Shown in pieces: positions 1-64,000 of a stretch of 64,000 nt of DNA. The position numbers were made by a program, and so were the translations under genes. This stretch comes from Brevundimonas terrae. GTDB lineage: Bacteria; Pseudomonadota; Alphaproteobacteria; Caulobacterales; Caulobacteraceae. The notes below the pieces were generated by a model. That model was given only the letters and a program-made list of their open reading frames with translations, was not told the origin of the DNA and ran no database searches. Every line of letters begins with the position of its first letter. Within the stretch, counting starts at the first letter, position 1. The stretch covers positions 62,001 to 126,000 of the forward strand of contig NZ_JAASQT010000002.1 in assembly GCF_011761985.1 (NCBI RefSeq). The letters are read 5' to 3'.

Positions 1-457
1 TGGTGAACACATCCATCGAGCGCACGCCCAGATCCAGACGCTCGCCGACACGGGCGCGCGAATGGGCAGGGGGCGGCGAGGCCTTCAGAATATAGGGTTG
101 CGGTCCCTGCGACAGCGGGCCGTTCCCGTCGATCGGTTCGCCAAAGGCGTCGATGACGCGGCCCAGCCACTGGATGGTGGGACTGACCGAGGCGGCGGCC
201 TCCAGAATCTTGATATCGGCACCGGGGGCCACGCCCTCGACGGGGCCATAGGGCATCAAAAGCGCCTTGGCGTCACGGAAGCCGACAACCTCGGCGGGCA
301 GGGGGGCTTGGCCACGGCGCGAAATCTCGGCCCGCGCACCCACGGCCAGACGCGACAGACCGCCACGGCTTTCGATCAGCAGACCGTTTACGCCTGCCAC
401 CTTTCCGGTGACCACAACAGGGTCGATGCTTTCGGCGGCGGCGATCAGCTGGCGCAA
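1..457 (-). CDS. fliI: Flagellum-specific ATPase FliI, N-terminal part (cut by window edge)
   Basis: About 152 N-terminal residues of the ATPase that powers flagellar type III export in the cytoplasm at the base of the export gate. The minus-strand reading frame shows the FliI/F1-beta N-terminal barrel, with segments such as [26 protein letters not shown] and [13 protein letters not shown], ending in [15 protein letters not shown]. In the family this comes just before the Walker A loop, which lies outside the window. No ATG is available: the frame is open back to a stop near 511, and a TTG at 457 gives the best-fitting N-terminus ([13 protein letters not shown]). The exact start is therefore uncertain. 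The divergent neighbour is a chemoreceptor gene, so the edge of a motility locus is likely. Confidence 0.85.
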
Positions 458-643
458 AACGGGGTCCGGTGCCTGTCGGCAAGCTAGAGAGGCGGAACCT
501 CTGCTGTGCAGTACTTATGGTTAATCAGGCGTGAAGATTAGGCTGGGGATTAAGACGTAACGCCGTGATTACAAAAACAAAGGTTTTCAAGTCCAAGGTC
601 ACGCTTACGGCAATACCCCCGTTGTCAGACCGGATGCGCTCTA

Positions 644-2143
644 ATGTTCAGAAAGAACCCTGCTGTCGCACTGAATAAGATCAGGCTTGAAGAGCTGGAG
701 CGCCGCATGGCGGCGATTGGCCGCTCGCAAGCCGTTATCGAGTTCGAGCTGGATGGCACGATTATCGATGCCAACGAAAACCTGCTCAAGACCATGGGTT
801 ACACGCTGGACGAAATCCGTGGCCAGCATCACCGCATGTTCATGGACCCGCAGGAAGCCACCACGGCGGAATATGCGGCCTTCTGGCGCGAACTGAACGA
901 GGGTCGCTTTGTCGCCCGCAAGTTCCGCCGCATGGCCAAGGGCCAGCGCGAGGTCTGGCTGGAAGCCTCCTATAATCCGGTGCTGGACGATAATGGCCGC
1001 GCCGTGAAGGTGGTCAAACTGGCCATCAACATCACCGATGCCGAACAGGCCACCCGCCGCGCCGAGGCCCAGCGCCAGTCCGACGAGGCCGCCCAGACGC
1101 GACTGGTCGAGATATTGGCCGAGAACCTGTCCAAACTGTCCGAAGGCGATCTGCGCGCCGTGATCGATGCGCCGCTGGATGGCGCGCATCAACGGGTGAA
1201 GGACGACTTTAACGGGGCCACCAGCAGCCTGCGCACCGCACTGGAACAGGTGCTGGACGCGGTGGGTGTGCTGAAAACCGGCTCCGAAGAAATCGCCAAC
1301 TCGGCCGACGACCTGTCGCGCCGCACGGAACAGCAGGCCGCCAGTCTGGAAGAGACGGCTGCGGCGCTGGACCAGATCACAGCCACAGTCCAGCGCAGCG
1401 CCGAGGGGGCACGTCAGGCCTCCACGGCCGCGGTGGCGGCGCGTACCGAGACGGATCGTTCCGGCGAGGTCATGCAGAAGGCTGTGTCGGCCATGGACGG
1501 CATTTCGCGCCGTTCAGCCGAGATTGGCGACATTATCGGCGTCATCGACGAAATCGCCTTCCAGACCAATCTTCTGGCCCTGAATGCGGGCGTCGAGGCC
1601 GCAAGGGCCGGCGAGAGCGGACGCGGCTTTGCCGTGGTCGCCTCCGAGGTCCGCACACTGGCCCAGCGTTCGGCAGAGGCCGCCAAGGAGATCAAGTCGT
1701 TGATCTCGGCCTCGGCCAGCGAGGTTTCCGAAGGCGTGAAACTGGTCGGTGAAACGGGCCGCGCCCTGGAAACCATTGCGGCGCGTGTGGCCGAAATGGA
1801 CGCACTGGCTGCCGAAATCGCCGCCTCGTCACAAGAACAGGCGACGGGTCTGGGACAGGTGAATGCCGCCGTGAACCAGATGGATCAGGTCACCCAGCAA
1901 AACGCCGCCATGGTGGAAGAAACCACGGCTGCGGCGACGGCCCTGCAAAACGAAACCCGCCAGTTGGCCACGCTGGTCAACCGCTTCAACACCGGACGAT
2001 CCACCGTTGCGGATACCTCGCGTGAAGCCCGTCCCATTGAACACCGCTTGCGCGGGGGCATGTCGCCCGCCCTCGTAAGCCAGAGATCTCGTCTTAAAGC
2101 TGTCGTCAACGGTTCCCCCGCCGAAGACTTTGAGGAGTTTTAA
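644..2143 (+). CDS. Soluble PAS-domain methyl-accepting chemotaxis protein
   Basis: A 499-residue chemoreceptor without a signal peptide or transmembrane helix, so probably cytoplasmic. Residues about 28-132 form a PAS domain ([14 protein letters not shown], then a WLEASYNPV strand and NITDAEQ at the end). A short HAMP-like stretch lies around 155-200. The remainder is the long methyl-accepting helical hairpin, whose tip at about 303-330 has the highly conserved [20 protein letters not shown] signature that contacts CheA/CheW. Glu/Gln-rich heptads on both arms are the presumed methylation sites. The protein would sense an intracellular redox or small-ligand cue through the PAS pocket; the ligand cannot be told from sequence. 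It is transcribed away from fliI, and a structured RNA segment follows it. Confidence 0.93.
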
Positions 2144-2149
2144 GACGAG

Positions 2150-2286
2150 GCGGCCCTGGGCATTTACTTTTTTCCCCCCTCAGTAAAAAGCCAGGGTCGC
2201 AAGACTACCTACCGGCCCTCATGGGGTCGGTAGGCCCAAGTCCCCTCGAAACTGCCCGCCCGACATTCCCCGGGGCGGGCTTTTTT
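2150..2286 (+). ncRNA. Three-hairpin stretch, possible sRNA or 3'-UTR RNA with terminator
   Basis: No reading frame of interest lies here, but three successive hairpins can be drawn on the plus strand. Hairpin 1 pairs CCCTGG (2154-2159) with CCAGGG (2191-2196) and TTTACT (2163-2168) with AGTAAA (2182-2187). Hairpin 2 pairs CCTACCGGCCC (2208-2218) with GGGTCGGTAGG (2224-2234). Hairpin 3 pairs GCCCGCC (2254-2260) with GGCGGGC (2274-2280) and is followed by TTTTTT, a classical intrinsic terminator. A single-stranded CCCAAGTCCCCTCGAAACT segment sits between hairpins 2 and 3; pyrimidine-rich loops of this kind occur in many alphaproteobacterial sRNAs. It may simply be the 3' UTR of the chemoreceptor mRNA. 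The terminator is well supported; the RNA gene is inference. Confidence 0.45.
2254..2286 (+). terminator. Rho-independent terminator after the chemoreceptor gene
   Basis: Seven-base-pair GC stem GCCCGCC/GGCGGGC with a 13-nt loop followed directly by six T residues. It would end transcription from the chemoreceptor gene or from the structured RNA just upstream, before the convergent exporter gene. Confidence 0.8.
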
Positions 2287-2289
2287 CGT

Positions 2290-3228
2290 TCAGGCGGCCT
2301 GTTTCGCGCCGAGGTCGTCGGAGTCGTTGTCTGCGGCGGGCAGGGCCGGTTTCTCGCTGCGCGACGTGGTCAGCACAGCCCCGACCGAGGCGGTCATGAC
2401 GGCGGCAATCGCCAGCCATTGCAGCATGGTCAGATGCTCGCCGAGGAATAGCAGACCCGCCAGTGCGCCAATGGCGGGATCGGCACTGACCGCCACACCG
2501 AAGGTGCGTTTGGGAATGGCCTTCAGGGCGATCATGTCCAGCGTATAGGGAATGGCACTGGAGGCCAGCGCCACCAGAACCCCCATGGCCAGAAGGCGCG
2601 GATCAAGCAGGACGGCACCTGCGCTGACGGCACCGATGGGCACCACCACCATGGCGGCAACCGTCATGCCGACGGCCACTGTGGCCCCTGACGGCAGATG
2701 GCTGACGCGCTGTCCGAACACGATGTAGAGCGCCCAGAACAGGGCCGCCATTGCCGCCCACGCACAGCCAACCGGATCAAGCGTGCTGACATTGCCATCC
2801 AGCGGCAACAGCAAGGACAGGCCTGCCGCCGCCACCAGCACCCACACGAAGTGGATCGGCTTACGGGCGTTAAACAGCGCTACGGCCAGAGGGCCGGTGA
2901 ACTCGATGGCCAGCGCAATCCCCAGCGGGATGGTGGCCAGCGACATATAGAAGCTGAGGTTCATCAGGCCCATGACCGCGCCGTAAAGGGCCAGACCTTT
3001 CAGGTCCTTGCGCGTGAAACTGTGCCGCCAAGGCCGCCAGACCATCAACAGGATCAGCGATGACAGACCCACGCGCATCGCCGCCGTTCCCATGGCTCCG
3101 GCCACCGGAAACAGGGTTTTGGCAAAGGATGTGCCGATGGACAAAAACAGGATGCCGCCGATCAGGGCCAGATAGGGCACCGCGATCGAAAGCGCAGGGG
3201 AACGGGGGAGGGAGGCGTTACGGAACAT
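2290..3228 (-). CDS. DMT-superfamily (EamA/RhtA-like) metabolite exporter
   Basis: A 312-residue inner-membrane protein with about ten hydrophobic helices arranged as two EamA repeats (roughly residues 10-140 and 150-285). It resembles the RhtA subgroup, which exports threonine, homoserine or related amino acids: the second repeat has PLGIALAIEFTGPLAVAL earlier and AIPKRTFGVAVSADPAIGAL later, both typical of that subgroup. The ATG at 3228 is chosen over an upstream TTG at 3246, because it gives MFRNASLPRS directly before the first helix. It is divergent from an Lrp/AsnC regulator across an 86-bp spacer that holds an inverted repeat. Amino-acid export controlled by the Lrp-type neighbour is the natural inference; the substrate is not known. 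Confidence 0.85.
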   Translation of the reverse strand: MFRNASLPRSPALSIAVPYLALIGGILFLSIGTSFAKTLFPVAGAMGTAAMRVGLSSLILLMVWRPWRHSFTRKDLKGLALYGAVMGLMNLSFYMSLATIPLGIALAIEFTGPLAVALFNARKPIHFVWVLVAAAGLSLLLPLDGNVSTLDPVGCAWAAMAALFWALYIVFGQRVSHLPSGATVAVGMTVAAMVVVPIGAVSAGAVLLDPRLLAMGVLVALASSAIPYTLDMIALKAIPKRTFGVAVSADPAIGALAGLLFLGEHLTMLQWLAIAAVMTASVGAVLTTSRSEKPALPAADNDSDDLGAKQAA

Positions 3229-3243
3229 GGCGGCAGAAATAAC

Positions 3244-3303
3244 CAAATACGCGAAATATGTGCTGGCGAATTTGATTGCTTAAATGCCGTATTTCGGCGT
3301 TTG
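3244..3303. promoter_or_regulatory. Inverted repeat in the exporter/Lrp divergent promoter region
   Basis: CAAATACGCGAAATA at 3244-3258 is mirrored by TATTTCGGCGTTTG at 3290-3303, whose reverse complement is CAAACGCCGAAATA. The two half-sites match at most positions and are centred about 45 bp apart, so they sit on both sides of the spacer between two divergent genes. This fits a paired site for an Lrp/AsnC octamer or dimer of dimers controlling both genes. The site is seen in the sequence; its role is inferred. Confidence 0.4.
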
Positions 3304-3314
3304 ATTGTGCTCTT

Positions 3315-3803
3315 ATGCAAGAAACAGTCATCCTCGATGAATTCGACCGCCGCCTGCTGGATCTGGTACGGCGCAACAACCTGACGCCCGCGCGGGTGCT
3401 GGCCGAAAAGGTGGGGCTGTCGGAATCGGCGGTGTCCCGCCGTCTGCGCCGTCTGCGCGATGAAAAAATCATCATTGCCGATGTGGCGGTGGTGGATCGC
3501 GGGCGGCTGGAAAAAGCCCTGACCATGCATGTTCTGGTCGAGATGGAGCGCGAAGGCACGGCCGTCATCGACGCCCTGATGCGCAAGCTGAAGGCGCGCC
3601 CCGAGGTGCACGGCATGTGGTACACGACCGGCCATGTGGATTTTATCCTCTATGTCGTGGTGCCGGATATGCAGGCCTATGACACCTTCACCCGCGACGC
3701 GCTGAACGACGATGCGCGGGTGCGTAACTTCACCACCCTGTTGACCATCCGCGAGGTCATGCCGTTTGATCCGTCCCAGCGGGTGATTTCGCGAGGGAGG
3801 TAG
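3315..3803 (+). CDS. Lrp/AsnC family transcriptional regulator
   Basis: A 162-residue regulator. The AsnC-type helix-turn-helix occupies about residues 10-55 (DEFDRRLLDLVRRN, then LAEKVGLSESAVSRRLRRLR), and the C-terminal RAM/AsnC ligand-binding and oligomerisation domain spans about 70-150. The ATG at 3315 gives the normal family N-terminus; the longer frame starts only at a TTG 39 bp upstream. It is divergent from the DMT exporter, a common arrangement in which the regulator senses the amino acid that the transporter exports. Its stop codon lies 5 bp before the next gene, so the two may be co-transcribed. Confidence 0.92.
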   Translation: MQETVILDEFDRRLLDLVRRNNLTPARVLAEKVGLSESAVSRRLRRLRDEKIIIADVAVVDRGRLEKALTMHVLVEMEREGTAVIDALMRKLKARPEVHGMWYTTGHVDFILYVVVPDMQAYDTFTRDALNDDARVRNFTTLLTIREVMPFDPSQRVISRGR

Positions 3804-3808
3804 ATGCG

Positions 3809-4267
3809 ATGAGGATTGCGTCTGTATTGCTGGGAGTAGTGTCTGGCTTGGTCTTCATGAGCGCCGTCGCGCCAATGGCCCAAGCTTGTACGCTGCTACC
3901 GCCGCCGCGATGGGATCTGGTACCGCAGGAAGGCGGGCGGGCTATTGCCATAGGTCGCATTGTGTCCGTGACGCCTGATGGCGGCGATGAATGGACTGAT
4001 TTTGCCATTGCCGAGGTCGAAACCCTGGAAGTTCTTCAGGGGGATATGCCGCCGCGTTTTTCCGTGCGCGGCATTATTACCCACAGGCCAGACCCCTCGG
4101 TTGTCACTATGTGGTGCGGCAGGCTGATGGCAGATCAACCGGATGATGTCGTGATGGCTATCGCGTGGGGCGAGCGCCGCTATGATTTTCTGATGACGGG
4201 GCAGATTGCAGAGCCGTATCTGGCACGCATGCAATCTTATCGCTCCCGCACCTCAGATGAGCGTTAA
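3809..4267 (+). CDS. Hypothetical secreted protein
   Basis: A 152-residue protein of unknown function. A signal peptide is evident ([16 protein letters not shown], then SAVAPMAQA before the cysteine at residue 27), so it is probably exported to the periplasm. The mature part has two cysteines (CTLLPPP near the N-terminus and MWCGRLM near residue 110), which could form a disulfide. The start at 3809 is supported by GGGAGG at 3795-3800; an ATG at 3804 runs at once into a stop. It follows the Lrp-type regulator by 5 bp. No family was recognised. Confidence 0.65.
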
Positions 4268-4270
4268 AGA

Positions 4271-4304
4271 CCAGCTATCCTAATAGCTTTTTGAGAAAAG
4301 CTGG
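4271..4304 (+). terminator. AT-rich hairpin after the secreted-protein gene
   Basis: AGCTAT (4273-4278) pairs with ATAGCT (4283-4288) and is followed by TTTTT; alternatively CCAGCT (4271-4276) can pair with AGCTGG (4299-4304). Two mutually exclusive hairpins can therefore form upstream of cysK. A weak intrinsic terminator is the simplest reading; an attenuator-like switch is possible but unsupported. Confidence 0.4.
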
Positions 4305-4374
4305 GATTTGGCGGCTTGTGGGTGAGCGTATAGGCGCTATGTCTTTCCCGAAGCAAAATCCAAGGAGATCACCC

Positions 4375-5355
4375 ATGTCCGACACCCCGTATGATGCTAG
4401 CCGTCACAAGAAGGCCGGACGTGGCAAGGTGTTTGACAGCATCGTCGATACGATCGGCGATACGCCTCTGGTGGCCCTGCCGAACCTGACCAGAGAACTG
4501 GCCCCCAAGGCGCGTGTACTGGCCAAGCTGGAATTCTTCAACCCGATTGCCTCGGTCAAGGACCGTATCGGCGTCGGCATGATCGAGGCACTGGAACAGG
4601 CCGGCAAGATCAAGTCGGGCGCGACGCTCATTGAACCGACCAGCGGCAATACCGGCATTGCGCTGGCCTTTGTGGCGGCTTCCAAGGGTTACAAGCTGAT
4701 CCTGTGCATGCCGGAATCCATGTCGATCGAGCGTCGCAAGATGCTGGCCCTTCTCGGGGCACGGATCGAGCTGACCCCTGCCGAAAAGGGCATGAAGGGC
4801 GCGATTGCGCGCGCCGAGGAGTTGTTGACACAAATCCCCGGTTCGGTGTCCCCGGCCCAGTTCGAGAACGAGGCCAATCCGGCCATCCACGAAGTCTCGA
4901 CCGCCGAGGAAATCTGGAACGATACGGCAGGAGCCGTCGATGTGGTGGTTGCGGGTGTTGGCACCGGCGGCACGATTACCGGCGTCGGTCATGCGCTGAA
5001 GAAGAAGAAGCCTTCGGTACAGATGATCGCCGTCGAGCCGACCGCCTCGGCCGTTCTGTCCGGTGGCGCACCCGGCCCGCACAAGATTCAGGGCATTGGC
5101 GCGGGCTTTGTGCCGCCCGTCATCGATACGGGTGTGATCGACGGCATCGAACAGGTGGCCAACGAGGACGCCTTTGAAATGGCCCGCAAGGTGGCGGCCG
5201 TTGAAGGTATTCCTGTCGGTATTTCGTCGGGCGCGGCCCTGTCGGCGGCCTTCCGTCTGGCGGCTCTGGACGAATATGCGGGCAAGACGATTGTGGTCAT
5301 CATCCCCAGCTTTGCCGAGCGTTACCTTTCGACCGCCCTGTTCGAAGGTCTGTAA
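4375..5355 (+). CDS. cysK: Cysteine synthase A (O-acetylserine sulfhydrylase)
   Basis: PLP enzyme that makes L-cysteine from O-acetylserine and sulfide in the cytoplasm, the last step of sulfate assimilation. The 326-residue protein shows the catalytic Lys62 in ASVKDR, the substrate loop TSGNTG at 89-94, the PLP phosphate-binding GTGGT near 197, and GISSGAA near 282 at the pyridine-nitrogen site. The N-terminus carries about 15 extra residues compared with E. coli CysK. The ATG at 4375 is preceded by AAGGAG with good spacing; a longer frame starts only at a TTG. No cysE is adjacent. A hairpin follows the stop codon. Confidence 0.95.
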
Positions 5356-5385
5356 GAGCGTAGATACTCGGGTTTTGTAATCGAT

Positions 5386-5428
5386 CAGGTGCAGAGGGCG
5401 GCACAGTTTGTCCTGTTCTCTGCACCTG
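5386..5428 (+). other. Perfect 11-bp hairpin between cysK and DUF2336 gene
   Basis: CAGGTGCAGAG at 5386-5396 pairs exactly with CTCTGCACCTG at 5418-5428 around a 21-nt loop, in the 85-bp spacer after cysK. There is no T-run, so it is not a standard intrinsic terminator; it may end cysK with Rho, stabilise the 3' end, or act as a protein site upstream of the next gene. Confidence 0.45.
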
Positions 5429-5458
5429 TAGTTAACCCGCATGCCTTATAGGGGCGCT

Positions 5459-6673
5459 ATGGGAAGTGCCGCTGTAACCAAATCCGCAGCCGACAGGGCC
5501 GCCGAAAACGACCGCGCAAGGCTGGTGCTGTTGCGCCGACTGGCTGACGTTGTCAGCCTGCCTGCCAGCCGTATCAATGCTTTCGAGCGTTCGGTGGTGG
5601 CGGACCTGATGGTCGATATGCTGCGTCAGGCCCCGCTGGAAGAGCGCCGCAGGATTGCCGCCCGTCTGGTGCCGCTGACGGATATTCCCGACAATATTTG
5701 CCGCCTTCTGTTACGCGACGACATTGTTGTGGCGCGTGAACTTCTGGATGAAGCGGCTTCGCTCAGCGACCATGATCTGATCAGTTGTGCCGCCTCGGCC
5801 AGTATAGACCACTGCAAACACATTGCCCGCAGGCGCGGTTTGACCCCTGCTGTGTGTCACGCGCTGATCGAGCGGGCCGATGCAGAGGTCACGCAACTGG
5901 TTCTGGCCAATAAGGATGCTTCCATCCCGACCACGGCGCTGGAAACGACTGTGGCGCAAAGCAGACAACACCCCGAACTGTGCGCGGTTATTCTGAAACG
6001 GCCCGAACTGCGCCCGTCCAGCGCCTATGTGATGTTCTGGTGGTGCAATCACGAAGAGCGCAGCATTATTCTGCGTCGCTTTGCTGTATCGCGCGAGGTG
6101 CTGCAAAGTACTGTGGCCGATCTGTTCGGTAAGGACGGCGGCGGGGATGACGCCTATGTGCGTAAGGCCCTGCAATTTATCGAGCGCCGCCAGCGTGATC
6201 GCGATGCCGCCCAGATATCGCACTATGGCGGGCTGGAAGGCGTAATCCAGCATGCCGCCGAAGCGGGCCTGACGCCCGATCTGGTGGCGGAAATCGGCCA
6301 GTTGGCAGGCGTTAAGCCACTGACGGCTGCCAAGATGCTGAGCGACGAGGGCGGTGAATCCATTGCCGTCATGTGCAAGGCCACAGGTCTGACCAAGCAA
6401 TATCTCGCCCTGTTGTGGAAGGCGATGCGCCGCCCGTTCGACGAAAAGGACGAGAATGGCGATGTGCGTTGGGAACGGGTGCAGGTCGTATATGAAATAC
6501 TGGCCGTAGATCGCGCCCAGACTGTATTACGCTACTGGAACTGGGCGTTGACCTCGGCCCTGACGCCGCAATTGATCCGTGCCATCCGCGAGGGCGAAGA
6601 ACATCTGGTCGATGCCTTCTCGGCGGCGGAACGCGCCGCCATGCTGGCCCTGTCCGAAGACTTTAAAAGCTGA
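5459..6673 (+). CDS. DUF2336 domain-containing protein
   Basis: A 404-residue, all-helical cytoplasmic protein of the DUF2336 family, common in Caulobacterales and other Alphaproteobacteria and of unknown function. The sequence shows repeating helical units (LPASRINAFERSVVADL, then LDEAASLSDHDLI, VCHALIERADAEV) like HEAT-type scaffolds, with the conserved tail LALSEDF. The start at 5459 is favoured by AGGGG at 5449-5453; an in-frame ATG at 5441 would add six residues. It lies directly upstream of mucR, and a second DUF2336 gene lies on mucR's other side, which suggests a functional or regulatory link. There are no transmembrane segments. Confidence 0.8.
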   Translation: MGSAAVTKSAADRAAENDRARLVLLRRLADVVSLPASRINAFERSVVADLMVDMLRQAPLEERRRIAARLVPLTDIPDNICRLLLRDDIVVARELLDEAASLSDHDLISCAASASIDHCKHIARRRGLTPAVCHALIERADAEVTQLVLANKDASIPTTALETTVAQSRQHPELCAVILKRPELRPSSAYVMFWWCNHEERSIILRRFAVSREVLQSTVADLFGKDGGGDDAYVRKALQFIERRQRDRDAAQISHYGGLEGVIQHAAEAGLTPDLVAEIGQLAGVKPLTAAKMLSDEGGESIAVMCKATGLTKQYLALLWKAMRRPFDEKDENGDVRWERVQVVYEILAVDRAQTVLRYWNWALTSALTPQLIRAIREGEEHLVDAFSAAERAAMLALSEDFKS

Positions 6674-7021
6674 GATCAGCCAGATAATACAGGTGTAATC
6701 TGAAATATGCCGATATTTCAGTATTTTGTGGCAGGGGGCGGTGTGCCGTTATTTTGCCTTATTTAGATGTGCGCGCATCTGTATTACTTATCACTGATCA
6801 CTGATCCTGTTTTTTAACGCCGCAACATTATGAATAAACCTTATTCAATGTGGGGTATTGTCTGTCGCGAACTCGATTGTATTAAATACAAGTAATACAG
6901 TCAGATGATTACGCTATTTTTCCTTGACAATCCTTCGATAAAGATCAGGATACCGCCCGATTTAGTAACATAAGAGGCTAGTTATATAGCCCTTTCTATT
7001 GGCTTCATTGGCGGGACAAAA
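6674..7021 (+). promoter_or_regulatory. AT-rich mucR upstream region with repeated TAATACAG element
   Basis: This 348-bp gap is clearly more AT-rich than its surroundings and has no convincing gene. TAATACAG occurs at 6685-6692 and 6893-6900, and its reverse complement CTGTATTA at 6779-6786. The last two extend to a perfect 11-bp inverted pair, CTGTATTACTT (6779-6789) and AAGTAATACAG (6890-6900). A further palindrome TGTATTAAATACA lies at 6878-6890. TTGACA at 6924-6929 is a good -35 box, although the -10 downstream is poor. MucR/Ros proteins are known to bind AT-rich, TA-containing sites and to repress their own genes, so these are plausible autoregulatory sites. Confidence 0.55.
6701..6720. 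repeat. Perfect palindrome downstream of the DUF2336 gene
   Basis: TGAAATAT-GCCG-ATATTTCA is a perfect 8-bp inverted repeat with a 4-nt centre, 28 bp after the DUF2336 stop codon. Without a T-run it is a better candidate for a protein-binding site or mRNA 3' hairpin than for an intrinsic terminator. Confidence 0.5.
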
Positions 7022-7456
7022 ATGGAAGATAAACCAGAACTTCTGGAAATGACGGCGGATATCGTATCGGCCTATGTCAGCAACAATATGGTGCCGGCAG
7101 AAGCCGTACCGGGTCTGATTTCGCAGGTACATGCGGCCCTGACCGGTATTACTGTCGCTCCGGTGGAAGAAGAGCCGGAACCGCGTGAACCCGCCGTTCC
7201 GCTGCGCAAGTCGATCACACCGGACTTCCTGATTTGTCTGGAAGACGGTCGCAAGTTCAAGTCGCTGAAGCGCCACCTGCGTACCAAATACAATATGAGC
7301 CCTGAAGAATACCGCGAGAAGTGGGGTCTGGCCAAAGACTATCCCATGGTCGCGCCGAACTATGCCAAGGCCCGTTCCGAACTGGCCAAGCAAATGGGTC
7401 TGGGTCAGGGCGGCCGCAAGCCGGCCCGCGCGACGACAACCCGCGCCAAGAAGTAA
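7022..7456 (+). CDS. mucR: MucR/Ros family global regulator lacking most zinc ligands
   Basis: A 144-residue nucleoid-associated-type regulator; in Alphaproteobacteria these repress genes for exopolysaccharide, motility and the cell cycle by binding AT-rich DNA. The conserved core [10 protein letters not shown]...[11 protein letters not shown] is present (about residues 79-103). In Ros the zinc site is Cys-x2-Cys...His-x4-His; here Cys72 and His85 remain, but the second Cys is Asp75 and the distal histidines are Lys89 and Tyr90. The fold is therefore probably zinc-independent, as known for some Mesorhizobium MucR relatives. The acidic N-terminal half (residues 1-60) is the oligomerisation region. 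The AT-rich upstream sequence and a strong terminator mark it as a single-gene unit. Confidence 0.93.
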
Positions 7457-7475
7457 GTCCGGTCATAGACCAGAC

Positions 7476-7508
7476 AAAAAGCCCGCATCGAAAGATGCGG
7501 GCTTTTTT
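7476..7508 (+). terminator. Strong intrinsic terminator after mucR
   Basis: GCCCGCATC (7481-7489), a GAAA tetraloop, GATGCGGGC (7494-7502) and then TTTTTT; an A-run before the stem makes it bidirectional. It separates mucR from the convergent DUF2336 gene that ends at 7529. Confidence 0.92.
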
Positions 7509-7528
7509 AATGCTTGCTGCCGGATAGA

Positions 7529-8653
7529 TCAGGCCGCGTTCTGCAAGGCATTACGTCGGGTGCGCCAGAAACGCAGGGTGCGACGCGCGGTTTCGATATC
7601 CAGCGATGAATACAGGCTGGCATAGGACCGTGCCTTGCCCATGGCATTGCCGTCATTATTCAACAGCACCATCGCATAGGTCAGGAACAGGGCCTTATCC
7701 AGATCGGCAGCACGGCAGACGACGGCCAATGCATCCAGTTCGCGGCGCTCGATGATGTTGCGGGCGGTGTGGAAATCGATATCGGCCAGTTGCGACAGGG
7801 CGATCAGGAAGCAGGTGCGGTTGCCCGAACGCAGAAAGCGGGCCAGCACCGGCGGGGTCAGTTGGCCCGCCACCTTCATCTCCTCGACATAGGCCAGGCT
7901 CTCGGCATAGTCGGGGGGCAGGGTACCGTCCTCGGTGGCGATGCGGGTGCGCCCCACAGCCAGCGCCTGTTCCAGCGCGTCAGGGTCCAGACGGGCGTTT
8001 TCCTCGAGGATCTTGGCGCGAAGGGCTTCTTCGACCTCGAAATACATTTCGTTCAGCAGGTCCAGCGGCAAACCGGCCCGCGAGACGGTGACGGCGTGCA
8101 GTTCGCTGTTCAGCTTGGCGCGGTCAATGGCCGCTTCGCTGGCGGCACGCGACAGGCGGGCACCGTCATTGGACAAGAGCGCGTGCAGGGTCTCGTCATC
8201 GCCATGCTCGACAATGGCGTCCGACACCGCCTCGGCCACATGCTCGCGCTGCGAGACGGCGCGCATATGGGCCTGACTGCCACGGGTGCGGATCACATCG
8301 ATCAGGTCGTCATCGGTCAGGACCGGCGATTGCGCCAGAACGGGGCTGGCGACCTCTGCCTCGTCATAGGCCAACTGGCGGATCAACTGGTGCGGGGCAT
8401 CCGGTGCCGTGGCAAAACGCGTGGCCAACTGGGCGCGGACCTCGACCTCCATGGCGCGGGTCAGGTCGCTCAGGACGGCCCCGTACAGATCTTGTTCGAT
8501 CGGTGTGCGCTGGGCTGTGCCAAAGAAATTATCGGTCAGGTCGCGCAACAGGGTGCGGCGGGCACCACTGTCGGACTGGCGGGCCAGATCAATCAGTTCG
8601 GGTAGGCGGGACTGGATAGACGTGTCGGAAATCGAAGAGGCAGTCATGGTCAT
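7529..8653 (-). CDS. DUF2336 domain-containing protein (second copy)
   Basis: A 374-residue helical protein of the DUF2336 family. It is only distantly similar to the copy at 5459-6673 but shares the same layout: a leading PELIDLARQSDSGARR helix, multiple alpha-helical repeats, and the family-type C-terminal half with LARFLRSGNRTCFLIALSQL and ALFLTYAMVLLN. No catalytic motif, signal peptide or membrane segment is visible; function is unknown. Its ATG overlaps the stop of the upstream proline-rich secreted protein gene (ATGA-type overlap), so the two are translationally coupled. With mucR between them, two DUF2336 genes bracket one global regulator. Confidence 0.8.
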   Translation of the reverse strand: MTMTASSISDTSIQSRLPELIDLARQSDSGARRTLLRDLTDNFFGTAQRTPIEQDLYGAVLSDLTRAMEVEVRAQLATRFATAPDAPHQLIRQLAYDEAEVASPVLAQSPVLTDDDLIDVIRTRGSQAHMRAVSQREHVAEAVSDAIVEHGDDETLHALLSNDGARLSRAASEAAIDRAKLNSELHAVTVSRAGLPLDLLNEMYFEVEEALRAKILEENARLDPDALEQALAVGRTRIATEDGTLPPDYAESLAYVEEMKVAGQLTPPVLARFLRSGNRTCFLIALSQLADIDFHTARNIIERRELDALAVVCRAADLDKALFLTYAMVLLNNDGNAMGKARSYASLYSSLDIETARRTLRFWRTRRNALQNAA

Positions 8654-9966
8654 AGCGGATCATCAGGGTCGGCAACGGTACGCACGCGGCCGTTCGCATC
8701 GCGGATAATCTGGGGGGCCTCGGGCGGGGCGGCCAGATCGTCACTGGATAGGGCTGTGGTCAGGTCAATGGGCAGAGCGTCCAGATAGACAGGCTCTGGC
8801 AGTTGGGGCGGGTCGGGCTGACGTCCGGCCTGACGGTGGACGGAATAGTAACGGGCACCACCCGCGCTTGCGGCAGGCTGGGCCGGAGCGGTGCCTTCGG
8901 TTGCCGGTTCGGGGGCTGTGGCTGGATTTTGCAGACGGAAGATCGGCGCGTCACGACGTGGCGCATAGGGATCATGCTCTGCGGGCGCGGCATCGGTCGT
9001 CGGAACCTGTACCGGAGCGACAGGGGCCTCGGGCGTGGTCGCAGGCTCCACAGGGGCATTGCCGCCAAGCTGGAAGATCAGCGCGTCCCGACGCGGAGCA
9101 TTGGGATCGACGGGAGCCGGTTCAGGCTCTGGTTCAGGCTCTGGCTCGGCGGGTGCGGTCACAGCTGGGGCCTCGACCTGAACGGGTTCGGCAGGAGGTG
9201 CGGGATAGGTCTCTACGGGCGCTTCGATCACCGGTTCCGGCGGAAGAGGCGTGTAGGGGACAGCGGTGTCCGCGACGGGGGCGGGCTCGACCACTGCTGC
9301 GGGTGCCGGTTCTGGCTCCGGCTCGGGGGGCGCGATGACAGCCGGGGCTTCGACCTGAACGGGCTCGGCGGGAAGCGCGGGATAGGTTTCTGCGGGCGCT
9401 TCGATGACCGGCTCGAACGGGATGGGGGCGGGCTCGGCCTGTGGTACGGGCGCGGGCGTTGTAACGGTCGGGCGCACCGGACGGTAAACATAGGGCGGGC
9501 GGCTGGGCGCGCGTGGCGGCTCGGAGCGGGCGACAGGGGCGACAGGGTTTTGCGGGGCCTGTGCAGGTGCCGTGGCGTCGTCCTGGCGAGGCGTAGCGGT
9601 GGGCGGCGCAACGGCTTCCGGTGTCACGGGCGTATAGATATAGGGCGGCGTTACAGGACGCGGGGCCGGACGATAGACAGGTCTGGCGACGGGCGCGCTC
9701 TGGGTGGCGGGCGTGGGCGCGTCATAGGCCATCGCCGTGTCCGTTGCGGGCGCAGACAGATAGGCGGGCGGCACAGGCACGGCGGGCGGCGGCGGTGCGC
9801 CCCATGCCGAGGCCGGTGTCAGTTGTCGTGGATAGGTCCAGCCGCCACGGGGGATGACAGGCGCACCCTTGCTGCTCTCGGAGGCACCGGATTCCGCCAT
9901 GGCCACAGACGCGGCCGGATAGCTGCCTCCGATCAGGCTTACGGTCAGGATCAGGCCAAGGCGCAC
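8650..9966 (-). CDS. Proline-rich exported protein with internal repeats
   Basis: A 438-residue protein with a signal peptide (about residues 1-24, ending AASVAMA) and a very Pro/Ala/Glu-rich, low-complexity body. Three repeats are visible: PPYIYTPV and PPYVYRPV; a roughly 45-residue unit containing EPVIEAP, ETYPA and AEPVQVEAPAV present twice; and APRRDALIFQL / APRRDAPIFRL present twice. Such Pro-Glu-rich segments often span the periplasm, as in TonB-like or wall-binding proteins, but no globular domain was recognised. The C-terminal residues (about 370-438) are less repetitive and could hold the function. It is translationally coupled to the downstream DUF2336 gene. Unknown function. Confidence 0.7.
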   Translation of the reverse strand: MRLGLILTVSLIGGSYPAASVAMAESGASESSKGAPVIPRGGWTYPRQLTPASAWGAPPPPAVPVPPAYLSAPATDTAMAYDAPTPATQSAPVARPVYRPAPRPVTPPYIYTPVTPEAVAPPTATPRQDDATAPAQAPQNPVAPVARSEPPRAPSRPPYVYRPVRPTVTTPAPVPQAEPAPIPFEPVIEAPAETYPALPAEPVQVEAPAVIAPPEPEPEPAPAAVVEPAPVADTAVPYTPLPPEPVIEAPVETYPAPPAEPVQVEAPAVTAPAEPEPEPEPEPAPVDPNAPRRDALIFQLGGNAPVEPATTPEAPVAPVQVPTTDAAPAEHDPYAPRRDAPIFRLQNPATAPEPATEGTAPAQPAASAGGARYYSVHRQAGRQPDPPQLPEPVYLDALPIDLTTALSSDDLAAPPEAPQIIRDANGRVRTVADPDDPL

Positions 9967-10066
9967 GCAAAAATCCCCAATTTAGCGGTGCAAGAGACGT
10001 AGTCATGCCGGATCGGGCTTAACCCACCGCTAACATGCGCCCTTTTGAGTGCTATTTTAGCGGGTG

Positions 10067-11101
10067 TTATTTTCGGGTCGGCAGATAGGCGGTGGTAAAG
10101 GCGGCCTGCCAGTCCGGTTCGACGCTGTAGGCCCCCTTGGTCTGTTCGGCAAAGGCTTGCCAGCGTTCGGCGGACATGGTGCCCAGACCATAGAGGGCGG
10201 CATCGCCGCTATCGATGATGTTGTGGGTTTTCAGCAGGTCGCGGGCTGTATCCAGCGAGCCTTGCGGGGTGGCCGGATTGGCGCGGCGGATCAGGGCGTG
10301 GGCCGGATCGGGATCACCGTTCAGATAGGTGTTCCAGCCCTCGACCGAGGCGGCGATGAAGTCCTTGAGGGCCTGCGTATTGTCACGCGCAAAACTATTG
10401 GGGGCCATCAGTATGCCTGCATAGGAGGCATAGCCGTCATCGGCAGGCAGATAGAGCCGCGTGCGAAGCTCGGGCCGCGAGGTGGCCACCAGAGCCGGTT
10501 CGCGGGTCAGCGAGCCGATCATCAGGCTTTGCGGATCGTTCAGGAACGGTTCCAGCATCCCTTCGGGCGGACGCAGAAGCTGTTCCTGCGTCAGTTCGTA
10601 CTTGCTCTGGAGCCACGACCAGATGTCGGACCAGTCGGCATCCTCGACATAGAGCGGACGTTCGCTGAGGGCGGACAGGTCACGCGGGGCGTCGCTGGCA
10701 TGGGCGATCAGGACGCGCGGGTCCTTCTGGAAGAAGGCGGCCACGGCCTTGACCGGTGCGCGGTCGGCAATCAGGCGCAAGGCCCCGAAACTGTCGCGGG
10801 CAAGGCCCAGCTCTGCCACGCCGGAGGCCAGACGGCTGGACACATCGGCAACGGAATTGCCGTGGAACATCTCGACGTTCAGGCCACGCGCGGCATAGAG
10901 GCCGCTGGCAATCGCCTGATAAAAGCCCGCATGGTCGGCGCGGGCGGGGCCGGAAATGGCCAGACGCAGGCGCACACGCCCCTCGGCATCAATGGGCGCG
11001 CTCTGGCTGCAACCGCCCAGCACGGCAGTGGCACCCACACCAAGCGCGGCGGCACCAAGGCTTTGCAAAACTGTGCGTCGGGAAGGGCGGAGCAGCGTCA
11101 T
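10067..11101 (-). CDS. NMT1/THI5-like ABC transporter substrate-binding lipoprotein
   Basis: A 344-residue periplasmic binding protein. The N-terminus has a twin-arginine motif (SRRTVLQ, residues 7-13), a hydrophobic stretch and a lipobox LGGC with Cys31, indicating a Tat-exported lipoprotein. The mature domain has the NMT1/ThiY-like signature ADHAGFYQAIASGLYAARGLNVE, seen in binding proteins for pyrimidine (thiamine precursor), nitrate, sulfonate and related ligands. No permease or ATPase gene is adjacent, so its transporter must be encoded elsewhere. The ATG at 11101 is chosen because the reading frame further upstream encodes only low-complexity sequence. No TPP riboswitch is visible upstream. 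Confidence 0.8.
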   Translation of the reverse strand: MTLLRPSRRTVLQSLGAAALGVGATAVLGGCSQSAPIDAEGRVRLRLAISGPARADHAGFYQAIASGLYAARGLNVEMFHGNSVADVSSRLASGVAELGLARDSFGALRLIADRAPVKAVAAFFQKDPRVLIAHASDAPRDLSALSERPLYVEDADWSDIWSWLQSKYELTQEQLLRPPEGMLEPFLNDPQSLMIGSLTREPALVATSRPELRTRLYLPADDGYASYAGILMAPNSFARDNTQALKDFIAASVEGWNTYLNGDPDPAHALIRRANPATPQGSLDTARDLLKTHNIIDSGDAALYGLGTMSAERWQAFAEQTKGAYSVEPDWQAAFTTAYLPTRK

Positions 11102-11180
11102 TACCGGTTGCAATAAGCATGCAGGCCCGGAATGGGAAGGGCCAAGATGAGGCTTGTTCGATGGCGGGGGCAATGAGGGT

Positions 11181-11216
11181 GCCAAGGATAGGGCCAAGGA
11201 CGGGGCCAAGAACGGG
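11181..11216 (+). repeat. Three tandem 12-bp repeats
   Basis: GCCAAGGATAGG, GCCAAGGACGGG and GCCAAGAACGGG follow each other without spacing, about 80 bp upstream of the substrate-binding protein start. It looks like replication-slippage expansion; no role is evident. Confidence 0.7.
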
Positions 11217-11537
11217 GGCTCGCAAAACCTATGACGAGAGAGGACAGAAGGGGGTCTGCCCCCTCTCGTTGCTGGAGGCATGCCGTGACGGATCGTTAGG
11301 GCTGGCGGTGGGCAATTACGCAATCAGTAGGCCTGTTGAGGGCAAGCATGCTGGGTGGGGGAGCGTAAAAATGGATGGCAACGGCGCCGCTCGGGGGGAG
11401 TAGGGCGCGATGCGATCCGGACCAGTTCTACGATTACCGGTACAGACTGACTTTAGCATAACAAAGATATATCAAGCCTTTGAAGTCGGCAAGTATCCGT
11501 TATGGACGCCTGTGGATAAGCAGGAACGGACACATGC

Positions 11538-11569
11538 AAAAGGGGCGACCGGATCACTCCGGCCGCCCC
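11538..11569 (-). terminator. Intrinsic terminator of the ABC-F gene
   Basis: On the minus strand GGGGCGGCCGG and CCGGTCGCCCC form a GC-rich stem (plus coordinates GGGGCG 11542-11547 with CGCCCC 11564-11569) followed by TTTT. It lies about 50 bp after the ABC-F stop codon. Confidence 0.8.
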
Positions 11570-11621
11570 TGTTTGTGGCATGGATTGCTGCAGGTTCAGC
11601 CCAGCACAGCCTAGTCCAAGC

Positions 11622-13421
<1,800 letters not shown>

Positions 13422-13496
13422 GGGCGGGCATATAGCGTGGCGCGACGAGAACTACCATTGGCAGGTGAGCTCGGGTGTCGAATCTGTATTTTATTT

Positions 13497-13514
13497 ATAC
13501 CGTCCAGCCGGTAT
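13497..13514. promoter_or_regulatory. Palindromic operator candidate for the TetR regulator
   Basis: ATACCG-TCCAGC-CGGTAT is a perfect 6-bp inverted repeat with a 6-nt spacer, 10 bp before the tetR-type start codon and next to a TATTTTATTTAT AT-rich box. Its geometry fits a TetR-family dimer. Autorepression of the regulator-efflux operon is inferred. Confidence 0.5.
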
Positions 13515-13523
13515 GTAGCGCCC

Positions 13524-14111
13524 ATGGAAATATCGACACGCCGTAGAATGCCCGAAGCGACCCGCACCGAAATACTGGACACCGCCATCGAGGTTCTGGC
13601 CGAGAAAGGTCCGCTGGGACTGACGCTGGATGCGGTGGTGGAGCGGGTGTCGTTCAGCAAGGGGGCCTTGCTGCACCACTTTCCGAACAAGACCGCCTTG
13701 CTGGAAGGGGTGATCGACAGTCTGGGCGAGAGCTTTATGGCCCAGATCGAGGCCTATACGGTGCAAGATCCGCAAGCCTATGGACGTTCGGCGCGGGCCT
13801 ATCTGAGGACGGTCATCGACGAGCCGGTGACGCAGCGCGATGTCAGTATCGGTCGGGCGGCGCTGGCGGCCTGTGCCATTGATCCGGCGCTGGCACAGCG
13901 CTGGAAGGCATGGATGAAAAAGGCCCGCTATGACGATCCCCGCGATGCGGCAGGGGCGGACGATGCGCTGATGATGCGTCTGCTGGCTGACGGACTGTGG
14001 ATGTCGGACCTGTTCGGCACCTATGAGATTTCACCCGAGCAACGCCGGGCGCTGGCATCGTTGCTGATGGCCGGAACCGCATTGCCCGAACTGATGGAAC
14101 AAAAAGCATGA
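13524..14111 (+). CDS. TetR/AcrR family transcriptional repressor
   Basis: A 195-residue regulator with a typical TetR helix-turn-helix (residues about 10-56: [20 protein letters not shown], then [17 protein letters not shown]) and a helical C-terminal ligand-binding domain. The ATG at 13524 is preceded by a palindrome suited to its own binding. The frame is also open far upstream, but that part is the antisense shadow of the ABC-F gene. Its stop overlaps the start of the SMR efflux gene by 4 bp (ATGA), so it very likely represses that pump and releases it when it binds a cationic or hydrophobic drug. Confidence 0.92.
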
Positions 14112-14446
14112 ACCCGATGACGTGGCTGGCTCTGGGCAGTGCCATTGTGTTCGAGGTGGTGGGCACCAGCCTGTTGCAGGCCTCGCAGCAGTTTACCAAG
14201 CCGTGGGCAACTGTGGGCATGGCGCTTTGCTATGGCATGGCCTTTTATCTGCTGAGCCATGCGCTGAAGGCCATTCCGGTGGGATTGGCCTATGCCATCT
14301 GGAGCGGTTTGGGCGTGGTGCTGATCTCGCTGATCGGCATGGTGGTGTTCAAGCAGAAGCTGGATGTGCCCGCTGTGATCGGTCTGGTGCTGATCGTTGG
14401 CGGGGTGGTGGTGATCAACGTGTTTTCCAAGGCGGTCAGCCATTAA
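14108..14446 (+). CDS. SMR-family multidrug efflux transporter (EmrE-like)
   Basis: A 112-residue inner-membrane protein with four helices of the small multidrug resistance family, working as a dual-topology proton/drug antiporter dimer. The essential membrane Glu is Glu16 in [13 protein letters not shown]. The [13 protein letters not shown] helix 3 motif and the closing [10 protein letters not shown] helix are typical of EmrE/QacE rather than of the SugE/Gdx group. It is translationally coupled to the TetR regulator upstream, which argues for drug-inducible expression. A second, riboswitch-controlled SMR gene is present at 63146-63466. Confidence 0.92.
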
Positions 14447-14505
14447 GAGGGTTGCGCCGCAGGTGGGGGGCGACACGGGGCGCTTTGTCGCTTAAAGACC
14501 CGCCC

Positions 14506-15000
14506 ATGTTGCCTTTCTGGAAAACCAAGTCGCTGACCGAGATGAACCCGCAAGAGTGGGAGAGTCTCTGTGACGGATGTGGTCTGTGCTGTCTGGTCCG
14601 TTTCGAGGACGAGGATACAGGCGAGGTCGTGCCGACGCGCGTTCATTGCAAGCTGTTCGATCCGGTCAAATGTACCTGCACCGACTATGCCAAGCGCAAT
14701 GAGGAAGTGCCGGAATGTATCAAGCTGACGCCCAATAATGTTTCATCCCTGGAGTGGATGCCGAAGTCTTGTGCATACCGCAGGTTGAACGAGGGGCGTG
14801 ATCTGGCATGGTGGCATCCACTGGTTTCGGGCGATCCCGAGACGGTGCATCAGGCCGGTGTATCGGTGCGTCGCCAGACGGTGGCCGAGACGGCATTGGC
14901 CGAGGCCGAGGATGCTCTGGACTTTGAAGCGTCGGAATGGCGCGAGGAGCGGGGGCTTCTCGGGCCGGAGGAAAGTGCACGGGAGATGCACGAGGGGTAG
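14506..15000 (+). CDS. YcgN-family cysteine cluster protein (UPF0260)
   Basis: A 164-residue cytoplasmic protein of the YcgN/UPF0260 family. The conserved cysteine set is visible: [13 protein letters not shown] near residues 21-33, [16 protein letters not shown] near 47-62, PECIKL near 71 and KSCAYRRL near 87. These cysteines probably bind a metal or iron-sulfur cluster; the family's biochemical role is not established. The ATG at 14506 gives the family N-terminus ([20 protein letters not shown]). It lies 60 bp downstream of the SMR gene and 54 bp before the hybrid kinase gene on the same strand. Confidence 0.85.
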
Positions 15001-15054
15001 ACACATGTCGGGGGCATGTAGTTGAAAATGCCAGCTTTGGGAGCGGAGGCCGTG

Positions 15055-17358
15055 ATGTCTCTGGAGGGCAGTATGCAGGCGAAAGCGCCCGCAGGGACGG
15101 GTGATGCCGTACCTGTGGTCGAGGCTGTGCGCTTCGAGCATCTGGAAACTCTGGCGGCCATGCTGTTGCAGGCTGAAGCCTTTGTGCTGGAACTGGCGGG
15201 CGAGCCTGTGGGCGAGTTGGGCGGTCTGGTCCAGCGGGCAGAAAAGATGCCGCCCGGAGTGGTTTTGAAGGGCGAGGTCGGGCTGTGGGCGGCGACGCCG
15301 GTGGCTTGCGACGGGCAGACCGTCGGTATTCTGGTGTTGCAGAGCCCCGAGACACGTCCCGAGCCGGATGAGGGACAGTGCGCCATCATCCTGCAACTGG
15401 CCAAGGTGGCCGGTGATCTGGTGGCGGGCATGCAGGCGCAGCGCGCCAGTGCGGAACAGGCCCGTATGCTGGACATGGTCGAGGATATGTCCGGTGTGGG
15501 CTGGTGGCACATGGACCTGCAAAAAGGGTCTGCGCGCTGTTCACGCAGGGTGGGCGAGATACATGGCTTGCCGTCGGGACAGGGCGATTATTCGTTGCGT
15601 GCCGGTGTGCACCATTACCACCCGAGCGACAGGGCCGAACTGGAGGCGGCGCTGGATGCGGCGATGGTCACGGGCGAGGGCTATAATCTTCGTTTGCGGC
15701 TGAACCACCCCGATGGCCAGCAGCGCACGGTCATGAGCCATTCGCAGGGCATGAGGGATGCGGCAGGCACGTTGCACGGCTTGTTCGGCGTGTTCCGCGA
15801 TGTCACCGAGCAGGAAGCTGTCGTGGCCAAGCTGCGTCGCAACGAGGCGCGTTATCGTCTGTTGGCCGAGAACGTCAGTGACGTGATTACCCGCGTCAAG
15901 ATGGACGGTTCGAGCAAATATATCTCGCCCGCGATCCAGTCCATGCTGGGCTGGACGCTGGAGGAGATGAGCGGTCAGTCGACCGACTATGTGTATCGCG
16001 AGGACCGCCACAAGGTTCTGAAAGCCATCCAGCAGGCGGTGAAGACGGGCAAGCCGACCCGACTGGAGCACCGTGCGGTCCACCGTGACGGGCGTATCTT
16101 GTGGGTCGAGTGTACGTTCAAGGCCATACGCGACGATAATGGCGAGGTGGATGATGTCGTGGTGGTTATCCGCGACGACACCCAGCGCAAGCTTCTGGAA
16201 GGCGAGGTGATCGAGGCCAAGGAACGTGCCGAGAAGGCCGCCGAGGCCAAGACCGAGTTTCTGGCCAATATGAGCCATGAACTGCGCACGCCCCTGACCA
16301 GTGTCATCGGTTATTCGGGGTTGTTGAAGAACTCGCCGGGTCTGACGCCGACCCAGAGGCTGTATGGCGACCGGATTGCGGCCTCGTCCGAAGCCCTGCT
16401 GATGGTGATCAACGACATCCTTGATTATTCCAAGCTGGAGGCCGATGCGGTCGAGCTGGAAAATGCACCGTTTGATCTGCGCCAGCGTATCACCGACACG
16501 GCCGGGATTATCGAAAGCCAGTGCGCGGCCAAAGGGCTGGGACTGAAGGTCGATCTGGACAAGCGTTTGCCCGAAATCCTGTCGGGTGATGCATCGCGGT
16601 TGCGGCAGGTGCTGCTGAACTTCCTGTCCAATGCGGTGAAGTTTACGGCGTCGGGCAGTGTGGGTGTGAAGGTGTTCGGGGCCGAAACTGCGGACGGGCG
16701 TTACCGGCTGCGGGTCGAGGTGAGCGATACCGGTATCGGCTTGAGCCAGGAGAAGGGTGAACTGATCTTCGGGCGGTTCACGCAGGCCGATGCGTCAACC
16801 ACACGGGTTTATGGCGGGACCGGACTGGGACTGGCGATTTCGCGCCGTCTGATCGAGTTGATGGACGGGCAGATCGGTTACGAGAGCGAGGCGGGCGAGG
16901 GGGCGACCTTCTGGTTCGAGGTGCCGCTGGACTTTGACTTTGCCCTGCCGGTTTCGGTGGCGGTGGATACGGTACCCGATATGGGGGTGCAGGGGCGCAT
17001 CCTGATGGTGGATGATGCCGAGGCGAACCGTGAATTGGTGAAGATCATTCTGGGGACGCTGGGGCTGGAGGTGGAGACGGCGTGTAACGGTGTGGAAGCC
17101 GTGGCAGCGGTGCGTCGTCGGGACTTTGATCTGGTGCTGATGGATGTTCACATGCCGCAGATGGATGGTCTGGCGGCGACGCGGGAAATCCGCCAGCAGG
17201 TGCGAGAAAAGCATCTGCCTATTTTGGCGCTGACGGCCAATGTGGGGGGGGATCAGGTGCAGAAATGCCTTGATGCCGGAATGGACGGGCATTTGCCCAA
17301 GCCCATTCAGGTGGCTGATCTGGCGCAGACGCTGAAGAAGTGGCTGCAAGCGGAATAG
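15055..17358 (+). CDS. Hybrid sensor histidine kinase (GAF-like, two PAS, HisKA, HATPase, receiver)
   Basis: A soluble hybrid kinase of 767 residues. In order: a GAF-like N-terminal region (about 20-130), two PAS domains (about 140-240 and 255-375; the second ends IRDDTQRKLLEGEV), a HisKA dimerisation domain with phospho-acceptor His408 in MSHELRTPL, an HATPase domain with the N, G1 and G2 boxes (NFLSNAVKF, DTGIGL, GGTGLGLAIS), and a C-terminal receiver with phospho-acceptor Asp697 in LVLMDVHMPQMDG. No transmembrane helix, so it senses an internal signal. The start at 15055 is chosen for its GGAGG; ATG 15028 and TTG 15022 are alternatives. No partner regulator is adjacent. Confidence 0.9.
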   Translation: MSLEGSMQAKAPAGTGDAVPVVEAVRFEHLETLAAMLLQAEAFVLELAGEPVGELGGLVQRAEKMPPGVVLKGEVGLWAATPVACDGQTVGILVLQSPETRPEPDEGQCAIILQLAKVAGDLVAGMQAQRASAEQARMLDMVEDMSGVGWWHMDLQKGSARCSRRVGEIHGLPSGQGDYSLRAGVHHYHPSDRAELEAALDAAMVTGEGYNLRLRLNHPDGQQRTVMSHSQGMRDAAGTLHGLFGVFRDVTEQEAVVAKLRRNEARYRLLAENVSDVITRVKMDGSSKYISPAIQSMLGWTLEEMSGQSTDYVYREDRHKVLKAIQQAVKTGKPTRLEHRAVHRDGRILWVECTFKAIRDDNGEVDDVVVVIRDDTQRKLLEGEVIEAKERAEKAAEAKTEFLANMSHELRTPLTSVIGYSGLLKNSPGLTPTQRLYGDRIAASSEALLMVINDILDYSKLEADAVELENAPFDLRQRITDTAGIIESQCAAKGLGLKVDLDKRLPEILSGDASRLRQVLLNFLSNAVKFTASGSVGVKVFGAETADGRYRLRVEVSDTGIGLSQEKGELIFGRFTQADASTTRVYGGTGLGLAISRRLIELMDGQIGYESEAGEGATFWFEVPLDFDFALPVSVAVDTVPDMGVQGRILMVDDAEANRELVKIILGTLGLEVETACNGVEAVAAVRRRDFDLVLMDVHMPQMDGLAATREIRQQVREKHLPILALTANVGGDQVQKCLDAGMDGHLPKPIQVADLAQTLKKWLQAE

Positions 17359-17366
17359 AAAATGGC

Positions 17367-17400
17367 AAAGGCCTTCGTGAAAACGGAGGCCTTTTTCTTT
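17367..17400 (+). terminator. Intrinsic terminator after the hybrid kinase gene
   Basis: AAAGGCCTTCGT (17367-17378) and ACGGAGGCCTTT (17383-17394) form a 12-bp stem closed by a GAAA tetraloop and followed by TTTTTCTTTTT. Confidence 0.9.
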
Positions 17401-17650
17401 TTGTGCGCGTGTCGGGGGCGGGCAATCGCGGGAAAAACAAGGGATTGGCGCGCGGTGAAACCAATCGGCCCGCCTGTGGACGCTGGTGCTCTATGGTTTG
17501 GGTATGGCGGGAAATGGGGACAGCGGAAGCGAGCCGGTGCAGCAGTGGCGGGATCGGGTGTTCGTGCAGTTGCAGGCACTGGTGGACGAGGCCGTTCAGG
17601 TGGTCCCGGAGGGCTGACGAGCGCGGCTCATGAGAAAAGAGAGACCGTTA

Positions 17651-17689
17651 GGTGGCCCTGTGGGCCACCTTCTCCCATTGGGAGAAGGG
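17651..17689. repeat. REP-like palindrome, family A, copy 1
   Basis: GGTGGCCC/GGGCCACC and CCTTCTCCC/GGGAGAAGG form two adjacent hairpins. The same pair of motifs recurs at 22832-22882 and, inverted, at 34430-34473. Confidence 0.8.
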
Positions 17690-17729
17690 ATTGAGGGGGG
17701 GCGGTGGGGCGAAAGCAGAGGAGGTTGGG

Positions 17730-17951
17730 ATGAAGGGGGTTCCGGTGGCGTTGGTGGTGGCGCTGGTGGTGCAGACGATTGGGGGGCTGGTTTGGGCTGG
17801 CGGTGCGGCGGCGAGGATTTCGGCACTGGAGGGGAAGGTGGCGCAGCAGGCTTTGGTGGCGGAGCGGCTGGCGCGGCTGGAGGCGCAGGGCGAGGCGATG
17901 CGGGCGTCGCTGGAGCGGATCGAGCGTCAGCTGGAGGGCGGTAAGCGATGA
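17730..17951 (+). CDS. Small membrane/coiled-coil protein of the GTA-like cluster (gp3.5 position)
   Basis: A 73-residue protein with one N-terminal hydrophobic helix (VALVVALVVQTIGGLVW) followed by a charged helical tail rich in Ala, Leu, Glu and Arg (ERLARLEAQGEAMRASLER), likely a short coiled coil. GAGGAGG precedes the ATG at 17730. Its stop overlaps the prohead protease start (ATGA), as does the small gene between portal and protease in Rhodobacter-type GTA clusters. It is assigned by position and size; sequence alone does not name it. Confidence 0.55.
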   Translation: MKGVPVALVVALVVQTIGGLVWAGGAAARISALEGKVAQQALVAERLARLEAQGEAMRASLERIERQLEGGKR

Positions 17952-18349
17952 GGATTGCGGGCTATGCGTCTTTGTGGGGCGTGGCGGATCTGAACGGGGA
18001 TGTGGTGCATCAGGGCGCGTTTGCGGACAGCTTGATCAAGACCGGAGCCGAGGGCGTGCGGATGCTGTGGCAGCATGACGGGCGCGTGGTGGTCGGGCGC
18101 TGGGAGAGGCTGTTCGAGGACGAGCGCGGGCTGTTTGTCGAGGGCGTGATCGGGGACTGGTCGGCAGAGGCGCGCATGGCGCGGGCGGTGTGCGGATCGG
18201 GGGCGGTGGATGGTTTGTCGATCGGCTATCGCACGGCAAAGGCGCGTAAATGCGGGCGGTTAAGGGTGCTGAGCGCAGTGCAGTTGTGGGAGGTGTCGGT
18301 GGTGACGTTTCCGGCATTGACGGGTGCGCGGCTTAGGGTTTTGACTTGA
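17948..18349 (+). CDS. HK97-family prohead protease (GTA gp4-like)
   Basis: A 133-residue phage maturation protease that trims the N-terminal scaffold of the major capsid protein during head assembly. It opens with GYASLWGVADLNGDVV, characteristic of GTA/HK97 proteases. Candidate catalytic residues are His43 (LWQHDG), Ser91 (DGLSIGY) and Glu115 (LWEVSVVTFPA). The length equals that of short GTA-type proteases, and no frameshift is visible, so the gene looks intact. In GTAs the capsid gene follows directly; here about 3 kb of unrelated genes intervene. Confidence 0.85.
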   Translation: MRIAGYASLWGVADLNGDVVHQGAFADSLIKTGAEGVRMLWQHDGRVVVGRWERLFEDERGLFVEGVIGDWSAEARMARAVCGSGAVDGLSIGYRTAKARKCGRLRVLSAVQLWEVSVVTFPALTGARLRVLT

Positions 18350-18374
18350 TCCGGTGCGGAGGCAGGAGGTCGCG

Positions 18375-18662
18375 ATGAGCGCAAGCGGGATCAGTGCGGG
18401 GGTGGTGCATGATCTGCCGCCCGATCTGGAGGCGTTTATCGCTGCCGATGCCGAGGTGCGCGAGCGGTGGGAGGATATTACGCCTCTGGCCCGTAACGAG
18501 TGGATTTGCTGGGTGCAGTCGGTGAAGAAGGCCGAGACGCGCGCGCAGCATGTCGAGCGCGTGGGGGCTGATTTGAAGGCGGGTAAGCGCAGGCCGTGCT
18601 GCTGGCCCGGATGTCCGCATCGGGAGAAGACGGGTAGGGGCGAGAAGACGGGGCGGGCTTAG
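18375..18662 (+). CDS. YdeI/OmpD-associated (bacteriocin-protection-like) domain protein
   Basis: A 95-residue protein matching the C-terminal YdeI-family segment: DLPPDLEAFIAADAEVRERW, then PLARNEWICWVQSVKKAETR, and the tail GKRRPCCWPGCPHR. Full-length YdeI proteins are often longer, but stand-alone versions of this size occur in Alphaproteobacteria. Its biochemical role is unknown; the name bacteriocin-protection comes from family annotation. AGGAGGT before the ATG at 18375 supports this start. It sits 25 bp after the prohead protease, in the place where the capsid gene would be expected, so it was inserted there or the cluster was rearranged. Confidence 0.75.
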   Translation: MSASGISAGVVHDLPPDLEAFIAADAEVRERWEDITPLARNEWICWVQSVKKAETRAQHVERVGADLKAGKRRPCCWPGCPHREKTGRGEKTGRA

Positions 18663-18676
18663 CGGGCCGTTTGGTT

Positions 18677-19063
18677 TTAGCTGATCAGGGCGCGGAAGGC
18701 GTCCGAGAGGCGGGCGGACTGGCCGTTAATGGCGCGGACATAGGTCATGCGGATTTCGGTGAGCACGGTGGTGTCGCGGGTGATGGTGACGGTGAGTTCA
18801 AAGCTGGAGCCGCCGATACGGGTTGGCTGTACCGTGCAGGTGAGCAGATCGTCGTTAAGCGCCGGTGATTTGAAGCTGAGGCGGGCATCGACGACATAGA
18901 CCTGAAGCAGGTCTTCGATATTGGCATCCAGCACGCCGAGGTGGCGGTAATATTCGGTTCCGGCGACATCGGCATAGACGAGATAATGGGCGTTGAAGAC
19001 GACGCCCTGGGCATCGACCTCGCCCCAGCGGACGCGAATCTGGTGGGTGAAGGGTTGGGTCAT
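18677..19063 (-). CDS. Acyl-CoA thioesterase, 4-hydroxybenzoyl-CoA (YbgC-type) hotdog fold
   Basis: A 128-residue single-hotdog thioesterase hydrolysing an acyl-CoA in the cytoplasm. The active-site motif is RWGEVDAQGVVFNAHYLVY with the nucleophilic/base Asp17; the rest follows the hotdog strand pattern. Substrate specificity cannot be told from sequence. It is convergent with the YdeI-like gene (14-bp gap), and a REP-like palindrome lies upstream. It is one of the cellular genes that separate the GTA-like protease and capsid genes. Confidence 0.87.
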   Translation of the reverse strand: MTQPFTHQIRVRWGEVDAQGVVFNAHYLVYADVAGTEYYRHLGVLDANIEDLLQVYVVDARLSFKSPALNDDLLTCTVQPTRIGGSSFELTVTITRDTTVLTEIRMTYVRAINGQSARLSDAFRALIS

Positions 19064-19087
19064 GGTGTTTTACCCTTGATTACGGCG

Positions 19088-19126
19088 TTGTCGCGACACC
19101 TCCCCCGCGATGCAGGGGGGGAGGTG
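19088..19126. repeat. REP-like palindrome, family C, copy 1
   Basis: TTGTCGCGACACCTCCCCCG followed by CGATGCA and a G-rich complement (GGGGGGGAGGTG). The same arrangement, TTGTCGTG..CACCTCCC-CGCGATGCA-GGGGAGG, is at 22763-22796. It lies between the thioesterase start and the M20 peptidase stop. Confidence 0.65.
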
Positions 19127-19149
19127 TTACGGGGCCCGTAGAAGACGTT

Positions 19150-20541
19150 TTACTTGGAAGCGATCTGTTGGAGCAGGGTTTCCCAGTGGGTGATGCCGGG
19201 TGCGAGGTTGTCGAGGGGCAGGCGCTCGTTCAGGCCGTGGGAGAAGCTGTCTTCACTGCGCATAAAGACCGAGCCGACGCCGTAGGCAGGGATGCCGAGG
19301 GCGCGGAAATGCATGCTGTCGGTGGCACCGGCAGACATGGACGGGACGATGGCAAGGTCGGGGTAACGACTGTGAACCGCAGCGGTGACGGCGGCAACGA
19401 CATCTTCGCGTAGAGGGGAGGACGGGGCGGCGATGGTGCCGGTGTCGAGTTGTTCGATCTTTATGGTGGTATCGGCCACGATTTCCTGAAGTTGATCGCG
19501 GATTGCAGCTGTCGAGACGCCGGGAAGGATGCGGCAGTTGACGGTGGCCTGTGCCTGTTGGGGCAGGGCGTTGGCGGCGTGACCGCCCTTGATCATGGTG
19601 GCGGTGCAGGTGGTGCGGATGGTGCCGGTATAGTTGCCATTAGCCACGAGGGTGGCAATGGCGGTTTGATCCTGATCATTGGCGACGAGGGCGCGCATGG
19701 CGGCAGCGATTTCCGGCTGTGCGCGTTCGGCCGCGGCCGTGAAATAGCCGCGCGTGATTTCATCCAAGCTGACCGGGAAGGCGTAGTCGTTCAGGCGTTG
19801 TAGGCCGGCGGTCAGGCGGTAGATCGGGTTGCCCGCTGTGGGGCGCGAGGAGTGGCCGCCGGCATCGGTGACGGTGAGGGTGTAGTCGGCATAGGTCTTT
19901 TCCGAGCCTTGCAGGGAATAGACGGTAGGGTTGTGCTGGGTGTCGAGGGAGCCGCCGCCGCCGTCGGCATTGAGGACGAGTTCGACGTTACTGTGCTTTT
20001 GGGCGAGATGGCGGGTGGTGGCCATGCCGGTTTCTTCGTCGCCGGAGAAGGCGAGGATGATGGTGCGCTTCGGCTGCCAACCGGCCTGTTTCAGCTTGAT
20101 GATCGTGGCCATGACGATGGAAAGGCCCGCTTTGTTATCCACGGAGCCTCGGCCGAAAATGTAGCCGTTTTCGATGACGGGGGTGAACGGGTCACGTTCC
20201 CAGTCGGCAGGGTCGGCTTCGACCACATCCATATGGCCGATGATGGCAACGGGTTTCAGAGACGGGTCGCTGCCTTGCCATGTGGCGGTGAAGGCGGCGG
20301 TGTCACCGATGGGGTCGATCTGGATGGCCGAGGCGGGGAAGTCTGCGGCGACGAGCTGGTCCTTGAGGAAGTTGGCGTACTGAGGGGTTTGGTTGGGGCC
20401 GAACTCGCCCGTTTTGACGGTGCGGTAGGTGATGGCGCGAGACAGCATCTCGAGCGCGGCATCGGCCGACTGGGCGTGGGAGACGGCGGGCAGGGCCATG
20501 AGAATGGCGGCTGCGGCGGCGGTGGATTTCAGAAATGACAT
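19150..20541 (-). CDS. M20 family metallopeptidase, exported
   Basis: A 463-residue zinc peptidase/deacylase of the M20 (ArgE/DapE/CPG2, PM20D1-like) family, with a signal peptide (residues 1-23, ending AVSHA), so periplasmic. Metal and catalytic residues are visible: His103 and Asp105 in IGHMDVVEAD, bridging Asp135 in GRGSVDNKAG, Glu169/Glu170 in SGDEETG, Asp193 in NADGGGG, and a C-terminal His in FSHGLNERLP. The dimerisation lid domain (about 215-335) includes VTDAGGHSSRPTAGNP. The substrate is unknown (N-acyl amino acids or peptides). It lies on the strand opposite to the surrounding GTA-like genes. Confidence 0.9.
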   Translation of the reverse strand: MSFLKSTAAAAAILMALPAVSHAQSADAALEMLSRAITYRTVKTGEFGPNQTPQYANFLKDQLVAADFPASAIQIDPIGDTAAFTATWQGSDPSLKPVAIIGHMDVVEADPADWERDPFTPVIENGYIFGRGSVDNKAGLSIVMATIIKLKQAGWQPKRTIILAFSGDEETGMATTRHLAQKHSNVELVLNADGGGGSLDTQHNPTVYSLQGSEKTYADYTLTVTDAGGHSSRPTAGNPIYRLTAGLQRLNDYAFPVSLDEITRGYFTAAAERAQPEIAAAMRALVANDQDQTAIATLVANGNYTGTIRTTCTATMIKGGHAANALPQQAQATVNCRILPGVSTAAIRDQLQEIVADTTIKIEQLDTGTIAAPSSPLREDVVAAVTAAVHSRYPDLAIVPSMSAGATDSMHFRALGIPAYGVGSVFMRSEDSFSHGLNERLPLDNLAPGITHWETLLQQIASK

Positions 20542-20612
20542 GGATACCCCCTCAGGTAAGAACTGGGGGGACTATGGAACGCGGTTCTGTGTTTGTCGCG
20601 GGGGAAGTTGGC

Positions 20613-20849
20613 TTAACGACGAAGGGCCGGGAAGGCGTAGCGGCCGGTGCTAACTGCGTCGGCGGTGTAGATGTCGTAGAGGCGGCGGAAGGTGCTGCGG
20701 TAGGCCAATATGATTACAATGGGGGCGAGCGAAGGTAGCAGCCACAGGTTTTGAGCGTGCCATTGAGGGTTCATATTTAGCGAGAACACGTAGATGCCGA
20801 TTAGGGCAGGCAACGAAAGCCAATGGGCTTCACTCAGTACTCTGTTCAT
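20613..20849 (-). CDS. Small membrane protein, unknown
   Basis: A 78-residue protein with two predicted transmembrane helices (SLPALIGIYVFSLN and LWLLPSLAPIVIILAY) and a basic tail (RSTFRRLYDIY). No family was recognised. Its ATG overlaps the stop of the preceding membrane-protein gene by 4 bp, so the two form a coupled pair. Local base composition is visibly lower in GC than the flanking GTA-like genes, which could mean separate acquisition. Confidence 0.5.
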   Translation of the reverse strand: MNRVLSEAHWLSLPALIGIYVFSLNMNPQWHAQNLWLLPSLAPIVIILAYRSTFRRLYDIYTADAVSTGRYAFPALRR

Positions 20850-21271
20850 CCAGCGAGGGATTGGAAGCAGAGGTAAAGGCTTACCGAAAGCCGCGATGAG
20901 GCGCTGAGCCCACGGGCGAGCAGTTTCGATCTTAGGTAGGTCAGCTTTAGCGGCTGATATTCCGGATCAAGGGGGCCATAGTCACCATTCGCGACGGTTT
21001 GCAGTCGTGACTTTGCGATGAAGTTTGGGGCCGGCTTTGTTGTTGTTCGGCTGAGTTTCGAGCCGCTGGTCATGAGGCGCGGGAAAATCCAAGTTAGGAC
21101 AAGTATCCCGATAAAAACAGTGATCGGTCCCATAGCGATTTGGGCAATGCTGCCGACGAACTGACTAACCATTATAGCGAGGATGACCAGGCTTGTTACA
21201 GCCGGTTGCACCAACTCGCGACCCCAAGTGCTTTGGGTGGCGTCTAGTCGAGGTTTGGCGCGGTTCCACAT
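20846..21271 (-). CDS. Membrane protein, unknown
   Basis: A 141-residue protein with two adjacent hydrophobic helices (about residues 27-50, AVTSLVILAIMVSQFVG, and 52-68, IAMGPITVFIGILVLTW) and a longer cytoplasmic, basic C-terminal part. It is translationally coupled to the small membrane protein downstream and is divergent from the capsid gene, leaving only 44 bp for both promoters. No homologue was recognised. The pair could be a toxin-antitoxin or immunity-like cargo, but nothing in the sequence proves this. Confidence 0.5.
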   Translation of the reverse strand: MWNRAKPRLDATQSTWGRELVQPAVTSLVILAIMVSQFVGSIAQIAMGPITVFIGILVLTWIFPRLMTSGSKLSRTTTKPAPNFIAKSRLQTVANGDYGPLDPEYQPLKLTYLRSKLLARGLSASSRLSVSLYLCFQSLAG

Positions 21272-21315
21272 GGCGCTGACAGTATCCGCATAGTGCGGGT
21301 TTTCAAGGAGAGAGA

Positions 21316-22542
21316 ATGAAAGAGGTTAAGACCGTGTCGGGTTCGCCCGAGGCGCGCGAAGTCGTGCGCGAGATGATGGTGGCGTTCGAGGCGTTTAAGG
21401 GGGCCAATGACGAGCGTTTGATGGAGGTGGAGAAGAAAGCTGCGGCTGATGCTCTGCTGGAAGAGAAGGTGGCGCGGATTGATCAGGCGCTTACGGGTGC
21501 GCAGGCCAAGCTGGATCGGATGATGGCGCAGGTGCGTCGTCCGCAGATGGGTGGCGAGGCGGTTGAGGCGGCGTCGGCACCGGAGGCCAAGGCAGCGTTT
21601 GATGGCTATCTGAAGACGGGTTCGGTGGCCGGTCTGGAGGTGAAGGCGGGTCTGTCGAGTGGTGCGTCGTCGGGGGGTTATGTGGTGCCGCCGGAGACGG
21701 AACGTGCCATTGAGCGACGACTGATGGCGGTGTCGCCGATGCGCGAGATTGCCTCGGTACGCACGGTGGCCGGTGGTGTATTCCGTAAACCGGTTTCGAC
21801 GGCGGGTGTGGTTGCGGGCTGGGTGGCCGAGACGGCGGCGAGGCCCGAGACGGATCCGGCGACGCTGGCGCTGCTGGAGTTTCCGGCGGCGGATCTTTAC
21901 GCCAATCCGGCGGCGACGCAGGCGCTGTTGGATGATGCCATGGTGGACCTGGACGAGTGGCTGGCGGGCGAGGTCGAGGATGCCTTTGCCGCGCAGGAAA
22001 CGTCTGCGTTTGTCAGCGGCAATGGCGTGAACAAGCCCAAGGGCTTTTTGGCCTATGACACGGTGGCGGACAGTGCCCATGAGTGGGGCAAGATCGGCTA
22101 TGTGGCCAGTGGTGCGGCGGGCGATTTTGCGGCCAGTGATCCGGCGGACAAGCTGATTGACCTGATCTATGCGCCCAAGGCCCAGTATCGTGCCAGTGGC
22201 CGCTTTGTGATGAACCGCAAGACGGTGTCGGCGGTGCGCAAGTTCAAGGATGCGGACGGTCATTATGTCTGGCAGCTGGCGCAGCGACTGGGCGAGACGG
22301 CGAGCCTGATGGGCTATCCGGTGACGGAAATCGAGACGATGCCGGATGTGGCGGCGGGTTCGCTTTCTGTTGCGTTCGGTGATTTCCAGCGTGGCTATCT
22401 GATTGTGGATCGTGCGGGGGTGAGGGTGTTGCGCGATCCGTTCACCGCCAAGCCGTATGTGCTGTTCTATACGACCAAGCGTGTGGGGGGCGGTGTGCAG
22501 AACTTTGATGCGATCAAGGTGATGAAGATCGCCGCCAGCTAG
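21316..22542 (+). CDS. HK97-fold phage/GTA major capsid protein (gp5-like)
   Basis: A 408-residue major capsid protein. Residues about 1-100 are the charged, helical delta/scaffold region (EVVREMMVAFEAFKGANDER, then coiled coil), normally removed by the prohead protease. The HK97 core follows: SGGYVVPPETERAIERRL, then WVAETAARPETDP, LLDDAMVDLDEWL, SGNGVNKPKGFL, VMNRKTVSAVRKF and the closing YLIVDRAGVRVLRDPFTAKPY. The sequence is closest in style to GTA/alpha-prophage capsids. AAGGAGAG precedes the ATG. No frameshift is seen. The expected downstream connector and tail genes (gp6-gp11) are missing; a REP island and a DUF805 gene follow instead. Confidence 0.92.
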   Translation: MKEVKTVSGSPEAREVVREMMVAFEAFKGANDERLMEVEKKAAADALLEEKVARIDQALTGAQAKLDRMMAQVRRPQMGGEAVEAASAPEAKAAFDGYLKTGSVAGLEVKAGLSSGASSGGYVVPPETERAIERRLMAVSPMREIASVRTVAGGVFRKPVSTAGVVAGWVAETAARPETDPATLALLEFPAADLYANPAATQALLDDAMVDLDEWLAGEVEDAFAAQETSAFVSGNGVNKPKGFLAYDTVADSAHEWGKIGYVASGAAGDFAASDPADKLIDLIYAPKAQYRASGRFVMNRKTVSAVRKFKDADGHYVWQLAQRLGETASLMGYPVTEIETMPDVAAGSLSVAFGDFQRGYLIVDRAGVRVLRDPFTAKPYVLFYTTKRVGGGVQNFDAIKVMKIAAS

Positions 22543-22605
22543 GCGGGGGATGACGAGAGGGAGAGGGGGATGGGTTGAGGCATGAGAGGGATGTGGGGAG
22601 GGTGT

Positions 22606-22646
22606 CACCCCCATCCCCGACCCTTCCCCCGTCAAGGGGGAAGGGG
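22606..22646. repeat. Palindromic element CCCTTCCCCC/GGGGGAAGGG
   Basis: A 10-bp GC-rich stem with a short GTCAA centre, preceded by CACCCCCATCCCCGA. It is 80 bp after the capsid stop and might also act as a transcription roadblock for that gene. Confidence 0.6.
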
Positions 22647-22666
22647 GCAGTAAGTTGCCGAGGGTT

Positions 22667-22697
22667 GAGAAGGCGGAGCCTTCTGATCGCGGCTGAC
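22667..22697 (-). repeat. 31-bp repeat, copy 1 of 2
   Basis: Its reverse complement (GTCAGCCGCGATCAGAAGGC and on through TCCGCCTTCTC) matches 46297-46327 at 30 of 31 positions. Each copy contains the inner hairpin GAAGGC/GCCTTC. In both places it starts a run of REP-like palindromes. Confidence 0.8.
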
Positions 22698-22762
22698 TAA
22701 AGTGATGACAAGGGGCGGTCCGGTGGGCCGCTCTTTGTCGTTTTGGCCCCCTCCGTCACGAC

Positions 22763-22796
22763 TTTGTCGTGCCACCTCCCCGCGATGCAGGGGAGG
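22763..22796. repeat. REP-like palindrome, family C, copy 2
   Basis: TTTGTCGTGCCACCTCCCC, CGATGCA and GGGGAGG; matches 19088-19126 apart from the length of the C/G tract and a few bases. Confidence 0.65.
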
Positions 22797-22831
22797 AGTG
22801 GGGTGGGGATGGGTGCGAAAACTAAATGAAG

Positions 22832-22882
22832 AAACCCTCATCCGGCCCTGCGGGCCACCTTCTCCCAGCGGGAGAAGGGTTT
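22832..22882. repeat. REP-like palindrome, family A, copy 2
   Basis: AAACCCTCATCCGGCCCTGC, then GGGCCACC and CCTTCTCCC-AGC-GGGAGAAGG. It shares the two-hairpin core with 17651-17689 and the outer CCCTCATCCGGCCCTGCGGG part with the inverted copy at 34430-34473. Confidence 0.8.
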
Positions 22883-22890
22883 CGCGCGGT

Positions 22891-22931
22891 GCGCGCCGCT
22901 GGGTCCCCCGATCAAGTCGGGGGATGACGGA
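22891..22931. repeat. 41-bp REP-like element, family B, copy 1
   Basis: GCGCGCCGCTGGGTCCCCCG, ATCAAG, CGGGGGATGACGGA. The reverse complement of 46347-46387 has the same layout with compensating changes in the stem (CCCTCCG/CGGAGGG instead of CCCCCG/CGGGGG), as expected if the hairpin is what is conserved. Confidence 0.75.
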
Positions 22932-23019
22932 GGGAAGGGGGAAGCAGGCGCGTCGGGGTGAGCGGGCAAGAAAAAGGGCGTCCGGTGGGACGCCCTTTTG
23001 TGTTTGGTGATCGCGGGGA

Positions 23020-23736
23020 TCAGAGGCCTTTGGGGTTGGGGCCGTATTGGTTGGTGCCGGGTTGGCTGTCGGTGATGCCGATCCACAGCAGGAAGCCGAG
23101 GCTGGTGATGATGGCGATCAGGCTGCCGATGCTGATGGCACCAATGGCACCCATCATGGCTGCAGCGCTGGGTTCGCCGCCGGTGACGGCAGCCATCATG
23201 AAGGCACCGCCGCCGCCGATGAGCATGATGATGGCCGCGATGAGGCCACCGACATAGGGGACAAGGGTGAGCCAGCCGGTTTTGCCCATGTCGTGCAGAC
23301 GTTTGATGGTGATGCAGACGTTTGGATAGATCAGGGCCAGACCGATCAGGCCGCCGAGCAGCGGAATCCACGAGGTCAGGAGGCTGATGCCGAAGATGAT
23401 CAGGACGCTGATCCAGAAATGCTGGCGACGCATGCGGCCGGTATAGGACAGAAGGGCCGATTTGAAATCGTAGCCGTCGGTGCCCGGAAGCGAGTTGATG
23501 GCCGAGTTGGCGGCTGCGCCGAAGGAGGCAGCGGCGTCGGCGGCAGCACTGGCGAGGCCGAGAATGACGATCTGGGTCGCGGTGGAGCCATTGGGGACGA
23601 AATCGACATCGTGGCCGACATTGATGTCCGAACCGGTGTGGATGTCATGGCGGGCGAACAGGTAGTTGATACCGTCTTCGCCCTTGATGGTGCCGGTATT
23701 GGTCGTCGTGTCGTAGCTGGTGATCTGTCCGCGCAA
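23020..23736 (-). CDS. DUF805 membrane protein with an N-terminal cold-shock-like domain
   Basis: A 238-residue protein of two parts. Residues 1-60 (GQITSYDTTTNTGTIKGEDG, then INYLFARHDI) resemble the cold-shock/OB-fold pattern of strand 1 to strand 3 seen in CSD-like domains. Residues about 90-238 are a DUF805 (YhaH-like) module with RMRRQHFWISVLIIFGI, a signature CITIKRLHDMGKTGW loop, and several membrane helices, ending in the typical GTNQYGPNPKG tail. DUF805 proteins are inner-membrane proteins of unknown role. It lies on the opposite strand inside the GTA remnant region, so it entered or was left there by rearrangement. Confidence 0.82.
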   Translation of the reverse strand: MRGQITSYDTTTNTGTIKGEDGINYLFARHDIHTGSDINVGHDVDFVPNGSTATQIVILGLASAAADAAASFGAAANSAINSLPGTDGYDFKSALLSYTGRMRRQHFWISVLIIFGISLLTSWIPLLGGLIGLALIYPNVCITIKRLHDMGKTGWLTLVPYVGGLIAAIIMLIGGGGAFMMAAVTGGEPSAAAMMGAIGAISIGSLIAIITSLGFLLWIGITDSQPGTNQYGPNPKGL

Positions 23737-23822
23737 GGGGAACCCTCCGATTGAACCGGTAGCCGGTCGATTAAGGCGGGATCATGGCGCGATAAAAATC
23801 GTGCCGCAAGGGGGAGAGCGAA

Positions 23823-24230
23823 GTGTCTCAAATATTTGATGAAGTAGCGATTCCGGCACGGTTGGCCTTTGGTTCGACCGGCGGGGTGGAGCGTAAAACC
23901 GAGATTGTGGAACTGGCATCGGGCCATGAGCGGCGTTCGACGCCGTGGGCGATGGGGCGCAGGCGTTATCTGGTCGGGGCGGGGTTGCGGTCGCTGGACG
24001 ACATGGCGGTGCTGACGGCGTTTTCGCTGTGCAAGGCCTATGTAGCTGGCGAGGTGGGGATAGCGGGTTGGATGGTGCGGTTTTCGCATGGCCGCAGGAT
24101 GGGGATTATCAGGTGGGGCAAGTCGCGGGCGGGCGTGATTTCGATTGGTATTATACCAGTGCGGAAGATGAGGCGGCGCAGGTTGGCGGGTGGGGCCAAA
24201 GGGAGTGGCACCGGCAGGGGCGCGGTTTAG
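23823..24230 (+). pseudogene. Degenerate DUF2460 (GTA gp12-like) gene fragment
   Basis: The first ~65 residues from the GTG at 23823 match the start of DUF2460/TIGR02217 proteins of GTA and phage tails (FDEVAIPARLAFGSTGGVER, then ELASGHERRSTPWAMGRRRY and GAGLRSLDDMAVLTAF). Full-length members are about 200 residues and continue with a Trp/Phe-rich FRWRD-type core; here the frame passes straight from LTAF to SLCKAYVAGEVG and then becomes basic nonsense up to a stop at 24230. An internal deletion plus frameshift is the likely cause. The downstream gp13-gp14 genes are absent. Confidence 0.7.
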
Positions 24231-24585
24231 CGAGGCGCGTTTTGTCTGGCAGCGCAGGGGCTCTATGCCGTGGCGGCCCGCCCATTTCAGGAAGGTGGCG
24301 GGCGAGGATGGTCTTGGCTTGAGCTGGCAGGTCTGTGTGCGAACCGGCGGGGATGGTTGGGGCGAGGATGGGATCGAGCCTGATCCGAGGCGGTTCCGGT
24401 TGCGGGTGATGGCGGCAGGCGAGACTGTGCGTGAATGGCAGGTTCACGACACGCGGGCGCTGTATGAAAAAGCGCAGCAGGCGGTCGATTTTCCGCAAGG
24501 TATGGCAGCGGAAGTGACGCTGGCTGTGGCTCAGTGGGGCGATGGTTGGGGGTGGGGTGAGGAAGCCTTGTTACGCTTGAAATAG
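24172..24585 (+). pseudogene. C-terminal remnant of GTA host-specificity (gp15-like) protein
   Basis: From 24172 the +1 frame is open without a proper start and encodes WRVGPKG, then RGSMPWRPAHFRK, LSWQVCVRTGGDGW, then FRLRVMAAGETVREW and EVTLAVAQWGDGWGWGEEALL. This order (WRVGP, PWxPxHLR, LxWxRRTR-like, YRLRV..., VxQxxxxxGxG) is the closing part of the ~1300-residue GTA gp15/phage tail host-specificity protein. The N-terminal ~90% is missing; it starts within the broken gp12-like fragment in another frame. It is the right-hand end of the decayed GTA cluster. Confidence 0.65.
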
Positions 24586-24662
24586 CGCGACCCCTTTCAA
24601 GGGGGGCTTGGATGCCCTAACTGACAGGGAGTTGTGATTTTGAATCCTGGAGCTGAACAAGC

Positions 24663-25565
24663 GTGGCTGGTGATCCCTATAAGGAACTTGGCGTTTCAAA
24701 AGGCGCGAGTGCTGACGAGATCAAGAAGGCTTTTCGCAAGCTGGCCAAGGAACTGCACCCCGACAAGAATCCGGGGGACAAGGCGTCCGAAGAGCGTTTC
24801 AAGCGCATAACGGCGGCCTTTGACCTGCTGGGCGATGCCGAGAAGCGTGCCAAATACGACCGTGGCGAGATCGATGCCGACGGACGCGAGCAGTATCGCG
24901 GCTTTAGTGGCGGTGCAGGCGGCGGCGGTCGTTCGGGTGGTTTCTCGGGCTTTGGTGGCTCGGGCCAGCGGGGTGGTTTTGAAGATATCGACCTGTCGGA
25001 CCTGTTTGCCGGTTTCGGTGGCGGTGGTGCCAATCGCGGCTTTGGCGGTGGCAAGGGGCAGGATATCCGCGCCACGCTGGAGGTCAGCCTTGAAGAGGTG
25101 ATCTCGGGCACCACGCGCCGTATCCAGTTCTCGGACGGGCGCATGGTGGATGTGGCTATCCCCAAGGGCGCGTCGGACGGTCAGGTGGTGCGTCTGAAAG
25201 GTCAGGGTGCGCCGGGGCGCACGCAGGCCGGTGACGCCATGATCGAGCTTCGGATCGTGCCGCACGCGCTTTACCGCCGCGACGGGGCGGACCTGCATAT
25301 GGACCTGCCGGTTTCGGTGCCCGATGCGGTGCTGGGCGGCAAGGTGACGGTGCCGACGCCTGAGGGCAAGGTGATGATGAGCATCCCCAAGGGCTCGAAC
25401 TCGGGCAAGGTACTGCGTCTGAAAGGGCGCGGTGGCTATGCCGATGGCAAGCGCGGGGACCTGTTGGCCAAGCTGATGGTGACGCTGCCGGACGAAGAAG
25501 ACGAACTTCTGGTGCGCTTTGCCGAGGATTGGCGCAAAAATCGGCCCTACACGCCGGGCAAGTGA
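24663..25565 (+). CDS. J-domain protein (DnaJ/CbpA-like co-chaperone)
   Basis: A 300-residue Hsp40. The J domain is at residues 4-67 with the HPD tripeptide at 32-34, which stimulates DnaK ATPase. A Gly/Phe-rich linker (about 80-135) follows, then two C-terminal substrate-binding beta domains (about 140-290) without the Cys-rich zinc finger of DnaJ, so it is a class B/CbpA-type protein. The start is GTG at 24663. It is the first ordinary housekeeping gene after the GTA remnant and lies on the same strand as serC and purA. It acts in the cytoplasm in protein folding. Confidence 0.93.
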   Translation: MAGDPYKELGVSKGASADEIKKAFRKLAKELHPDKNPGDKASEERFKRITAAFDLLGDAEKRAKYDRGEIDADGREQYRGFSGGAGGGGRSGGFSGFGGSGQRGGFEDIDLSDLFAGFGGGGANRGFGGGKGQDIRATLEVSLEEVISGTTRRIQFSDGRMVDVAIPKGASDGQVVRLKGQGAPGRTQAGDAMIELRIVPHALYRRDGADLHMDLPVSVPDAVLGGKVTVPTPEGKVMMSIPKGSNSGKVLRLKGRGGYADGKRGDLLAKLMVTLPDEEDELLVRFAEDWRKNRPYTPGK

Positions 25566-25650
25566 TGGCGTAAGGCAATCTGCGTTCTGTGGTGGTGAGT
25601 CTGTCGTTCGCCACCCTGCCTAGAACCTTGGCCTAGAGGGATTGCTGCCG

Positions 25651-26811
25651 ATGCCTGTTGTGAAGCCTGTTGTGAAGCCTGCGCGTCCGTGGTTTTCGTC
25701 GGGGCCGACGGCCAAGCGACCCGGTTATAAGCTGGCAGGACTTTCGGAGGCTTTGCACGGGCGTGGTATCCGTGCGCCCGAGACGACAGCGCGTTTTGCC
25801 TATGGCCTGAAGCTGACCCGCGAAGTGCTGGGTGTGCCGGACGACTATGTCATGGTGTTTACGCCGGGTTCGGATACCGGCGCGGTGGAAGCGGCCCTGT
25901 GGGGGATGCTGGGGCCGAAGCCTGTGACGGTGGTGGCGTTCGAGAATTTTGGCCTGACATGGGCCGAGGATGTGCGGGACCATCTGAAGCTTGATCCGGT
26001 GGTGGTGAAGGCCCCGTGGGGGGACTTGCCGGACCTGTCGGTCGTGGACTGGTCGCATGATGTGGTGTTTCCGTGGAATGGCACCACGTCGGGCGTGAAG
26101 GTGCCGGACGGTGACTGGATCGCGGCGGACCGCGAAGGTTTGAGCATCTGTGATGCGACCTCGGCGGCGTTTGCACAGCCTCTGGACTGGGCCAAGCTGG
26201 ATGTGACGACCTTTAGTTTCCAGAAGGCACTGGGCGGCGAGGCGGGCATTGGCGTGATGGTGATGTCGCCGCGCGCTGTGGCGCGTCTGGACGAGAATGT
26301 GCCCGCCTGGCCGGTGCCCAAGGTGCTGCGTCTGACGGGTAAGGACGGGAAGTTCGACCGGACGCTGGCGGAAGGCGTGGTCATCAATACGGCCTCGGTC
26401 CTGACCATGGAGGACTGGATCGATGCGCTGGAATGGGCCAAGTCGGTTGGGGGCTGTGAGGCGCTGATTGCGCGCACCGATGCCAACTATGCGGCGCTGG
26501 AAGCGTGGGTGCAGAAGACGGCGTGGGTCGATTTCTTGCCGCAACGCGAGGATATTCGTTCGACGACCTCGGTGTGTTTGAAATTTACCGACGATCGTGT
26601 TTCGGCGCTGGATGACAAGGGCCAGAAGACCTTTGTGAAGCGCTTCAAAGCCCTGCTGGAAGACGAAGGGGCGGTTTACGATATGGAACCGCACCGTAAT
26701 GCGCCGCCGGGGCTGCGGTTGTGGTGCGGATGCACGGTGGAAACCGCCGATGTGGTGGCGATCGGGCCGTGGCTGGAATGGGCTTTTGCAACGGCGGTGG
26801 CGGAAATCTGA
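25651..26811 (+). CDS. serC: Phosphoserine aminotransferase, archaeal/alphaproteobacterial type
   Basis: A 386-residue PLP aminotransferase that converts 3-phosphohydroxypyruvate to phosphoserine with glutamate (serine synthesis; also used in B6 synthesis). The segment PWFSSGPTAKRPGY near the N-terminus and WNGTTSGVKVPDGDWI are typical of the TIGR01365 group, distinct from E. coli SerC. The PLP lysine is Lys192 in FSFQKALGGEAG. The ATG at 25651 is used; the frame extends to a TTG three codons earlier. In many relatives serA follows directly; here purA comes next, so the serA link is lost. Confidence 0.93.
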   Translation: MPVVKPVVKPARPWFSSGPTAKRPGYKLAGLSEALHGRGIRAPETTARFAYGLKLTREVLGVPDDYVMVFTPGSDTGAVEAALWGMLGPKPVTVVAFENFGLTWAEDVRDHLKLDPVVVKAPWGDLPDLSVVDWSHDVVFPWNGTTSGVKVPDGDWIAADREGLSICDATSAAFAQPLDWAKLDVTTFSFQKALGGEAGIGVMVMSPRAVARLDENVPAWPVPKVLRLTGKDGKFDRTLAEGVVINTASVLTMEDWIDALEWAKSVGGCEALIARTDANYAALEAWVQKTAWVDFLPQREDIRSTTSVCLKFTDDRVSALDDKGQKTFVKRFKALLEDEGAVYDMEPHRNAPPGLRLWCGCTVETADVVAIGPWLEWAFATAVAEI

Positions 26812-26892
26812 TATTTCCAATGACCGAGGGCGACAGCCGACGATTCAACGGTTATAGGCTGCTACCGCGTTTTACTCGCGGAGATCAGTGCA

Positions 26893-28188
26893 GTGGCAAA
26901 TGTTGCGGTAGTCGGCGCCCAGTGGGGTGACGAGGGCAAGGGCAAGATCGTGGACTGGCTGTCCAATCGCGCCGATATGGTGGTGCGGTTCCAGGGCGGC
27001 CATAATGCGGGGCATACCCTCGTTGTCGATGGCAAGGTCTATAAGCTGGCGCTGCTGCCCAGCGGTGTGGTGCAGGGCAAGCCCTCCATCATCGGTAATG
27101 GCGTGGTCGTGGACCCGTGGCACCTTGTAAACGAAATCGCCAAGATCGAAGCGCAGGGCGTGGCGATCAGCCCTGAATTGCTGACGATTGCCGACAATGC
27201 CTGTCTGATCCTGCCGATCCATCCGGCGCTGGACGTGGCGCGTGAAGCGGCAGCTTCGGCTCCTGGTGCCAAGATCGGCACGACCGGTCGCGGTATCGGT
27301 CCGGCCTATGAGGACAAGGTGGGCCGCCGTGCGATCCGCGTTTGCGATCTGGCCAATGAAGAAGACCTGAAGGTCAAGATTGACCGTCTGCGCTCGCACC
27401 ACGACCCGCTGCGTGCCGGTCTGGGGCTGGAGCCGATTGATCCTCAGGCTCTGTTGCAGCAGTTGCTGGATATTGCGCCGAAGATTTTGCCCTATGTGAA
27501 GCCCGCATGGCGTGTGCTGGATCAGGCCCAGAAGGCTGGAAAGCGCATCCTGTTTGAAGGCGCGCAAGGTGCGTTCCTTGATGTGGACCATGGCACCTAT
27601 CCGTATGTGACTTCGTCCAATACCGTTGCAGGTCAGGCGGCAGCCGGTTCGGGCATTGGCCCGCGTGGCGTTGGCTATGTGCTGGGCATTGTGAAGGCCT
27701 ATACGACCCGCGTGGGTGAAGGTCCGTTCGCCTGTGAGCTGGATGACGAAGTGGCTGACCATCTGGCGACGGTTGGGCGCGAGGTGGGTGTGAATACCGG
27801 CCGTGCGCGTCGTTGTGGCTGGTTCGATGCTGTGCTGGTGCGCCAGTCGGTGGCCATCAATGGCATTGACGGTATTGCCCTGACCAAGCTGGACGTTCTG
27901 GACGGTCTGAAGACGCTGAAGATTTGCGTGGGTTATCGCGTGAATGGCGAGGTGCTGGACTATCTGCCGTCGAGCCTGAAGGATCAGGCGGCAGCCGAGC
28001 CGGTGTTTGAAGAGCTGGAAGGCTGGAGCGAAAGCACCGGTGGTGTTCGCAGCTTTAAGGACATTAACGCCAATGCGATCAAATATGTGCGCCGTATCGA
28101 GGAACTGATCGGTGCGCCGGTGGCCCTGTTGTCCACCAGCCCCGAGCGCGACGACACGATCCTGATGCGCGATCCGTTTCAGGGATAA
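26893..28188 (+). CDS. purA: Adenylosuccinate synthetase
   Basis: A 431-residue GTP-dependent enzyme joining IMP and aspartate to adenylosuccinate, the first step from IMP to AMP. The N-terminal P-loop is GDEGKGK at 12-18, with the catalytic Asp13, and GHNAGHT with the catalytic His follows near 41. [14 protein letters not shown] and later [15 protein letters not shown] are further family signatures. Length is normal. It starts with GTG at 26893. The partner enzyme PurB is encoded on the minus strand at 61648-62946. Confidence 0.97.
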
Positions 28189-28228
28189 TCTCTAAATAGA
28201 GACAAGGGGTTTTTAACCCCGTGCGTAT

Positions 28229-28259
28229 AAGGCTGTCCCTGATATTCGGGGGCAGCCTT
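28229..28259 (+). terminator. Hairpin after purA
   Basis: AAGGCTGTCCC (28229-28239) pairs with GGGGCAGCCTT (28249-28259). There is only a weak T-run, but the 11-bp stem right after purA and before the pseudo-receiver gene fits a terminator. Confidence 0.6.
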
Positions 28260-28281
28260 GTTCGCTTTAGATACCAGATCG

Positions 28282-29058
28282 ATGCAAAAAATCGCCCCGG
28301 TGGTACGCCGGGTCGTTATTGTGGACCCCAATCCGGCGGGGGCCAAGCTGATGGCCGACCTGTTGAAGGGGTTTGGCAGTCGCGATGTCGCGATTGAATC
28401 CGATGATGCGCGCGTGGTTGATCTGGCCCGTGAAATGGAACCGGGTCTGTTTATTATGGAGCGTTCTGGCCCGAAGCTGGATGGCGAGGCCTTGGCGCGC
28501 CGTATCCGCAGGTCCAGCCTGTCCACGCGACGAGCGCCGATCATCATGGTGACGGCGGAGGCGACAGCCTCGTCCATCAAGGGCGCGCGTGATGCCGGTG
28601 TGCACGAGTTTCTGAGAAAGCCTTTCACCAGTGGTGATCTGTATCGCCGGATCGAAAATCTGGCGACCAAGCCGCGCGACTGGGTGGAGGCTGTGGGCTA
28701 TGTCGGGCCGGACCGCCGCCGTTTCAACGCGGTGGACTATGCGGGGCCGCGCAAACGCAAGGCCGACGAGGGCGGCGAGCCGACGCTGGACGGGATCAAG
28801 GACCAGTCCATGCGGATTTTGGCCTCTGCTCTGGTTCAGTTCTCGAGCGATCCGGCACAAGCCGTGCGTGCTATCGGAGAGCAGGGCAAGACCTTGAAGA
28901 TGTTGGGTGTGAAGACGGGTGATACAGCCCTGACACTGGCGGCTGTGGGTTTGCAGACCGAACTGGAAATGGGTCGCACGTCGCTGGAGCAGTTGAACGG
29001 GCCGGTGAAGGCTATTCTGGCGCTGGCCTCGTCCAAGACGCTGGCCAGACAGGCCTAG
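28282..29058 (+). CDS. Receiver-like protein with the phospho-acceptor Asp replaced by Glu
   Basis: A 258-residue protein. Residues 8-125 have the CheY receiver fold (RRVVIVDPNPAGAKLMADLL at the start, switch Thr91 in MVTAEA, Lys113 in LRKPF), but the residue at the phosphorylation position is Glu60 in LFIMERSGP instead of Asp, and the acidic pair is reduced to Asp15-Pro16. It probably cannot be phosphorylated and may be locked in an active-like state. The C-terminal half (about 150-258) is helical with no known output domain. The start is uncertain: TTG at 28258 is possible, but it overlaps the purA hairpin. Likely a cytoplasmic adaptor. Confidence 0.75.
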   Translation: MQKIAPVVRRVVIVDPNPAGAKLMADLLKGFGSRDVAIESDDARVVDLAREMEPGLFIMERSGPKLDGEALARRIRRSSLSTRRAPIIMVTAEATASSIKGARDAGVHEFLRKPFTSGDLYRRIENLATKPRDWVEAVGYVGPDRRRFNAVDYAGPRKRKADEGGEPTLDGIKDQSMRILASALVQFSSDPAQAVRAIGEQGKTLKMLGVKTGDTALTLAAVGLQTELEMGRTSLEQLNGPVKAILALASSKTLARQA

Positions 29059-29090
29059 GCGCGGTCTGGCTAGGAAGAACGGGCGCACAA

Positions 29091-29121
29091 GAAAAGGGCG
29101 GCTGGAGTGATCCAGTCGCCC
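29091..29121 (-). terminator. Terminator of rpoH
   Basis: GGGCGGCTGGA (29096-29106) pairs with TCCAGTCGCCC (29111-29121) around GTGA; on the minus strand the stem is followed by TTTTCTT. It lies 35 bp downstream of the rpoH stop and may also stop leftward reading of the pseudo-receiver transcript. Confidence 0.8.
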
Positions 29122-29155
29122 TCTTCACTTCGGGGGAGGAGAAACGGTGTAACGC

Positions 29156-30040
29156 CTAGGCGTTGACGAGGTTGCGTTCGAGGGCAGCAGCCTGCATCGC
29201 TTTTTGCAATTTCTCGAAGGCGCGGACCTCGATCTGGCGGACGCGCTCACGGCTGACGCCATATTGGCCGGCCAATTCTTCGAGGGTGACCGGATCATCC
29301 TTGAGGCGACGCTCGGTCAGGATGTGCTTTTCGCGGTCGGTCAGTTCTTCCATGGCTTCTTGGAGCAGCGACATACGGATGCCGCGCTCTTCGTTGTCGG
29401 CCAGCTGGGTTTCCTGACTGATGGCATCGTCATCGGCCAGCCAGTCCTGCCACTCGGATTCACCGTCGGCGCGCATGGGGGCGTTCAGCGACGAGTCACC
29501 ACCCAGACGGCGGTTCATGTCGATGACTTCCTGCTGGCTGACGCCGAGCTTGGTCGCGATCTGTTCGAGGTGTTCGGGCAGCAGGTCGCCTTCTTCGAAG
29601 GCCGAGATCTGGCTCTTGGCTTTGCGAAGGTTGAAGAACAGCTTCTTCTGGGCGGCGGTGGTGCCCATTTTGACCAGCGACCACGAACGCAGGATGTATT
29701 CCTGAATGGACGCGCGAATCCACCACATGGCGTAGGTGGCCAGGCGGAAGCCCTTGTCGGGGTCGAATTTCTTGACGGCCTGCATCAGACCGACATTGCC
29801 TTCGGAAATAACTTCGCCGATCGGCAGGCCGTAGCCGCGATAACCCATGGCGATCTTGGCCACGAGGCGAAGGTGCGATGTTACCAGACGGTGCGCCGCT
29901 TCGGGGTCTTCATGCTCGGACCAGCGTTTGGCCAGCATGAATTCTTCGTCCTTGGTAAGCATCGGAAACTTGCGGATTTCCGAGAGATAACGCGATAGCC
30001 CCTGTTCAGGCGACATCACCGTCAAAGTGGTATTAGCCAT
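29156..30040 (-). CDS. rpoH: RNA polymerase heat-shock sigma factor sigma-32
   Basis: A 294-residue sigma-70-family factor of the RpoH group. Region 2 (about residues 50-120) has PIGEVISEGNVGLMQAVKKF and RLATYAMWWIRASIQEYIL; the RpoH box QKKLFFNLRKAK follows directly and distinguishes it from RpoD. Region 4 ends with a helix-turn-helix TLEELAGQYGVSRERVRQIE. The start MANTTLTV at 30040 is preceded by GGAGGGA; the frame further upstream is not typical. In Caulobacter rpoH directs heat-shock transcription and is itself heat-induced. It lies downstream of rluD on the same strand, the usual order in Alphaproteobacteria. Confidence 0.96.
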   Translation of the reverse strand: MANTTLTVMSPEQGLSRYLSEIRKFPMLTKDEEFMLAKRWSEHEDPEAAHRLVTSHLRLVAKIAMGYRGYGLPIGEVISEGNVGLMQAVKKFDPDKGFRLATYAMWWIRASIQEYILRSWSLVKMGTTAAQKKLFFNLRKAKSQISAFEEGDLLPEHLEQIATKLGVSQQEVIDMNRRLGGDSSLNAPMRADGESEWQDWLADDDAISQETQLADNEERGIRMSLLQEAMEELTDREKHILTERRLKDDPVTLEELAGQYGVSRERVRQIEVRAFEKLQKAMQAAALERNLVNA

Positions 30041-30246
30041 GTGGTCCCTCCGACCGAATAACGAGCGGGCGCTTCGGCTATGGCCACATGCGTGCACCAT
30101 CGCCTCGCCCCTCAATGGATAGAGATGGTATTCGTTGCATGGTTTTAAAGGGGCAAAAGCGCGTTTGAATTACGATTTTGTGCCAAGGCCATGCAGACGG
30201 GGGAGCATCTCTGGGCGTTGAGAGATAACTAGCACAAGATCGGTTG

Positions 30247-31266
30247 CTAATCAAGCGCGCAGAGGCGCGTCTCCAGAGCCTGCATATCGGCGGGCGGCGC
30301 GGTTTCGAAACGCAGGGCTTCGCCAGTCACCGGATGGACGAAACCGAGGATGGCGGCGTGCAGAGCCTGACGGGTGAAGTTCAGTTCTTCGAGGATGGCG
30401 CGGACGGGGATGGCGGCGGCACCCGAGCCATAGACGGGGTCACCCAGCAGAGGCGCGCCGACCGAGGCCATATGCACGCGGATCTGGTGGGTGCGGCCTG
30501 TATGCAGGGTGCAGGCGATGCGCGATGCGAGGGGTGCGCCGCTGGCCTTGGCGGGCTGGCCATAGGTTTTCTGGACGACATAGTCGGTGATGGCCTGACG
30601 GCCGCCGTGTTTCAGGACCGCCATTTTTTTACGGTCATGCAGGGAGCGACCGATCTGGGTGTCGATGCGGCCGCTGAGGGCATTGGGGGTGCCACGTGTC
30701 AGGGCGATATAGGTGCGTTCTATGTCGTGGGTGGCGAACAGGGCGGACAGGCCTTGATGGGCCTCGTCGGTTTTGGCGGCGACCATGACGCCGGATGTGT
30801 CCTTGTCGAGACGATGGACGATACCAGGGCGGGCGACGCCGCCGATGCCGGAAAGCGTGTCGCCACAGTGATAGAGCAGGGCATTGACCAGTGTGCCGTT
30901 CTCGCAACCGGGGGCAGGGTGGGCGGCCATGCCGGAGGGCTTGTCGACGACGATCAGATGCGCGTCCTCGAACAGGACGGTGAGGGGGATGTTCTCGGGC
31001 TGTGGCTCGGCGGGGGCCACGGGGGGCAGGGTGATGGTGTAGGTGCCGCAGGTGGCCTTGGCCTTGCCCGAGGTCAGGACCTGTCCGTCCTTGGATACGG
31101 CACCTTCGGCCAGCAAGGCCTGAAGGCGGGCACGTGATAGGGTGGGGAAGGCATCGGACAGGGCCTTGTCCAGACGGATACCGGAGGCTGTGACCTCGGC
31201 GGAGAGGATTTCGGCTCCCGCATCTTCGGTATTGTCTTCGTCGGTCATTATTGGTTCATCGGCCAT
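30247..31266 (-). CDS. rluD: 23S rRNA pseudouridine synthase, RluD/RluA family
   Basis: A 339-residue enzyme that isomerises uridines of 23S rRNA helix 69 (1911/1915/1917 in RluD). The N-terminal S4 RNA-binding domain spans about 27-85 (RLDKALSDAFPTLSRARLQAL). The catalytic domain has HRLDKDTSGVMVAAKT with catalytic Asp154, then GRTHQIRVHMA and GDPVYG. Gene neighbour rpoH downstream matches the conserved rluD-rpoH arrangement, which favours RluD over RluC. The start could also be the Met seven codons later. An intergenic gap of about 200 bp before rpoH leaves room for rpoH's own heat-shock promoters. Confidence 0.9.
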   Translation of the reverse strand: MADEPIMTDEDNTEDAGAEILSAEVTASGIRLDKALSDAFPTLSRARLQALLAEGAVSKDGQVLTSGKAKATCGTYTITLPPVAPAEPQPENIPLTVLFEDAHLIVVDKPSGMAAHPAPGCENGTLVNALLYHCGDTLSGIGGVARPGIVHRLDKDTSGVMVAAKTDEAHQGLSALFATHDIERTYIALTRGTPNALSGRIDTQIGRSLHDRKKMAVLKHGGRQAITDYVVQKTYGQPAKASGAPLASRIACTLHTGRTHQIRVHMASVGAPLLGDPVYGSGAAAIPVRAILEELNFTRQALHAAILGFVHPVTGEALRFETAPPADMQALETRLCALD

Positions 31267-31329
31267 GAGGTGTGATTAGCACGGCTTGAAGCGGGCTCAA
31301 CCCGCCAAGCGGAAACGCTCTGGTGGCAG

Positions 31330-31971
31330 ATGATGAAACGCATACTGACGATAGCGGTTGTAAGCGGGGCGGCGGCACTGCTGGGCAGTTGCGCCACCAT
31401 GAGCGAGGACCAGTGTCTGGCCGGTGACTGGGGCGGCAAGGGCTATCAGGACGGATTGAACGGGCGTGTGCCGGAACGGCTGGACGACCATGCCAAGGCC
31501 TGTGCCAAGTTCGGGGTCACGCCCAATCCGGCGGCCTATTATTCGGCGCGTGATCAGGGTTTGCGGACCTATTGCCGGTGGGACAACGGGTTTCGTGTTG
31601 GGCGCAACGGGTCGACCTATAACGGGGTCTGTACGCCCGATGAAGAGCGCAACTTCCTGCCCGCCTATGAGGACGGGGTGAGGGTGTATCAGGCCGAGCG
31701 TGTGCTGTCGGATGCCGAGAGCAATGTCCGCTCGGCGGTCTCGCGTATCCGTGACCGCGAGAACAAGCTGGAGGCCAAGGAGCGCGAACTGCGTCAGGAA
31801 GATCTGAGCCAAGAGGAGCGCGAGCGTATTCGCGCCCGTATCCGTGACTTGCGGATAGAATTACGCGATGCGCGGCGTGAACTGCGTATGGCCGAGGACG
31901 AATATCGTGCTGTCGAATACGAGGCGCGGATGATTATCCGCTCTGTCGGTGGCCGTTACGGCGTCTGGTAA
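31330..31971 (+). CDS. DUF2799 lipoprotein with long helical C-terminus
   Basis: A 213-residue lipoprotein: signal peptide with lipobox LLGSC (Cys21). The N-terminal half (about 28-120) is the DUF2799 pattern: GDWGGKGYQDGLNGR, then HAKACAKFGV, YYSARDQGLRTYC and FRVGRNGSTYNGVC, with several cysteines. The C-terminal part (about 125-195) is a highly charged Arg/Glu coiled coil. The family is found in the envelope of many Proteobacteria; its role is unknown. It is divergent from rluD and followed by a strong bidirectional terminator. Confidence 0.85.
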   Translation: MMKRILTIAVVSGAAALLGSCATMSEDQCLAGDWGGKGYQDGLNGRVPERLDDHAKACAKFGVTPNPAAYYSARDQGLRTYCRWDNGFRVGRNGSTYNGVCTPDEERNFLPAYEDGVRVYQAERVLSDAESNVRSAVSRIRDRENKLEAKERELRQEDLSQEERERIRARIRDLRIELRDARRELRMAEDEYRAVEYEARMIIRSVGGRYGVW

Positions 31972-31976
31972 AGAAA

Positions 31977-32015
31977 ACGCCCCGCAGAGTGATCTGCGGG
32001 GCGTCTTTGTATTTT
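31977..32015. terminator. Bidirectional terminator between DUF2799 gene and fba
   Basis: ACGCCCCGCAGA (31977-31988) and TCTGCGGGGCGT (31993-32004) form a perfect 12-bp stem with a GTGA loop. CTTTGTATTTT follows on the plus strand and TTTTC on the minus strand, serving both convergent genes. Confidence 0.9.
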
Positions 32016-32028
32016 ACCGTAATCGGGA

Positions 32029-33093
32029 TTAGCCGATTTGCGGGTCCAGCGAACCGGCAGCATAGCGCTTGGCCATCTGGGCGGTGGACAGCGGCTTGAT
32101 CTTGGAGGCCATACCTTCACAGCCGAACTGCAGGTAGCGTTCCTGACACAGCTTGCGCATGGCTTCCTTGGCGGGCTTCAGATAGTAGCGCGGGTCGAAC
32201 TCGCCCGGTTTTTCCATCAGCATTTTGCGGATGGCGCCTGTCATGGCCATGCGGTTGTCGGTGTCGATATTGACCTTGCGCACGCCGTTCTTGATGCCGC
32301 GCTGGATTTCTTCGACCGGCACGCCCCAGGTTTGCGGCATCGCACCGCCATAGGCGTTGATGATGTCCTGCAGGTCCTGCGGCACCGACGACGAGCCGTG
32401 CATCACCAGGTGGGTGTTCGGCAGGCGACGGTGGATTTCCTCGATCACGTTCATGGCGAGGACTTCGCCGTCCGGTTGACGGGTGAACTTGTAGGCACCG
32501 TGCGAGGTGCCCATGGCGATGGCCAGAGCATCGACCTTGGTGGCCTTCACGAAATCAACAGCCTGATCCGGATCGGTCAGCAGGGCCGAGTGGTCCAGCT
32601 TGCCTTCGAAGCCGTGGCCGTCTTCGGCCTCGCCCATGCCGGTTTCCAGCGAACCCAGAACGCCCAGTTCGCCCTCAACCGAAACGCCGCACGCGTGGGC
32701 CATTTCGGTGACGCGACGGGTGACGTCGACATTGTATTCATACGATGCAGGGGTCTTGGCGTCTTCTTCCAGCGAGCCGTCCATCATCACCGAGGTGAAG
32801 CCGTACTGGATGGCGGTGGCGCAGGTTGCCGGACCATTGCCGTGGTCTTGGTGCATACAAACCGGAATATGCGGATACAGCTCGACCAGAGCGTCGATCA
32901 GGCGGGCCAGAACGATGTCGTTGGCATAGGAGCGGGCACCGCGCGAAGCCTGGATGATGACCGGCGCATTGACGGCGTCGGCGGCCTCCATGATGGCCAG
33001 GCCCTGTTCCATATTGTTGATGTTGTACGCCGGCAGGCCGTAGTCGTTTTCAGCTGCGTGATCGAGCAGCTGACGCAGGGTGATGCGCGCCAT
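32029..33093 (-). CDS. fba: Class II fructose-bisphosphate aldolase
   Basis: A 354-residue zinc aldolase that interconverts fructose-1,6-bisphosphate with DHAP and glyceraldehyde-3-phosphate; the length and motifs fit the FbaA-B/Calvin-type (TIGR01521) subgroup. Visible are the zinc/catalytic region [40 protein letters not shown], the second zinc histidine in GTSHGAYKF and VMHGSSSVP with the third. [16 protein letters not shown] follows near the end. It is downstream of pgk on the minus strand but separated from it by a terminator-like hairpin, so it probably has its own promoter. Confidence 0.95.
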
Positions 33094-33179
33094 CCTGAAA
33101 GGTCTCCGAAGAATCTAAGCGAGTGTGGGTCTGATGTAGACCGGAAGGGGCGAAAAGTCACCTTTGCGCCCCGATGACG

Positions 33180-33211
33180 AAAGGGCGGACACCGATGGTA
33201 TCCGCCCCTTT
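33180..33211 (-). terminator. Hairpin between pgk and fba
   Basis: AAAGGGCGGA (33180-33189) pairs with TCCGCCCCTTT (33201-33211) with one bulged C; on the minus strand TTTC follows. It lies directly after the pgk stop codon. Confidence 0.65.
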
Positions 33212-33217
33212 GAGTGA

Positions 33218-34411
33218 TTATGCGCGAAGCGCGTCGACGCCCGGAAGCGGCTTACCTTCCATCCATTCAAGGAAGGCACCGCCCGCGGTCGAGACAAAGG
33301 TCATGTCTGCGACAACGCCAGCGTGGTTGAGGGCCGCGACAGTGTCGCCGCCACCGGCCACGGCGGTCAGCTTGCCAGTCTTGGCGAGGTTTGCGGCTTC
33401 CTTGGCGGCAGCATTGGTCGCGGCGTCAAACGGCGGAACCTCGAACACGCCCAGCGGGCCGTTCCAGATCAAGGTCTTGGACAGGCCCATGGCGCGGGTC
33501 AGGCGGGCGACGGTTTCAGGGCCGGCATCGAGGATCAGGTCATCAGCGGCGATACGGTCCAGCGCGCGAACGCCGTGTTCGATACCCGGCTTGACGCCCT
33601 TGGCCACAACCACATCCACTGGCAGCAGCAGTTCACAGCCCTTTTGACGAGCTTCTTCCATGATCTCACGGGCGGTGTCGGCGAGGTCTTTCTCGCACAG
33701 CGAACCGCCGACATCGACGCCTTGGGCGTGCAGGAAGGTGTTGGCCATGCCGCCGCCGATGGCCAGATAGTCCAGCTTGGCAACGAGGTTTTTCAGCAGG
33801 TCCAGCTTGGTTGAAACCTTGGCGCCGCCGACGATACCGATGACCGGCTTCACAGGCGTGCCGAGTGCGGCGTCCAGAGCTTCCAGTTCGCGGCGCATGG
33901 ATTCACCGGCGAAGGCCGGCAGGATGCGGGCCAGACCTTCGGTCGAGGCGTGGGCGCGGTGGGCGGCCGAGAAGGCGTCGTTGACGAAGATGTCGCCAAG
34001 CTCAGCCAGAGCCTTGGCGAAGTCGGCGTCGTTCTTTTCCTCGCCCTTGTGGAAGCGCACGTTTTCCAGCAGCACCACGCCGCCGGCGTCGGTATCGGCC
34101 AGAGCAGCCTTGGCTTCGTCACCAATGCAGTCATCGGCGAAACGTACAGGTGCGCCCAGCAGGATTTCCAGCGGCTCGACAACCGGCTTCAGGCTCATGG
34201 ACGGCACTCGCTCGCCCTTGGGACGGTCGAAGTGGGCCAGCAGGGCCACCTTGGCACCGGCTTCACGCAGCTTGTTGATGGTCGGCAGGGCCACGCGAAG
34301 ACGGGTGTCGTCGGTGACTGCGCCATTTTCCATCGGGACGTTGAAGTCCACGCGAACGAGGGCGGTCTTGCCTGAAAGGTCTTTAGCGTCGTCGAGGGTG
34401 CGGAAGGTCAT
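33218..34411 (-). CDS. pgk: Phosphoglycerate kinase
   Basis: A 397-residue glycolytic enzyme that transfers phosphate from 1,3-bisphosphoglycerate to ADP. N-domain signatures: [22 protein letters not shown] and [16 protein letters not shown]-domain signatures: [30 protein letters not shown] and the nucleotide loop [12 protein letters not shown]. Length is normal. On the minus strand it follows gap with a DUF559 gene and REP-like repeats in between; a REP-like palindrome sits 19 bp upstream of its start, leaving little room for a conventional promoter there. Confidence 0.97.
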
Positions 34412-34429
34412 TCTTAGCGTTCCAGTCTT

Positions 34430-34473
34430 CCTTCTCCCGAGGGGAGAAGGTGGCCCGCAGGGCCGGATGAGGG
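34430..34473. repeat. REP-like palindrome, family A, copy 3 (inverted)
   Basis: CCTTCTCCC-GA-GGGGAGAAGG followed by GGTGGCCC-GCA-GGGCCGGATG and AGGG. It is the reverse orientation of the copies at 17651 and 22832 and lies between the DUF559 gene and pgk. Confidence 0.8.
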
Positions 34474-34499
34474 CTGGCCTTAGGCAGTAGAGGCCGTGC

Positions 34500-34868
34500 T
34501 TAAATATCTATAGTGCGAACGTGGTCACGGATGGCGTTCGCAATCAGTTCGGGTTGGGCCAGAGCCTGTTCGTTTGAGAACCGTAGCAAGGACCAGCCCA
34601 AGGTTTCGAGTTCAGTTTGGCGAAGGTGATCATTGAGCGCGATATCGTCGCGCGCATGAATGCTGCCATCGATCTCAATAATAAGTCTGAGGCGTTCACA
34701 GGCGAAATCAGCAATATAGCGCCCTACTGGATGCTGACGACGGAATTTGTGCCCGTCAATTTTGCCGCTCCTGAGCTGTCCCCAAACTTTTTGTTCTGCG
34801 AGGCCGGAGCTCTGTCTGAGTTGTCTGGCAAAGGTGATGCGGTTCGCTGTCAAAGCCGTAACCCTCAC
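34500..34868 (-). CDS. DUF559 domain protein (Vsr-like endonuclease fold)
   Basis: A 122-residue protein of the DUF559 family, related to very-short-patch-repair endonucleases with a PD-(D/E)XK-type fold. Seen are [54 protein letters not shown] and [20 protein letters not shown], the usual order with the candidate catalytic Asp/Glu-x-Asp. No activity is established for the family. The GTG at 34868 lies in a REP-like palindrome, so the true start may be a few codons later. It is inserted between gap and pgk, with REP-like elements on both sides, and may be a small mobile cassette. Confidence 0.8.
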
Positions 34869-34932
34869 CCTTTCGCGCAGCCAATCGCCTTTGGCTCTTG
34901 GGCGCTCAAGCCCTCTCCCGACGGGAGAGGGC
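34859..34932. repeat. Composite REP-like element between gap and the DUF559 gene
   Basis: AACCCTCACCC at 34859 is followed by palindromes GCCAA..TTGGC (34880-34897) and CCCTCTCCC-GAC-GGGAGAGGG (34911-34932). The CTCTCCC/GGGAGAG core resembles the CTTCTCCC/GGGAGAAG of family A. It overlaps the presumed start of the DUF559 gene. Confidence 0.6.
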
Positions 34933-34947
34933 CCAAGACGTTTTTTC

Positions 34948-35955
<1,008 letters not shown>

Positions 35956-36081
35956 GGGAGATCTCCTGGTCAGCAAGGACGAAAGTTTGGCGTCTCAATG
36001 GGACGGACTGGCCATAAGTGCAAGTCTGTGGCGGTCACAGATGGCGAACATCGGTTACAGAGACGGCTTTTTTCATAAGAA

Positions 36082-36122
36082 AAACCCTCTTTGAACGGCG
36101 CATTGTCGTTCAAAGAGGGTTT
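36082..36122 (-). terminator. Strong terminator after the YbdD-like gene
   Basis: A perfect 15-bp stem, AAACCCTCTTTGAAC (36082-36096) with GTTCAAAGAGGGTTT (36108-36122), followed on the minus strand by TTTTTC. It ends the cstA-ybdD transcript and isolates gap's promoter region (35956-36081). Confidence 0.9.
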
Positions 36123-36129
36123 GCGTGAA

Positions 36130-36354
36130 TTAACAACATTTGAAACCGCCACCTGCACCAAAGCGTCTGGCTTCGTGCAGGCGGAAAAAGGCGGTGCGAT
36201 CCAGTGGCTGCTGATCGGGGTGGGTGGCGCGGCTATGGGCCAGATAGGCGTCATAGTCGGGCTGTCCGATCATCAGGCTGGCGGTGCGCCGCGCATCCTT
36301 GCCCCAACGGGACAGGGTGTCACGGCACAGGCACAGAAGGTCGGCTTCAGGCAT
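36130..36354 (-). CDS. YbdD/YjiX family small protein, partner of CstA
   Basis: A 74-residue protein of the YbdD/YjiX (DUF466) family: DTLSRWGKDARRTASLMIGQ, PDYDAYLAHSRATHPDQQPL and the closing FFRLHEARRFG. In Enterobacteria YbdD-type proteins are encoded right after cstA/btsT and are needed for transport by that carrier. Here its ATG at 36354 overlaps the 3' end of cstA by 8 bp, giving the same coupling. It ends in FKCC, an unusual double cysteine, and is followed by a strong terminator. Confidence 0.85.
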   Translation of the reverse strand: MPEADLLCLCRDTLSRWGKDARRTASLMIGQPDYDAYLAHSRATHPDQQPLDRTAFFRLHEARRFGAGGGFKCC

Positions 36355-38407
36355 GGGCGACCTCGTTCGCGGGCGGGATCTCCACTGCGGTCGGCTGGCT
36401 GTTCTTGAGGGCCTTGCGGCAAGCACCGATGCTGTAGAACAGGATCACGATAACCACGAACAGGAAGCCAGCCGTCAGGGCGGCATTCACATAGTCATTG
36501 AAGATGATGTGCTGCATGTCGGCCGCCGACTTGGCCGGAGCCATCAGTTCGCCAGCCTCCATCGAGCCTTTGTAGCGGGCGGCGTGCGACAGGAAGCCGA
36601 CGCGGATGTCCGGATGGAACAGCTTCTGGAAACCGGCGGTCAGGGTGCAGACCAGCAGCCAGAAGGCCGGAACCATGGCCACCCATGCGAACCTCTGGCG
36701 CTTCATCTTGAACAGCACGACGGTGCCGAGCATCAGGGCAATCGCCGCCAGCATCTGGTTGGCGATGCCGAACAGCGGCCACAGGCTGTTAATGCCGCCC
36801 AGCGGATCGACCACACCGGCATAGAGGAAATAGCCCCAAAGTCCGACCGTCAGGGCGGTGGCGATGACATTGCCGGTCCAGCTTTGGGTGTTGCGCATTT
36901 TCGGCATGGCGACGCCCAGCAGGTCCTGAATCATGAAGCGGCAGACGCGGGTGCCTGCATCGACCGTGGTCAGGATGAACAGGGCTTCGAACAGGATGGC
37001 GAAATGGTACCAGAAGCTCATCATGGCTTCGCCACCGATGACGCTGGACAGGATGTGCGCCATGCCGACGGCGAGGGTAGGCGCACCGCCTGCGCGTGAC
37101 AGGATGGAATGTTCGCCCACTTGCCGTGCGAGGGTTTCAAGCTCGGCAGGGGTAATGTGGAAGCCCCATTGCGCCACAGCGGCAGCCGCAGAGGTAACGT
37201 CCGTGCCGATGACGGCGGCAGGGCTGTTCATGACGAAATAGACGGCGGGGTCCAGCACACAGGCCGCGATCAGTGCCATGACAGCAACGAAGCTTTCGCA
37301 CAGCATTGCGCCATAGCCGATCAGCGGAATCTGGTTCTCGTTCTCGATCAGTTTGGGCGTGGTGCCCGATGCGATCAGGGCATGGAAGCCCGAGACGGCA
37401 CCACAGGCAATGGTGATGAACAGGAACGGGAACAGCGCGCCGGAGAAGACCGGACCCGACCCGTCGATGAACGGGGTGATGGCCGGCATTTGCAGTTCGG
37501 GACGGACAATCAGGATACCGATGGCCAGAGCCGCAATCGCGCCGATCTTGAGGAAGGTCGACAGATAGTCACGCGGGGCCAGCAGCAGCCAGACGGGCAT
37601 GACCGAGGCGATAAAGCCATAGGCCATCATGGCGATGGCCAGCGTCGTCCCCGACAGGGTGAAGGCCGGTCCCCATACGGGGTGATAGGCGACCTGTCCG
37701 CCCAGAATGATCGATCCGATCAAAAGGACCACACCGATAACCGAAATCTCGCCCACACGTCCGGGGCGGATATAGCGGGTATAGAGCCCCATAAAGATGG
37801 CGATGGGGATGGTGGCGGCGACGGTGAACGTGCCCCACGGGCTTTCGGCCAGAGCCTTGACCACAACCAGAGCCAGCACGGCCAGAATGATGACCATGAT
37901 CATCAGCACGCCAATCTGGGCGATAATGCCGGGGATCGGGCCCATTTCGGTGCGGATCATATCGCCCAGCGAACGACCGTCGCGGCGGGTGGACATGAAC
38001 AGGACCAGCATGTCCTGAACGGCCCCTGCGATCACCACGCCGACCAGAATCCACAACATGCCGGGCAGATAGCCCATCTGGGCCGCGAGCACCGGACCGA
38101 CGAGGGGGCCGGCCCCTGCAATGGCTGCGAAATGGTGGCCGAACAGCACGTTCTTGGGGGTCGGCACATAGTCCAGACCATCATTGTGGCGCACGGCAGG
38201 CGTGGGCCGCTTGGCGTCCAGTTGCAGCACCTTGCCCGCCAGATATTTGGCATAGAAGCGATAGGCGATGGCATAGACGCACAGGGCGGCGGTGACCATC
38301 CACACGGCGCTGATGCTCTCGCCCTGATGCAGGGCCAGAACCCCGATCGATATCGCGCCGATAATGGCGATGGCCCCGAATATCAGGCCGGTTTTCAGCT
38401 TACCCAC
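36347..38407 (-). CDS. cstA: Carbon starvation protein CstA, peptide/pyruvate transporter
   Basis: A 686-residue inner-membrane protein with about 16-18 helices. CstA-family carriers take up peptides or pyruvate under carbon limitation. Family signatures: NDGLDYVPTPKNVLFGHHFA, IAGAGPLVGPVLAAQMGYLP, VFMSTRRDGRSLGDM-like LFMSTRRDGRSL, SGFHALIASGTTPKL, and FNMSP-like later motifs with DAGTRVCRFMIQDLLG. The C-terminus is close to the usual length. It is translationally coupled to the YbdD-like gene. No CRP-type site was identified upstream; the spacer to purT holds a terminator. Confidence 0.93.
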   Translation of the reverse strand: MGKLKTGLIFGAIAIIGAISIGVLALHQGESISAVWMVTAALCVYAIAYRFYAKYLAGKVLQLDAKRPTPAVRHNDGLDYVPTPKNVLFGHHFAAIAGAGPLVGPVLAAQMGYLPGMLWILVGVVIAGAVQDMLVLFMSTRRDGRSLGDMIRTEMGPIPGIIAQIGVLMIMVIILAVLALVVVKALAESPWGTFTVAATIPIAIFMGLYTRYIRPGRVGEISVIGVVLLIGSIILGGQVAYHPVWGPAFTLSGTTLAIAMMAYGFIASVMPVWLLLAPRDYLSTFLKIGAIAALAIGILIVRPELQMPAITPFIDGSGPVFSGALFPFLFITIACGAVSGFHALIASGTTPKLIENENQIPLIGYGAMLCESFVAVMALIAACVLDPAVYFVMNSPAAVIGTDVTSAAAAVAQWGFHITPAELETLARQVGEHSILSRAGGAPTLAVGMAHILSSVIGGEAMMSFWYHFAILFEALFILTTVDAGTRVCRFMIQDLLGVAMPKMRNTQSWTGNVIATALTVGLWGYFLYAGVVDPLGGINSLWPLFGIANQMLAAIALMLGTVVLFKMKRQRFAWVAMVPAFWLLVCTLTAGFQKLFHPDIRVGFLSHAARYKGSMEAGELMAPAKSAADMQHIIFNDYVNAALTAGFLFVVIVILFYSIGACRKALKNSQPTAVEIPPANEVAHA

Positions 38408-38469
38408 TTTTGGTCGTCCTCCCGTGCCGGTCTGTGCGGCATTCGAGGGAAGTTTGCGCCCTAAAACGC

Positions 38470-38500
38470 AAAGAGGGCAACCATAGGCTGCCCTCTTTTT
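38470..38500 (-). terminator. Terminator downstream of purT
   Basis: AAAGAGGGCA (38470-38479) pairs with TGCCCTCTTT (38489-38498); T-rich on both sides (TTTT on the plus strand, TTTGCGTTTT on the minus). It separates purT from cstA, both on the minus strand. Confidence 0.8.
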
Positions 38501-38520
38501 AGAGCGACTTTTGTCGCGTG

Positions 38521-39717
38521 TCAGGCTTTGACGGGTTTGACCCTTGATGCCGCCTCACGCGCCCGTTCGCGGGCTTGGTCGGTATCGGCACCACGGGCGA
38601 CGGCGACACCCATGCGACGCGAGGGATAGCTTTCGGGCTTGCCGAACAGTCGAAGTTCCGATGACGGCACGGCCAGAGCCTCGGCCACGCCCTCAAAGGC
38701 GATGCCGGTGGCTTCGATGCCGCCATAGATGACGGCGCTGGCAGCGGGTTCGCGCAAGGTGACATCGACCGGCAGACCCAGAATGGCGCGCGCGTGCAGG
38801 GCAAACTCGCTCTGGTGCTGGCTGCCCAGTGTCACAAGGCCGGTATCGTGCGGGCGCGGGGAAACTTCCGAGAACCAGACCTGATCGCCTTTGACGAACA
38901 GCTCGACGCCGAATACGCCCCAGCCACCGAGGCTGTCCGTGACCTTGGCCGCAATGTCTTGAGCAGACTTCAGCGCGGCATTGCTCATGGCTTGCGGCTG
39001 CCAGCTTTCGACATAGTCGCCCTTGACCTGACGGTGGCCGATAGGAGCGCAGAAGTCTGTGCGGGTAATGCCGTCCACATCGCGCGAACGGACGGTCAGC
39101 AGGGTGATCTCGAAGTCGAAATCGATGCGACCCTCGACAATGACCTTGCCGCCAGCCACGCGGCCCGATTGTTCGGCATAGTCCCAAGCGGCGGCGATTT
39201 GGTCGGCGCTCTCGACATAGGACTGGCCTTTGCCGGACGACGACATGACCGGTTTGACGAAACAGGGGAAGCCGACCTTTTCAGCTCCGGCTGCCAGTTC
39301 TTCGGCAGAGCCTGCAAAGGCATAGGCGCTGGTCGGTACGCCAAGTTCCTCGGCAGCCAGACGGCGGATACCTTCGCGGTTCATGGTCAGTTGGGTGGCG
39401 CGTGCGGTGGGCACCACCTTGGCAAGACCAGCATCCTCGATCAAGGCCAGCGCATCGGTGGCGATGGCCTCGATTTCCGGCACGATGATGTGCGGGGCCT
39501 CAGCCATGATCAGGCCATTGAGCACCTGAGGATCGGTCATGGGGATGACGTGGTTGCGGTGCGCCACCTGCATGGCGGGGGCATTGGCATAGCGGTCAAC
39601 CGCCACAACCTCGGCCCCGAGACGTTGCAGTTCGATAGCCACTTCCTTGCCCAGTTCGCCAGAGCCCAGCAGCATGACGCGCACAGCGTTGTCCGATAAC
39701 GGGGTGCCGATTTTCAT
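38521..39717 (-). CDS. purT: Formate-dependent phosphoribosylglycinamide formyltransferase
   Basis: A 398-residue ATP-grasp enzyme that formylates GAR using formate and ATP, the third step of purine synthesis as an alternative to folate-dependent PurN. Signatures: [20 protein letters not shown] at the N-terminus, [16 protein letters not shown]-binding [27 protein letters not shown], and [16 protein letters not shown]. Length is standard. Its start overlaps the stop of an upstream secreted-protein gene by 4 bp, so it is translated from a longer mRNA. It adds to the purL/Q/S/C/B and purA genes of this window. Confidence 0.95.
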
Positions 39718-40472
39718 TTGTTGAGATCCTTAGCTTTGCGCCATGCGCCCAATTGATGGGCTTCATGAACTGGGCGGGTCAGTGCGGGCGAGGCGCCAAG
39801 GCGCTCAGCTTCTGCAAGTGGTAGAAACTGCGGAGAGGCGCAGGTTTTCTCAGAATGGGCCAGCCACGCTAGGTCCACGCCGATAGCGTCATGTTCGGCA
39901 TCCAGCCACAGAACGACGCCTTCATCTATGGGATCATCGCCGTAATGGGCGTCACACTCGGCTAGCCAATCTGGGGCTAGCTCAGGCTCCGCTCTGACCG
40001 TGCTACGGAACCATGCGACCAGTGCGGGCGACATGGCGACAGCCGCTTCGGGGAGGAAGTCGGGAGAGGGACGGATCGGCTGTACCTGTGCTGCGGGCCA
40101 CAGCGTGCTCCAGTCGAGCGGCGCGTCTGTGAGGCGATCCCACGTCATGGGGCGCGTATCGATGTCAGGATGCGAGCCGCCGCAATAAGAGGAGGTGGTC
40201 GTGGTCAAGCCCAGAAAGCGAGGGCCGATCATGGGCGCGTCGATGTCACGCTCCCAAAAAACGTTTTCACCGCCGTCAGCCAAACATTCGCGACGAAGGA
40301 ACTCGCCCTGAGAGTCGATCCTCGAGAGATCGGCGTTGATGGTCTCATGCACGATCAGTCTAGGGGCTCTGGTGAAGCCAGACTGAGAATCGGCACTCCA
40401 ACGAATGTCGCTCTGGGCATGGGCGGAGCCCGTTAAGATCAGCACTGTTATGACGGCGGTCGCCAGACGCAT
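39714..40472 (-). CDS. Hypothetical exported protein
   Basis: A 252-residue protein with a signal peptide ([20 protein letters not shown], cleavage after AHA), presumably periplasmic. The body includes [17 protein letters not shown] and [20 protein letters not shown], which resembles the SYxxGxAHP-type signature of DUF3298/RsiV-like secreted proteins, where a Cys-Gly-Gly-x-His-Pro motif follows a strand. Two further cysteines occur ([14 protein letters not shown]). Function unknown. It is coupled to purT (ATGA overlap) but probably not functionally related. Confidence 0.6.
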
Positions 40473-40475
40473 CGG

Positions 40476-40868
40476 TTATGCTCCGGTAGCAGGTTCGATC
40501 AGATCCCAGCCATTGCCGTAGAGGTCTTCGAAGACCACCACCTTGCCATAGGCTTCGTGTCGGGGCATTTCGCGAAAAACCACACCGGCCTTTAGCCAGT
40601 TGGCGTGATCGCGCATCAGGTCGTCGGTATAGAGAAACAGCCAGACGCGGCCACCGGCCTGATTGCCGATCTGGGCCACCTGTTCCGGTGTTGCGGCGCG
40701 GGCCAGTAACAGCGAGGTCTGGCCGCCTTTAGGCGTGACGCGGACCCAGCGCTTTGCGCCGCCCATGTCGGTGTCTTCGCTAAGGTCAAAGCCTAGCTTG
40801 CCGACATAGAAGGCGATGGCCTCGTCATAGTCACGGACCAGCAGGCTGACGGCACCGAGATGGCTCAT
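40476..40868 (-). CDS. VOC family (glyoxalase/bleomycin resistance-like) protein
   Basis: A 130-residue vicinal-oxygen-chelate protein with the two beta-alpha-beta-beta-beta units: AVSLLVRDYDEAIAFYVGKL, then a middle WLFLYTDDLMRDHANWL and the end GKVVVFEDLYGNGWDLIEP. The glutamate near the C-terminus (VVFEDLYGN) is the usual metal ligand; the N-terminal ligand position is less clear. Substrate unknown. The ATG at 40868 overlaps the stop of the upstream esterase gene by 4 bp. Confidence 0.87.
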   Translation of the reverse strand: MSHLGAVSLLVRDYDEAIAFYVGKLGFDLSEDTDMGGAKRWVRVTPKGGQTSLLLARAATPEQVAQIGNQAGGRVWLFLYTDDLMRDHANWLKAGVVFREMPRHEAYGKVVVFEDLYGNGWDLIEPATGA

Positions 40869-41713
40869 GGTGCGGTCTGCGGTTCGGGCATCGCATACAG
40901 GCGACGGAAAGCGTCCAGTGCGGCACCGTGATAGATGGTGGCGTGGCTCTCGGTCGGGCGCGGGGTAAAGTCCCACTTGGTATTGGGCAGGGCGTGGTCG
41001 CGCAGGTTGGCGGTCAGGACATCCATAGGGGCCTGCATCTCTTCGCCCTCGTCGCCGAGCGTCAGGATCAGGGTACGCGGATCGTTGGAATGATCGCGCA
41101 GATGCGCCCCCGATTGCCGCGCCAGTTTACCGTCGTCCCACCACAGGCTGGGGCTGACGGCGACATAGGCGTCAAACATTTGCGGTTCTTTGAGGAAGGT
41201 CTCGACCACAAACAGGCCCGCCAGAGATTCCCCCATCAGGGCCTCTTCGCCATTGGTGCGGAACTGGCTGGCGATAAAGGGTTGTAGTTCCTGCCAGATG
41301 AAGCGGCGGAAACGCTCGGACTGACCTTGTGTCGGGTAACGGGCGATCAGCTCGGGGTTTTCAGTCGGCAGGGCCAGTTCGTTGCGGCGGTCCATCGAGG
41401 CGATGCCCACCACGATCACGTCGCGGGTCGTGCCGACAATGGTGCCCAACTGGGCAATACCGGAAATGTGGTGGAAGTCCTGATCCTGTCCGCCGTCGAG
41501 GACATAGAGGACCGGATAGGTCTGGCCGCTGCGCTCATAGCCGGGCGGCAGCCAGACATTGATCTGGCGCGTCTGGCCCATGACATTTGAGGGCAGGGCG
41601 TAGGACTGGCCGATAATAATCGGTGTCTCGATAGCCATTGGCGTTTCGGCAGAAGCGGTTGCGCCGCCTGCCATCGAAACACCAAGAGCGAGGGCGATGG
41701 TCAGGCGGCGCAT
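40865..41713 (-). CDS. Alpha/beta-hydrolase esterase (Fes/IroE-like fold), exported
   Basis: A 282-residue protein with a signal peptide (residues 1-22, ending GGATASA) and the putative-esterase (esterase D/Fes-type) domain. Visible are INVWLPPGYERSGQTYPVLY, VLDGGQDQDFHHI, the nucleophile elbow GESLAGLFV and, near the end, SHATIYHGAALDAF with the catalytic His. Members hydrolyse siderophore, glycerol or feruloyl esters; the substrate here is unknown. The start MRRLTIALAL at 41713 lies only 4 bp beyond the tkt stop, so the gene is probably expressed with tkt. Confidence 0.85.
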   Translation of the reverse strand: MRRLTIALALGVSMAGGATASAETPMAIETPIIIGQSYALPSNVMGQTRQINVWLPPGYERSGQTYPVLYVLDGGQDQDFHHISGIAQLGTIVGTTRDVIVVGIASMDRRNELALPTENPELIARYPTQGQSERFRRFIWQELQPFIASQFRTNGEEALMGESLAGLFVVETFLKEPQMFDAYVAVSPSLWWDDGKLARQSGAHLRDHSNDPRTLILTLGDEGEEMQAPMDVLTANLRDHALPNTKWDFTPRPTESHATIYHGAALDAFRRLYAMPEPQTAP

Positions 41714-41717
41714 CGGA

Positions 41718-43712
41718 TTACAGTCGTGCCTTGGCGGCTTCGACGACCGCACCGGCCGTGATGCCGAACTTTTCGTACAGCACTTCGGCCGGAGCCGAGG
41801 CCCCGAAGCCGGTCATGCCGACGAAGGCACCGTCTTCACCGATGAAGCGCATCCAGCCTTGCTCCAGACCGGCTTCCACCGCGACGCGGACGGTGCCGCG
41901 AGCGATGACGGCGTCCTGATAGGCTTTCGGCTGTTGGGCGAACAGCTCGAACGACGGCACCGACACCACGCGGGTGGCGATACCTTCGGCTTCCAGCTTG
42001 GCCGCAGCGTCCAGCGCAATGGCGACCTCGGTGCCGGTGGCGAACAGGCTGACCTTGGCGGTGCCATTGGCGGCCTTCAGCTCATAGGCACCCTTGCGCG
42101 ACAGGTTCTCGCCCGCATCCGTGGTACGGACAGCCGGGGTCTTCTGGCGCGACAGGCACATGGCCGACGGGGTGGTCTTGTGTTGCAGCGCGACCTGCCA
42201 GCATTCCAGCGCCTCGACCGTATCGGCAGGGCGGAACACCATCAGGTTCGGAATGGCGCGAAGGGCGGCCAGATGCTCGACCGGCTGGTGGGTCGGGCCG
42301 TCTTCGCCCAGACCGATGCTGTCGTGCGTCAGGACGTGGACCACACGGGTGCCCATCAGGGCCGCCAGACGGATGGCCGGACGGCTATAGTCCGAGAACA
42401 CCATGAAGGTGCCACCGTAAGGGATGACACCGCCGTGCAGCGCCATGCCGTTCATGGCAGCGGCCATGCCGAACTCGCGGATGCCATAGTTCACATAACG
42501 GCCGTGATAGGTCGGCGCGTCCATGATCTGGGTGTTCTTGACGAAGGTGTTGTTCGAGCCGGTGAGGTCAGCCGAGCCGCCCACCAGTTCGGGGATGGCG
42601 TCGAACACGGTGGCCAGAGCCTCGCCCGAGGACTGGCGCGTGGCCATGGCGGGCTTGGTTTCGACCAGTTCTTTCAGCTTGGCATCCAGAGCGGCAAAGG
42701 CACCGTTCGGCAGGTCACCGGACATGGCGCGGGTGAACTCGTCACGTTGCGCGTGGGCCAGATGGCGGGCTTCCCATGCCTTGCGGTGCTTGGAGCCGGC
42801 CTTGCCGACCTTTTTCCATTCCTTGTCCAGCTCTGCCGGAATCTCGAACGGCGCGGCGGTCCAGCCCATGGCCTGACGCGATGCGGCGATTTCCATGTCG
42901 CCGAGAGCGGCACCGTGGGTCTTGTGGCTGCCTTCCATCGTGGCAGCGCCCTTGCCGATCTTGGTCTTGCACGCGATCAGGGTCGGGACCGACTGCTTGG
43001 TCGCCCAGGCCAGTGCCTTTTTGATCTGGCCGTGGTCGTGACCGTCAATGGCCTTGACCGCCCAGCCCGAGGCTTTGAAGCGGGCCAGTTGGTCGGTCGC
43101 GTCCGACAGGGCCACCGAACCGTCGATGGTGATGGCGTTGTCGTCCCACAACACGCACAGCTTGTTCAGCTTCAGACGACCGGCCAGTGCGATGGCTTCT
43201 TGCGAAATGCCTTCCATCAGGCAGCCGTCACCGGCGATTACCCAGGTGCGGTGATCCACCAGTTCGTCACCAAAGCGCGAGGCCAGATGACGCTCGGCCA
43301 TGGCGAAACCGACCGAGTGGGCCAGACCCTGACCCAGCGGGCCGGTGGTGACTTCAACGCCTTCGAGGTGGCCATATTCGGGGTGGCCTGCGGTGCGCGA
43401 GCCCCACTGGCGGAAGTTTTCCAGCTGTTCGCGGGTCGCCTGCTTGTAACCGGTCAGGTGCAGCAGCGAATAAATCAGCATCGAACCGTGACCGGCCGAC
43501 AGAATAAAGCGGTCGCGGTCGGCCCAGTTCGGGGCCGAAGCGTCAAACTTCAGAAACTTTGAAAACAGGACCGTGGCCACATCGGCCATGCCCATCGGCA
43601 TGCCGGGGTGGCCGCTCTTGGCCTTCTCGACGCCATCCATTGCCAGTACACGAATGGCATTGGCCATCATCTGAGGTGAGGGTTTCGAGAACATCGAAAG
43701 GGCGTCTGTCAC
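41718..43712 (-). CDS. tkt: Transketolase
   Basis: A 664-residue thiamine-diphosphate enzyme of the pentose phosphate/Calvin pathways that moves two-carbon ketol units. Signatures: SGHPGMPMGMADVATVL at the N-terminus, GHGSMLIYSLLHLTGY, the ThDP motif GDGCLMEGISQEA, and the pyrimidine-domain part THDSIGLGEDGPTHQPVEHL. Length is normal. It begins the minus-strand central-carbon block of this window (tkt ... gap, pgk, fba) and is divergent from the coiled-coil/zapA genes. Confidence 0.97.
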   Translation of the reverse strand: MTDALSMFSKPSPQMMANAIRVLAMDGVEKAKSGHPGMPMGMADVATVLFSKFLKFDASAPNWADRDRFILSAGHGSMLIYSLLHLTGYKQATREQLENFRQWGSRTAGHPEYGHLEGVEVTTGPLGQGLAHSVGFAMAERHLASRFGDELVDHRTWVIAGDGCLMEGISQEAIALAGRLKLNKLCVLWDDNAITIDGSVALSDATDQLARFKASGWAVKAIDGHDHGQIKKALAWATKQSVPTLIACKTKIGKGAATMEGSHKTHGAALGDMEIAASRQAMGWTAAPFEIPAELDKEWKKVGKAGSKHRKAWEARHLAHAQRDEFTRAMSGDLPNGAFAALDAKLKELVETKPAMATRQSSGEALATVFDAIPELVGGSADLTGSNNTFVKNTQIMDAPTYHGRYVNYGIREFGMAAAMNGMALHGGVIPYGGTFMVFSDYSRPAIRLAALMGTRVVHVLTHDSIGLGEDGPTHQPVEHLAALRAIPNLMVFRPADTVEALECWQVALQHKTTPSAMCLSRQKTPAVRTTDAGENLSRKGAYELKAANGTAKVSLFATGTEVAIALDAAAKLEAEGIATRVVSVPSFELFAQQPKAYQDAVIARGTVRVAVEAGLEQGWMRFIGEDGAFVGMTGFGASAPAEVLYEKFGITAGAVVEAAKARL

Positions 43713-43806
43713 GGCAAAGCCTTTTTCAGAACAGAGAAATGGGGACGGCGCCGCTTTACCCCGCCGCGCCTACGGGTTCTATAGCGAATCTGAAGAAAGG
43801 ATGCAG

Positions 43807-44103
43807 ATGGACGCCCTTACAGCCGCAAAGGCCCGAATTGAGCGGGCCGTGAACGATCTGGAGCGCAAGTTTCAGGATCTGAAGGCCAAGTCCGCAGCCG
43901 CAAGCCTGCCGGACGATGATCTTTTTGCGCCTCTCCCTGACGATGGAGCGAATGCCGAACGTGTGGCCGAACTGGAGGCTGCCGGTCAGCAAGCTGCGGC
44001 GGCTTTGGCAGCAGCAGCACAGGCCGTGCGCGAAATTCTGGAACAGCCCGCCAGCGAATCCATTACAAAAACCGGTGATGTATCTGAAATGGAGCCGCGC
44101 TGA
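43807..44103 (+). CDS. Coiled-coil protein upstream of zapA (DUF4164-like)
   Basis: A 98-residue, strongly helical protein (LTAAKARIERAVNDLERKFQ, then a DDDLFAPLPDD break, then ERVAELEAAGQQAAAALAAA). It resembles the small coiled-coil proteins often encoded just ahead of zapA in Alphaproteobacteria. Its stop overlaps the zapA start (TGATG), so the two are co-translated; a role with ZapA at the Z-ring is plausible but inferred. The ATG at 43807 has AAAGG at a normal distance; ATG 43801 is too close to it. Confidence 0.7.
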   Translation: MDALTAAKARIERAVNDLERKFQDLKAKSAAASLPDDDLFAPLPDDGANAERVAELEAAGQQAAAALAAAAQAVREILEQPASESITKTGDVSEMEPR

Positions 44104-44417
44104 TGGCGACAGTAACCGTTGAAGTGAACGGTCGTGCCTATCCGGTCGGGTGTGCGGACGGGCAGGAGGCCCGCGTGACCCAACTGGCGCAGGAGTTTGA
44201 CGCCAAGGTGTCGCAGGTGGCTGATCAGGTCGGACAGGTCGGTGATCTGAAACTGTTCCTGATGGGGGCCTTGATGCTGGCGGACGAACTGTCCGAGGCC
44301 CGTCGTGGTCGTGTGGCACCGCCACCCGTGGCCACCGAGGTTGCCAATAATGACGGCGTGGCCGAGGCCCTGAATGCTGTGGCTGCCCGTCTGGAGAAGC
44401 TGGCGCAAAGCTTTTAG
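44103..44417 (+). CDS. zapA: Cell division protein ZapA
   Basis: A 104-residue ZapA, which bundles FtsZ filaments at the division site. The N-terminal domain VTVEVNGRAYPVGCADGQEA and VTQLAQEFDAKVSQVADQVG is characteristic, followed by the LKLFLMGALMLADELSEA helix and a C-terminal coiled coil. It follows the coiled-coil gene with a 1-bp overlap. The chain zapA - 6S RNA - 5-formyl-THF cyclo-ligase is conserved in Proteobacteria and supports both the ZapA and 6S RNA calls. Confidence 0.9.
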   Translation: MATVTVEVNGRAYPVGCADGQEARVTQLAQEFDAKVSQVADQVGQVGDLKLFLMGALMLADELSEARRGRVAPPPVATEVANNDGVAEALNAVAARLEKLAQSF

Positions 44418-44447
44418 CTGATACGCCCCCGCTCCGAACCGCTAAAG

Positions 44448-44657
44448 ATGACACGCCCCCGCAAAAACGGGGCACGTCGTCGTGCGCGTCGAGTGCGGGT
44501 TGATGATCGCCAGCTTGACCTGCTGGACTGGCTGGACGCGCAACCCAGCCATGGGCCGAAAAAGCCGCGCCTGAATGCGACGCCCCCCGCACCGGAAGTG
44601 GACGAGGACCAGTTGGATCTGGTCGAACTGATTGCCGGTCTGGATCGCGCCGCCTGA
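44448..44657 (+). CDS. Small basic/acidic hypothetical protein
   Basis: A 69-residue protein with an Arg-rich N-terminus (RKNGARRRARRVRVDDRQ) and an acidic, leucine-rich tail in which the motif DRQLDLLDWLD recurs as EDQLDLVELIAG. The twofold DxQLDLxxx pattern looks like a short internal repeat. No family is recognised. It sits between zapA and the 6S RNA promoter on the same strand and could be the last gene of the zapA operon. Confidence 0.5.
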   Translation: MTRPRKNGARRRARRVRVDDRQLDLLDWLDAQPSHGPKKPRLNATPPAPEVDEDQLDLVELIAGLDRAA

Positions 44658-44695
44658 TCTTTTCACATGGCCCCAGATCTTTTCAGATGGCCCTT
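44656..44695 (+). repeat. Two tandem 20-bp repeats before the 6S RNA promoter
   Basis: GATCTTTTCACATGGCCCCA (44656-44675) is followed directly by GATCTTTTCAGATGGCCCTT (44676-44695), identical at 17 of 20 positions. They abut the -35 box of the 6S RNA promoter and could be an upstream control site or a simple duplication. Confidence 0.75.
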
Positions 44696-44722
44696 GAGTG
44701 AAAGCGGATCACACCCTATTTT
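44694..44722 (+). promoter_or_regulatory. Sigma-70-type promoter of 6S RNA
   Basis: TTGAGT (-35, 44694-44699) and TATTTT (-10, 44717-44722) are separated by 17 bp, placing the transcription start near 44728, the 5' end of the paired 6S RNA ends. Confidence 0.65.
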
Positions 44723-44727
44723 GCGAC

Positions 44728-44898
44728 TTGGCGGGTCTTGCTGCGGCCCTCGTCGGGGACAACATTCCTCCCGGCCTTAATCATCTCGAAGGGAGCTGTC
44801 CCTGCATGGGCCCGAGGGCCTGAGTATATGGCGCCCACCTGTCTTTCAGGTTCGAGAGGATTCATCGCCCCACGGTTCTTGTGGCGCCGCCAACCCAA
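44728..44898 (+). ncRNA. ssrS: 6S RNA
   Basis: A 6S RNA, which mimics open promoter DNA and binds the sigma-70 RNA polymerase holoenzyme in stationary phase. Support: position between zapA and the 5-formyl-THF cyclo-ligase gene, the classical location; absence of a reading frame; a promoter starting at the right place; closing-stem complementarity TTGGCGG (44728-44734) with CCGCCAA (44887-44893); a length of about 170 nt; and a terminator immediately downstream. The central open bubble is expected between the GGTC-rich left arm and the CTGTCCCTGCATGGGCCC right arm. Exact ends are inferred from pairing and are approximate. Confidence 0.8.
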
Positions 44899-44926
44899 AC
44901 CCCGCCCTGTCTCAGGGCGGGGTTTT
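44899..44926 (+). terminator. Intrinsic terminator after 6S RNA
   Basis: ACCCCGCCCT (44899-44908), loop GTCTC, AGGGCGGGGT (44914-44923) then TTTT. It lies between the 6S RNA and the cyclo-ligase start, as expected if most transcripts end here with some read-through. Confidence 0.88.
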
Positions 44927-44941
44927 GTGTTTCATAGCGCC

Positions 44942-45478
44942 ATGGACAAAGCCGAAATCCGCACCCGAATGCGCGCCCAGCGCAAGCTGTTGAACACACC
45001 CGAGCGGGTGGCCGATATCGTGCGCCATGCCGGTGATCTGCCTGCGGGGGCTGTGGTGGCGCTTTATTCTGCCATCGGGGCGGAGGTGCCGACGGGTGAT
45101 CTGGCCATGGCACTGGTGGATCAGGGGCGGACTTTGTGCCTTCCGGTGGTGGTGGATCGTGATGCGCCAATGGTGTTTCGCCTGTGGTCCATCGGTGATC
45201 CACTGGAAGACGATGCCGCCGGATGCCCTGCGCCTCTGGACTTGGCGGGCGAGGTCATGCCCGATCTGGTCATCACGCCTCTGGTGGCGTTTGACGGGCG
45301 CGGAGGCCGGTTGGGACAGGGCGGTGGCTATTATGACCGCACCTTCGAGGCCCTGGCTGATGTCATGCGTGTGGGGCTGGCCTTTGCGGGGCAGGAGGTC
45401 GAAGCCCTGCCGGTCGAGGCCCATGACATATGTCTGCATGGTATTTTGACCGAGAACGGTTATAGACCCTTCAAATGA
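44942..45478 (+). CDS. 5-formyltetrahydrofolate cyclo-ligase
   Basis: A 178-residue enzyme (FAU1/YgfA family) converting 5-formyl-THF to 5,10-methenyl-THF with ATP. Signatures: EIRTRMRAQRKLLNTPERVA at the start, ALYSAIGAEVPTGDL and the closing VAFDGRGGRLGQGGGYYDRTF, where the Gly-rich loop binds the nucleotide. The ATG at 44942 follows the 6S RNA terminator; a longer open frame upstream covers the 6S RNA and is not coding. It overlaps the start of the ymdB-like gene by 4 bp. Confidence 0.93.
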   Translation: MDKAEIRTRMRAQRKLLNTPERVADIVRHAGDLPAGAVVALYSAIGAEVPTGDLAMALVDQGRTLCLPVVVDRDAPMVFRLWSIGDPLEDDAAGCPAPLDLAGEVMPDLVITPLVAFDGRGGRLGQGGGYYDRTFEALADVMRVGLAFAGQEVEALPVEAHDICLHGILTENGYRPFK

Positions 45479-46296
45479 GATTGGCATTTTTCGGTGACGT
45501 AATCGGCAAGAGCGGACGGGATGGTCTAAGCGACCACCTTCCGGGTCTACGCCGCGATTTGAAACTCGACTTCGTGGTCGTGAATGGCGAGAACGCCGCA
45601 GGCGGGTTCGGCATTACCGAAAACACCGCCAACGAAATCTATGCCGCAGGCGCAGACGTCATCACGCTGGGCAACCACTCGTGGGACCAGCGCGAGGCCC
45701 TGACCTATATCGTGCGCGAACCGCGCCTGATCCGTCCGGCCAACTATCCGCGCCTGATGGATGCACCGGGCCGTGGTGCCGATGTGTTCGTGACGCCCGA
45801 CGGTATGCGGGTTCTGGTCATCAACGTGCTGGGCCGTGTCCACATGGACCCGATGGACGACCCGTTCAGCGCCGTAGAGCGCGAACTGGATGCCGCGCCT
45901 CTGGGCGTCGTGGCCGATGCCGTCATCGTCGATATCCATGCCGAGGTGACGTCCGAGAAGATGGCCATGGGCCATTTCTGCGATGGTCGTGCCTCGCTGG
46001 TGGTGGGCACCCACACCCACGTTCCGACGGCGGACGCACAAATCCTGCCGAACGGCACGGCGTTCCAGACCGATGCGGGCGGCTGCTGCGATTATGACAG
46101 CGTCATCGGCAACGATAAGGAAGAGCCGCTGCGCCGCTTCACCACCCGCCTGTCGGGTGGCCGCTATGCACCGGCCCACGGCCCCGCCACCATCTGCGGC
46201 GTCTTCGTCGAAACCGACGACCGCACCGGCCTCGCCAAGCGCATCGAACCTATCCGCATCGGCGGCCGCCTGAAACAGGCAATCCCGACTTTATAA
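45475..46296 (+). CDS. YmdB-family metallophosphoesterase (2',3'-cyclic nucleotide phosphodiesterase type)
   Basis: A 273-residue member of the TIGR00282/YmdB family; the Bacillus protein hydrolyses 2',3'-cyclic AMP. It carries the metal-binding series FFGDVIGKSGRDGL with Asp8, VVVNGENAAGGFG with Asn/Glu, TLGNHSWDQRE with Asn and His, VDIHAEVTSEK and VVGTHTHVPTAD with the last histidines. Length is normal. It is translationally coupled (ATGA) to the cyclo-ligase, an arrangement frequent in Alphaproteobacteria. It acts in the cytoplasm. Confidence 0.92.
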   Translation: MRLAFFGDVIGKSGRDGLSDHLPGLRRDLKLDFVVVNGENAAGGFGITENTANEIYAAGADVITLGNHSWDQREALTYIVREPRLIRPANYPRLMDAPGRGADVFVTPDGMRVLVINVLGRVHMDPMDDPFSAVERELDAAPLGVVADAVIVDIHAEVTSEKMAMGHFCDGRASLVVGTHTHVPTADAQILPNGTAFQTDAGGCCDYDSVIGNDKEEPLRRFTTRLSGGRYAPAHGPATICGVFVETDDRTGLAKRIEPIRIGGRLKQAIPTL

Positions 46297-46327
46297 GTCA
46301 GCCGCGGTCAGAAGGCTCCGCCTTCTC
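46297..46327 (+). repeat. 31-bp repeat, copy 2 of 2
   Basis: GTCAGCCGCGGTCAGAAGGC then TCCGCCTTCTC, one mismatch to the reverse complement of 22667-22697, 24 kb away. It begins right after the ymdB-like stop codon. Confidence 0.8.
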
Positions 46328-46346
46328 GACCCGACGCGGCCTGTAT

Positions 46347-46387
46347 TCCGTCACCCTCCGGCTTGACCGGAGGGCCCAGCGGCGCGC
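46347..46387. repeat. 41-bp REP-like element, family B, copy 2 (inverted)
   Basis: TCCGTCACCCTCCGGCTTGA then CCGGAGGGCCCAGCGGCGCGC; the counterpart of 22891-22931 with compensatory stem changes. Further degenerate palindromes run to about 46490 (for example CTCCCCCGATC...TTGTCGGAGGATG). Confidence 0.75.
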
Positions 46388-46511
46388 GTTAGCACAAAAA
46401 CGGCTGGCAGGCGTCCCCTAAAAAGAACACCCCCGCTCCCGCTAACTCCCCCGATCAAAGCCGCTTCGCAGCTTGTCGGAGGATGCTGGACGATCTTTGA
46501 AAGAACGACGT

Positions 46512-46561
46512 TTGACATAATAGATTACATCTGTAATCAATACTTGCATTACAAACGTAAT
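46512..46561 (+). promoter_or_regulatory. Promoter with two BlaI-type operators
   Basis: TTGACA at 46512-46517 is a perfect -35 box. GATTACA-TC-TGTAATC (46523-46538) is a perfect palindrome with the TACA/TGTA halves typical of BlaI/MecI operators. A second, ATTAC-AAAC-GTAAT (46548-46561), follows 10 bp later. Both lie where bound repressor would cover the -10 region and start of transcription. The blaI gene itself is the second gene of the operon, so autoregulation is likely. Confidence 0.7.
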
Positions 46562-46576
46562 CTGGAGGATTTGATT

Positions 46577-47026
46577 GTGCGTGTTTTATCGTTGTCGTTC
46601 CTCGTGACCACTATGGCCACTCCGGTTGTCGCGGCCCCGCAACTGGGTTTTACAACTCTGGTGCTACTCAGCCACCCGATCCAGAAACTGGTTATGCTGG
46701 TGCTGGTCATCGCCACAGTCTCGGCGATAGCCATTGCCGCGCGTAAGTTGATGGCGGGATCAAACCTTGTCGGTGGCTCGGCCTTTGTGAAGGCTCTTCG
46801 CCTTGGCGGCCCGCTGTTGGGGTTATTAGGGGCCAGCTATGCGGCGATGAATATCTTCATTGGCCTGTCCGGTTTTTCCGAACCGGTAAATGCCGTGATC
46901 TTCATGCCTGCTGTGGCCGAAGCCTTTGCTGTTCTGATTGTCGGTCTGATCTCTGGCGTTGTAGCGGTAATCGCCAACTGGGCCATTGAGGCTCGCATCG
47001 ACAGGGAGGTCTTGCGGGTCCAATGA
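46577..47026 (+). CDS. Small integral membrane protein in the blaI operon (ExbB/MotA-like topology)
   Basis: A 149-residue protein with a signal-like first helix (VLSLSFLVTTMATPVVAA) and three further membrane helices. The order - one helix with HPIQKLVMLVLVIATVSA, a cytoplasmic segment, then two helices ending AEAFAVLIVGLISGVVAVIA followed by a charged tail - recalls MotA/TolQ/ExbB proton-channel proteins, but the usual loop is shorter and similarity is only in pattern. The GTG at 46577 is preferred because GGAGGA lies 7 bp upstream and the TTG at 46544 falls inside the operator. Its stop overlaps the blaI start by 4 bp. Function unknown. Confidence 0.6.
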   Translation: MRVLSLSFLVTTMATPVVAAPQLGFTTLVLLSHPIQKLVMLVLVIATVSAIAIAARKLMAGSNLVGGSAFVKALRLGGPLLGLLGASYAAMNIFIGLSGFSEPVNAVIFMPAVAEAFAVLIVGLISGVVAVIANWAIEARIDREVLRVQ

Positions 47027-47328
47027 CCATTCCCGTAACCGAAGCTGAAAGCGAGATTCTTGCCGCGCTTTGGCGGCGCGGTCCGCTTTCGGCCAAGCCT
47101 CTGATCGAAGAGGTGAAGTCTGTTCAGGACTGGGGCGATGCCACGATCAAAACCCTGCTGGGACGGTTGATGAAGAAGGGGGCAATCCTTTCGGAACGCG
47201 TCGACGGACGCCAGCAGTATCGCGCCCTGATCTCTCGCTCCGACTATGTGCGAAGGGAAATCGGCTTGCTGGCCCGCCGCCTGTTTGGCGGGGACCAGCA
47301 AGCCTTGCTTGCCGCCCTAAAGGACTAA
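47023..47328 (+). CDS. blaI: BlaI/MecI/CopY family transcriptional repressor
   Basis: A 101-residue winged-helix repressor: PVTEAESEILAALWRRGPLS, then WGDATIKTLLGRLMKKGAIL with the recognition helix, and a short C-terminal dimerisation part. BlaI-type repressors usually sit with a BlaR1/M56 antirepressor protease whose cleavage relieves repression. None is seen here; the partner is a small membrane protein. Two matching palindromes lie upstream of the operon. The 3' end overlaps the stop of the convergent P450 gene by 4 bp. The name refers to the family; no beta-lactamase gene is in the window. Confidence 0.88.
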   Translation: MTIPVTEAESEILAALWRRGPLSAKPLIEEVKSVQDWGDATIKTLLGRLMKKGAILSERVDGRQQYRALISRSDYVRREIGLLARRLFGGDQQALLAALKD

Positions 47329-48719
47329 ACGTCCTTTCGCGCCCGAAGTCGCAGTCGCATTGTTTCGCGGCTGCGCAGGGTGATTTGCTGGATGGGGCGG
47401 GGCTGGACGGGGGTGATGGCCTCGACTTCGGCGACCTTGAGGATTTCCGCCAGAGCGATGATGGCTTCCTGCATGGCAAAGGCGGCACCGATGCAGATGC
47501 GCGGGCCACCGCTGAAGGGCAGCCAGGCATAGCGGTCGATGTTCTTGCGGTTTTCGGGCAGGAAGCGTTCGGGTTTGAACACGTCCGGTTCGTCCCACAG
47601 CTTTTCGTGGCGCTGGATCAGCCAAGGGGCGATGACGATACTGTCGCCTGCCTTGACCTCATGGCCCTCGATCACGTCATCGGCGACGGCCTGTCGGATC
47701 ATTGCAGGGGCAGGAGGGAACAGGCGCATGGCCTCCTCGATCACCGCCTTGTGCCAGACCATGGCCTTGATGCCGCCAGACGAGCGGTCCCAGCCATCGG
47801 CCTCTTCCTTGAGCTTTTGCGCCACGGCGGCATCGCGGGTGATGAGATGCAGGGTCCAGCCCAGCGTCCGCGCCGTGGTTTCGTGACCGGCAAGGATGAA
47901 GGTCAGGATGTTGGACATGACCTCGTGGTCCGACAATCCCGAGCCGTCGCCTTCCTCGTCGCGGGCCGACAAGAGCGCGGTTAGCAGGTCATCGGGCGCA
48001 TCACCGGCCTCAAGGCGTGCGCGGCGGCGTTTGACCAGAGCCGTCACGCGCTCTTGAAAGAAATGCGACGAGCCACGGCTGGCCAGCTTGCCCAGACGCG
48101 GTATCCAGTCGGGGGCTTTCAGGGCATCCAGCGGGCTGATACGGGCACCGACTTCCAGAAACTGGTTCAGTGCCTTTTCAAAGCCCGCAGCATCGCCGTC
48201 CAGATCATCCGAGAACATGGTGGCCGACAGGATGTCGAAGGTCAGGCCGCTCATCTCGTGGTCGATGTTCAGAACCCGCGCGCCCTGATCCAGCTTCCAG
48301 CCTTCGACGCGGCGGCGACAGACGGCATCCATCACCTCTGCGGTCTTGGCGGTATAGGCGGGGGTAAAGAGCGGGGCCATGATCCGGCGTGCCCGACGCC
48401 ACTGGTCGCCCTCGGTCAGCAACAGCCCGTCGGCCAGCATGGGGCCAAGCACGCGCCGTTGCAGGTCGCCCTTTTCATAGTTGAGCGCATTGTCCGTGAG
48501 GACGCGCCGCACCCCCACAGGGTCGCTGACGACCAGAGTGCGGCCCAGCGGGGAAGTGCCCGCCACATACAGTTCCTGAAAATGTAGCTCGCCCCACAGT
48601 TGCAGCGGGTCACGCCAGCTTTGCCACAAAAAGGGGATCATCCCCATCTTGTGGCTGCGGCGGGTAGGGACCTTTGGGCGAAATCCAGCCGAGGTCGCGG
48701 TATTTGCCATGTCGGTCAT
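47325..48719 (-). CDS. Cytochrome P450
   Basis: A 464-residue soluble P450 monooxygenase. The heme-thiolate loop is FSGGPRICIG with Cys409; the I-helix oxygen-activation motif AGHETTA and the K-helix EEAMRLFP (ExxR) are present. Domain order and length are normal, and no membrane anchor is evident. The style of the N-terminus (LWGELHFQELYVAGTSPLG) resembles P450s acting on fatty acids or terpenoid substrates, but the substrate cannot be assigned. AAGGAG precedes the ATG at 48719. No ferredoxin or reductase gene is adjacent. It lies downstream of a glycosyltransferase on the same strand. Confidence 0.93.
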   Translation of the reverse strand: MTDMANTATSAGFRPKVPTRRSHKMGMIPFLWQSWRDPLQLWGELHFQELYVAGTSPLGRTLVVSDPVGVRRVLTDNALNYEKGDLQRRVLGPMLADGLLLTEGDQWRRARRIMAPLFTPAYTAKTAEVMDAVCRRRVEGWKLDQGARVLNIDHEMSGLTFDILSATMFSDDLDGDAAGFEKALNQFLEVGARISPLDALKAPDWIPRLGKLASRGSSHFFQERVTALVKRRRARLEAGDAPDDLLTALLSARDEEGDGSGLSDHEVMSNILTFILAGHETTARTLGWTLHLITRDAAVAQKLKEEADGWDRSSGGIKAMVWHKAVIEEAMRLFPPAPAMIRQAVADDVIEGHEVKAGDSIVIAPWLIQRHEKLWDEPDVFKPERFLPENRKNIDRYAWLPFSGGPRICIGAAFAMQEAIIALAEILKVAEVEAITPVQPRPIQQITLRSRETMRLRLRARKDV

Positions 48720-48789
48720 CGTGCACTCCTTCGGGAATGAATACACTACCTACGATAATGTCAAAAGTAGTCCGCTATCATGCCCCGTT

Positions 48790-49872
48790 TCAGGCGGAAC
48801 GTTGCATCCCTTTTCTCTGCACGGCCTGTTCGCGCAATTGACGCAACTGCTGGGCTCTGTGCCCGGGCGTATGCACGCGGGTCACATAGTCCTGCGCGGC
48901 GCGGGCCATGGCCAGACGCTGGGCGGGGTCGGCGATCAGGGCTTCGATGGCCGTTTGCAGCCCTTCGGAGGTCAGGTCATCGACATAGAGGGCGTGGGGA
49001 CCGCTGGCTTCGCGCAGGCCACCGCGTCCCGAGCTGATCAGGGCTGCGCCTGCTGCATGGGCCTCTAAAGCTGTCAGGCCCAATGGCTCGGCCCATGTCG
49101 AGGGGGTCAGCGCAATGGCGGCTTTTTTCATCACCGCACTGACCTCGGCCAGAGGTGCGGACTTCATGACACGGACACGGTCTCCGTAACGTGCCAGCGG
49201 TGCAATATGCGGTTCGGCCCAGTCCCCTCGCGTTTCCCAGTCATTCAGCATCAACACGGCACGCCAGTCTGGATGGCGGTCCAGAACCGCAGGCAGAGCC
49301 GCACAGATCAGGTCCACACCCTTTTCGGCCATGGCCCGACCGGCAAAGGCAATCACCTGTTCGCGGTTCTCGACCGGCGCATGCCACAGATCGACATTGA
49401 TGGGGTTGGGGACGGCGTAGGTTTTTTGTTCCTGAGACGGAAAGTCGCTCAAGAAGTCGCGCCGTCCGGCTTCGCTGACGAAGATCAGACCGTCTATCTG
49501 TCTGAAACGATGCTCGTAGCGCCACTTTTGCAGCAGGTTGCGCGGCGATTTGAGCGCATTGTGCCGGTAGAGAAAGCGGGTGGCGCGCGGGAAGCGGCGG
49601 GCGATCTTCAAAGCTTGTTTAAGCTGTTGGTGAAACTCGATCACGTCCGGCTGGAAGTCTTCCAGCGCCTGTTCCAGCGCGGCCATGCGCTTTTTGCTGG
49701 TCGGCAGGGGATGTACGGACAGGTCGCCGTGGTCATTGTCACTGTCGCAGCAGAAGATCCGCAGTTCGGCTTGGCTGTCCCCCTGGGCGAGGGTGCGTAC
49801 GACCGTTTCCATGGAGTTGGGCTGGGATAGCGAGAAATGGCAGCCCGGAGGAAGGACGACGGCGATTTTCAA
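48790..49872 (-). CDS. Glycosyltransferase family 4 (GT-B fold)
   Basis: A 360-residue retaining glycosyltransferase. The N-terminal acceptor domain starts KIAVVLPPGCHFSLSQPNSM, and the C-terminal donor-binding domain has IAFAGRAMAEKGVDLI and the E-x7-E motif in WAEPLGLTALEAHAAG, typical of group 1/GT4 enzymes. It probably adds a sugar to a surface glycan or a small molecule. The start is taken as TTG at 49872, where CAGGAG lies 6 bp upstream; a longer frame reaches an ATG at 49923 without a ribosome site. No other glycan gene is nearby. Confidence 0.82.
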   Translation of the reverse strand: MKIAVVLPPGCHFSLSQPNSMETVVRTLAQGDSQAELRIFCCDSDNDHGDLSVHPLPTSKKRMAALEQALEDFQPDVIEFHQQLKQALKIARRFPRATRFLYRHNALKSPRNLLQKWRYEHRFRQIDGLIFVSEAGRRDFLSDFPSQEQKTYAVPNPINVDLWHAPVENREQVIAFAGRAMAEKGVDLICAALPAVLDRHPDWRAVLMLNDWETRGDWAEPHIAPLARYGDRVRVMKSAPLAEVSAVMKKAAIALTPSTWAEPLGLTALEAHAAGAALISSGRGGLREASGPHALYVDDLTSEGLQTAIEALIADPAQRLAMARAAQDYVTRVHTPGHRAQQLRQLREQAVQRKGMQRSA

Positions 49873-49941
49873 GAACGGCTCCTGCGGAAGCGACTGGAGA
49901 GCAGAGTGTTGTCTCCGGTACACGTTCTAGATGAATTATTT

Positions 49942-50316
49942 TTAATAGTCGCCCTGGAGGCTGCTGTTTCTTCGCGCTTCGAGTGCCCGCAGACGGCCTT
50001 CTTCAGCCTTGAGGTCGCCGGTCAACTGGCCGCGCAGAGCCGGATCGGTGGTCGCGTCCAGCAGGGCGCGGGTGTCCGCCACGGCCTGACGGCGGGTGGC
50101 GATCAGGCGGGACAGTTCGTCACCCGCCTGAGGTGCAGAAGCGACCGAGGCACGTTTGGCGGCCTCGGCCTGTTCTTCTTCGGTGGTTTTCAGTGCTGCA
50201 GCCTGACGGGCGGCGGCAGCATCACGCAGGGCGTGTTGAACCGGATCGCCAGGCTGAACGTCGCAGGCGGCCACAAATGTAGCCGCCGCAACAGACATCA
50301 GGGCGATCAGGCGCAT
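49942..50316 (-). CDS. Small helical lipoprotein, unknown
   Basis: A 124-residue lipoprotein: signal peptide with lipobox FVAAC (Cys18). The mature part is rich in Ala, Arg, Glu and Gln with heptad-like spacing (AAARQAAALKTTEEEQAEAA and later RRQAVADTRALLDATTDP, ERLRALEARR-like end), most likely an alpha-helical hairpin or coiled coil in the envelope. It overlaps the stop of purL by 1 bp (TGATG) and is thus translated with purL, though no functional tie is apparent. No family recognised. Confidence 0.65.
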   Translation of the reverse strand: MRLIALMSVAAATFVAACDVQPGDPVQHALRDAAAARQAAALKTTEEEQAEAAKRASVASAPQAGDELSRLIATRRQAVADTRALLDATTDPALRGQLTGDLKAEEGRLRALEARRNSSLQGDY

Positions 50317-52523
50317 CAGCCTTCGATCCAGTTCGGCATCCAGCTTTCGTGCATTTCGCGCACATGGGCGACCGGAATACGGAACAGTTCACCAGAGGCA
50401 GCCTTACCCGCAAAGTCGGTACCGCCGACCTTGCCGACCACAGCAGCCGTCAGACCGGCAGCCTTGGCCTTGGCGACCAGTTCGTCCGCATTGGGAACGG
50501 CCACCAGATAGCGGGCTTGGTCTTCACCGAAGTAGAAGCCGTGGGCGACAGCCTCACCGGCATCCAGTTCCATACCGACATCCGAAGCCAGAGCGATATC
50601 GGCAGCCGCGCCAACCAGACCGCCGTCCGACAGGTCGTGAACGACCGTCAGTTCGCCAGCCTCGATCAGAGCGCGCACGAAGTCGCCGGTCTTGCGTTCC
50701 AGCTTCAGGTCCACCGGCGGCGGCGCACCGTCTTCACGGTTCAGCACTTCACGCAGGTAGATGGAGGCCCCCAGCGAACCCTTGGTTTCGCCGATCAGCA
50801 CCAGGGCATCGCCCTCTGCCGCGCCACCAAAGCCGGTGACAACGTCGTAGTTGGTCAGCAGGCCAACAGCGCCAACGGTCGGCGTCGGCGGAATAGCGAC
50901 ACCGTTCGTCTCGTTATACAGCGACACGTTGCCCGACACGACGGGGAAGTCCAGCTCGCGGCAGGCCTCGGCCATACCGTCGGTGGCCCGCACGATCTGG
51001 CCCATGATCTCGGGGCGCTGCGGGTTGCCGAAGTTCAGGTTGTCAGTGATGGCGATCGGGCGCGAACCCACCGCCGTCAGGTTACGCCAAGCCTCGGCCA
51101 CAGCCTGCTTGCCGCCTTCATACGGGTCGTTCTGGACATAGCGCGGGGTGCAGTCCGACGTGACAGCCAGACCCTTTTCGGTGCCGTGAACGCGGACAAC
51201 GCCCGCATCGGCACCGGTCGAGGAATCCTGCAGGGTGTCAGCCATGACGTGACGGTCATACTGTTCCCAGATCCAGCGCTTGGACGCCATGTCAGGGCAG
51301 GTCAGAACCGAAAGGACCGCATCGTTCCAGCTTGTCGGGGCGGCAACTTCGTCGGTGCCCAGCGCCGGATGCAGTTCCGGCTGGACCCACGGGCGGTCAT
51401 ACAGCGGCGCATCGTCGAACAGCGGGGCCAGCGGCACATCGCAGACGGTTTCGCCGTGGTGTTTCAGAACCAGATGTCCGGTGTCGGTGGTCTTGCCGAT
51501 GATGGCAAAGTCCAGACCCCATTTCTGGAAGATGCGGTAGCCGACATCTTCAAAGCCGGGCTTGAGGACCGCGAGCATACGCTCCTGCGATTCCGACAGC
51601 ATCATCTCGTAGGCGGTCATTTCGGTTTCGCGTTGCGGAACCTTGTCGAGGTCCAGCTCGACACCCACGCCACCCTTGCCGGCCATTTCAACCGACGAGG
51701 AGGTGAGGCCAGCGGCACCCATGTCCTGAATAGCGGCCACCGCGCCGGACTGCATCAGTTCCAGCGTGGCTTCGATCAGCAGTTTTTCAGCGAACGGGTC
51801 ACCGACCTGAACGGTCGGGCGCTTGGCATCGGACTCATCGTCGAACTCTGCCGACGACATGGTCGCGCCGTGGATACCGTCGCGGCCGGTCTTGGAGCCG
51901 AAGTAAACCACGTCGTGGCCTGCTTCCGGTGCAGCCGAGTAATAGATCTCGTCAGCCTTGGCCAAGCCTACGCACATGGCGTTGACGAGGATGTTGCCGT
52001 TATAGCCCTTGTGGAAGTTCGTCTCGCCCGCAACGGTCGGAACGCCGACGCAGTTGCCATAGCCGCCGATGCCGGACACGACACCTTTAACCAGACGCTT
52101 GGTTTTCTCGTGCGAGGGTTCACCGAAACGCAGCGCGTTCAGCAGGGCCACCGGACGTGCGCCCATCGTAAAGACGTCGCGCATAATGCCGCCAACGCCC
52201 GTCGCCGCGCCCTGATAAGGCTCGATATAGGACGGGTGGTTGTGGCTCTCCATCTTAAAGATGCAGGCATCGCCATCGTCGATGTCGATGACACCGGCGT
52301 TTTCCCCCGGGCCGCAGATCACGCGGTCACCTGTGACAGGGAATTTCATCAGCTGCTTCTTGGATGATTTGTACGAGCAATGCTCGGACCACATCACCGA
52401 GAAGACGCCCAGCTCGACCTGATTGGGCTCACGGCCCAATCGGTCCAGCAGGACCTGATATTCGTTAGGGGCGAGGCCGTACTCTTCGGCCAGTTGGGCG
52501 ATGGTCTTTTGGGGCGCGCTCAT
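50316..52523 (-). CDS. purL: Phosphoribosylformylglycinamidine synthase, large subunit
   Basis: A 735-residue small-type PurL that, with PurQ and PurS, converts FGAR to FGAM using ATP and ammonia from glutamine. Signatures: [64 protein letters not shown] and the second-half [20 protein letters not shown]. Length is normal for the alphaproteobacterial/Gram-positive form without a glutaminase domain. The start [10 protein letters not shown] at 52523 is used. Unlike in close relatives, purQ is not adjacent: a TspO-like gene and a small plus-strand gene lie between. Confidence 0.97.
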
Positions 52524-52594
52524 AATGGCGCCTATTAGCCTTGTCCGGCGCATCTGTCAGCCATCGTTTGGTGGAAAGACAGCTTAGCGGGCGC

Positions 52595-53380
52595 TTATTT
52601 TGCGCGACGAAGGCCAAAGGTGAAGATCGAAGCAAAGACGATCACCACAAAAGCAGCCCCCAGCGCCGCAAATGACAGCACCGGATTATTGTCCTGATGG
52701 GCCACAAATGCGCCGACCAAGCCCCATGCGACCGGAATCGGATAGGCCAGTGTACGCAGGACCCAGCTGACGCCGATGGCAAAAACAGTGGTGATGGCCA
52801 CGAACACAATGGCCCATAGCGTCGGGCTGAGTGTCGCAGGGAGCGCATCATTGGCGGTCAGTACCGTAATCAGGTTGAGGGGAGAGGCGACCGTCAACCA
52901 CCCTGCCAGTGCCGCCAGCGGCCAGATGACCAGCATACGGTCGCGGTCCAGCACGCCGGTTTCACGGATGGTGCGGCCCAGCATCAGCATGGGCACCAAC
53001 AGCGCCAGCAGGCTGGCATAGATCACCACCACGCTGGCGGTCTTCATATCCAGAGCGGCGGTGATGATCCAAAGCCCGATACCGAAGAAGGTGACAAAGC
53101 TGGGCCAGCCCAAGCCGTTTATCAGTGTGCTCTCGCCCGTTTGCGGCAAGGCCTGACGCACCGCATAGGCCATCAGACCGGCATAGAGCAGCCCCCAGAT
53201 CGAGAAGGCATAGCCCGCCACCCGCAGTGTGGTGTTGCCGTCCTCGGCAAACTGCGCCTGCGAAAGCCCGATATTGCCGAGCGCCTGAAGAATCGGGATC
53301 GCAATGGCAAAAATCGCAGCCCCGAGAACCGCTAGGCGGCGGGTTTGCTGGGCAGGCGAAGGGCGAACGATCGAGGACAT
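52595..53380 (-). CDS. TspO/MBR-related multi-helix membrane protein
   Basis: A 261-residue inner-membrane protein with about seven to eight helices. The segment VAGYAFSIWGLLYAGLMAYAV, followed by LINGLGWPSFVTFFGIGLWI, matches the larger branch of tryptophan-rich sensory/TspO-related proteins rather than classical five-helix TspO. Such proteins bind tetrapyrroles or related ligands in some bacteria; a function here is not known. The ATG at 53380 has AGGAGCT upstream. It stands between purQ and purL with no sign of being part of purine synthesis. Confidence 0.65.
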   Translation of the reverse strand: MSSIVRPSPAQQTRRLAVLGAAIFAIAIPILQALGNIGLSQAQFAEDGNTTLRVAGYAFSIWGLLYAGLMAYAVRQALPQTGESTLINGLGWPSFVTFFGIGLWIITAALDMKTASVVVIYASLLALLVPMLMLGRTIRETGVLDRDRMLVIWPLAALAGWLTVASPLNLITVLTANDALPATLSPTLWAIVFVAITTVFAIGVSWVLRTLAYPIPVAWGLVGAFVAHQDNNPVLSFAALGAAFVVIVFASIFTFGLRRAK

Positions 53381-53510
53381 GGCAGCTCCTGAAAAGGGTG
53401 CGCTGAACAGCGGGCCTGATTTTATACGCACAGCTTGGCTATTGGTTCACGGAACCGGTGGCAACAGGCAGGGGTTCCGCTTGCATCACTGTTCAATGAT
53501 GGAGGCTGTC

Positions 53511-53741
53511 ATGGCCGACCGCCCGCAAGACGATTTCGACAACGAACCCGAAGAAGTCGATACCAACCGCGCCGTGCAACAAGGCCTTGGCGTTGGTGCC
53601 CGCGAACTGGCCGCCATTGGTGAAAGCGGCGAGAAGGGCACGCTGGAAACCGCCCGCCCCGACAAAAAGCCCGGCAAGAAGAAAGACAATACCATCGAAA
53701 GCGACACCGGCCGCGCGGCCAGTGTGCTGGATCGCAAATAG
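53511..53741 (+). CDS. Small acidic hydrophilic protein, unknown
   Basis: A 76-residue, very hydrophilic and probably disordered protein (PQDDFDNEPEEVDTNRAVQQ at the start, then LETARPDKKPGKKKDNTIES). It has no hydrophobic core, resembling small stress-related or regulatory peptides of Alphaproteobacteria. GGAGG lies 5 bp upstream of the ATG, and a good terminator follows, so it is a credible independent gene despite its size. No family recognised. Confidence 0.6.
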   Translation: MADRPQDDFDNEPEEVDTNRAVQQGLGVGARELAAIGESGEKGTLETARPDKKPGKKKDNTIESDTGRAASVLDRK

Positions 53742-53743
53742 CA

Positions 53744-53777
53744 AAAAGCCCTGCCCGAATGGATCGGCAGGGCTTTT
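53744..53777. terminator. Bidirectional terminator between the small acidic protein gene and purQ
   Basis: AAAAGCCCTGCC (53744-53755) pairs with GGCAGGGCTTTT (53766-53777); A-run before and T-run after make it work for both convergent genes. Confidence 0.9.
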
Positions 53778-53798
53778 AAAAGCTGGTTTTCAAGCCGC

Positions 53799-54461
53799 TT
53801 AGAGCGCGTCGTAGATGCTCTGGAAGAAGGTGGCGCCGTCGGCGCTGCCCAGTTCGGCTTCGAAGGCGCGGTCGGGGTGGGGCATCAGGCCGATGACGTT
53901 ACCGGCTTCGTTCATGATGCCGGCGATGTCGTTGACCGAACCGTTGGGGTTGTCGACATAGCGGAAGACAACCTGGTTGTTGCCTTCGATACGCTTGAGG
54001 GTTTCGGCATCGGCGAAGAAGTTGCCGTCACCATTGCCCTGCGTCATCACCACCTCGGCCTGATCGCCGAAACGCTTGGTGAAGCGGGTGTCCTTGTTGG
54101 CCACGGTCAGGCTGATGGGCTTGCAGACATATTTCAGTCCGCTGTTCTTCATCAGGGCCCCGGGAAGCATGTCAGCCTCGCACAGGATCTGGAAGCCGTT
54201 GCAGATGCCGACCACGGTCACGCCGTCTTCGGCGGCCTTTTTGACGGCCTGCATGACCTTGGACTGGGCTGCCATAGCGCCACTACGCAGATAGTCACCA
54301 TAGGAGAAACCTCCCGGAATGACGATCAGGTCGAGCCCTTTCGGCAGTTCGGTCTCGGCATGCCAGACCATGGAAACTTGCTCGCCAGTGGAGCGTTCGA
54401 CGGCGACCTTACAGTCGCGGTCACAGTTGGAACCGGGGAATACGATGACGGCTGCGCTCAT
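53799..54461 (-). CDS. purQ: Phosphoribosylformylglycinamidine synthase, glutaminase subunit
   Basis: A 220-residue class I glutamine amidotransferase that supplies ammonia to PurL. Seen are [19 protein letters not shown] at the N-terminus, [20 protein letters not shown] for the oxyanion strand, the nucleophile elbow [20 protein letters not shown] with catalytic Cys, and the His/Glu pair in [15 protein letters not shown]. The start [10 protein letters not shown] at 54461 is used. In relatives purS-purQ-purL are contiguous; here an MFS transporter gene and others lie between purS and purQ. Confidence 0.96.
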
Positions 54462-54494
54462 GGGCGGGCCTCCTAGCACCCTTTGCAGGGAATG

Positions 54495-55727
54495 TCAGTC
54501 ACAGGTTTCACTGGTTTGGAGACTTGGTGCGCTCTGACCGGTGAAATAGGCAATAATCCAGATGGCAAATCCGCCTAGGGCCAGACCCATGCCGACATAT
54601 CCGGTCGAGGTCCAGCCCCAGCCTGCGGCAATTGCCATGCCGCCAAACAGCGGACCCAGCGCATTGGCAAAGTTAAACGCCGAATGGTTGAGGGCGGCTG
54701 CCAGTGTCTGGGCATCGCCCGCCACATCCATCAGGCGGGTTTGCAGGATTGAGCCGAGCCCTCCACCAATGCCGATCATCACGATCACCACCAGCAGGGT
54801 CTCTAGACGCGGTGCGGCCAGGGCATAAAGGGACAGGGCAAAGGCGCTCCACAGCAAAAGGCCACCTGCGGCCTTCATGCCGAATCGGTCCGCCGCCCAG
54901 CCGCCGATCAGGTTGCCGGCCATCATGCCGATGCCGAAGATCGCAAATATGGTTGGCAGCATGGATGCCGAAACGCCCGTCACCGCCTGCGCGGTCGAGG
55001 CCAGATAGGCATAGACGCTGAACATACCGCCAAAGCCGATGGCACCGACGCCGAGCGTCAACCAGACCTGTGTGTTCTTAAGGGCGGCCAGCTCGCGTAG
55101 GGGAATGGCGTCGGGATCACCCCCGTCGCGCGGCGCAAAGATCGCCACCAGCGCCATGGTCAGGACGGCCAGCACGCTGACAATGGCAAAGGTCCAGCGC
55201 CAGCCGAAATGCTGGCTGACCATATTGGCCAGAGGCACACCGACCAGTGTCGCCACGGTCAGGCCCAGTAAGGTGGTGGACACGGCGCGAGAGCGCATTT
55301 TTAGCGGCACGATGCTGGCCACCAAAAGGGCTGCGACGCCGAAATAGGCTCCGTGCGGAATGCCGCTGAGGAAGCGGAACAGCAGCATGCTTTCATATGT
55401 GGGTGCGATGGCGCTGAGCGCGTTGCCAATCGCAAACAGGCCCATAAACCCGACCAGCAACAGCCAGCGCGGCAGCCTCGCGCCCATAACGGCCAATATA
55501 GGTGCGCCCACTACAACCCCTGCGGCATAGGCACTGATGACATGGCCTGCAGTGGGTTCGTCCACACCCAGACCCTTGGCAAAGTCGGGCAGGATGCTCA
55601 TGGCGGCAAACTCGGTCACGCCGATGGCAAAGCCACCTGTCGCAAGGGCCAGCAGAACAAGGGCAATCCGTCCGGCGGAAAGCGCGGCGGGTTCAGCGCC
55701 CTGTGAGGGGCGTGGGGAATCAAACAT
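54495..55727 (-). CDS. MFS transporter, AraJ/DHA1-like
   Basis: A 410-residue inner-membrane transporter with twelve predicted helices. The opening LVLLALATGGFAIGVTEFAA and the A-motif-like GAPILAVMGARLPRWLLLVG fit the AraJ/sugar-efflux and DHA1 drug:proton antiporter branch; the middle loop (about residues 200-225) separates the two six-helix halves. It probably exports a sugar, amino acid or drug; the substrate is unknown. It is located within the purine region, between purQ and the PEBP-like gene, and seems to be an insertion relative to the usual pur gene order. Confidence 0.88.
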   Translation of the reverse strand: MFDSPRPSQGAEPAALSAGRIALVLLALATGGFAIGVTEFAAMSILPDFAKGLGVDEPTAGHVISAYAAGVVVGAPILAVMGARLPRWLLLVGFMGLFAIGNALSAIAPTYESMLLFRFLSGIPHGAYFGVAALLVASIVPLKMRSRAVSTTLLGLTVATLVGVPLANMVSQHFGWRWTFAIVSVLAVLTMALVAIFAPRDGGDPDAIPLRELAALKNTQVWLTLGVGAIGFGGMFSVYAYLASTAQAVTGVSASMLPTIFAIFGIGMMAGNLIGGWAADRFGMKAAGGLLLWSAFALSLYALAAPRLETLLVVIVMIGIGGGLGSILQTRLMDVAGDAQTLAAALNHSAFNFANALGPLFGGMAIAAGWGWTSTGYVGMGLALGGFAIWIIAYFTGQSAPSLQTSETCD

Positions 55728-55819
55728 GCATACCGGGGTCGTTTGGGGCGATGCAGCCTTCAGGCTGCGGGGGAGGACGACGAAACCGATATAGGCCGAT
55801 CAGGCCATGTTGCAATGCG

Positions 55820-55864
55820 ACCAAGGGGGACTTTGGCGGGCGAACCACCAAAGTCCCCCTTGGT
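55820..55864. terminator. Very long perfect hairpin between the PEBP and MFS genes
   Basis: ACCAAGGGGGACTTTGG (55820-55836) is fully complementary to CCAAAGTCCCCCTTGGT (55848-55864), a 17-bp stem with an 11-nt loop. It lies 6 bp from the PEBP-like stop and would end that transcript, although a T-run is missing on either side. Confidence 0.6.
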
Positions 55865-55869
55865 GTGAT

Positions 55870-56355
55870 TTATCCGCCGGTGTTTTCGTAAATGCCGGTG
55901 ATCGAGGCCTTGGCCAGCGTATGGAAATGCAGGTTGAAGCCGTAGACCGCGCCCGAATTATCGGCGGTGACGTCCAGCTTTTCGACATCCACGGCAAAGA
56001 CGGTGAAGATATAGCGGTGCGGGCCGTGACCTGCGGGCGGGGCGGCCCCGCCGAAACCGGCATCGCCGAAATCGGTGCGGCCCTGAATGGCACCGGCAGG
56101 CAGGTTGGCACCGCCGACAGCACCGGCACCGGATGCCAGTTCGCTGATATCGGCAGGGATATTGGCCACGGTCCAGTGCCAGAAGCCCGAACCGGTCGGC
56201 GCGTCGGGATCATAGCAGGTGACGGCAAACGACTTGGTGCCCTCCGGCGCGCCCGACCACGCTAGGTGCGGCGAGGTATTGCCCTTGGCGAAAACCTGCG
56301 CGTCCGGCAGTTGCCCGCCGTCCGTCAGGTCGTTGGAAGTCAGGGTAAAGGTCAT
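55870..56355 (-). CDS. YbhB/YbcL family Raf-kinase-inhibitor-like (PEBP) protein
   Basis: A 161-residue PEBP-fold protein. Family signatures: TLTSNDLTDGGQLPDAQVFA, NTSPHLAWSGAPEGTKSFAV with the anion-pocket residues, CYDPDAPTGSGFWHWTVANI and HRYIFTVFAVDVEKL. Bacterial members are cytoplasmic or periplasmic proteins of unclear function; no signal peptide is visible here. It lies alone between the MFS gene and a lipoprotein gene on the same strand. Confidence 0.9.
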   Translation of the reverse strand: MTFTLTSNDLTDGGQLPDAQVFAKGNTSPHLAWSGAPEGTKSFAVTCYDPDAPTGSGFWHWTVANIPADISELASGAGAVGGANLPAGAIQGRTDFGDAGFGGAAPPAGHGPHRYIFTVFAVDVEKLDVTADNSGAVYGFNLHFHTLAKASITGIYENTGG

Positions 56356-56464
56356 GTGCGCGTTCCCTTCACAATGATTGACGCTTGAACTCTACACTTG
56401 ATGGGCAACGGAACGCCGCACTGCAAGGCCTAGCTTCGCATCAGGGAAGAAGATTTGGGTTGAA

Positions 56465-56941
56465 CTAATATGGAGGTGAGCCATGCTCGGCTTCAACCTG
56501 ATAAGCTCTCGTGGGAGAGCGGAGATGTCTATCGCACAACCAACAAGGGTACTCTGCGTCCAACAATTTATCGAATGCGCGATATCGTCCAACCGCTTTG
56601 TTAAGCGCGTCCCTGTCTCCATAACCGCAGGCATCGGTCGTGTAATTGATGCTTTCGGAGGTCAATACGACCCACCGCATGAATATAGCGGGATGAGCGG
56701 GATGGTCAGGTTTGGTTACGATGTACAATCGTTCCAGATGTCTGTCGAAATAAGCAGAAGAGCCTTGCCCGTGCTCATCGGCCTCGATCATAGGGCGGTC
56801 TTTGATCTCGCGAACATTGGCATCAAATCCAATCTCGCACACGAGCATCTCCGGTTCCGGCCCTGTCGAATGGAACTTGGGTATAGGTTGCTGACAGGCG
56901 GCCAATAAAAAAGCCGCCCCGATGATGAGGGCGGCTTTCAT
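56465..56941 (-). CDS. Hypothetical lipoprotein whose start overlaps the purS terminator
   Basis: A 158-residue lipoprotein of unknown function with a very compact signal peptide (KAALIIGAAFLLAAC, Cys16 as the lipidation site). The mature part contains several cysteines (LVCEIGFD, DACGYGD, YPCWLCDRH) that could form disulfides. Local codon use is less GC-rich than in the pur genes. Oddly, codons 2-13 are the stem and loop of the intrinsic terminator that would end purS transcription, so the signal peptide is encoded by that hairpin. The gene starts 1 bp beyond the purS stop and has no other obvious promoter. Confidence 0.55.
   Translation of the reverse strand: MKAALIIGAAFLLAACQQPIPKFHSTGPEPEMLVCEIGFDANVREIKDRPMIEADEHGQGSSAYFDRHLERLYIVTKPDHPAHPAIFMRWVVLTSESINYTTDACGYGDRDALNKAVGRYRAFDKLLDAEYPCWLCDRHLRSPTRAYQVEAEHGSPPY
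56907..56938 (-). terminator. Intrinsic terminator of purC-purS, inside a coding start
   Basis: On the minus strand AAAGCCGCCC and GGGCGGCTTT (plus 56929-56938 and 56910-56919) form a 10-bp stem followed by a run of T (plus A-run 56907-56912). It begins three bases after the lipoprotein's ATG. Confidence 0.8.
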
Positions 56942-57181
56942 TTAGGCGATCTCGATCTTGTAGGATTCGATGACCGTATTGGCCAGAAGCGTTTCGCACA
57001 TGCGCTTCACTTCGGCTTCCTTGTCGGCGACGTCGTCGGCCAGATCGAAGGCGATCAGCTTGCCGACGCGGGCTTCGGAAACGCCCGGCCAGCCCAGACC
57101 TTGCAGAGCGCCTTCAACGGCCTTGCCCTGAACATCCAGTACGCCTGGCTTGAGAAAGACGTGAACCTTAACCTTGGCCAT
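56942..57181 (-). CDS. purS: Phosphoribosylformylglycinamidine synthase subunit PurS
   Basis: A 79-residue PurS, the small structural subunit that bridges PurL and PurQ so ammonia can be channelled. Family sequence: KVKVHVFLKPGVLDVQGKAV, ALQGLGWPGVSEARVGKLIA and the closing MCETLLANTVIESYKIEI. The start ATG at 57181 overlaps the purC stop (TAATG), so the two are co-translated. It is followed by an intrinsic terminator that overlaps the next gene. Confidence 0.95.
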   Translation of the reverse strand: MAKVKVHVFLKPGVLDVQGKAVEGALQGLGWPGVSEARVGKLIAFDLADDVADKEAEVKRMCETLLANTVIESYKIEIA

Positions 57182-57939
57182 TAGTGGAGACCTCCCTGAA
57201 TAACTGTCGGCATATCTTTCATGATGCCGAGACGGCGAGCCACTTCGGTGTAGCTCTCGATGACATTGCCCATGTCGCGACGGAAGCGGTCTTTGTCCAG
57301 CTTCTCGCCGGTGGCGGTATCCCACAGGCGGCACGAGTCGGGGCTGATTTCGTCGGCGAGGATAACGCGCGAGAAATCGTTTTCGTAGATGCGGCCGAAC
57401 TCGATCTTGAAGTCCACCAGCGTGATACCGACAGCCGAGAACATGCCGCAGAGGAAATCATTCACACGGATGGCCGTGGCCAGCATCTCGTCCATTTCCT
57501 GGGTCGTGGCCCAGTTGAAGGCGGTGATATGCTCTTCCGACACCATCGGGTCGTTAAGCTCGTCCTTCTTGTAATAGAATTCGATGATCGAGCGCGGCAG
57601 CGGCGTGCCTTCTTCGAGGCCGAGGCGCTTGGCGATCGAACCGGCGGCCACGTTACGCACAACCACTTCCAGCGGCACGATCTCGACTTCGCGGATCAGC
57701 TGCTCGCGCAGGTTCAGGCGTTTGATAAAGTGGTTGGTGATGCCGATCTGGTTCAGACGGGTCATCACAAACTCGCTGATGCGGTTGTTGATGACGCCCT
57801 TGCCTTCCAGCTGGGCTTTCTTTTCGCCGTTAAAGGCGGTCGCATCGTCCTTGAAATACTGGATCAGCGTGCCCGGCTCGGGACCCTCGTAGAGGATCTT
57901 GGCCTTGCCTTCGTAGATCAATTTGCGCTTGCTGTTCAT
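57181..57939 (-). CDS. purC: Phosphoribosylaminoimidazole-succinocarboxamide synthase
   Basis: A 252-residue SAICAR synthetase joining CAIR and aspartate with ATP. Signatures: [60 protein letters not shown], and DFKIEFGR followed by [14 protein letters not shown] for substrate binding. Normal length. The ATG at 57939 is chosen, as the upstream extension is not conserved-looking. About 265 bp of non-coding DNA upstream separates it from the divergent DUF1476 gene; promoters of both should lie there. Confidence 0.96.
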
Positions 57940-58205
57940 CACTGGCGTTCCCGTACGGGGAGGTAAGGTGTCCTTCAAAACGAAAAACGCGCACCTCCAT
58001 GAACGGAAAGCGCGGTCTTCGAGTCGATGGCGGCTAAATAGAACCGAGCGCTCTTTAGCGGAATGACGGCTGTGACACAAATATCCATAAGTTTGTTATC
58101 CGGAGTGTGGCCTGTTTAACTCTTGTTGACGTTCGGGCATGCTCAAGGCCATAGAGCCGCATGCGAGCTCGCACTTGAGTCCGTAAAGCAGGAGTTACGA
58201 CGCGC

Positions 58206-58529
58206 ATGACGACCTTCGAAGATCGGGAACAGGCTTTCGAAGCCAAGTACGTCCTCGATCAGGAACAGGAATTCAAAGCCATTGCCCGTCGCAATAAGTT
58301 GCTGGGTCTTTGGGCTGCTGAAAAAATGGAATTGTCCGCCGAGAGCGCAGAGCAATATGCTGCGGCTGTCGTGCGTGCCGATTTCGAGCAACCGGGCGAG
58401 GAAGACGTCTTCCGCAAGATCGCCGGTGACTTCAAGGGCGCTGGCCTGAACGTCTCGGAAGGCGAAGTCCGCTCCAAGATGGACGAGCTGGCCGCTGCTG
58501 CGCGCGAGAAAATCCGCGCCGGCGAATAA
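58206..58529 (+). CDS. DUF1476 protein, F1Fo-ATPase zeta-type inhibitor subunit
   Basis: A 107-residue helical protein of the DUF1476 family, of which the Paracoccus member is the zeta subunit that inhibits the F1 ATPase by inserting its N-terminus into the enzyme. Characteristic: TTFEDREQAFEAKYVLDQEQ, then EFKAIARRNKLLGLWAAEKM and VFRKIAGDFKGAG. It is divergent from purC, a gene neighbourhood shared by many Alphaproteobacteria. A strong terminator follows. How far inhibition operates in Caulobacterales is not known. Confidence 0.93.
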   Translation: MTTFEDREQAFEAKYVLDQEQEFKAIARRNKLLGLWAAEKMELSAESAEQYAAAVVRADFEQPGEEDVFRKIAGDFKGAGLNVSEGEVRSKMDELAAAAREKIRAGE

Positions 58530-58554
58530 TCGCCCCAAGCGATTGAAAACAAAC

Positions 58555-58592
58555 AAGGCCCGCAACCGGAGGGGATGGTTGCGGGCCTTTTT
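58555..58592 (+). terminator. Intrinsic terminator after the DUF1476 gene
   Basis: AAGGCCCGCAACC (58555-58567) pairs with GGTTGCGGGCCTT (58577-58589), followed by TTTTT. Confidence 0.93.
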
Positions 58593-58679
58593 GTCGTCTG
58601 CCTCGAACACCATGAGGAGACAGACATGCGCACTGCCTACGCATGTCTGTAATGCGCATCCGGCGTTCGGGTTGCAGTG

Positions 58680-59279
58680 TTATGGCATCAGGACAGTATC
58701 GATGACGTGAACCACGCCATTGGTGCGGGCCTGATCGGCCATGGTAATGGTGGCCTTGCCGCCCTTGGCGTCGGTAATTTCCCACTTGCCGCCACCGGCA
58801 TCGCGCAAGGTCAGCTTACCGCCCTGAACCGTGGTCAGGGTTGCTGTGCCGTTATTGGCGGCGGCCTGTGCGGCCAGATCGGCGGCGACAAGGCGGCCCG
58901 GAACCACGTGATAGGTCAGGATCTTGGTCAGATCGGCTTTCTTGGCCGGTTGCATCAGGGCGTTGCGATCGGCAGCCGGAATCTTGTCAAAGGCCGCATT
59001 GGTCGGGGCAAAGATGGTGAACGGACCGGGGCTGGACAGGCGCTGGGCAAGACCTGCGCTCTGGATGGCGGCGGTCAGGGTGGTGAAGTCGGGCGCGGTG
59101 CTGGCGGCGGCAACAATGTCTTCGGTGGGGGCCACTGGCGACATGGGGGCCGGTGTGCTGGTGGCCGGATCGGCGGTCGGGGCCGCATTCTCGCTGTTCT
59201 GGTTATTGCCGCAAGCGGCCAGCGTCAGGGCAGCGGCAGATGCGGCGATCACGCCAAAGGCTGTACGGGTCTTCATCAT
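58680..59279 (-). CDS. Fasciclin (FAS1) domain lipoprotein
   Basis: A 199-residue lipoprotein: lipobox LAAC (Cys23), a Pro/Ala/Thr-rich linker (about 25-52), then one FAS1 domain (about 55-198) with FTTLTAAIQSAGLAQRLSSP, GPFTIFAPTNAAFDKIPA, LTYHVVPGRLVAADL and the final GVVHVIDTVLMP. FAS1 proteins are adhesion or matrix-type proteins on the cell surface. It stands as a single gene, convergent with DUF1476 past a terminator. Confidence 0.92.
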   Translation of the reverse strand: MMKTRTAFGVIAASAAALTLAACGNNQNSENAAPTADPATSTPAPMSPVAPTEDIVAAASTAPDFTTLTAAIQSAGLAQRLSSPGPFTIFAPTNAAFDKIPAADRNALMQPAKKADLTKILTYHVVPGRLVAADLAAQAAANNGTATLTTVQGGKLTLRDAGGGKWEITDAKGGKATITMADQARTNGVVHVIDTVLMP

Positions 59280-59373
59280 TACGAGGTTCTCCCATTGGGT
59301 CGCAAAACTGCGATCAGGGGTAATTTACGGTTAAGTGTCCGAAAGGATGCGTCTCGAGCCGCGATTGTGATCG

Positions 59374-59877
59374 CTATAACGCAGGCAGGCGTTCGCGCCA
59401 CAGGTCCAGCTTGGCTTGAAGCGGCATGGTATAGGCCGGACTGGTGGAGGGCAGCTCGATCAGGCGGACATTGCCGATATGACCCTCCAGAATAGGACGC
59501 CCGATTTTGGCGGCGGCCTTGCCGTTAAAGCCGATGGCTTCGAGCCGAGGCAGGGTGCGGACAAGAGCGATAAGGTCGGCTGCCTCGGGCGAGCGGATGG
59601 CGCTGTCCAGACTGCCGGACCGCTCGGCAGAGGCCAGAACGTCCCACAGTCCTATCCCGCTTTTCAGCAAGGCTTGCAGGCGTTCTTCATAGGGAAGGGT
59701 GTCCAGAGGCTGGCCCGTCAGCGCAGCGGCAATCGGCCAGAAGGCGTTGCGGGGATGGGCGTAATATTGCGCAGCATTTAGCGAGGCGATACCGGGTAGG
59801 CTGCCCAGCACCAGAAGGCGGGTCTTTTCCGATACAACAGGCGCAAAACCGATGCTGCGCACACCATCGCGGCTCAC
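59374..59877 (-). CDS. DNA-deoxyinosine glycosylase (UDG superfamily)
   Basis: A 167-residue uracil-DNA-glycosylase-fold protein of the hypoxanthine-DNA glycosylase (TIGR04274) group, which removes deoxyinosine from DNA. Motif 1 is LVLGSLPGIASLNAAQYYAH (GSxPG), followed by PRNAFWPIAAALTG, GIGLWDVLASAERSGSLDSA and motif 2-like ELPSTSPAYTM. It overlaps the upstream 2OG oxygenase gene by 4 bp, so the two are co-translated; a DNA- or RNA-repair link between them is possible but not shown. Confidence 0.87.
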   Translation of the reverse strand: MSRDGVRSIGFAPVVSEKTRLLVLGSLPGIASLNAAQYYAHPRNAFWPIAAALTGQPLDTLPYEERLQALLKSGIGLWDVLASAERSGSLDSAIRSPEAADLIALVRTLPRLEAIGFNGKAAAKIGRPILEGHIGNVRLIELPSTSPAYTMPLQAKLDLWRERLPAL

Positions 59878-60599
59878 GGCGTGTGGTCGCGCAGCCAGCC
59901 GACAACCGAATGGCGGTGGACCTTGGCATAGGGCGCAACAACCGCCACCGAGTGCAGTTGCGGCACCTTGAACAGGGTCAGTGTGTTAAAGCGCGGCACA
60001 AAGCCGCGAGACACATCGCCCTTGTTGTCATGGAACAGAAGCTGGCCACCCCAGTCACTGCGCCAGCGACGGGTAAAGCCCAGCGTGTACGCGGTCAGGC
60101 GGTGGCTGTCCTCGGGGCCGACATCATCGTGCAATCCGATAAAATCGCCGGGACGGTAACGGGTCAACTGGCCATCGGCCTTGGCCACGCGCGGCTCGTC
60201 GGTGATGAAGGCCCCGAAGGCGGTGAACTCGGCATTCAGCCACTCGGTCAGCCTATGGATCGGATGACCGGCATCGCGCCCCGTCAAATAGGCGGTAATC
60301 AGCGGATACGACTGGTAGAGAAAGCCGTAATTATCGCCGGTGCGGTCCATCAGATTACGGATGCGCTGGCCCATCTGCTGGCCCTGCTGGCGGATCTCTT
60401 CCTGTGTCAGAAGGACCGGTTTGTCCTCTTCACCCTGAAAGGCCAGATCATAGGTCAGGGTCTCGATCATGCGGGCCATATGTTCGGCTACATGCGGCTC
60501 GAAAATATCCGCAATCTGCACAAAGCCGTCGCGCTTATAGGCGTCGCGCGCGGCCTTGGCATCGATGGCCGGATTAATACGGATAACAGGTGTGGTCAT
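59874..60599 (-). CDS. 2-oxoglutarate/Fe(II)-dependent oxygenase family protein
   Basis: A 241-residue protein with the double-stranded beta-helix pattern of Fe(II)/2OG dioxygenases. The iron ligands appear as His157-x-Asp159 in GLHDDVG and the distal His in VHRHSVVGWLRD, the latter followed by an Arg suitable for 2-oxoglutarate. The first part (about 1-110) is helical (ARDAYKRDGFVQIADIFEP). Similar proteins hydroxylate protein residues or small molecules; no substrate can be assigned. It is coupled to the deoxyinosine glycosylase downstream. The ATG at 60599 is chosen; the upstream frame contains a purB-like fragment. Confidence 0.82.
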   Translation of the reverse strand: MTTPVIRINPAIDAKAARDAYKRDGFVQIADIFEPHVAEHMARMIETLTYDLAFQGEEDKPVLLTQEEIRQQGQQMGQRIRNLMDRTGDNYGFLYQSYPLITAYLTGRDAGHPIHRLTEWLNAEFTAFGAFITDEPRVAKADGQLTRYRPGDFIGLHDDVGPEDSHRLTAYTLGFTRRWRSDWGGQLLFHDNKGDVSRGFVPRFNTLTLFKVPQLHSVAVVAPYAKVHRHSVVGWLRDHTP

Positions 60600-60646
60600 G
60601 ATCAGGCCGTTCCCCAAGGCAGATATCACTGATAGCCAATACTCAG

Positions 60647-60735
60647 CATAAGCAAAAGGGTGGGCCAAGGTGACGCGTTCATCCGGCTTCATGAAGTCGA
60701 TGAAGCAGCCCACAGCACAGGGATATGCCGTTAGT
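60647..60735 (-). pseudogene. Short purB-like C-terminal fragment
   Basis: The minus-strand translation here reads CFIDFMKPDERVTLAHP, matching RFIDFLKADERVTLPDA in PurB. At DNA level 60670-60710 and 61739-61779 (inside purB) are identical at 36 of 41 positions. No longer homology continues, so this is a small duplicated piece of purB 1 kb away, not a gene. It lies upstream of the 2OG oxygenase start. Confidence 0.6.
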
Positions 60736-60818
60736 GGCCCGATCGAGATTCTTTCTAGGCAAGCTTGACCTTTGATGCTGTGATTGAGGCACAGTTCGTA
60801 GGGTTTAAAGAGGTATCC

Positions 60819-61577
60819 ATGCGTGCCGCAACTTTGATCTTGGCTGCCGTAGCCGCACTGGGCTTTGTGACCTTCCTGCCGGACACAGCCAGTGCGCAAG
60901 GGGCCTGTACAGGCGCTCCGGGTGAAATGGTGGTGGGTATGTCAGGCGGTGGTCCGGGCGGGTATCAGACTCCGCTATGCTCGTCGCCGGGTGGTGGCGC
61001 AGGTGGCGCACCACGCCGATCGGATGCCGAGGTCATGAACGACGCCATCGGCACAGCCTATCAGGCCGACATCGTCACGATGATGATGGGCCTGCACAGG
61101 ATGCAGGAGGAAATCGAGAAGCGCCAGAACGGCTCATGGGAGCATATCGGTCCGGCTGATACTGTCGAACGCGGCTATAAGTCGTGCTCGGCGGTCTATC
61201 TCAAAGGCAGTCATTTCCTAATGCTTTGGGGCAGTAACAAGCCCGGCGCACAGGCAACGCTGACACTGGTTGATGCCAACGAAAATGCCGTCATGCAGCC
61301 GATCGAGGTTCCAGAAATCCAGTCGGTGACACTGGAACAGACAGGTGCCGCGCCTGCCAACATCAATGCCATCCGCCATGCTGTCGATGGTCATGGCGCG
61401 GTGACCTTTGCCATTCCGTCGCTTGAACTGGCGGTCAGCGGCCTGCGTGACCAGATGAACATCAAGGTCAGCGCCGACGGGCATGAGCTTCTGGCTATGG
61501 ATTATAGCGGCGGCAATGCTGCCAAATTCGCGTTCGAGAACTGCATCCGCAAGCTTCCGCGCCCACGTGTGCGTTAA
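60819..61577 (+). CDS. Hypothetical secreted protein
   Basis: A 252-residue protein with a signal peptide (RAATLILAAVAALGFVTF, cleavage after TASA), a Gly-rich segment (about 35-65: VGMSGGGPGGYQTP), and a mixed alpha/beta remainder containing HRMQEEIEKRQNGSWEHIGP and three cysteines (GACTG, KSCSAV, ENCIRKL). No family was recognised. GAGG lies before the ATG at 60819. It is likely periplasmic or extracellular. It is convergent with purB past a good terminator. Confidence 0.65.
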   Translation: MRAATLILAAVAALGFVTFLPDTASAQGACTGAPGEMVVGMSGGGPGGYQTPLCSSPGGGAGGAPRRSDAEVMNDAIGTAYQADIVTMMMGLHRMQEEIEKRQNGSWEHIGPADTVERGYKSCSAVYLKGSHFLMLWGSNKPGAQATLTLVDANENAVMQPIEVPEIQSVTLEQTGAAPANINAIRHAVDGHGAVTFAIPSLELAVSGLRDQMNIKVSADGHELLAMDYSGGNAAKFAFENCIRKLPRPRVR

Positions 61578-61592
61578 GGTCAGAATATGAAA

Positions 61593-61622
61593 AGGGGGAG
61601 ATACCAACCGGTATCTCCCCCT
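61593..61622. terminator. Bidirectional hairpin between the secreted-protein gene and purB
   Basis: AGGGGGAGATACC (61593-61605) pairs with GGTATCTCCCCCT (61610-61622), a 13-bp stem with an AACC loop. T residues flank it only weakly. Confidence 0.75.
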
Positions 61623-61647
61623 AAATCACAGTACCGATATTTTGCGT

Positions 61648-62946
61648 TTAGCCGCCGAACACGCGGTTGAAGATCACGTCGACATTTTTGGTGTGGTAGC
61701 CAATGTCGAACAGGGCCTCCAGATCGGCGTCGGGCAGGGTGACGCGTTCGTCCGCCTTGAGGAAGTCGATGAAGCGGCCTTCGCCGCGCCAGACCTTCAT
61801 GGCGTTTTCCTGAACGGCAGCATAGGCGTCTTCACGGCTGATACCGTGATGGGTCAGGGCCAGCATGACACGTTGAGAGAAGACCAGACCGCCGAGGCGA
61901 TCCATGTTCTTCTGCATATTCTCGGGATAGATGTTCATGCGCTCGACGACGCCTGCCAGACGGTGCAGGGCGAAGTCGAGGTGAACCGTCGCATCGGGAC
62001 CGATACCGCGCTCAACCGACGAGTGGCTGATATCGCGTTCGTGCCACAGGGCAACGTTTTCCATAGCCGGAACAACCGACGAGCGGACCAGACGGGCAAG
62101 GCCGGTCAGGTTTTCGGTCAGAATCGGGTTGCGCTTGTGCGGCATGGCCGACGAGCCTTTTTGACCCTTGTCGAAGAATTCTTCGGCTTCCAGCACCTCG
62201 GTACGCTGCAGGTGACGGATTTCGGTGGCCAGACGCTCGATCGACGAGGCGATGACGCCCAGAGCGGCGAAATAGGCCGCGTGGCGGTCGCGCGGGATAA
62301 CCTGTGTGGAAACGGGCTCTACGGCCAGACCCATCTGGTCGGCGACGTATTGTTCCACTTCCGGCGAGACGTTGGCGAAGGTGCCGACCGCGCCCGAAAT
62401 GGCGCAGGTGGCGATTTCTTCACGGGCGGTCACCAGACGGCGACGGGCACGTTGCCACTCGGCGTGATAACCGGCCAGTTTCAGGCCAAAGGTCACTGGC
62501 TCGGCGTGAATGCCGTGCGAGCGACCGACGCAGACGGTGTATTTGTGTTCCTTGGCGCGGGTTTCCAGCGCGGCCAGAACGCGATCGACGCCCGCCAGCA
62601 GCAGGTCGGAAGAGCGGGCCAGTTGCACGGCAAAGCAGGTGTCCAGCACGTCCGACGAGGTCATGCCCTGGTGCAGGAAGCGGGCTTCGTCACCGACGAT
62701 TTCCGCAACGTGCGTCAGGAAGGCGATGACGTCGTGCTTGGTGGTGCGTTCGATCTCGTCGATGCGGTCGGCATCGAAGGTCGCGTCCTTGCCCTTGGCC
62801 CAGATGGCCTCGGCGGCATCATGCGGAATGACGCCCAGCTCGGCCATCTTGGTGGCGGCGTGGGCTTCGATCTCGAACCAGATTTTATACTTGGTGTCCT
62901 GGGACCAGATGGCGACGGCTTCGGGGCGGGTATAGCGCGTGATCAT
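61648..62946 (-). CDS. purB: Adenylosuccinate lyase
   Basis: A 432-residue fumarase-superfamily enzyme that splits SAICAR and adenylosuccinate, used twice in purine synthesis. Signatures: RYTRPEAVAIWSQDTKYKIW, EIERTTKHDVIAFLTHVAE, GMTSSDVLDTCFAVQL, GRSHGIHAEPVTFGLKLAGY with the catalytic His, and the flexible signature loop GSSAMPHKRNPILTENLTGL with the catalytic Ser. Normal length. It lies upstream of the other pur genes on the same strand, but accessory genes intervene. Downstream, at 60670-60710, there is a short fragment similar to its C-terminus. Confidence 0.97.
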   Translation of the reverse strand: MITRYTRPEAVAIWSQDTKYKIWFEIEAHAATKMAELGVIPHDAAEAIWAKGKDATFDADRIDEIERTTKHDVIAFLTHVAEIVGDEARFLHQGMTSSDVLDTCFAVQLARSSDLLLAGVDRVLAALETRAKEHKYTVCVGRSHGIHAEPVTFGLKLAGYHAEWQRARRRLVTAREEIATCAISGAVGTFANVSPEVEQYVADQMGLAVEPVSTQVIPRDRHAAYFAALGVIASSIERLATEIRHLQRTEVLEAEEFFDKGQKGSSAMPHKRNPILTENLTGLARLVRSSVVPAMENVALWHERDISHSSVERGIGPDATVHLDFALHRLAGVVERMNIYPENMQKNMDRLGGLVFSQRVMLALTHHGISREDAYAAVQENAMKVWRGEGRFIDFLKADERVTLPDADLEALFDIGYHTKNVDVIFNRVFGG

Positions 62947-63076
62947 GGTCCCGCTCTGTCATCCCACTGACGGTTTGAGTCAAGCGTTAGGGGACGTTGT
63001 TATGCGGTGGTCATGAAACCTTCATATTGCATGGGGGTTTTCCTTGGCGATCACTTGCCCTATGTAGCCGCGATCA

Positions 63077-63123
63077 GGAGGACGACCTCCCCCGCATTGG
63101 GCTTCACGTCGGGACGACCCGAC
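63077..63123 (+). ncRNA. Guanidine-II riboswitch (mini-ykkC)
   Basis: Two small hairpins with identical ACGA loops: GGAGG-ACGA-CCTCC (63077-63090) and GTCGGG-ACGA-CCCGAC (63108-63123), separated by a 17-nt linker. Paired stems capped by ACGR loops are the definition of the mini-ykkC/guanidine-II motif, in which guanidinium makes the two loops kiss. It lies 22 bp upstream of the GTG start of a SugE/Gdx-type exporter, the standard target, with a CGGGAG ribosome site between. Guanidinium should raise expression of the exporter by freeing that site. Confidence 0.9.
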
Positions 63124-63145
63124 ATGCCATGTTCGGGAGTACGTC

Positions 63146-63466
63146 GTGGCTTGGATTTTCCTTTTTGTTGCCGGTTTGCTGGAAATCGTTTGGGCGACCC
63201 TGATGAAGGCGTCTGACGGTTTTACCAAGCTGTGGCCGTCGGTCGGCACCATCGGTTTCATGGTGCTGTCGTTCGGCCTTCTGGCCATGGCCATGAAGAC
63301 GCTGCCTCTGGGTACGGCCTATGCCATCTGGACCGGTATCGGTGCTGTCGGTGCCTTTGTGGTCGGCATTGCCATCATGGGCGAGGCCGTAACCGTAATG
63401 CGCGTGGCTGGTGCCTTGCTGATCGTTTCGGGCATTGTTGTGCTGAAGCTGTCCTCCAGCCATTAA
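63146..63466 (+). CDS. sugE: Guanidinium exporter of the SMR family (SugE/Gdx)
   Basis: A 106-residue four-helix inner-membrane protein that exports guanidinium in exchange for protons. The essential Glu13 lies in FVAGLLEIVWATLMKASDGF; the W-A-T-x-M-K pattern after it and TLPLGTAYAIWTGIGAVGAF mark the SugE/Gdx branch instead of EmrE. It starts with GTG at 63146. The guanidine-II riboswitch directly upstream independently supports this substrate. A GST-family gene follows 28 bp downstream and may be co-transcribed. Confidence 0.94.
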   Translation: MAWIFLFVAGLLEIVWATLMKASDGFTKLWPSVGTIGFMVLSFGLLAMAMKTLPLGTAYAIWTGIGAVGAFVVGIAIMGEAVTVMRVAGALLIVSGIVVLKLSSSH

Positions 63467-63493
63467 TACCTTCTGAAATGAAGGGTTGAGGCT

Positions 63494-64000
63494 ATGCAAC
63501 TAACAATCGGTCCGCGTTTGTATTCAACATGGTCCTTACGGGGCTGGTTGGTGTTGAAACGTTCGGGGGCCGATTTTGCGGTTCGCAGCGTCGAATATGC
63601 CTCTGCCGAACAAAAGGCGGCCCTGCGCGATCACTCGCCGACGGGGCTGGTGCCTTTGTTGCAGGTCGGTGAAGACACGATCTGGGACACTCTGGCCATT
63701 GCCGAATGGGCGGCCGAAACCTATCCCCAAGCGCAAATGTGGCCCGCCGACCCTGTCGTGCGGGCCTATGCCCGTTCTGTGACGGCGGAAATGCATTCGG
63801 GCTTTGCTGCCTTGCGCGATCTGTGCGGCATGGGGCCGGGCCATCCGATTGCCGGTGATGTCCGCAGCGATCCGCCATCCGATCCGGCGCTGGATCGGGA
63901 CCTGTCGCGGCTGGTCTCGATCTGGAAACAGATGCGCGGCCGTTATGGCGCGGACGGGCCTTGGCTGTTTGGGGCGTGGTCGATTGCCGATGCCTTTTTC
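63494..64000 (+). CDS. Glutathione S-transferase family protein (cut by window end)
   Basis: The first 169 residues of a GST-like protein; the 3' end is outside the window. The N-terminal thioredoxin-fold domain starts QLTIGPRLYSTWSLRGWLVL, the pattern seen in YfcF/zeta-type GSTs where the Ser of SLR activates glutathione, and continues SPTGLVPLLQVGEDTIWDTL (cis-Pro and the Asp/Ser glutathione contact). The all-helical C-domain begins near residue 90 and includes GPWLFGAWSIADAFF, the conserved N-capping motif. Short distance to sugE suggests one transcript. Confidence 0.88.
   Translation, partial: MQLTIGPRLYSTWSLRGWLVLKRSGADFAVRSVEYASAEQKAALRDHSPTGLVPLLQVGEDTIWDTLAIAEWAAETYPQAQMWPADPVVRAYARSVTAEMHSGFAALRDLCGMGPGHPIAGDVRSDPPSDPALDRDLSRLVSIWKQMRGRYGADGPWLFGAWSIADAFF

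Follow-up and report, generated by a model that had tools for sequence, protein, structure and literature searches.

A GTA remnant in Brevundimonas, probably reduced recently by internal deletions

Introduction

The closest described systems to the locus considered here are the RcGTA-like gene transfer agent (GTA) clusters, such as those of Rhodobacter capsulatus and Caulobacter crescentus. GTA production is costly, and why GTAs are maintained is an open question. According to one account of Alphaproteobacteria, in which 14 of 17 genes are asked for a near-complete GTA set, the clusters have become pseudogenes or been lost altogether in multiple lineages, and cheater lineages have been suggested (PMC10883770). 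GTA decay in general has been described before and is thus not new as such. Here we analyze a stretch of 64,000 nucleotides (the window) from a Brevundimonas genome of 2.94 Mb. The assembly consists of 13 contigs, so that a missing gene could sit in a gap despite the completeness given as 99.97%.

Remnants of a GTA cluster

Between 17.5 and 24.6 kb, the window carries, in GTA order, a fragment in the gp1 position, gp3.5, gp4, gp5, about 68 codons of gp12 and two pieces of gp15, followed by dnaJ, all on the forward strand. Three of these genes (gp3.5, gp4 and gp5) are open, the others being stumps of gp1, gp12 and gp15. Terminase, portal, gp6–gp11, gp13 and gp14 are absent from the locus, which consequently falls short of the near-complete set of 14 out of 17 genes and does not have the terminase and portal of an RcGTA-like cluster. 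Nevertheless, the homologous gp3.5, gp4, gp5, gp12 and gp15 follow the RcGTA-like order, and the locus occupies the chromosomal place common to its relatives, flanked by YcgN/histidine kinase genes and by dnaJ (24663–25565), which throughout the genus tends to adjoin GTA clusters on their right-hand side.

The HK97-type major capsid protein gp5 (21316–22542, 408 aa) is intact. It matches Phage_capsid (PF05065, E = 1.6e−88), and its top match among solved structures is Rcc01687, the major capsid protein of RcGTA (6tb9, E = 6.4e−93). In a tree of GTA-locus capsids only, with no phage sequences, it groups with those of two loci denoted L031 (B. pishanensis) and L032. The gp4 prohead protease (17948–18349) is also complete, with 133 aa compared to 138 aa in B. 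pishanensis, to which it is 82% identical; it matches Peptidase_S78 (PF04586, E = 1.3e−24). The open frame of gp3.5 (17730–17951) is 72% identical to its counterpart in B. nasdae and 89% to that in B. pishanensis, and produced weak PHROGs matches, the best with E = 0.0077. The gp12 stump (23823–24026), an N-terminal fragment of a DUF2460 distal tail protein, covers positions 1–62 of the 205-position profile (PF09343, E = 4.8e−18) and aligns over 64 residues with RcGTA distal tail protein Rcc01695 (E = 3.6e−21). The C-terminal piece of gp15 (24187–24585; codons ~1097–1227, about 131 codons) matches the end of the tail profile phrog_4271 (E = 1.2e−10) and aligns to the terminal part of an RcGTA protein of 1304 residues (chain 6tba_8A, E = 2e−4). 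Neither gp3.5 nor the gp15 pieces retrieved a Pfam family. These five pieces were correctly recognized and placed in the preliminary description, as was their GTA identity, borne out by comparison with fuller clusters in relatives.

Two further remnants had been missed. An internal gp15 fragment of 49 codons (24038–24184; codons ~485–533) is 49% identical to gp15 of B. nasdae, and its DNA is 78% identical to that of L031 over 101 bp. At 17504–17617 lie the N-terminal 37 codons, then a stop, of a gene similar to the ORF that immediately precedes gp2 in both B. nasdae and B. pishanensis. Searching with part of the B. pishanensis ORF gave no PHROG match, so the name gp1 rests on position.

Internal deletions and close relatives

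B. pishanensis L031 is the nearest relative found to possess the whole set, gp2–gp15, at the same chromosomal place, with a histidine kinase before the cluster and dnaJ after it, as in the window. The two loci also share the gp3.5–gp4–gp5 order, a thioesterase in the gp4–gp5 slot and DUF805 before gp12. Breakpoints were mapped at the DNA level. Four segments are absent from the window compared to B. pishanensis: A (the rest of gp1, gp2 and gp3), B (gp6–gp11), C1 (from the end of gp12 into gp15) and C2 (the middle of gp15). Deletion A, which also removed the first codons of gp3.5, is bordered by blastn matches to L031 at 3554–3787 and 6639–6862; about 2.85 kb of L031 sequence is swapped for a scar of about 110 bp (17618–17729) with a palindromic repeat at 17668–17688. 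For deletion B, the flanking matches are to L032 at 11302–11409 and 13809–13876, and the scar (about 22804–22970) lies in a spacer with several REP-like repeats (22543–23000). The gp12 DNA match to L031 stops at 24026, followed by the scar at about 24027–24083; the last scar is at 24184. Loss by internal deletion, as originally proposed, is supported by this comparison with fuller clusters at the same place. The remaining genes are collinear with those of intact clusters, which confirms the proposed GTA order and speaks against the description of the cluster as rearranged. In short, this is a dead GTA, though not a rearranged one.

Exactly three copies of the 15-mer GGGCCACCTTCTCCC exist genome-wide, and the scars of A and B account for two, which is suggestive of repeat-driven deletion. 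The palindrome has no copy in L031 or L032, even with up to three mismatches allowed. The window's own genome yielded no Y1 (REP-type) transposases, while the control set had a match in Caulobacter vibrioides. The repeats at the scars may have caused the deletions or may have been inserted later.

In phylogenetic trees, the whole cluster of L031 and the decayed cluster of L032 are found together, with the window outside (supports 97/76 and 100/91). L032 retains gp6–gp11 and gp15 from about codon 1069–1080, whereas the window lacks gp6–gp11 and, apart from the internal fragment, gp15 up to codon ~1097. Conversely, gp3.5, the start of gp4 (of which L032 lacks the first 21 codons), gp12 codons ~31–68 and gp15 codons 485–533 are kept in the window and absent from L032. 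As each keeps parts that the other has lost, neither was derived from the other by deletion.

Cellular genes within the cluster

Cellular genes had been thought to fill the breaks. However, the scars hold short repeats or nothing, and no genes. Of the 47 Brevundimonas-type loci where both gp11 and gp12 were seen, 39 have DUF805 between the two, and in 48 of 52 loci more than 500 bp separate gp4 from gp5. On these grounds most of the cellular genes predate the decay, sitting in long-standing slots of clusters that are otherwise intact. The DUF805 gene of the window (PF05656; 23020–23736, reverse strand) lies in its old slot. Between gp4 and gp5 there are an OmdA/YdeI-type small protein (18375–18662, forward; PF13376, E = 2.3e−16), a 4HBT thioesterase (18677–19063, reverse), an M20 peptidase (19150–20541, reverse) and two small ORFs with no assigned function (20613–21271, reverse). 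L031 and L032 both carry the thioesterase in the same slot, where L032 also has the M20 peptidase; unlike the window, L031 has no OmdA or M20 match there. The OmdA gene had no match in the other 80 named loci, nor in L111–L129. The small ORFs show distant similarity to ORFs in the gp4–gp5 slot of L031 and L044, and the one that was scanned (20849–21271) had no Pfam match. On the right-hand side, dnaJ lies no more than 400 bp from the end of gp15 in 37 of 39 loci.

Selection and alternative explanations

Usable omega values came from the capsid and the gp12 stump, the gp3.5 and gp15 pieces being uninformative. For the capsid, two analyses put the window-branch omega at 0.055 and 0.066, compared to 0.107 and 0.101 for the whole-cluster lineage; in terms of 2 × lnL, a value of 0.12 fares worse by 6.0 and a value of 1 by 40.5. 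The gp12 stump has an omega of 0.071, as low as that of the capsid. Since neither shows relaxed selection so far, the collapse is likely to be recent when set against the divergence from B. pishanensis.

Low capsid omega may also be read differently. An HK97-type protease and capsid protein are able to form empty shells, and the pair could have been kept under selection as a shell that has no portal and serves the cell, the other genes having been lost. Both genes are fully open, and the capsid omega of 0.055 does not exceed that of the whole-cluster lineage. However, the equally low omega of the gp12 stump fits recent loss, the test on gp4 by itself does not reject omega = 1 (3.4), and the related decayed L032 has lost the start of its gp4. 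Nor was the capsid found to be selectively kept in other decayed loci, as would be expected of a domesticated HK97 shell: among 20 lesioned loci (counting the window's), seven have a gp5 close to full length in a single frame (at least 400 of 412), and in 11 gp4 reaches at least 120 of 138. We therefore regard a retained shell as unlikely; because the gp12 stump too shows no relaxed selection, a domesticated capsid is a less likely reading than recent loss.

Another possibility is a GTA that is split yet functional, with the missing genes encoded elsewhere. In its favour, in some Brevundimonas with otherwise complete clusters, gp2 is not in place and a related terminase is present at another site. 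However, no terminase, relocated or otherwise, was found in the window's own genome, although 122 of 131 genomes of the genus have a match somewhere. There were likewise no matches for gp13 (positive control G024) or for gp9, the latter searched in this genome only and without a control; gp15 was found only as its tail. Portal gave a single distant match at another place (28%, E = 2.5e−5). Among the lost or truncated genes, the genome-wide searches covered terminase, portal, gp9, gp13 and gp15. A complete GTA elsewhere had been named in the preliminary description as grounds for doubting its reading, and no second set was found in the searches made of this genome. Overall, a split GTA seems very improbable. 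Even less credible is an unrelated degraded prophage, the other such ground. The pieces are indeed phage-type structural genes, but locus, order and flanks are those of whole GTA clusters, and the closest relatives are not phages: the top phage capsid is 55% identical and none of 419 matched phage records reaches 60%, compared to 71–88% for full-length GTA capsids of the genus.

Taken together, we consider it highly probable (roughly 0.93) that the locus is a recently wrecked GTA cluster, the leftover of a virus-like DNA-transfer machine reduced by internal deletions. The interpretation put forward initially thus stands as to identity, order and internal deletion, but not as to rearrangement or cellular genes filling the breaks. 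In the scenario we favour, deletion A would have taken away the rest of gp1, terminase and portal, deletion B gp6–gp11, and C1 and C2 together most of gp12, gp13, gp14 and most of gp15. Judging from known gene roles, DNA could not be packaged without terminase and portal, and particles lacking connectors, tail and hub could not deliver it. Translation of the intact protease and capsid may continue, but the two proteins are most likely jobless and next in line for loss.

Recurrent GTA loss in Brevundimonas

This kind of loss is seen repeatedly in the genus: the analysis covered another 19 lesioned Brevundimonas loci, L032 and 18 further ones with damage of the same kind. Their junctions show overlaps of a few to 16 bases between blastn pieces, and inspection by eye revealed no shared motif. 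In gp15 the right-hand breakpoints are concentrated at codons 1048–1107 (9 of 16 used). A protected dnaJ promoter within the end of gp15 was considered as the cause, but is not supported by synonymous diversity, which in 29 full-length genes is not lower at the gp15 3′ end, rather higher, than elsewhere.

Because one close relative has the cluster whole and another has a cluster that decayed separately, the window locus makes a clean natural case of loss. With the 19 other lesioned loci (that of the L032 genome included) it forms a series with readable deletion ends, which allows non-producing strains to be predicted.

Comparison with known systems

Like the RcGTA-like clusters of R. capsulatus and, as far as described in PMC9632790, C. 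crescentus, the locus has homologous capsid, protease, distal tail and hub/tail proteins in the same order, and RcGTA is the top solved match for its capsid, gp12 piece and gp15 end. Unlike them, it is without terminase, portal, gp6–gp11, gp13 and gp14, has only stumps of gp12 and gp15, and, judging by gene content, would not be expected to package or deliver DNA. With the pseudogenised clusters of Alphaproteobacteria, in the form reported in PMC10883770, it shares an inactivated GTA in a lineage whose relatives retain theirs; it differs from the cases presented there in that deletion endpoints are mapped and lesions are traced at many loci of one genus.

A dead cluster and its relatives

The locus is a real, dead gene transfer agent (GTA) cluster. 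The window (G000:C2:62001−126000) belongs to a 2.94-Mb genome in 13 contigs, with completeness given as 99.97%. Pfam and PHROG scans of the window named a prohead protease, an HK97 capsid and a DUF2460 fragment, and the last piece matched the end of a phage tail profile of 1309 positions; the Pfam scan of window proteins assigned no family to gp3.5 or the gp15 piece. Compared with solved structures, three of the pieces (capsid, DUF2460 and the last one) matched the RcGTA particle, which bears out these GTA pieces of the preliminary description. As for an unrelated prophage, the capsid matched 419 records of a phage collection, all below 60% identity (best 55%), and its closest relatives are Brevundimonas capsids.

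Own-genome searches for terminase, portal, capsid, gp9, gp13 and gp15 revealed no second GTA set. Terminase and gp13 were not found in these searches, with genome G024 as positive control for gp13, nor was gp9, in a search without a positive control. Portal gave one distant match at another place (28%, E-value = 2.5e−5), capsid is present in one copy, and gp15 is represented by the tail only.

Using genes of B. nasdae (L044) and B. pishanensis (L031) as queries, we surveyed 56 Brevundimonas-type named loci, 32 of which matched all 15 core genes. The remaining 24 include nine lacking gp2 only, many that are short contigs, and the related decayed locus L032. The order in clusters is YcgN, often a histidine kinase, gp2, gp3, gp3.5, gp4, a slot, gp5, gp6−gp11, DUF805 (− strand), gp12−gp15 and dnaJ, and the window remnants are collinear with it. 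The gp4−gp5 distance exceeds 500 bp in 48/52 loci; of the 47 loci with both gp11 and gp12, 39 have DUF805 between them; and in 37/39 the dnaJ gene comes next, less than 400 bp beyond the end of gp15. L032 has the thioesterase and the M20 peptidase as well, and L031 the thioesterase; the OmdA gene had no match in the other 80 named loci. Since DUF805, the thioesterase and the M20 peptidase occur in relatives' clusters, they are older residents, and the proposal that cellular genes fill the breaks is not supported. Two of the 56 loci, titled Pseudanabaena biceps (L060) and Porphyrobacter sp. (L074), have Brevundimonas-like GTA clusters; these records are probably contaminating or misbinned contigs. 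L044 (3973−6221) and several other clusters close to B. vesicularis carry two extra genes between gp2 and gp3, presumably SGNH-hydrolase-like and acyltransferase-like, judging from their sequence.

Deletions and separate decays

Breakpoints were mapped by blastn of the window against L031 and L032. For deletion A, window 17368−17601 corresponds to L031 3554−3787 and the match resumes from 17729 at L031 6639; therefore, about 2.85 kb were lost (the rest of gp1, gp2 and gp3). For deletion B, window 22709−22803 corresponds to L032 11302−11409 and 22971−23040 to 13809−13876, so that about 2.4 kb were lost (gp6−gp11). At deletion C1 the gp12 match stops at 24026 (L031 14953) and the next match is in gp15 (L031 18014−18114), which, by comparison with relatives, restarts after deletion C2 near codon 1097. 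The 15-mer GGGCCACCTTCTCCC has three exact copies in the genome, at 17662 and 22852, in the scars of A and B, and at 34442−34456 (− strand); allowing up to two mismatches gives 13 genomic matches vs 12 for the reversed control. These perfect copies of a palindrome-bearing repeat core span less than 17 kb.

L032 lacks gp2, gp3, gp3.5 and the first 21 codons of gp4, as well as the stretch from gp12 codon ~30 through gp15 codon ~1069−1080, and still has gp6−gp11. Because the window and L032 each retain sequence absent from the other, deletion cannot have turned either arrangement into the other. In DnaJ and capsid trees L031 and L032 pair together, with the window outside the pair (support 97/76, below the tool's star, and 100/91, starred, respectively). 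These are two separate decays within one clade.

Across 131 genomes of the genus, own included, terminase and portal each matched in 122, gp15 in 126 and capsid in 115 (E-value threshold 0.001), counts that include a number of partial matches or matches off the GTA locus. We picked 20 loci, own included, for lesions visible in this survey. The other 19, one from the genome of L032, have deletions or splits in all except genome G028, where most of gp15 is displaced. Near full length in one frame was retained by gp5 (at least 400/412) in 7/20 loci and by gp4 (at least 120/138) in 11/20. In G028, gp15 codons 1−89 remain at the locus (L127), and codons 89−747 and 1095−1227 are found on the other strand at a distance of ~1.5 Mb (G028:C1:2080680−2083055); a breakpoint of this rearrangement falls within gp15.

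Right-hand gp15 breakpoints, taken as tblastn starts, fall within codons 1048−1107 of 1228 in nine of the 16 loci used, a set without displaced G028 (which would give 1095) and without G005, G007, G035 and G127, whose tails are on short or cut contigs. None of 20000 uniform simulations placed nine ends in any 60-codon span, 9/20000 did so with 13 ends limited to the last 400 codons, and 5/20000 were as bunched after two related loci were dropped (leaving 14, of which seven end in the span). Caveats are that related loci are not independent and that the bunching had been noticed before the test. In coordinates of the reference used, DNA comparison sets five ends at codons ~1047, 1068, 1068, 1080 and 1117. 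A hidden element as the cause is unsupported by synonymous diversity, which gave no sign of such an element or of synonymous constraint at the site. Bunched ends are listed for L111−L116, L121−L123, L032 and the window (24187).

Selection and terminases

In a purpose-written branch codon model, the capsid had an omega of 0.055 on the window branch, compared with 0.107 (L031) and 0.093 (L032); with three taxa the respective values were 0.066, 0.101 and 0.099. The gp12 stump had 0.071 on the window branch, 0.3 being disfavoured by 5.1 in 2 × lnL, and gp4 had 0.078, for which omega 1 is not rejected (3.4). None of the pieces with signal looks relaxed, which a recent collapse of the cluster would explain. 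At 1.3 neutral changes per codon the window's capsid branch is long, which makes this a coarse clock. There is an outside chance that the capsid has been kept as a shell.

Eight fetched regions carry gp2-related large terminases away from the cluster: L131 (8965−10413, − strand), L132 (8915−10414, +), L134 (8478−10274, +), L133 and L135−L138. Besides the terminase itself, the only matches of GTA queries there were a 28-residue piece of terminase in L134 and a weak kinase match in L136. In the three regions with ORFs listed the neighbours look chromosomal, and we take them to be guanylate kinase-like in L131 and also Cas-like in L132. An ORF adjoining the L132 terminase matches phrog_9243, of unknown function, which counts against a terminase standing alone. 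A tree without phage rows groups these terminases (100/98) with GTA terminases from Brevundimonas and Asticcacaulis. The loci lacking only gp2 are L036, L045, L053, L062, L072, L075, L078, L079 and L080, and three of their genomes (G032, G057, G047) are among those of the eight regions. This co-occurrence suggests that some species use a terminase acting in trans; both forms occur together in other genomes of the genus.

We found no description of this locus in the accessible portions of literature on GTA, Brevundimonas, capsid and terminase, including PMC9836097, PMC13236601, PMC9632790 and PMC11841831, and no mention of GTA in those of PMC12700997. RcGTA-like clusters occur in 78% of Caulobacterales OTUs, according to PMC6821227. 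The loss of the cluster here is an ordinary outcome of an already known process, well resolved by relatives.
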